A stretch of 10,271 nucleotides of DNA from assembly GCA_022567775.1 (NCBI GenBank), contig JADFGH010000048.1, positions 1 through 10,271 on the forward strand, written 5' to 3'. The notes below the pieces were generated by a model. That model was not told where the DNA came from. It worked only from the letters and a program-made list of their open reading frames with translations, and did no database searches. This stretch comes from Pseudomonadota bacterium (lineage in GTDB: Bacteria; Pseudomonadota; Gammaproteobacteria; Steroidobacterales; Woeseiaceae). This document shows positions 1 through 10,271 of the stretch, piece by piece (the stretch's first letter is position 1; each line of letters opens with the position of its first letter). A program made the position numbers and the translations under genes.

Positions 1-2
1 TG

Positions 3-779
3 CCGGTATGGGGCGACAAGTGCCTGGCGACCGGCGAGCCATTGCGGACGGTAATGCTGAATCGCTCTGAGGTGGCCGCATTCCTTGAATCGCAGGAGAC
101 GATTTTTCTCGGCATGTACCGGGGGCAGCCAGCATTTGCAGTTGGTATCGATGGTGCAATCGATGCACCATTTGCCGAGGCCGGTGAATTTCATGATCTG
201 CGATACCTGGGCAGTGTGCTGCCCGCCGATGAAGCCAACCTGGCAGCCCACGCCCGCGCGCTCGTGTTATGGCACGGTTTGCAGAAACACTGCGGCGTCT
301 GCGGCTCATTGGCACGCATTGAATCGGGCGGTAATACGAGGATCTGCAGCAATGACGAATGCGGCGCCCAGAGTTTTCCGCGCGTGGACCCGGCCATTAT
401 TGTGCTCGTGTCGAATGGCGAGCATTGTCTTCTTGGCCGTCAGCCGGACTGGCCCGAGGGTCGCTACTCAACGATCGCCGGTTTTGTAGAGCCCGGGGAG
501 AGCCTTGAAGACGCAGTTCGCCGCGAGGTGGCGGAGGAAACCAATATTGAGGTCGGCAAAGTTCGTTACCACAGCTCGCAACCATGGCCGTTTCCATCAT
601 CACTGATGCTCGGTTTTACGGCGGAAGCCGTTTCCAGCGAGATCCTGCTGAACGACGGCGAACTTGCAGACGCGCAATGGTTTACCCGCAAAGAATTGCG
701 ATCCGGTTTTCCCAGGCTTCCCTACCGTCTGTCCATCGCCCGCCGCCTGGTCGACAACTGGCTGCTTGGCAGCGCCTGA
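3..779 (+). CDS. nudC: NADH pyrophosphatase NudC (5' end outside window)
   Basis: Zinc-ribbon Nudix hydrolase that splits NAD(H) into NMN(H) and AMP; E. coli NudC also removes NAD caps from RNA. The frame is open to the left edge and the residues before the TTG at 42 (PVWGDKCLATGEP) resemble the N-terminal Nudix-like domain, so the real start lies outside and the gene is partial. Numbering from the TTG at 42: four zinc-ribbon cysteines at 84, 87, 102 and 107; Nudix box at about 147-169 (GFVEPGE, then REVAEE); the NudC-specific signature SQPWPFPSS at 179-187, which separates NudC from other Nudix enzymes. The usual glycine near the end of the Nudix box is Asn here (EETNI); the metal-binding glutamates are kept. 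The NRDE-family gene follows after 15 bases on the same strand, so the two are probably co-transcribed. Identity is very secure; the true start is not visible. Confidence 0.95.
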   Translation, partial: PVWGDKCLATGEPLRTVMLNRSEVAAFLESQETIFLGMYRGQPAFAVGIDGAIDAPFAEAGEFHDLRYLGSVLPADEANLAAHARALVLWHGLQKHCGVCGSLARIESGGNTRICSNDECGAQSFPRVDPAIIVLVSNGEHCLLGRQPDWPEGRYSTIAGFVEPGESLEDAVRREVAEETNIEVGKVRYHSSQPWPFPSSLMLGFTAEAVSSEILLNDGELADAQWFTRKELRSGFPRLPYRLSIARRLVDNWLLGSA

Positions 780-794
780 TACGGAATATCTCGA

Positions 795-1604
795 ATGTGC
801 CTGGTCGTTTTTGCGTGGAAATCTCATCCCGATTACAAGCTGATACTCGCCGCCAACCGCGATGAGTTTCACGGCAGGCCGTCACAGGAAGCGCACTGGT
901 GGCCTGATCTGCCGGATGTCCTGGCCGGGCGAGACCTGCAGGCCGGTGGCACCTGGCTCGCTACGGCCAGGTCGGGACGATTCGCAACCGTGACGAATTA
1001 TCGGGAGCAACAACAAGCCCATGGCGGATTGCGATCGCGCGGTGAGATCGTCACAAGGTTCGTTTCTACTGACATTGAAGCGATGACTTATGTCTCTTCA
1101 ATTGCAGGCGAAAATTATGCGGGCTTCAGTGTGCTTGCGGCGGATCACGAGAATATCTGCTACATGTCGAATCGTGGCGATGAACCGGTATCCCTCGCGC
1201 CGGGAGTTTACGGGCTCAGCAACGCGTCGCTCGACACGCCGTGGACGAAGCTTACGCGCACGAAAGCGGCACTCACGGCACTCATTGAGTCGGATAACGT
1301 GAACACCACAGAATTACTCCGCCTGCTCGGGGACAAAACGCCGGCTGCAAGCTCGGACGTGGCCAGAGGTGACTTGCCATTCAAACTGGCACGGGCACTG
1401 ACCGCGCCGTTCATCGTATCGGACACTTATGGCACCCGTTGCTCGACGATATTGTTGCATTCGAATGATGGACGGATTGATTTTTGTGAGCGCAGCTTCG
1501 ATCCGCATGGCACGCGACGGCGATTCGAATTTCAGTTTCAGCTGCGAATAGAACTGATAGAAACGCCAGCCATTACGAGAATACGGACAAAAGCCAATTC
1601 CTGA
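795..1604 (+). CDS. NRDE (TANGO2) family protein
   Basis: A 269-residue protein of the NRDE/TANGO2 family. It starts MCLVVFAW, with the conserved Cys2, and carries the name-giving NRDE motif at residues 21-24 (LAANRDEF), followed by GGTWLA at about 51-56 and VTNYRE at about 66-71. The family is thought to have an N-terminal-nucleophile hydrolase-like fold. The eukaryotic member TANGO2 has been linked to Golgi organisation, lipid and haem handling, but no reaction is established for bacterial members. Only a weak ribosome-binding sequence precedes the ATG, which fits translation coupled to nudC 15 bases upstream. After the conserved C-terminal RRFEF region there is an extra basic tail of about 25 residues. 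Its last ten codons run over the 3' end of the opposing esterase gene. Family assignment is secure; the function is unknown. Confidence 0.9.
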   Translation: MCLVVFAWKSHPDYKLILAANRDEFHGRPSQEAHWWPDLPDVLAGRDLQAGGTWLATARSGRFATVTNYREQQQAHGGLRSRGEIVTRFVSTDIEAMTYVSSIAGENYAGFSVLAADHENICYMSNRGDEPVSLAPGVYGLSNASLDTPWTKLTRTKAALTALIESDNVNTTELLRLLGDKTPAASSDVARGDLPFKLARALTAPFIVSDTYGTRCSTILLHSNDGRIDFCERSFDPHGTRRRFEFQFQLRIELIETPAITRIRTKANS

Positions 1605-2250
1605 TATCAGCGATTTCCGCGGCGCAGATGGCATGTGCCATCGGATAATCGTGCCATTCGACCTCGTATCCGGCCTTTTCCAGGATCGTATGGGCATGCT
1701 GCCCAAGCGCCATTGGCAGCATGGGATCAGACGAGCCGTGCGCCATGAATATCGGCAGCTCCTGCGACTGCGCGTCCATGTTGTGCAGAACCTCCCTGTC
1801 GAAACTGTCCACTAATGGCAGGTACGTTGACAAAGCCATCAGTCCGGCAAGCCGGTGCGGGTAGCGCAACGCGGTATGTAGCGCGATTGCACCGCCTTGT
1901 GAAAACCCGGCCAGCACAATATTTTCGTAGGGTATTCCGCGCTCGTGTTCGCGCTCGATCAGCATTTCCAGCAGGCGGCTGCTTTCCCTGATTCCCGCCT
2001 CGTCCTGCGGTCCCCCGCGCTCCAGGGTCAGAATGTCATACCAGGCGCGCATTGACATGCCACCATTGATTGTCACTGGCCGCACGGGTGCATGCGGAAA
2101 GACGAATCGCAGGCTGAGCTGACCCGAAAATCCAAGTTCCGGCACGATCGACTCAAAGTCATGCCCGTCTGCGCCAAGCCCATGTAACCAGATGACGCTG
2201 CCTTGCGCGCGAGCTCCAGTGCTGACTTCGACGGTCTCCGGTAACTCCAT
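1573..2250 (-). CDS. Carboxylesterase (phospholipase/carboxylesterase family alpha/beta hydrolase)
   Basis: A cytosolic serine hydrolase of the family that includes Pseudomonas EstB-type carboxylesterases and eukaryotic acyl-protein thioesterases; it cleaves short-chain or acyl esters. Numbered from the upstream ATG at 2265: oxyanion-side motif WLHGLGADGHDF at 26-37, nucleophile Ser122 in GFSQGG, Asp180 in GSSDPMLP, and His211 in YPMAHAI (the family usually has YPMGHS). I place the start at 2250 rather than 2265. The DNA between the two ATGs holds GGAG nine bases before the second ATG, while nothing like a Shine-Dalgarno sequence precedes the first; the result is a 225-residue protein starting MELPETVEV. 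There is no signal peptide. The gene converges with the NRDE gene and overlaps it by 32 bases. The natural substrate cannot be told from the sequence. Confidence 0.9.
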   Translation of the reverse strand: MELPETVEVSTGARAQGSVIWLHGLGADGHDFESIVPELGFSGQLSLRFVFPHAPVRPVTINGGMSMRAWYDILTLERGGPQDEAGIRESSRLLEMLIEREHERGIPYENIVLAGFSQGGAIALHTALRYPHRLAGLMALSTYLPLVDSFDREVLHNMDAQSQELPIFMAHGSSDPMLPMALGQHAHTILEKAGYEVEWHDYPMAHAICAAEIADIRNWLLSVFS

Positions 2251-2259
2251 ACTGCAACA

Positions 2260-2263
2260 CTCC
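2260..2263 (-). promoter_or_regulatory. Shine-Dalgarno GGAG deciding the esterase start
   Basis: On the minus strand GGAG lies nine bases before the ATG at 2250 and inside the first codons of the longer alternative reading from 2265. It favours the shorter start. Confidence 0.5.
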
Positions 2264-2373
2264 ATTGACTGAAGCCGCGCATATTAGCAGTAACCTCCGC
2301 CGCTATCGGGGCAATATCCCGGCTGCCCTGAAATTACCGGCCCTGCGCTGATTCACGGTTTTGGCGCGGTATC

Positions 2374-2383
2374 TGGTATACCA
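2374..2383 (+). promoter_or_regulatory. Possible extended -10 promoter element for lptM-polA
   Basis: TGGTATACCA is a perfect ten-base palindrome. On the plus strand it contains TGn-TATACC, a match to an extended -10 element (TATACC shares four of six bases with TATAAT). No good -35 hexamer is found 16-18 bases upstream, which extended -10 promoters tolerate. Transcription would start near 2389, about 36 bases before the lptM ATG. The 174-base gap between the divergent esterase and lptM genes must hold promoters for both; this is the best candidate for the lptM side, but the evidence is weak. Confidence 0.3.
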
Positions 2384-2424
2384 TTCCGCGTATCGGCGTT
2401 TTGCTGCAACGATGGTCCAGGATT

Positions 2425-2619
2425 ATGAAAACCAAACCGGGATTACTGATTGCGTTCATTTTAAGTCTTGCGTTTGTAGCGGCTTGTGGCCAGAAAGGAA
2501 AGTTATTCCTGCCTGGGAGTCCGAGCGAGATCCAATCGGCAATGCAAGAGCAGCAGCCAGCCGTTGAAGCGTCTGAAGAAGACGACGAAGACGAAGAACA
2601 AACTGACCCCATAAACTGA
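2425..2619 (+). CDS. lptM: LptM-like small lipoprotein (YifL family)
   Basis: A 64-residue outer-membrane-type lipoprotein. The signal sequence (MKTKPGLLIAFILSLAF) ends in the lipobox VAAC, making Cys21 the acylated residue. The mature protein begins CGQKGKLFLP, close to the family signature CGxKGxLYxP of LptM, which in E. coli assists disulfide maturation of the LPS translocon LptD. The rest is a short acidic tail, with residues 49-58 almost all Glu or Asp; it is encoded by repeated GAA/GAC codons at about 2575-2598 and is low in complexity. I chose the ATG at 2425; an in-frame TTG at 2401 would add eight residues. AGGA lies only two bases before this ATG, so spacing does not settle the start. 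In many gammaproteobacteria this gene stands before lysA; here it stands 28 bases before polA, probably in one operon. Confidence 0.8.
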   Translation: MKTKPGLLIAFILSLAFVAACGQKGKLFLPGSPSEIQSAMQEQQPAVEASEEDDEDEEQTDPIN

Positions 2620-2628
2620 ATTCCAGGC

Positions 2629-2642
2629 GCGGGCTGACCCGC
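2629..2642 (+). promoter_or_regulatory. Small GC hairpin directly before the polA start
   Basis: GCGGG and CCCGC can pair as a five-base stem with the loop CTGA, ending five bases before the ATG at 2648 and eleven before the ATG at 2654. It occupies the place where a ribosome-binding sequence would be expected, and none is visible. It could affect polA translation or coupling to lptM, but a five-base stem also arises by chance at this GC content. Confidence 0.3.
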
Positions 2643-2647
2643 AAACG

Positions 2648-5350
2648 ATGCTGATGAGCGACAGCAAACTCGTCCTTGTGGACGGATCATCCTATCTTTA
2701 CCGCGCGTACCACGCGCTACCCAAACTTACGAGCTCCCGTGGCGAGCCGACCGGCGCGATACATGGCGTGCTCAGCATGCTATTGAAGCTCGCGAAGGAG
2801 CAGGACACCGAGCACTTCGTGGTGGTATTCGACGCTCCCGGAAAAACGTTTCGGGATGAAATTTTCGACGCATACAAGGCGAACCGGCCGCCAATGCCCG
2901 ATGACCTTCGCTTGCAGATAGATCCGCTGCTCGAAGCCGTGCCCGCCATGGGTTTGCCGATGCTGCGAATCGAAGGCGTCGAGGCCGACGATGTCATTGG
3001 CACCCTGTGCCGGCAGGCCGCAGCAGACGGTATGCAGGTCCTGGTATCAACCAGCGACAAAGACATGGCGCAACTCGTCGATGACAACATCACCCTGGTC
3101 AACACCATGAGCGGTACGGTGCTGGACCGCGATGGCGTCAAGAAGAAGTTCGATGTTTTTCCGGAACAGATCATTGACTACCTGGCACTGGTTGGCGACA
3201 GTTCCGACAATATACCCGGCGTACCGCGCGTCGGCGCGAAAACTGCCGCCAAGTGGCTGAATCAGTATGGCAGTGCCGCATCGATCATCGAGAATGCAGA
3301 AGAGATAACAGGCAAGGTTGGCGAGAGCCTTCGTGAAAATCTCGACCAGCTGGAATTATCACAGGACCTGGCCACGATCAGGCAAAACGTCGAATTGCCG
3401 TTGGGGCCGAAAGAGCTCAAGCGTACCGCGGGAGATACCGAAAAACTTAGGGCGCTGTACAGCCGGCTGGAGCTCAGAACTTTACTGGCTCAACTGGGCA
3501 ACGACGGTGCCGACGCGCGGAACCAACCGAAGACCCGGAGCAAGGGCCAGTACGAGACAGTTCTCAAGCAGTCGAGGTTCGATGCCTGGCTGAAAAAAAT
3601 TGATAAGGCTGCGTTGACGGCAATTGACACCGAAACGACCAGCATCGACTACATGCAGGCGGAACTCGTCGGCATTTCACTCTCGGTGAAGACGGGCGAG
3701 GCTGCTTATATTCCGGTGGCGCACGACTACCCGGGCGCACCGGAACAACTCAGTCGCGAATCGGTGTTGTCATCGCTCAAAGCATTTCTCGAAGATCCGC
3801 AAAAGAAGAAGGTCGGCCATCACCTCAAGTACGACGCGCATATCTTTGCGCGTTACGACATCGCGCTACAAGGAATGCAATTTGATTCAATGCTCGAGTC
3901 GTATGTGTTGAACAGTGTGGCCACACGGCACGATATGGATTCGACCGCACGCTATTATCTCGACATCGACACCATTCATTTTGAGGATGTTGCGGGCAAG
4001 GGAGCAAAACAACTTACGTTCAACCAGATCGACCTGGAACTGGCTGCACCTTATGCAGCCGAGGATGCGGACATTACTCTCAAGCTTCACCAACATCTGT
4101 GGGGCGAGCTGCAGAAGACCGCCACGCTAAAGAATGTGTATGTGGAAATCGAACAACCGCTGGTGCCGATTTTGCTCGGGATGGAAGAAGCGGGCGTGCT
4201 TATCGATTGCGATATGCTCAAGAAGCAAAGCGGCGAGCTCGCAGAGAAAATGGCTGGCCTGGAAGCCAGTGCGCACGAGCTGGCCGGCGCTCCGTTCAAC
4301 CTGGGATCCCCGAAGCAGCTTCAGGAAATACTGTTCGTTCAGCTCGGCCTGCCGGTGATCCGGAAGACGCCCAAAGGACAACCATCGACCGCTGAGGATG
4401 TTTTGCAGGAACTGGCGAGCGATTACGATCTGCCGCGCGTCATCCTGGAGTATCGAGGCGTCAGCAAGCTGAAGAGCACGTATACGGACAAATTGCCCGA
4501 ACAAATTGCCGCGGATACCGGACGCGTGCATACCTCTTATCACCAGGCGGTTGCCGCTACCGGACGCCTGTCGTCAACGGATCCGAATTTGCAGAACATT
4601 CCGATCCGGACGCCCGAAGGACGCCGTATTCGCCAGGCATTTGTTGCTCCGGACGGGGCCGTCTTGTTGGCGGCCGATTATTCGCAGATCGAGCTGCGCA
4701 TCATGGCGCATCTCTCAGGTGACGCCGGATTGCTGGACGCTTTTGCCGATGATCAGGACATACACAAGGCAACCGCCGCAGAAGTATTTGCACTGGACCC
4801 CGATGACGTAACCACAGATCAGCGGCGATCGGCAAAAGCCATCAACTTTGGACTCATGTACGGTATGTCGGCATTCGGTCTCGGCAAGCAACTCGGCATC
4901 AGTCGCCACGAAGCACAGGAGTATGTGGATCTGTACTTCGACCGATATCCCGGCGTAAAGAAATTCATGGACGACACACGCGAGCAGGCGCGGCAGGCCG
5001 GATTCGTCGAAACGATGTTCGGACGCCGTCTTTATCTCCCTGATATCAACGACCGCAACGCGCCACGGCGGCAGTACGCCGAACGCAGTGCGATCAACGC
5101 GCCGATGCAGGGTACTGCCGCCGACATCATCAAGCGCGCGATGATTGCCGTGCAGCACTGGCTCGATACCAGCAAGGCGCCTGCCCGCATGATCATGCAG
5201 GTGCATGATGAACTGGTATTCGAAGTCGCGGAAAAATCAGTCGATGAGGTCCAGGCCGAAATCGTTGCCCTGATGAGCGCGGCGGCCGACCTCTCGGTCC
5301 CGCTCAAGGTCGATGCAGGTATCGGCAGCAATTGGGATGAAGCACACTAG
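2648..5350 (+). CDS. polA: DNA polymerase I
   Basis: A 900-residue polymerase for Okazaki-fragment processing and repair synthesis (E. coli: 928). All three domains look active. The 5' nuclease, about 1-290, has VDGSSYLYRAYHA at 11-23, EADD at 112-115, STSDKDMAQL at 134-143 and GDSSDNIPGV at 183-192. The 3'-5' proofreading exonuclease, about 320-495, keeps Asp327 and Glu329 (DTET), Asp396 (LKYDAH), and Tyr469 and Asp473 (YAAEDAD). In the polymerase, motif A has Asp677 (ADYSQIELR), motif B has Lys730, Phe734 and Tyr738, and motif C has His853 and Asp854 (QVHDELVFEV). These catalytic residues sit exactly 28 positions before their E. coli counterparts, so the domains are collinear and most of the length difference falls in the linker near 290-315. 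The start may be 2648 or the ATG at 2654. No Shine-Dalgarno sequence is visible, and a small GC hairpin lies just upstream. Identity is certain. Confidence 0.98.
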   Translation: MLMSDSKLVLVDGSSYLYRAYHALPKLTSSRGEPTGAIHGVLSMLLKLAKEQDTEHFVVVFDAPGKTFRDEIFDAYKANRPPMPDDLRLQIDPLLEAVPAMGLPMLRIEGVEADDVIGTLCRQAAADGMQVLVSTSDKDMAQLVDDNITLVNTMSGTVLDRDGVKKKFDVFPEQIIDYLALVGDSSDNIPGVPRVGAKTAAKWLNQYGSAASIIENAEEITGKVGESLRENLDQLELSQDLATIRQNVELPLGPKELKRTAGDTEKLRALYSRLELRTLLAQLGNDGADARNQPKTRSKGQYETVLKQSRFDAWLKKIDKAALTAIDTETTSIDYMQAELVGISLSVKTGEAAYIPVAHDYPGAPEQLSRESVLSSLKAFLEDPQKKKVGHHLKYDAHIFARYDIALQGMQFDSMLESYVLNSVATRHDMDSTARYYLDIDTIHFEDVAGKGAKQLTFNQIDLELAAPYAAEDADITLKLHQHLWGELQKTATLKNVYVEIEQPLVPILLGMEEAGVLIDCDMLKKQSGELAEKMAGLEASAHELAGAPFNLGSPKQLQEILFVQLGLPVIRKTPKGQPSTAEDVLQELASDYDLPRVILEYRGVSKLKSTYTDKLPEQIAADTGRVHTSYHQAVAATGRLSSTDPNLQNIPIRTPEGRRIRQAFVAPDGAVLLAADYSQIELRIMAHLSGDAGLLDAFADDQDIHKATAAEVFALDPDDVTTDQRRSAKAINFGLMYGMSAFGLGKQLGISRHEAQEYVDLYFDRYPGVKKFMDDTREQARQAGFVETMFGRRLYLPDINDRNAPRRQYAERSAINAPMQGTAADIIKRAMIAVQHWLDTSKAPARMIMQVHDELVFEVAEKSVDEVQAEIVALMSAAADLSVPLKVDAGIGSNWDEAH

Positions 5351-5383
5351 CAGCTGCTGGACAAAGCCGAAGACCGGCAAGAA

Positions 5384-5412
5384 TTGAGCCGAAATACTTC
5401 TTTGTTTTCAAT
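5384..5412 (+). promoter_or_regulatory. Candidate sigma-70 promoter of the small RNA
   Basis: TTGAGC (four of six to TTGACA) at 5384-5389 and TTCAAT (four of six to TATAAT) at 5407-5412 are 17 bases apart. The predicted start is near 5419-5421, a few bases before the first strong stem of the candidate RNA. Both boxes are weak matches; the value lies in spacing and position. Confidence 0.35.
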
Positions 5413-5419
5413 AAGTTCT

Positions 5420-5572
5420 CTGCGTAGTGAACTCCGGACCTGAAAACTGTTCCAAACTTCCGAGTGCGTTAGTCACTTGCCTGCTTACCTCCCTAGGCGG
5501 GCTTGCAACACGGTTACCCCAAACCTGTTGCGTACCTGACCCCGGATGTTCGTTGAACATGCGGGGTTTTTT
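5420..5572 (+). ncRNA. Candidate structured small RNA in the polA-engB gap (spf/ersA position)
   Basis: About 153 bases with no protein frame and dense pairing potential, bracketed by a promoter-like pair and an intrinsic terminator. Stem 1: AGTGA at 5426-5430 plus ACTC(C)GGA at 5431-5438 pair with TCCGAGT at 5459-5465 and TCACT at 5473-5477, leaving a one-sided bulge at 5466-5472. Stem 2: GCCTGC at 5479-5484 pairs with GCGGGC at 5497-5502 (one G-T pair); its 12-base loop contains ACCTCCCT. Stem 3: GCAACA and GGTT at 5505-5515 (C5511 bulged) pair with AACCTGTTGC at 5522-5531; the loop is ACCCCA. The terminator hairpin follows. The same gap after polA holds Spot 42 in enterobacteria and ErsA in Pseudomonas. 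I see no sequence likeness to Spot 42, so any relation is positional. It could instead be the structured 3' end of the polA transcript. Structures were read by eye, not computed. Confidence 0.5.
5540..5572 (+). terminator. Rho-independent terminator (polA and/or candidate small RNA)
   Basis: CCCCG at 5540-5544 pairs with CGGGG at 5562-5566, and ATGTTC at 5546-5551 pairs with GAACAT at 5555-5560 around a three-base loop, with one G/G mismatch between the two helices. Six Ts follow directly at 5567-5572. This is a strong intrinsic terminator for plus-strand transcripts, 190 bases after the polA stop. That distance is long for a simple polA terminator and fits a separate short RNA. Confidence 0.85.
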
Positions 5573-5574
5573 AT

Positions 5575-5587
5575 GGGGTCTGACCCC
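5575..5587. repeat. GGGGTC-T-GACCCC palindrome
   Basis: Six-base perfect inverted arms around a single T, directly after the terminator T-run. The ten bases CTGACCCCGG at 5580-5589 also occur at 5536-5545 at the left foot of the terminator. TTATGGGGTC at 5571-5580 recurs in inverse orientation as GACCCCATAA at 2605-2614, the 3' end of lptM. It may be a mobile or dispersed palindrome; function unknown. Confidence 0.5.
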
Positions 5588-5597
5588 GGTTAATTAA

Positions 5598-5622
5598 GTC
5601 GCTCGCTGGGGCGAGCTCCTAC
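5598..5622 (+). repeat. REP-like palindromic element 1a
   Basis: A 25-base element: hairpin GCTCGC / GCGAGC with loop TGGG (5601-5616), then the fixed flank TCCTAC at 5617-5622. It matches the reverse complement of element 1b (5668-5692) at 22 of 25 positions. Two of the three differences are one swapped base pair of the stem (T-A for C-G). The pair forms a BIME-like inverted unit of the kind mobilised by RAYT transposases; no such transposase is in this window. Confidence 0.75.
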
Positions 5623-5663
5623 GAGGTGTTGCTACAATTCTCAGGCGTCGGAATAAACAAAAT

Positions 5664-6281
5664 TCATGTAGGAGCCCGCCCCAGCGGGCGATCTTTTTCT
5701 GTCCCCAGGAATTTTTCCAGCACCTCGCGAGCTTCTTCCACGCCCTGCTTCCTGAGCGCCGAGAATAGTTGCACGCTGGCAGAATCGCCGAGTTCCTTTT
5801 TTACTTCCAGTAACGCCGTTGCCGCCTTTCCCCGCTTGAGTTTGTCTGCTTTGGTTAACAGGATGTGGATTGGCACGCCGACGGAAGCAGCGAAAGAAAG
5901 CATCTGGCGATCGAATTCGCCAAGCTGACGGCGTACGTCCACAACCAGTATCAGCCCGGAAAGGCTTTCACGTTGTTCGAAATAGGCCCGTAATAATCTG
6001 CCCCAGTGTTGCCGCACCGACTCTGCCACCCTGGCAAAGCCATAACCGGGCAGATCGACCAGGCGCTGCCCATCCCGCAGCTCGAAGAAATTGACAAGCT
6101 GGGTTCGTCCGGGTGTCTTGCTGGTCCTCGCGAACTGGCGCCGGTTGACGATGACGTTAATAGCGCTGGATTTGCCGGCATTGGACTTGCCGGCCACGGC
6201 CACTTCCGTACCGCTGTCAGGCAGGAATTGATCCGCTGCGTTGGCACTCAGAATAAATTTTGCGTCAGGGAACTGCGACAT
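5664..6281 (-). CDS. engB: Ribosome biogenesis GTP-binding protein EngB (YihA/YsxC)
   Basis: A 205-residue essential-type GTPase that helps assemble the large ribosomal subunit (E. coli YihA: 210). Motifs in order: G1 GKSNAGKSS at 31-39, G2 region KTPGRTQ at 56-61, G3 DLPGYG at 76-81, G4 TKAD at 143-146, and G5 SAL at 174-176. I start at the ATG at 6281 (MSQFPDAKFILSA), which matches the usual EngB N-terminus. The frame is open to 6410, but those 43 extra residues look unlike EngB; no clear Shine-Dalgarno sequence marks either start. The last nine residues, DRPLGRAPT, are encoded by a REP-like repeat (5668-5692) and the stop lies just beyond it, so the original C-terminus was probably replaced or extended. 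The gene converges on polA across the small-RNA gap, the arrangement known in E. coli and Pseudomonas. Confidence 0.95.
   Translation of the reverse strand: MSQFPDAKFILSANAADQFLPDSGTEVAVAGKSNAGKSSAINVIVNRRQFARTSKTPGRTQLVNFFELRDGQRLVDLPGYGFARVAESVRQHWGRLLRAYFEQRESLSGLILVVDVRRQLGEFDRQMLSFAASVGVPIHILLTKADKLKRGKAATALLEVKKELGDSASVQLFSALRKQGVEEAREVLEKFLGTEKDRPLGRAPT
5668..5692 (-). repeat. REP-like palindromic element 1b (inside the engB 3' end)
   Basis: Flank GTAGGA (inverse of TCCTAC) at 5668-5673, then hairpin GCCCGC / GCGGGC with loop CCCA (5674-5689). It faces element 1a across 45 bases. It encodes the last nine residues of EngB on the minus strand. Confidence 0.75.
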
Positions 6282-6302
6282 GGGATCGGGCCCCGATGTG
6301 TG

Positions 6303-6308
6303 TATAAT
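6303..6308 (+). promoter_or_regulatory. Possible -10 box for cytochrome c4 in the divergent engB gap
   Basis: An exact TATAAT on the plus strand, 175 bases before the cytochrome gene, in the 201-base gap between divergent engB and cytochrome c4. No -35 hexamer is found at 16-18 bases. A second plus-strand box, TATACT, lies at 6336-6341, also without a -35. The rest of the gap shows no clear feature. Confidence 0.25.
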
Positions 6309-6482
6309 TTGCGGCTTTAAGGACCTACCGGGCCTTATACTGACGGTTCCGGGGTCACTCAGCAACGCCGCTGCCCATTCCGGCCAGGTAATAAAGCGGA
6401 TTAACGCCACGTTTAAGACTCTGTTTTTTGGATTTCAATCATTGCGGTAGCACGAATACCGTCCAAGTAACGGTCAGGCAGT

Positions 6483-7103
6483 ATGAAAAAGAAGTTTGCC
6501 GCACTCACGATGTGCGTTTTGATATCCGGCGCGGTTTCGGCCGCTGGCCTGGTGGACGGCTCTGCGGACGCCGGCAAGGCCAAGGCCATAACCTGCGCCG
6601 CCTGCCATGGTCCGGATGGCAACAGCGTCAACCCGGTATGGCCGAGCATCGCCGGACAACATCCCACCTATATTGTCAATCAGCTGCAGGCATTCAAAAA
6701 CGGCACCCGTAACGAGCCGCTGATGCTCGGGCAGGCGATGATGCTGACGGATGAGGATATGCGCGATCTGGCCGTTTACTTCTCGGAATTGCCGGCGGCC
6801 ACCAAGGTTGTTGCGAATCCCGCGACGCTTGATCACGGCGAAAGACTCTATCGTGGTGGTAGTCGCGAGAACAATACACCGGCCTGCATTGCCTGTCATG
6901 GCCCGAACGGCCGTGGCAACCCTGCGGCGTCCGTCCCGACACTCAAGGGACAATATGCCGTTTACATTGCAGCACAACTTCGGGCATATGCCAGTGGCGC
7001 GCGCCGGTCGGACGGAGCGACGCGGGTCATGCGTGACATCGCGGCCAAGCTCAGCGAGGAGGACATCGTCGCTGTTTCGTCTTACGTTCAAGGACTTCAA
7101 TAG
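6483..7103 (+). CDS. Diheme cytochrome c4
   Basis: A 206-residue periplasmic diheme cytochrome c that passes electrons from the cytochrome bc1 side toward terminal oxidases. Residues 1-20 or 1-21 form a Sec signal peptide (MKKKFAALTM..., ending in AVSAAG). The two tandem class I domains are the mark of cytochrome c4. Heme 1 is bound by CAACH at 38-42, heme 2 by CIACH at 135-139. The distal Met ligands are probably Met86 (in MLGQAMML) and Met183 (in TRVMRDIAAKL). Each domain ends in the usual helix (MRDLAVYFSELP and DIVAVSSYVQGLQ). AGG four bases before the ATG is a weak ribosome-binding site. The order engB, cytochrome c4, dsbA is also found in Pseudomonas. A dsbA follows 88 bases later on the same strand. 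Confidence 0.92.
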   Translation: MKKKFAALTMCVLISGAVSAAGLVDGSADAGKAKAITCAACHGPDGNSVNPVWPSIAGQHPTYIVNQLQAFKNGTRNEPLMLGQAMMLTDEDMRDLAVYFSELPAATKVVANPATLDHGERLYRGGSRENNTPACIACHGPNGRGNPAASVPTLKGQYAVYIAAQLRAYASGARRSDGATRVMRDIAAKLSEEDIVAVSSYVQGLQ

Positions 7104-7179
7104 GCTGGCCGGCAAATAGAGTACCCGAAAACCGGTCAAACCATTTCTCGTAAAGCCAGTCAGAACCAGTGTTCTTTCC

Positions 7180-7183
7180 GGAG
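7180..7183 (+). promoter_or_regulatory. Ribosome-binding site of dsbA
   Basis: GGAG eight bases before the ATG at 7192. It supports that start and hence the hydrophobic N-terminal anchor of the protein. Confidence 0.65.
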
Positions 7184-7191
7184 ATTTTCAG

Positions 7192-8052
7192 ATGAAGCGC
7201 ATTGCAATTATTGCTGTTCTCGCCGTCGTACTTGTCGTCGGAGTTGTTATGTTCATGCAGCAATCCGAGCAAAGTCCGCCGCCGGAGACCGTGGCTGAAG
7301 CCGTGACGATCGTGCAGGCGCCCGACGAGGTGCCCGCTGTTGACGCCCAGTCCGATGATGACGCACAACCTGAAATGGTTGAGGAATCTGCCGCAGAAGA
7401 CGAAGAGGAACAAGCGCAAGATAAACCGCTGTTATTGGCGCGGGCCGATGTGTCCGCCGCATCGCAGGATTGGAAATTCAAGGAAGGTACGCACTTCGTC
7501 CGCATGGTTCCCACTCAGCCAACCGTTGGTGGTGCCGACAAGATCGAAGTTGCGGAAATTTTCTGGTACGGCTGCAATCACTGCTATGACTTTGAAACCT
7601 ACATCAGCCGCTGGCTGGAGAACAAGCCGGCAAACGTGCGCTTTGTTCGCATCCCGGCAGTATGGAATCCGCTGGTCAAACTGCATGCGCAGCTTTACTA
7701 CGCCGAAGAAGTCCTGGTGAAAAATGGCAAGATCGCCAATCCCGAGCAGTTTCGTGCCGCTGTATTTGCCGAGTATCACCGCCGCGGCAATCGCATGGCA
7801 TCCGAGTCTTCGATTCAGGCTGTCTTCGAACGTCACGGTGTGAGTGCGGAAGATTTTTCCAGCACCTGGAACTCATTCGAGGTATCACAGAAATTGCGCG
7901 TGGCGCAAGATCTCGCACGGCGCTACAGCATTGCGAGTGTTCCCACCGTTGTGGTAAATGGCAAGTATCGAACCGGAGCCGCAGAGGCCGGCGGTTATCC
8001 GGCTCTGATGGAGCTGATTGACGAACTGATCGCACGCGAATCGGTTCGCTGA
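7192..8052 (+). CDS. dsbA: Membrane-anchored thiol:disulfide interchange protein DsbA with CNHC active site
   Basis: A 286-residue DsbA-family oxidoreductase that forms disulfide bonds in exported proteins. Residues 4-21 are a hydrophobic segment with no clear cleavage site, so the protein is probably anchored in the inner membrane facing the periplasm. Residues 23-90 form a Pro-rich, then strongly acidic, low-complexity linker (Asp/Glu-rich at about 53-76) not seen in E. coli DsbA. The thioredoxin fold starts near 93. The active site is FWYGCNHCYDFE, with cysteines 128 and 131; the standard motif is CPHC, so Pro is replaced by Asn. Pro251, in SVPTVVVNGKY, is the cis-proline before the last strands, and the C-terminal helix follows. 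GGAG eight bases before the ATG is a good ribosome-binding site. It may share a transcript with the cytochrome gene. Family is secure; anchoring is inferred from hydrophobicity. Confidence 0.92.
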   Translation: MKRIAIIAVLAVVLVVGVVMFMQQSEQSPPPETVAEAVTIVQAPDEVPAVDAQSDDDAQPEMVEESAAEDEEEQAQDKPLLLARADVSAASQDWKFKEGTHFVRMVPTQPTVGGADKIEVAEIFWYGCNHCYDFETYISRWLENKPANVRFVRIPAVWNPLVKLHAQLYYAEEVLVKNGKIANPEQFRAAVFAEYHRRGNRMASESSIQAVFERHGVSAEDFSSTWNSFEVSQKLRVAQDLARRYSIASVPTVVVNGKYRTGAAEAGGYPALMELIDELIARESVR

Positions 8053-8058
8053 AAATAA

Positions 8059-8082
8059 ATCGCGGCGGGACGCCGCTCCTAC
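8059..8082 (+). repeat. REP-like palindromic element 2a
   Basis: Hairpin GCGGCG / CGCCGC with loop GGA (8062-8076), then flank TCCTAC at 8077-8082, seven bases after the dsbA stop. It has the same layout as element 1a, with a different but fully paired stem. Confidence 0.75.
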
Positions 8083-8100
8083 AATCTATCTAATGGCACC

Positions 8101-8123
8101 GTGGGAGCGGCTTTAGCCGCGAT
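8101..8123 (-). repeat. REP-like palindromic element 2b
   Basis: Flank GTGGGA at 8101-8106, then hairpin GCGGCT / AGCCGC with loop TT (8107-8120). It is the inverted partner of 2a across 18 bases. The pair fills the gap between the convergent dsbA and L,D-transpeptidase genes and may act as a two-way transcription stop, though no T-run follows. Confidence 0.75.
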
Positions 8124-8132
8124 TCCATTTGT

Positions 8133-9071
8133 TTAGCCGGAATCTTCCGCAACGATTTCCCAGCCGCCACCTTCTCCGTGCCGCCAGTAGAGGCGCTTCG
8201 TGGTCGTCACCGGACCAGCGTCCGTCAGCAGGACCTGGGTAAACCGGCTCAGGAATAGATTCGGTTCCTCCGGATCGGCCAGCAACATCACATCGTCGAT
8301 CGTTACGCCCGCGAGCGGCCTCGCCTCGAACACGCCCAGTCGATACGACGACCATTCGTCTTTGTCCATTTTCCGATATTGAAAGTCATCCGAGTACAGC
8401 GACAGGTAGGTTTTGAGATCGCCTCTCGCCAGGCTGTCTTTCCAGATATCGAGCATAAGGCGAAACTCCAGCCGTGTGCTCTCGAGTTCGTCCGGCGTTG
8501 CCCAGACGATCTCGCGGGCAACGATGACCGGCGTAACGAGGAGCTCGATCACTTCTGCAAGCAGTAGGATTTCCTCATTCGGCAGCGCCAGGCAACCGTC
8601 GGTGTCGCGCGGCGGGCGATCCGGGTGTTTATGGTCAACACCGTGCAGCCAGATGCCGCTTCCTGTTCTGTGCTTTTGCCGGTCCCGGGCATTCGGATAA
8701 TCAAGCGAGAATGCCGCAGCTCCGTACTTGTCATCCAGTTTGCTGGTATCGAGCTTTTCCGTGATGAAGTAGACGCCGAGTGGTGTCTTGCGGTCCCAGG
8801 CTCTTTCCTTGCCGGTCCCGTTCAGGCCAATCGACATGTAGCGCCGATCTTTTTCGACGATGTTGCCACCGGAACGGACAAACCGACGCATGGTTGCGGA
8901 TGCGACGTCGGCGATCAGTATATTGCTGACTGAATCCGGCAATTCCAGCAGGTATGCGGGTAATTGACTGGATCTGCTAAGAGCAGCCACCGTATCGTCG
9001 GCCATTGCGCCGCGACTTAGGGCAAGCAACAGGACCGTGATCATCAGAAATAGTTGACGCGTATCTTGCAT
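8133..9071 (-). CDS. L,D-transpeptidase (YkuD domain) with NTF2-like C-terminal domain
   Basis: A 312-residue exported protein. Residues 1-24 look like a signal peptide (hydrophobic 8-18, ending RGAMA). The YkuD domain, about 50-190, has PLGVYFI at 97-103, LHG with His143 at 142-144, and the catalytic-cysteine motif DTDGC with Cys160. Such enzymes form 3-3 peptidoglycan cross-links, attach proteins to the wall, or cut such links. The common motif is S-x-G-C followed by an Arg; here it is TDGCLAL, without the Arg, closer to the YafK-like branch. Residues about 200-310 resemble an NTF2/SnoaL-like cone domain (DIWKDSLARGDLKTYLSLYS, ending RLYWRHGEGGGWEIVAED). I recall the same pairing in proteins named Cds6-family L,D-transpeptidases. 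No Shine-Dalgarno sequence is clear; Met10 is an alternative start. A promoter-like pair lies just upstream, so the gene may be transcribed independently of its upstream neighbour. Confidence 0.85.
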   Translation of the reverse strand: MQDTRQLFLMITVLLLALSRGAMADDTVAALSRSSQLPAYLLELPDSVSNILIADVASATMRRFVRSGGNIVEKDRRYMSIGLNGTGKERAWDRKTPLGVYFITEKLDTSKLDDKYGAAAFSLDYPNARDRQKHRTGSGIWLHGVDHKHPDRPPRDTDGCLALPNEEILLLAEVIELLVTPVIVAREIVWATPDELESTRLEFRLMLDIWKDSLARGDLKTYLSLYSDDFQYRKMDKDEWSSYRLGVFEARPLAGVTIDDVMLLADPEEPNLFLSRFTQVLLTDAGPVTTTKRLYWRHGEGGGWEIVAEDSG

Positions 9072-9100
9072 TGACTATGGACGTTTTTGTTTGAAAGGGG

Positions 9101-9129
9101 ATACTAAATCGCAGTACCGGTATCGACAA
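9101..9129 (-). promoter_or_regulatory. Candidate promoter of the L,D-transpeptidase gene
   Basis: On the minus strand TTGTCG (9129-9124) and TAGTAT (9106-9101) are separated by 17 bases, each matching four of six consensus bases. Transcription would start near 9094, giving a leader of about 23 bases before the ATG at 9071. Confidence 0.4.
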
Positions 9130-9171
9130 GTATTGATGTCGCCGCAAGGAGACAGCCAACCGTGAGAGACG

Positions 9172-9810
9172 TTAGTGTTGGTTCCACGATAATGCCTCCA
9201 AGTCATCACTGTAGGGTGCACGCAATTTTTCCGTGAGCAAAAACGTGATCTGGGCCGATCGGCCTGCTTTGACGGTCTGGATCAGATTCTCATGGTTCAG
9301 TTCGATCCGCGGACTCCAGATATTGACAGTCAGACCGTTCGGATTATCGGTCGTCAATTGCGCTTTTCCTTCAATATTGGTTTTGCCAAATACGCGACTG
9401 TCCACGACAAGGATGTAGGCCAGCATGTGATCGTGGATATTGCAGCCTAATGTTACAACGCCATCATGATCGAATTCGATCTGCGTTTGCAGATCACCTT
9501 TATACAGGGGCAGCATGAAGTTGTTAGGATTGGAAAATGAGTAAACGTGGTGTGCGACGACATCGCTATTTGAGAATTCGACCTGGGTTCCGGTTTGCAC
9601 GACGAGAAAATGCGGTACGAAGCGAGTATCGATCTGGGCCATGACCGCACTGTCCGTCGGCGCCGGCAACGGCCCGTCATGATCTAACTGGACATAAACG
9701 GCGATATTCGGAACCGGCTCCCCGTCTCTGTCGAGTACCGTCACTTCTATTTCCGCAGCGTTCAATGAGAACATCGCAAGAAGCAGGGCGACCGCAAGCA
9801 GCATCCGCAT
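9172..9810 (-). CDS. Periplasmic cupredoxin-like protein (methylamine utilization protein-like)
   Basis: A 212-residue exported protein with a plastocyanin-like copper site. From the chosen start, residues 1-19 are a signal peptide (MRMLLAVALLLAMFSLNAAE). A short beta domain with EVTVLDRDGEPVPNIAVYV (22-40) follows. Then come VEFSNSDVVAHHVYSFS at 77-93, with His87 and His88, and VVTLGCNIHDHMLAYI at 118-132, with Cys123, His126, His128 and Met129. The His / Cys-x2-His-x2-Met pattern suits a type 1 or related mononuclear copper site. Homologues are often labelled methylamine utilization protein, though no methylamine genes are nearby. The frame is open to 10137. I chose 9810 because it puts the signal peptide at the N-terminus. 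The ATG at 9846 has GGGA four bases before it but would add 12 partly acidic residues ahead of the signal; 9804 is also possible. It diverges from the membrane-protein gene at 10061. Confidence 0.75.
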   Translation of the reverse strand: MRMLLAVALLLAMFSLNAAEIEVTVLDRDGEPVPNIAVYVQLDHDGPLPAPTDSAVMAQIDTRFVPHFLVVQTGTQVEFSNSDVVAHHVYSFSNPNNFMLPLYKGDLQTQIEFDHDGVVTLGCNIHDHMLAYILVVDSRVFGKTNIEGKAQLTTDNPNGLTVNIWSPRIELNHENLIQTVKAGRSAQITFLLTEKLRAPYSDDLEALSWNQH

Positions 9811-9859
9811 AGGCCGTTCGATAGGAAAATAGTCTGGATATTCCATGTTTTCCCAACAG

Positions 9860-9884
9860 GTACTGGATCCGGGATCAAGTGTAC
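9860..9884. promoter_or_regulatory. Imperfect dyad upstream of the cupredoxin gene
   Basis: GTAC at both ends and two GATC boxes flanking CGG near the centre form an imperfect 25-base dyad just before the cupredoxin start, in the divergent gap. It could be an operator. I found no convincing promoter pair in the rest of the gap (9811-10060). Confidence 0.25.
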
Positions 9885-10060
9885 GGCGTTGTTTGGCGCG
9901 GCAACCGTGAACTGTCGCACACTCTATTTGACAAAAGCCTCTTAGAATTCTGATTGGACCGATTTCTGGCGACTGTGCACGGATCTGGCGCCACACGAAA
10001 AATGGATGAGAGCTGTGCCGGTGTCGAGGTTTTTTCCTGATTCCTGCACAAACCGGCAAT

Positions 10061-10271
10061 ATGAATCTTCGAACAAGCTTTCGCAGCAAGTTATTTTTGC
10101 TGACGATCGTGCCACTCGCGGTGGCGCAAATCGTCACACTATTTGCCGTTATGCAGACGGTCGAGGAAGATGTATACCGTCGCGCGCATGACTCGCTTGT
10201 TATTGGCGGAACGGTAATCAGGGAATTCCTCGCCGCCCGTGGCGAGCAATTACGGACCAGCGCCCAGATCC
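10061..10271 (+). CDS. N-terminal fragment of a membrane signalling protein (3' end outside window)
   Basis: The ATG at 10061 opens a frame that stays open to the right edge for 70 codons. It reads MNLRTSFRSKLFLLTIVPLA, a basic N-terminus running into a membrane segment at about residues 11-31 that ends LFAVMQ. A charged segment follows (TVEEDVYRRAHDSLVIGGTV) and continues as REFLAARGEQLRTSAQI. A cytoplasmic basic end, one membrane helix and then an extracytoplasmic helix of this kind are typical of sensor proteins with a cache-type domain, such as diguanylate cyclases, phosphodiesterases or histidine kinases. Which of these it is cannot be seen. It is divergent from the cupredoxin gene, so the two may be functionally linked. 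No clear ribosome-binding site is visible. Confidence 0.6.
   Translation, partial: MNLRTSFRSKLFLLTIVPLAVAQIVTLFAVMQTVEEDVYRRAHDSLVIGGTVIREFLAARGEQLRTSAQI

What the first reader, a model, noticed from the sequence alone, without database searches (positions are those of the whole stretch)
5420..5572. Candidate small RNA at the spf/ersA position between polA and engB
The 313-base gap holds no protein gene. It contains a spaced promoter-like pair (5384-5412), three stem-loops (5426-5477, 5479-5502, 5505-5531) and a strong intrinsic terminator (5540-5572), in that order. Enterobacteria carry Spot 42 and Pseudomonas carries ErsA in this same gap. I see no primary-sequence match to Spot 42, so this may be a lineage-specific RNA at a shared sRNA site.
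Basis: partly seen in the sequence, partly recalled or inferred. Interest (0 to 1): 0.7.

Follow-up and report, generated by a model that had tools for sequence, protein, structure and literature searches.

The report
Stress-controlled small RNA beside engB
The gap between polA and engB very probably encodes a small regulatory RNA with C-rich loops and an envelope-stress type promoter, and it belongs to a family of such RNAs that keeps its place beside engB in many gammaproteobacteria.

Summary
The sRNA is supported, but its borders and reading change. Conservation puts a sigma-E/AlgU-type promoter at 5428-5455 and the RNA at about 5461-5574: three hairpins (CCUCCC and ACCCCA loops in the second and third) and a terminator. 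GAAC[TC]-N17-TC precedes it in 38 of 39 close relatives and 62 of 80 wider ones (shuffles 0.5%). Base pairs covary.

It is not lineage-specific. A model of close relatives matched 50 of 143 class genomes; 37 of 55 matches lie 18-344 nt 3' of engB. A broader model matched 76 of 143; 75 of these have rpoE, against 32 of the other 67. The one clear Rfam relative is anti-hemB: below its cut-off here (28.9 versus 49.5 bits), above it at four engB-sRNA-hemB loci. Position recalls sX13 and ErsA (sequences not compared); Spot 42 is not supported.

Likely action (inferred): an envelope-stress sRNA whose C-rich loops pair with G-rich ribosome-binding sites. No transcript is known here.

The parts
5408..5418 (+). 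IHF-like block TCAATAAGTTC upstream of the promoter (tentative; one mismatch to the pattern used)
   Evidence: TCA[AG]N4TT[AG] upstream in 25 of 39 close relatives, 23 of these at 51-55 nt before the RNA; shuffles 3.1%; only 11 of 79 in the wider set. That it resembles the IHF consensus is recalled.
5428..5434 (+). -35 element TGAACTC of a sigma-E/AlgU-type promoter
   Evidence: Conserved GGAACT block; GAAC[TC]-N17-TC in 38 of 39 close relatives and 62 of 80 wider relatives
5451..5455 (+). -10 element TCCAA, 16 nt after GAACTC
   Evidence: same form as the own genome's rpoE promoter GAACTT-N16-TCTAT
5461..5574 (+). small RNA, about 112-114 nt (5' end predicted, not measured)
   Evidence: Model match 5461-5572; fold z -5.81
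5462..5478 (+). hairpin 1 (GAGUG/CACUU)
   Evidence: 97.9% of cells paired, 2 of 5 pairs with both-sided changes
5479..5502 (+). hairpin 2 with C-rich loop CCUCCC (resembles the anti-Shine-Dalgarno end of 16S rRNA; resemblance recalled)
   Evidence: 6 of 8 pairs with both-sided changes; CTCCCT in 64 of 80 wider relatives
5505..5531 (+). hairpin 3 with C-rich loop ACCCCA
   Evidence: 2 of 9 pairs with both-sided changes; [TAC]CCCCAA in 50 of 80 wider relatives
5538..5572 (+). intrinsic terminator with U-run
   Evidence: Fold; 97.4% of cells paired but no both-sided change among its 5 counted pairs
2648..5350 (+). polA, DNA polymerase I
   Evidence: NF004397 and TIGR00593 over cut-off
5664..6410 (-). 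engB/yihA, the conserved neighbour, convergent with the sRNA
   Evidence: TIGR03598 over cut-off

Best explanation
The locus encodes a trans-acting small RNA of about 113 nt with its own sigma-E/AlgU-type promoter. In envelope stress RpoE would raise its level. Its stable hairpins hold out C-rich loops (CCUCCC, ACCCCA) that would pair with G-rich ribosome-binding sites and lower the translation of selected mRNAs. It is a form of a wider sRNA family that sits 3' of engB and includes RNAs called by Rfam's anti-hemB model. Shown by computation: conserved promoter, covarying hairpins, terminator, place beside engB, co-occurrence with rpoE. Inferred: transcription in this organism, control by RpoE, loop-to-RBS pairing, targets.
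For: GAAC[TC]-N17-TC in 38 of 39 close relatives and in 62 of 80 wider ones, 47 of 65 outside the seed rows, against 0.5% in shuffles and 0-9 of 80 at other spacings from 10 to 25. The same architecture upstream of 25 of 30 rpoE loci, the own genome's included (2.6% in shuffles). Covariation on an alignment not fitted to structure: 97.1% of cells paired against 93.1%, 10 pairs with both-sided changes against 3.9, 0 of 500 shuffles. R1: 50 of 143 class genomes, 37 of 55 matches 18-344 nt 3' of engB, 35 of these convergent. rpoE in 75 of 76 R2-positive and 32 of 67 R2-negative genomes. anti-hemB over its cut-off at four engB-sRNA-hemB loci. A transcript beside a ribosome biogenesis GTP-binding protein gene is reported in Alcanivorax from differential RNA-seq (passage of PMC9788540; sequence not compared).
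Against: No transcript data for this organism. The promoter string alone is not specific: 27 sites in the genome against 13 for the reversed pattern. 18 of 80 wider relatives lack the exact motif. 12 of 55 R1 matches lie away from engB and 6 more are in genomes where engB was not called. anti-hemB-type copies L112, L360, L362 and L372 show no such promoter, and the table passage for ncS04 (anti-hemB) of B. cenocepacia shows no significant change in the seven conditions listed. rpoE co-occurrence is confounded by phylogeny and genome size. No conserved target was found.
Confidence: 0.75

Rival explanations
1. It is only the structured 3' UTR and terminator of polA, made by read-through, with no sRNA of its own.
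For: It lies on the same strand just downstream of polA; no transcript data exist for this organism.
Against: A promoter-like element with fixed spacing directly precedes the RNA in 38 of 39 close relatives. Loops are conserved. The RNA also stands beside engB without polA, for example between engB and hemB in L358, L363, L364 and L365.
Confidence: 0.06
2. It acts mainly by binding a protein rather than by pairing with mRNAs.
For: Highly structured with short loops; no conserved target emerged.
Against: The conserved loops are complementary to Shine-Dalgarno-like sequence, and described C-loop or CU-rich sRNAs are reported or predicted to act by pairing (passages of PMC3771888, PMC5688073, PMC11722255).
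Confidence: 0.12
3. It is a lineage-specific RNA whose likeness to anti-hemB is convergent.
For: The anti-hemB score is below the curated cut-off (28.9 versus 49.5 bits); plain DNA search found it in 42 of 61 genomes of its family and 0 of 38 of other families of the order.
Against: R1 matched 50 of 143 genomes of the class, 37 of 55 matches beside engB; promoter and loops recur.
Confidence: 0.05
4. It is a Spot 42 homologue.
For: Same polA-engB position; in the E. coli spf stretch the best R2 match falls inside spf.
Against: That match is only 10.6 bits (E 0.034 in 2.3 kb) and rests on the 5' stem and the terminator. No Spot 42 match in the gap up to E 5.
Confidence: 0.02

Closest known systems
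anti-hemB / Burkholderia RNA 7 (Rfam RF02837; ncS04 of B. cenocepacia)
   Same: Aligns over the whole model, CCUCCCU-loop hairpin, second hairpin and terminator. At L358, L363, L364 and L365 the family stands 3' of engB and convergent with it, with a GAACT-type promoter.
   Different: 28.9 bits against a cut-off of 49.5; an extra 5' hairpin; polA rather than hemB on the far side. Some anti-hemB copies have no such promoter.
sX13 of Xanthomonas (passages of PMC3771888)
   Same: Downstream of polA, about 115 nt, strongly structured, C-rich loops; described action through G-rich motifs near translation starts.
   Different: Described with three C-rich loops (CCCC, CCCC, CCCCC) and no engB neighbour named; its authors report it only in Xanthomonadaceae. 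Sequence not compared here.
ErsA of Pseudomonas aeruginosa (passages of PMC7565897 and PMC8575079)
   Same: polA-engB gap; described as strictly dependent on sigma22, the AlgT/U homologue of sigma-E.
   Different: Described as two stem-loops with a U-rich unstructured domain between them; here three hairpins plus terminator and no such domain. Sequence not compared.
Spot 42 (spf) of E. coli
   Same: Between polA and yihA/engB, same orientation.
   Different: No significant similarity; regulation by cAMP-CRP is from a passage (PMC3295665) and recall.
S17 of Bordetella and the RF02278 double-hairpin RNAs of Burkholderia (passages)
   Same: Short RNAs with CU-rich unpaired stretches predicted to cover ribosome-binding sites.
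   Different: Different Rfam family and, for S17, different neighbours; no RF02278 match in the gap up to E 5.

Membership tests
anti-hemB (RF02837) | score at or above the curated cut-off (49.5 bits) | tested here: not met
   28.9 bits, E 5.7e-5
anti-hemB (RF02837) | hairpin with CCUCCCU loop, second hairpin, terminator | tested here: met
   End-to-end alignment 1-81 of 81
anti-hemB (RF02837) | beside hemB | tested here: not met
   polA is the far neighbour here; hemB is so in L358, L363, L364, L365
sX13 | just downstream of polA | tested here: met
   RNA start about 110 nt after the polA stop
sX13 | three C-rich loops | tested here: inconclusive
   Two C-rich loops (CCUCCC, ACCCCA); the terminator loop is not C-rich
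sX13 | sequence homology | not tested
   No Xanthomonas record was obtained; L361 and L366 resemble its description only
sX13 | Hfq-independent repression of mRNAs with G-rich motifs | not testable with these tools
   Needs experiment
ErsA | polA-engB gap | tested here: met
ErsA | sigma22/sigma-E dependent promoter | tested here: inconclusive
   Promoter sequence of the right form; dependence needs experiment
ErsA | two stem-loops with a U-rich domain between | tested here: not met
   Three hairpins plus terminator against the description
ErsA | sequence homology | not tested
   No Pseudomonas record was obtained
Spot 42 (RF00021) | covariance-model match | tested here: not met
   No match in the gap at the gathering score or up to E 5; R2 on E. 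coli spf 10.6 bits
Spot 42 (RF00021) | position between polA and yihA/engB | tested here: met

The most novel reading that the evidence does not exclude
One sigma-E-controlled, C-loop sRNA gene has stayed anchored to the 3' side of engB since before the beta- and gammaproteobacterial lines parted. This RNA, anti-hemB, sX13 and ErsA are its present forms, and Spot 42 is a derived form that lost the sigma-E promoter and the C-rich loops.
Probability: 0.3. Interest if true: 0.87.

Novelty: new variant of a known kind. Interest (0 to 1): 0.7.

Why it matters
Several sRNAs studied apart (anti-hemB, sX13, ErsA, Spot 42) map to the polA/engB/hemB neighbourhood, and the sX13 authors asked whether the polA locus of other bacteria also encodes sRNAs that act alike (passage of PMC3771888). 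A class-wide model, a shared promoter type and a fixed anchor beside engB make that question directly testable. They also point to an old envelope-stress sRNA that Rfam mostly does not call: RF02837 reached E 0.001 in 124 of 274 class genomes but its cut-off in only 13.

Tried and rejected
Sigma70 promoter at 5384-5412: no such site in the scan; the conserved parts are elsewhere. Spot 42: rejected. Plain DNA search beyond the family: 42 of 99 genomes matched, all among the 61 of family f1 (own genome included), 0 of 38 of other families of the order, so covariance models were used. Targets: the 9-nt complement of loop 2 shortly before an ATG gave 8 matches in 6 of 12 genus genomes, against 4 for the reversed control. 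One is the rpoH leader of the own genome; the other reading frames were not put to a family search, and rpoH was not among the matches of the other 11 genomes, so no target is claimed. Promoter string as genome-wide evidence: rejected, 27 sites against 13. Phylum search with R2: 12 of 299 genomes, all of the same class; the answer does not say how many of the 299 lie outside the class, so nothing is claimed about other classes. Promoter motif in R2-negative engB stretches: 5 of 63 against 2.5 expected; L277, L289 and L308 look like divergent members by eye and are not counted. A count of C-runs in the terminators was dropped because the stem itself holds CCCC.

Rows left out: L015 of 40 family sequences (3' end cut by my T-run rule), giving 39 in A1. 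Of the 39, 29 come from genomes of family f1 (L002 is the window itself) and 10 from named contigs of unknown family (L035-L043, L046). Of 122 engB-downstream stretches listed, 120 were fetched and 117 searched with R1 (three stubs of 101-189 bases left out). R2 was run on 67 of the 68 without an R1 match (L313, 230 bases, left out). Rfam gathering scans covered 40 of the 120 (one match, the cis-regulatory TwoAYGGAY in L305) and 15 loci of mixed origin.

Full report
WHAT IS THERE. The window lies in a gammaproteobacterial genome of 2.38 Mb in 403 contigs, 83% complete. polA (2648-5350, +) and engB/yihA (5664-6410, -) converge on a gap (5351-5663) with no ORF of 80 aa or more wholly inside it. 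On the + strand the gap holds an IHF-like block (5408-5418), a sigma-E/AlgU-type promoter (5428-5455), three hairpins (5462-5478, 5479-5502, 5505-5531) and an intrinsic terminator (5538-5572). The RNA 5461-5574 folds at -50.4 kcal/mol, z -5.81, 0 of 200 shuffles as good.

CLOSE RELATIVES. Plain DNA search found the gap in 42 of 99 genomes, the own one included: 42 of 61 of family f1 and 0 of 38 of other families of the order. Forty non-redundant sequences from engB/polA gaps align to the core; 39 were aligned as A1. On A1, which was not fitted to a structure, 97.1% of cells pair against 93.1% in shuffles, and 10 pairs show both-sided changes against 3.9, 0 of 500 shuffles as high; slid structures pair 33-49%. 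The terminator pairs hardly vary and add no covariation. Upstream, GAAC[TC]-N17-TC stands in 38 of 39, and in 39 of 39 with N16-18, usually 5-6 nt before the first hairpin.

WHY SIGMA-E TYPE. The published consensus (GGAACTT, about 16 nt, TCTAA-like) is recalled, so an internal control was run: rpoE genes found with TIGR02939. Upstream of 25 of 30 rpoE loci, the own genome's included, lies the same architecture, mostly GAACTT-N16-TCTA[TC]; shuffles 2.6%. Six of six reduced genomes of genus g5 seen in both searches lack rpoE and the sRNA. Against this: as a string in the whole genome the motif is not specific, 27 sites against 13 for the reversed pattern. Its weight comes from conservation at a fixed spacing.

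NOT LINEAGE-SPECIFIC. No Rfam family reaches its gathering score in the window. With E up to 5, anti-hemB (RF02837) aligns end to end at 28.9 bits, E 5.7e-5, cut-off 49.5; two weaker matches had E of about 2. In 274 genomes of the class RF02837 matched 124 at E 0.001, 13 of them over the cut-off; it also rang below the cut-off in 3 of 14 control genomes, so weak matches need the test of location. Of the 30 loci fetched with it, 23 carry polA and/or engB in the flanks and 23 have GAAC[TC]-N16-18-TC within 100 nt upstream (no shuffle control in that call).

A MODEL OF CLOSE RELATIVES. R1, built from A1, matched 50 of 143 genomes of the class, each of a different genus, the own one included. engB was found in 123 of the 143. 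Of 55 R1 matches, 37 in 36 genomes lie 18-344 nt 3' of engB, 35 of them convergent; 12 lie elsewhere, and 6 are in genomes where engB was not called. Of the 30 loci fetched with R1, 27 carry polA and/or engB. In 117 engB-downstream stretches R1 found the RNA in 49 at E 0.001; the broader model R2 found 8 more in 67 of the rest. R2 over whole genomes matched 76 of 143: 58 of its 83 matches, in 55 genomes, lie within 633 nt 3' of engB, median 49, 55 convergent. R2 was trained on many of these loci, so its placement is not independent; that of R1 is.

CLASS-WIDE ANATOMY. In 80 distinct RNAs (83 rows), 94.7% of cells pair against 72.8% shuffled and 26 of 27 pairs show both-sided changes (this alignment was fitted to the structure). 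GAAC[TC]-N17-TC stands upstream in 62 of 80; other spacings from 10 to 25 give 0-9; shuffles 0.5%; outside the 15 seed rows 47 of 65. CTCCCT occurs in 64 of 80 (shuffles 4.5%) and [TAC]CCCCAA in 50 of 80 (1.2%). rpoE is present in 75 of 76 R2-positive and 32 of 67 R2-negative genomes. Among the 107 genomes listed at 2 Mb or more the figures are 71 of 72 and 24 of 35. Phylogeny and genome size remain confounders. The IHF-like block is not class-wide: 25 of 39 close relatives but 11 of 79 in the wider set.

LINK TO ANTI-HEMB. In L358, L363, L364 and L365 the order is engB - sRNA - hemB. RF02837 scores 52.9, 55.2, 71.4 and 57.9 bits there, over its cut-off, and a GAACT-type promoter precedes each. 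So the Rfam-called RNA and the window's RNA share structure, promoter type and the place 3' of engB; the gene on the far side is hemB in the one and polA in the other. Against a uniform picture: L360 and L372 (beside hemB, no engB in the flanks) and L112 and L362 (neither) show no such promoter, the fold of L364 alone is weak (z -1.63), and the table passage for ncS04 shows no significant change in the seven conditions listed.

LINKS BY DESCRIPTION. Only passages of these papers were read. PMC3771888: sX13, 175 bp downstream of polA, three C-rich loops, repression through G-rich motifs. PMC7565897 and PMC8575079: ErsA, polA-engB gap, strictly sigma22-dependent, two stem-loops with a U-rich domain; the last point speaks against close kinship. 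PMC9788540: Alcanivorax sRNA4758272 beside a ribosome biogenesis GTP-binding protein gene, from differential RNA-seq, two copies in some species; that this gene is engB is my inference. PMC5688073 and PMC11722255: CU-rich sRNAs of Burkholderia and Bordetella. PMC3295665: Spot 42 and a second sRNA in the same gap in Aliivibrio. PMC3521395: anti-hemB listed in B. pseudomallei. Two polA-adjacent relatives, L361 and L366, have C-rich loops like those described for sX13 (L366 folded). No ErsA or sX13 sequence was compared.

SPOT 42. R2 without filters on the E. coli polA-spf-yihA stretch put its best match inside spf, but at 10.6 bits, E 0.034, resting on the 5' stem and the terminator. This supports neither membership nor exclusion of a very old tie.

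MECHANISM. Most likely RpoE raises the RNA in envelope stress, and the CCUCCC and ACCCCA loops pair with G-rich ribosome-binding sites. Promoter, structure and place are shown by computation; transcription, control and pairing are inferred. One candidate target is rpoH of the own genome (AGGGAGGTA before its start); it was not among the matches of the other 11 genus genomes.

NOVELTY. In the held library no paper has both sX13 and ErsA, one has Spot 42 and sX13, one has Spot 42, polA and ErsA, three have anti-hemB, and five have engB, polA, sRNA and intergenic together. In the listings and passages seen there is no statement of a class-wide sigma-E sRNA family at engB. Most subscription papers are not held, so this is not proof of absence.

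Noticed in passing
5599-5622 (-) and 5668-5691 (+): Two head-to-head copies of a REP-like 24-mer; the own genome has 140 copies at up to 2 mismatches against 0 for the reversed pattern. The second copy lies in the 3' end of the engB ORF, so its last codons are repeat sequence.
   Followed up: partly
5536-5545 and 5580-5589: A direct repeat CTGACCCCGG stands in the terminator's 5' arm and again just after the terminator.
   Followed up: no
L356 (G000:C367:4052-4072, -): The rpoH leader of the own genome carries AGGGAGGTA, complementary to loop 2, before the start codon.
   Followed up: partly
L211, and by eye L124, L210, L227: The gene upstream of the sRNA is a BepA-like M48 protease, itself an envelope gene; only L211 was put to a family search, on a partial ORF below the curated cut-off.
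   Followed up: partly
L116, L119 (neither polA nor engB in the flanks); L203/G137, L225 and G118:C49: Family members away from engB, some in tandem copies (G358, G247, G118:C49). L116 and L119 have a GAAACTTTCC...GTCTTA element upstream.
   Followed up: no
Upstream of the sRNA in genus g11 loci, for example L022-L025: A conserved palindrome-like block TTTAGACT...GTCTAAACTA further upstream, absent from the window's genus.
   Followed up: no
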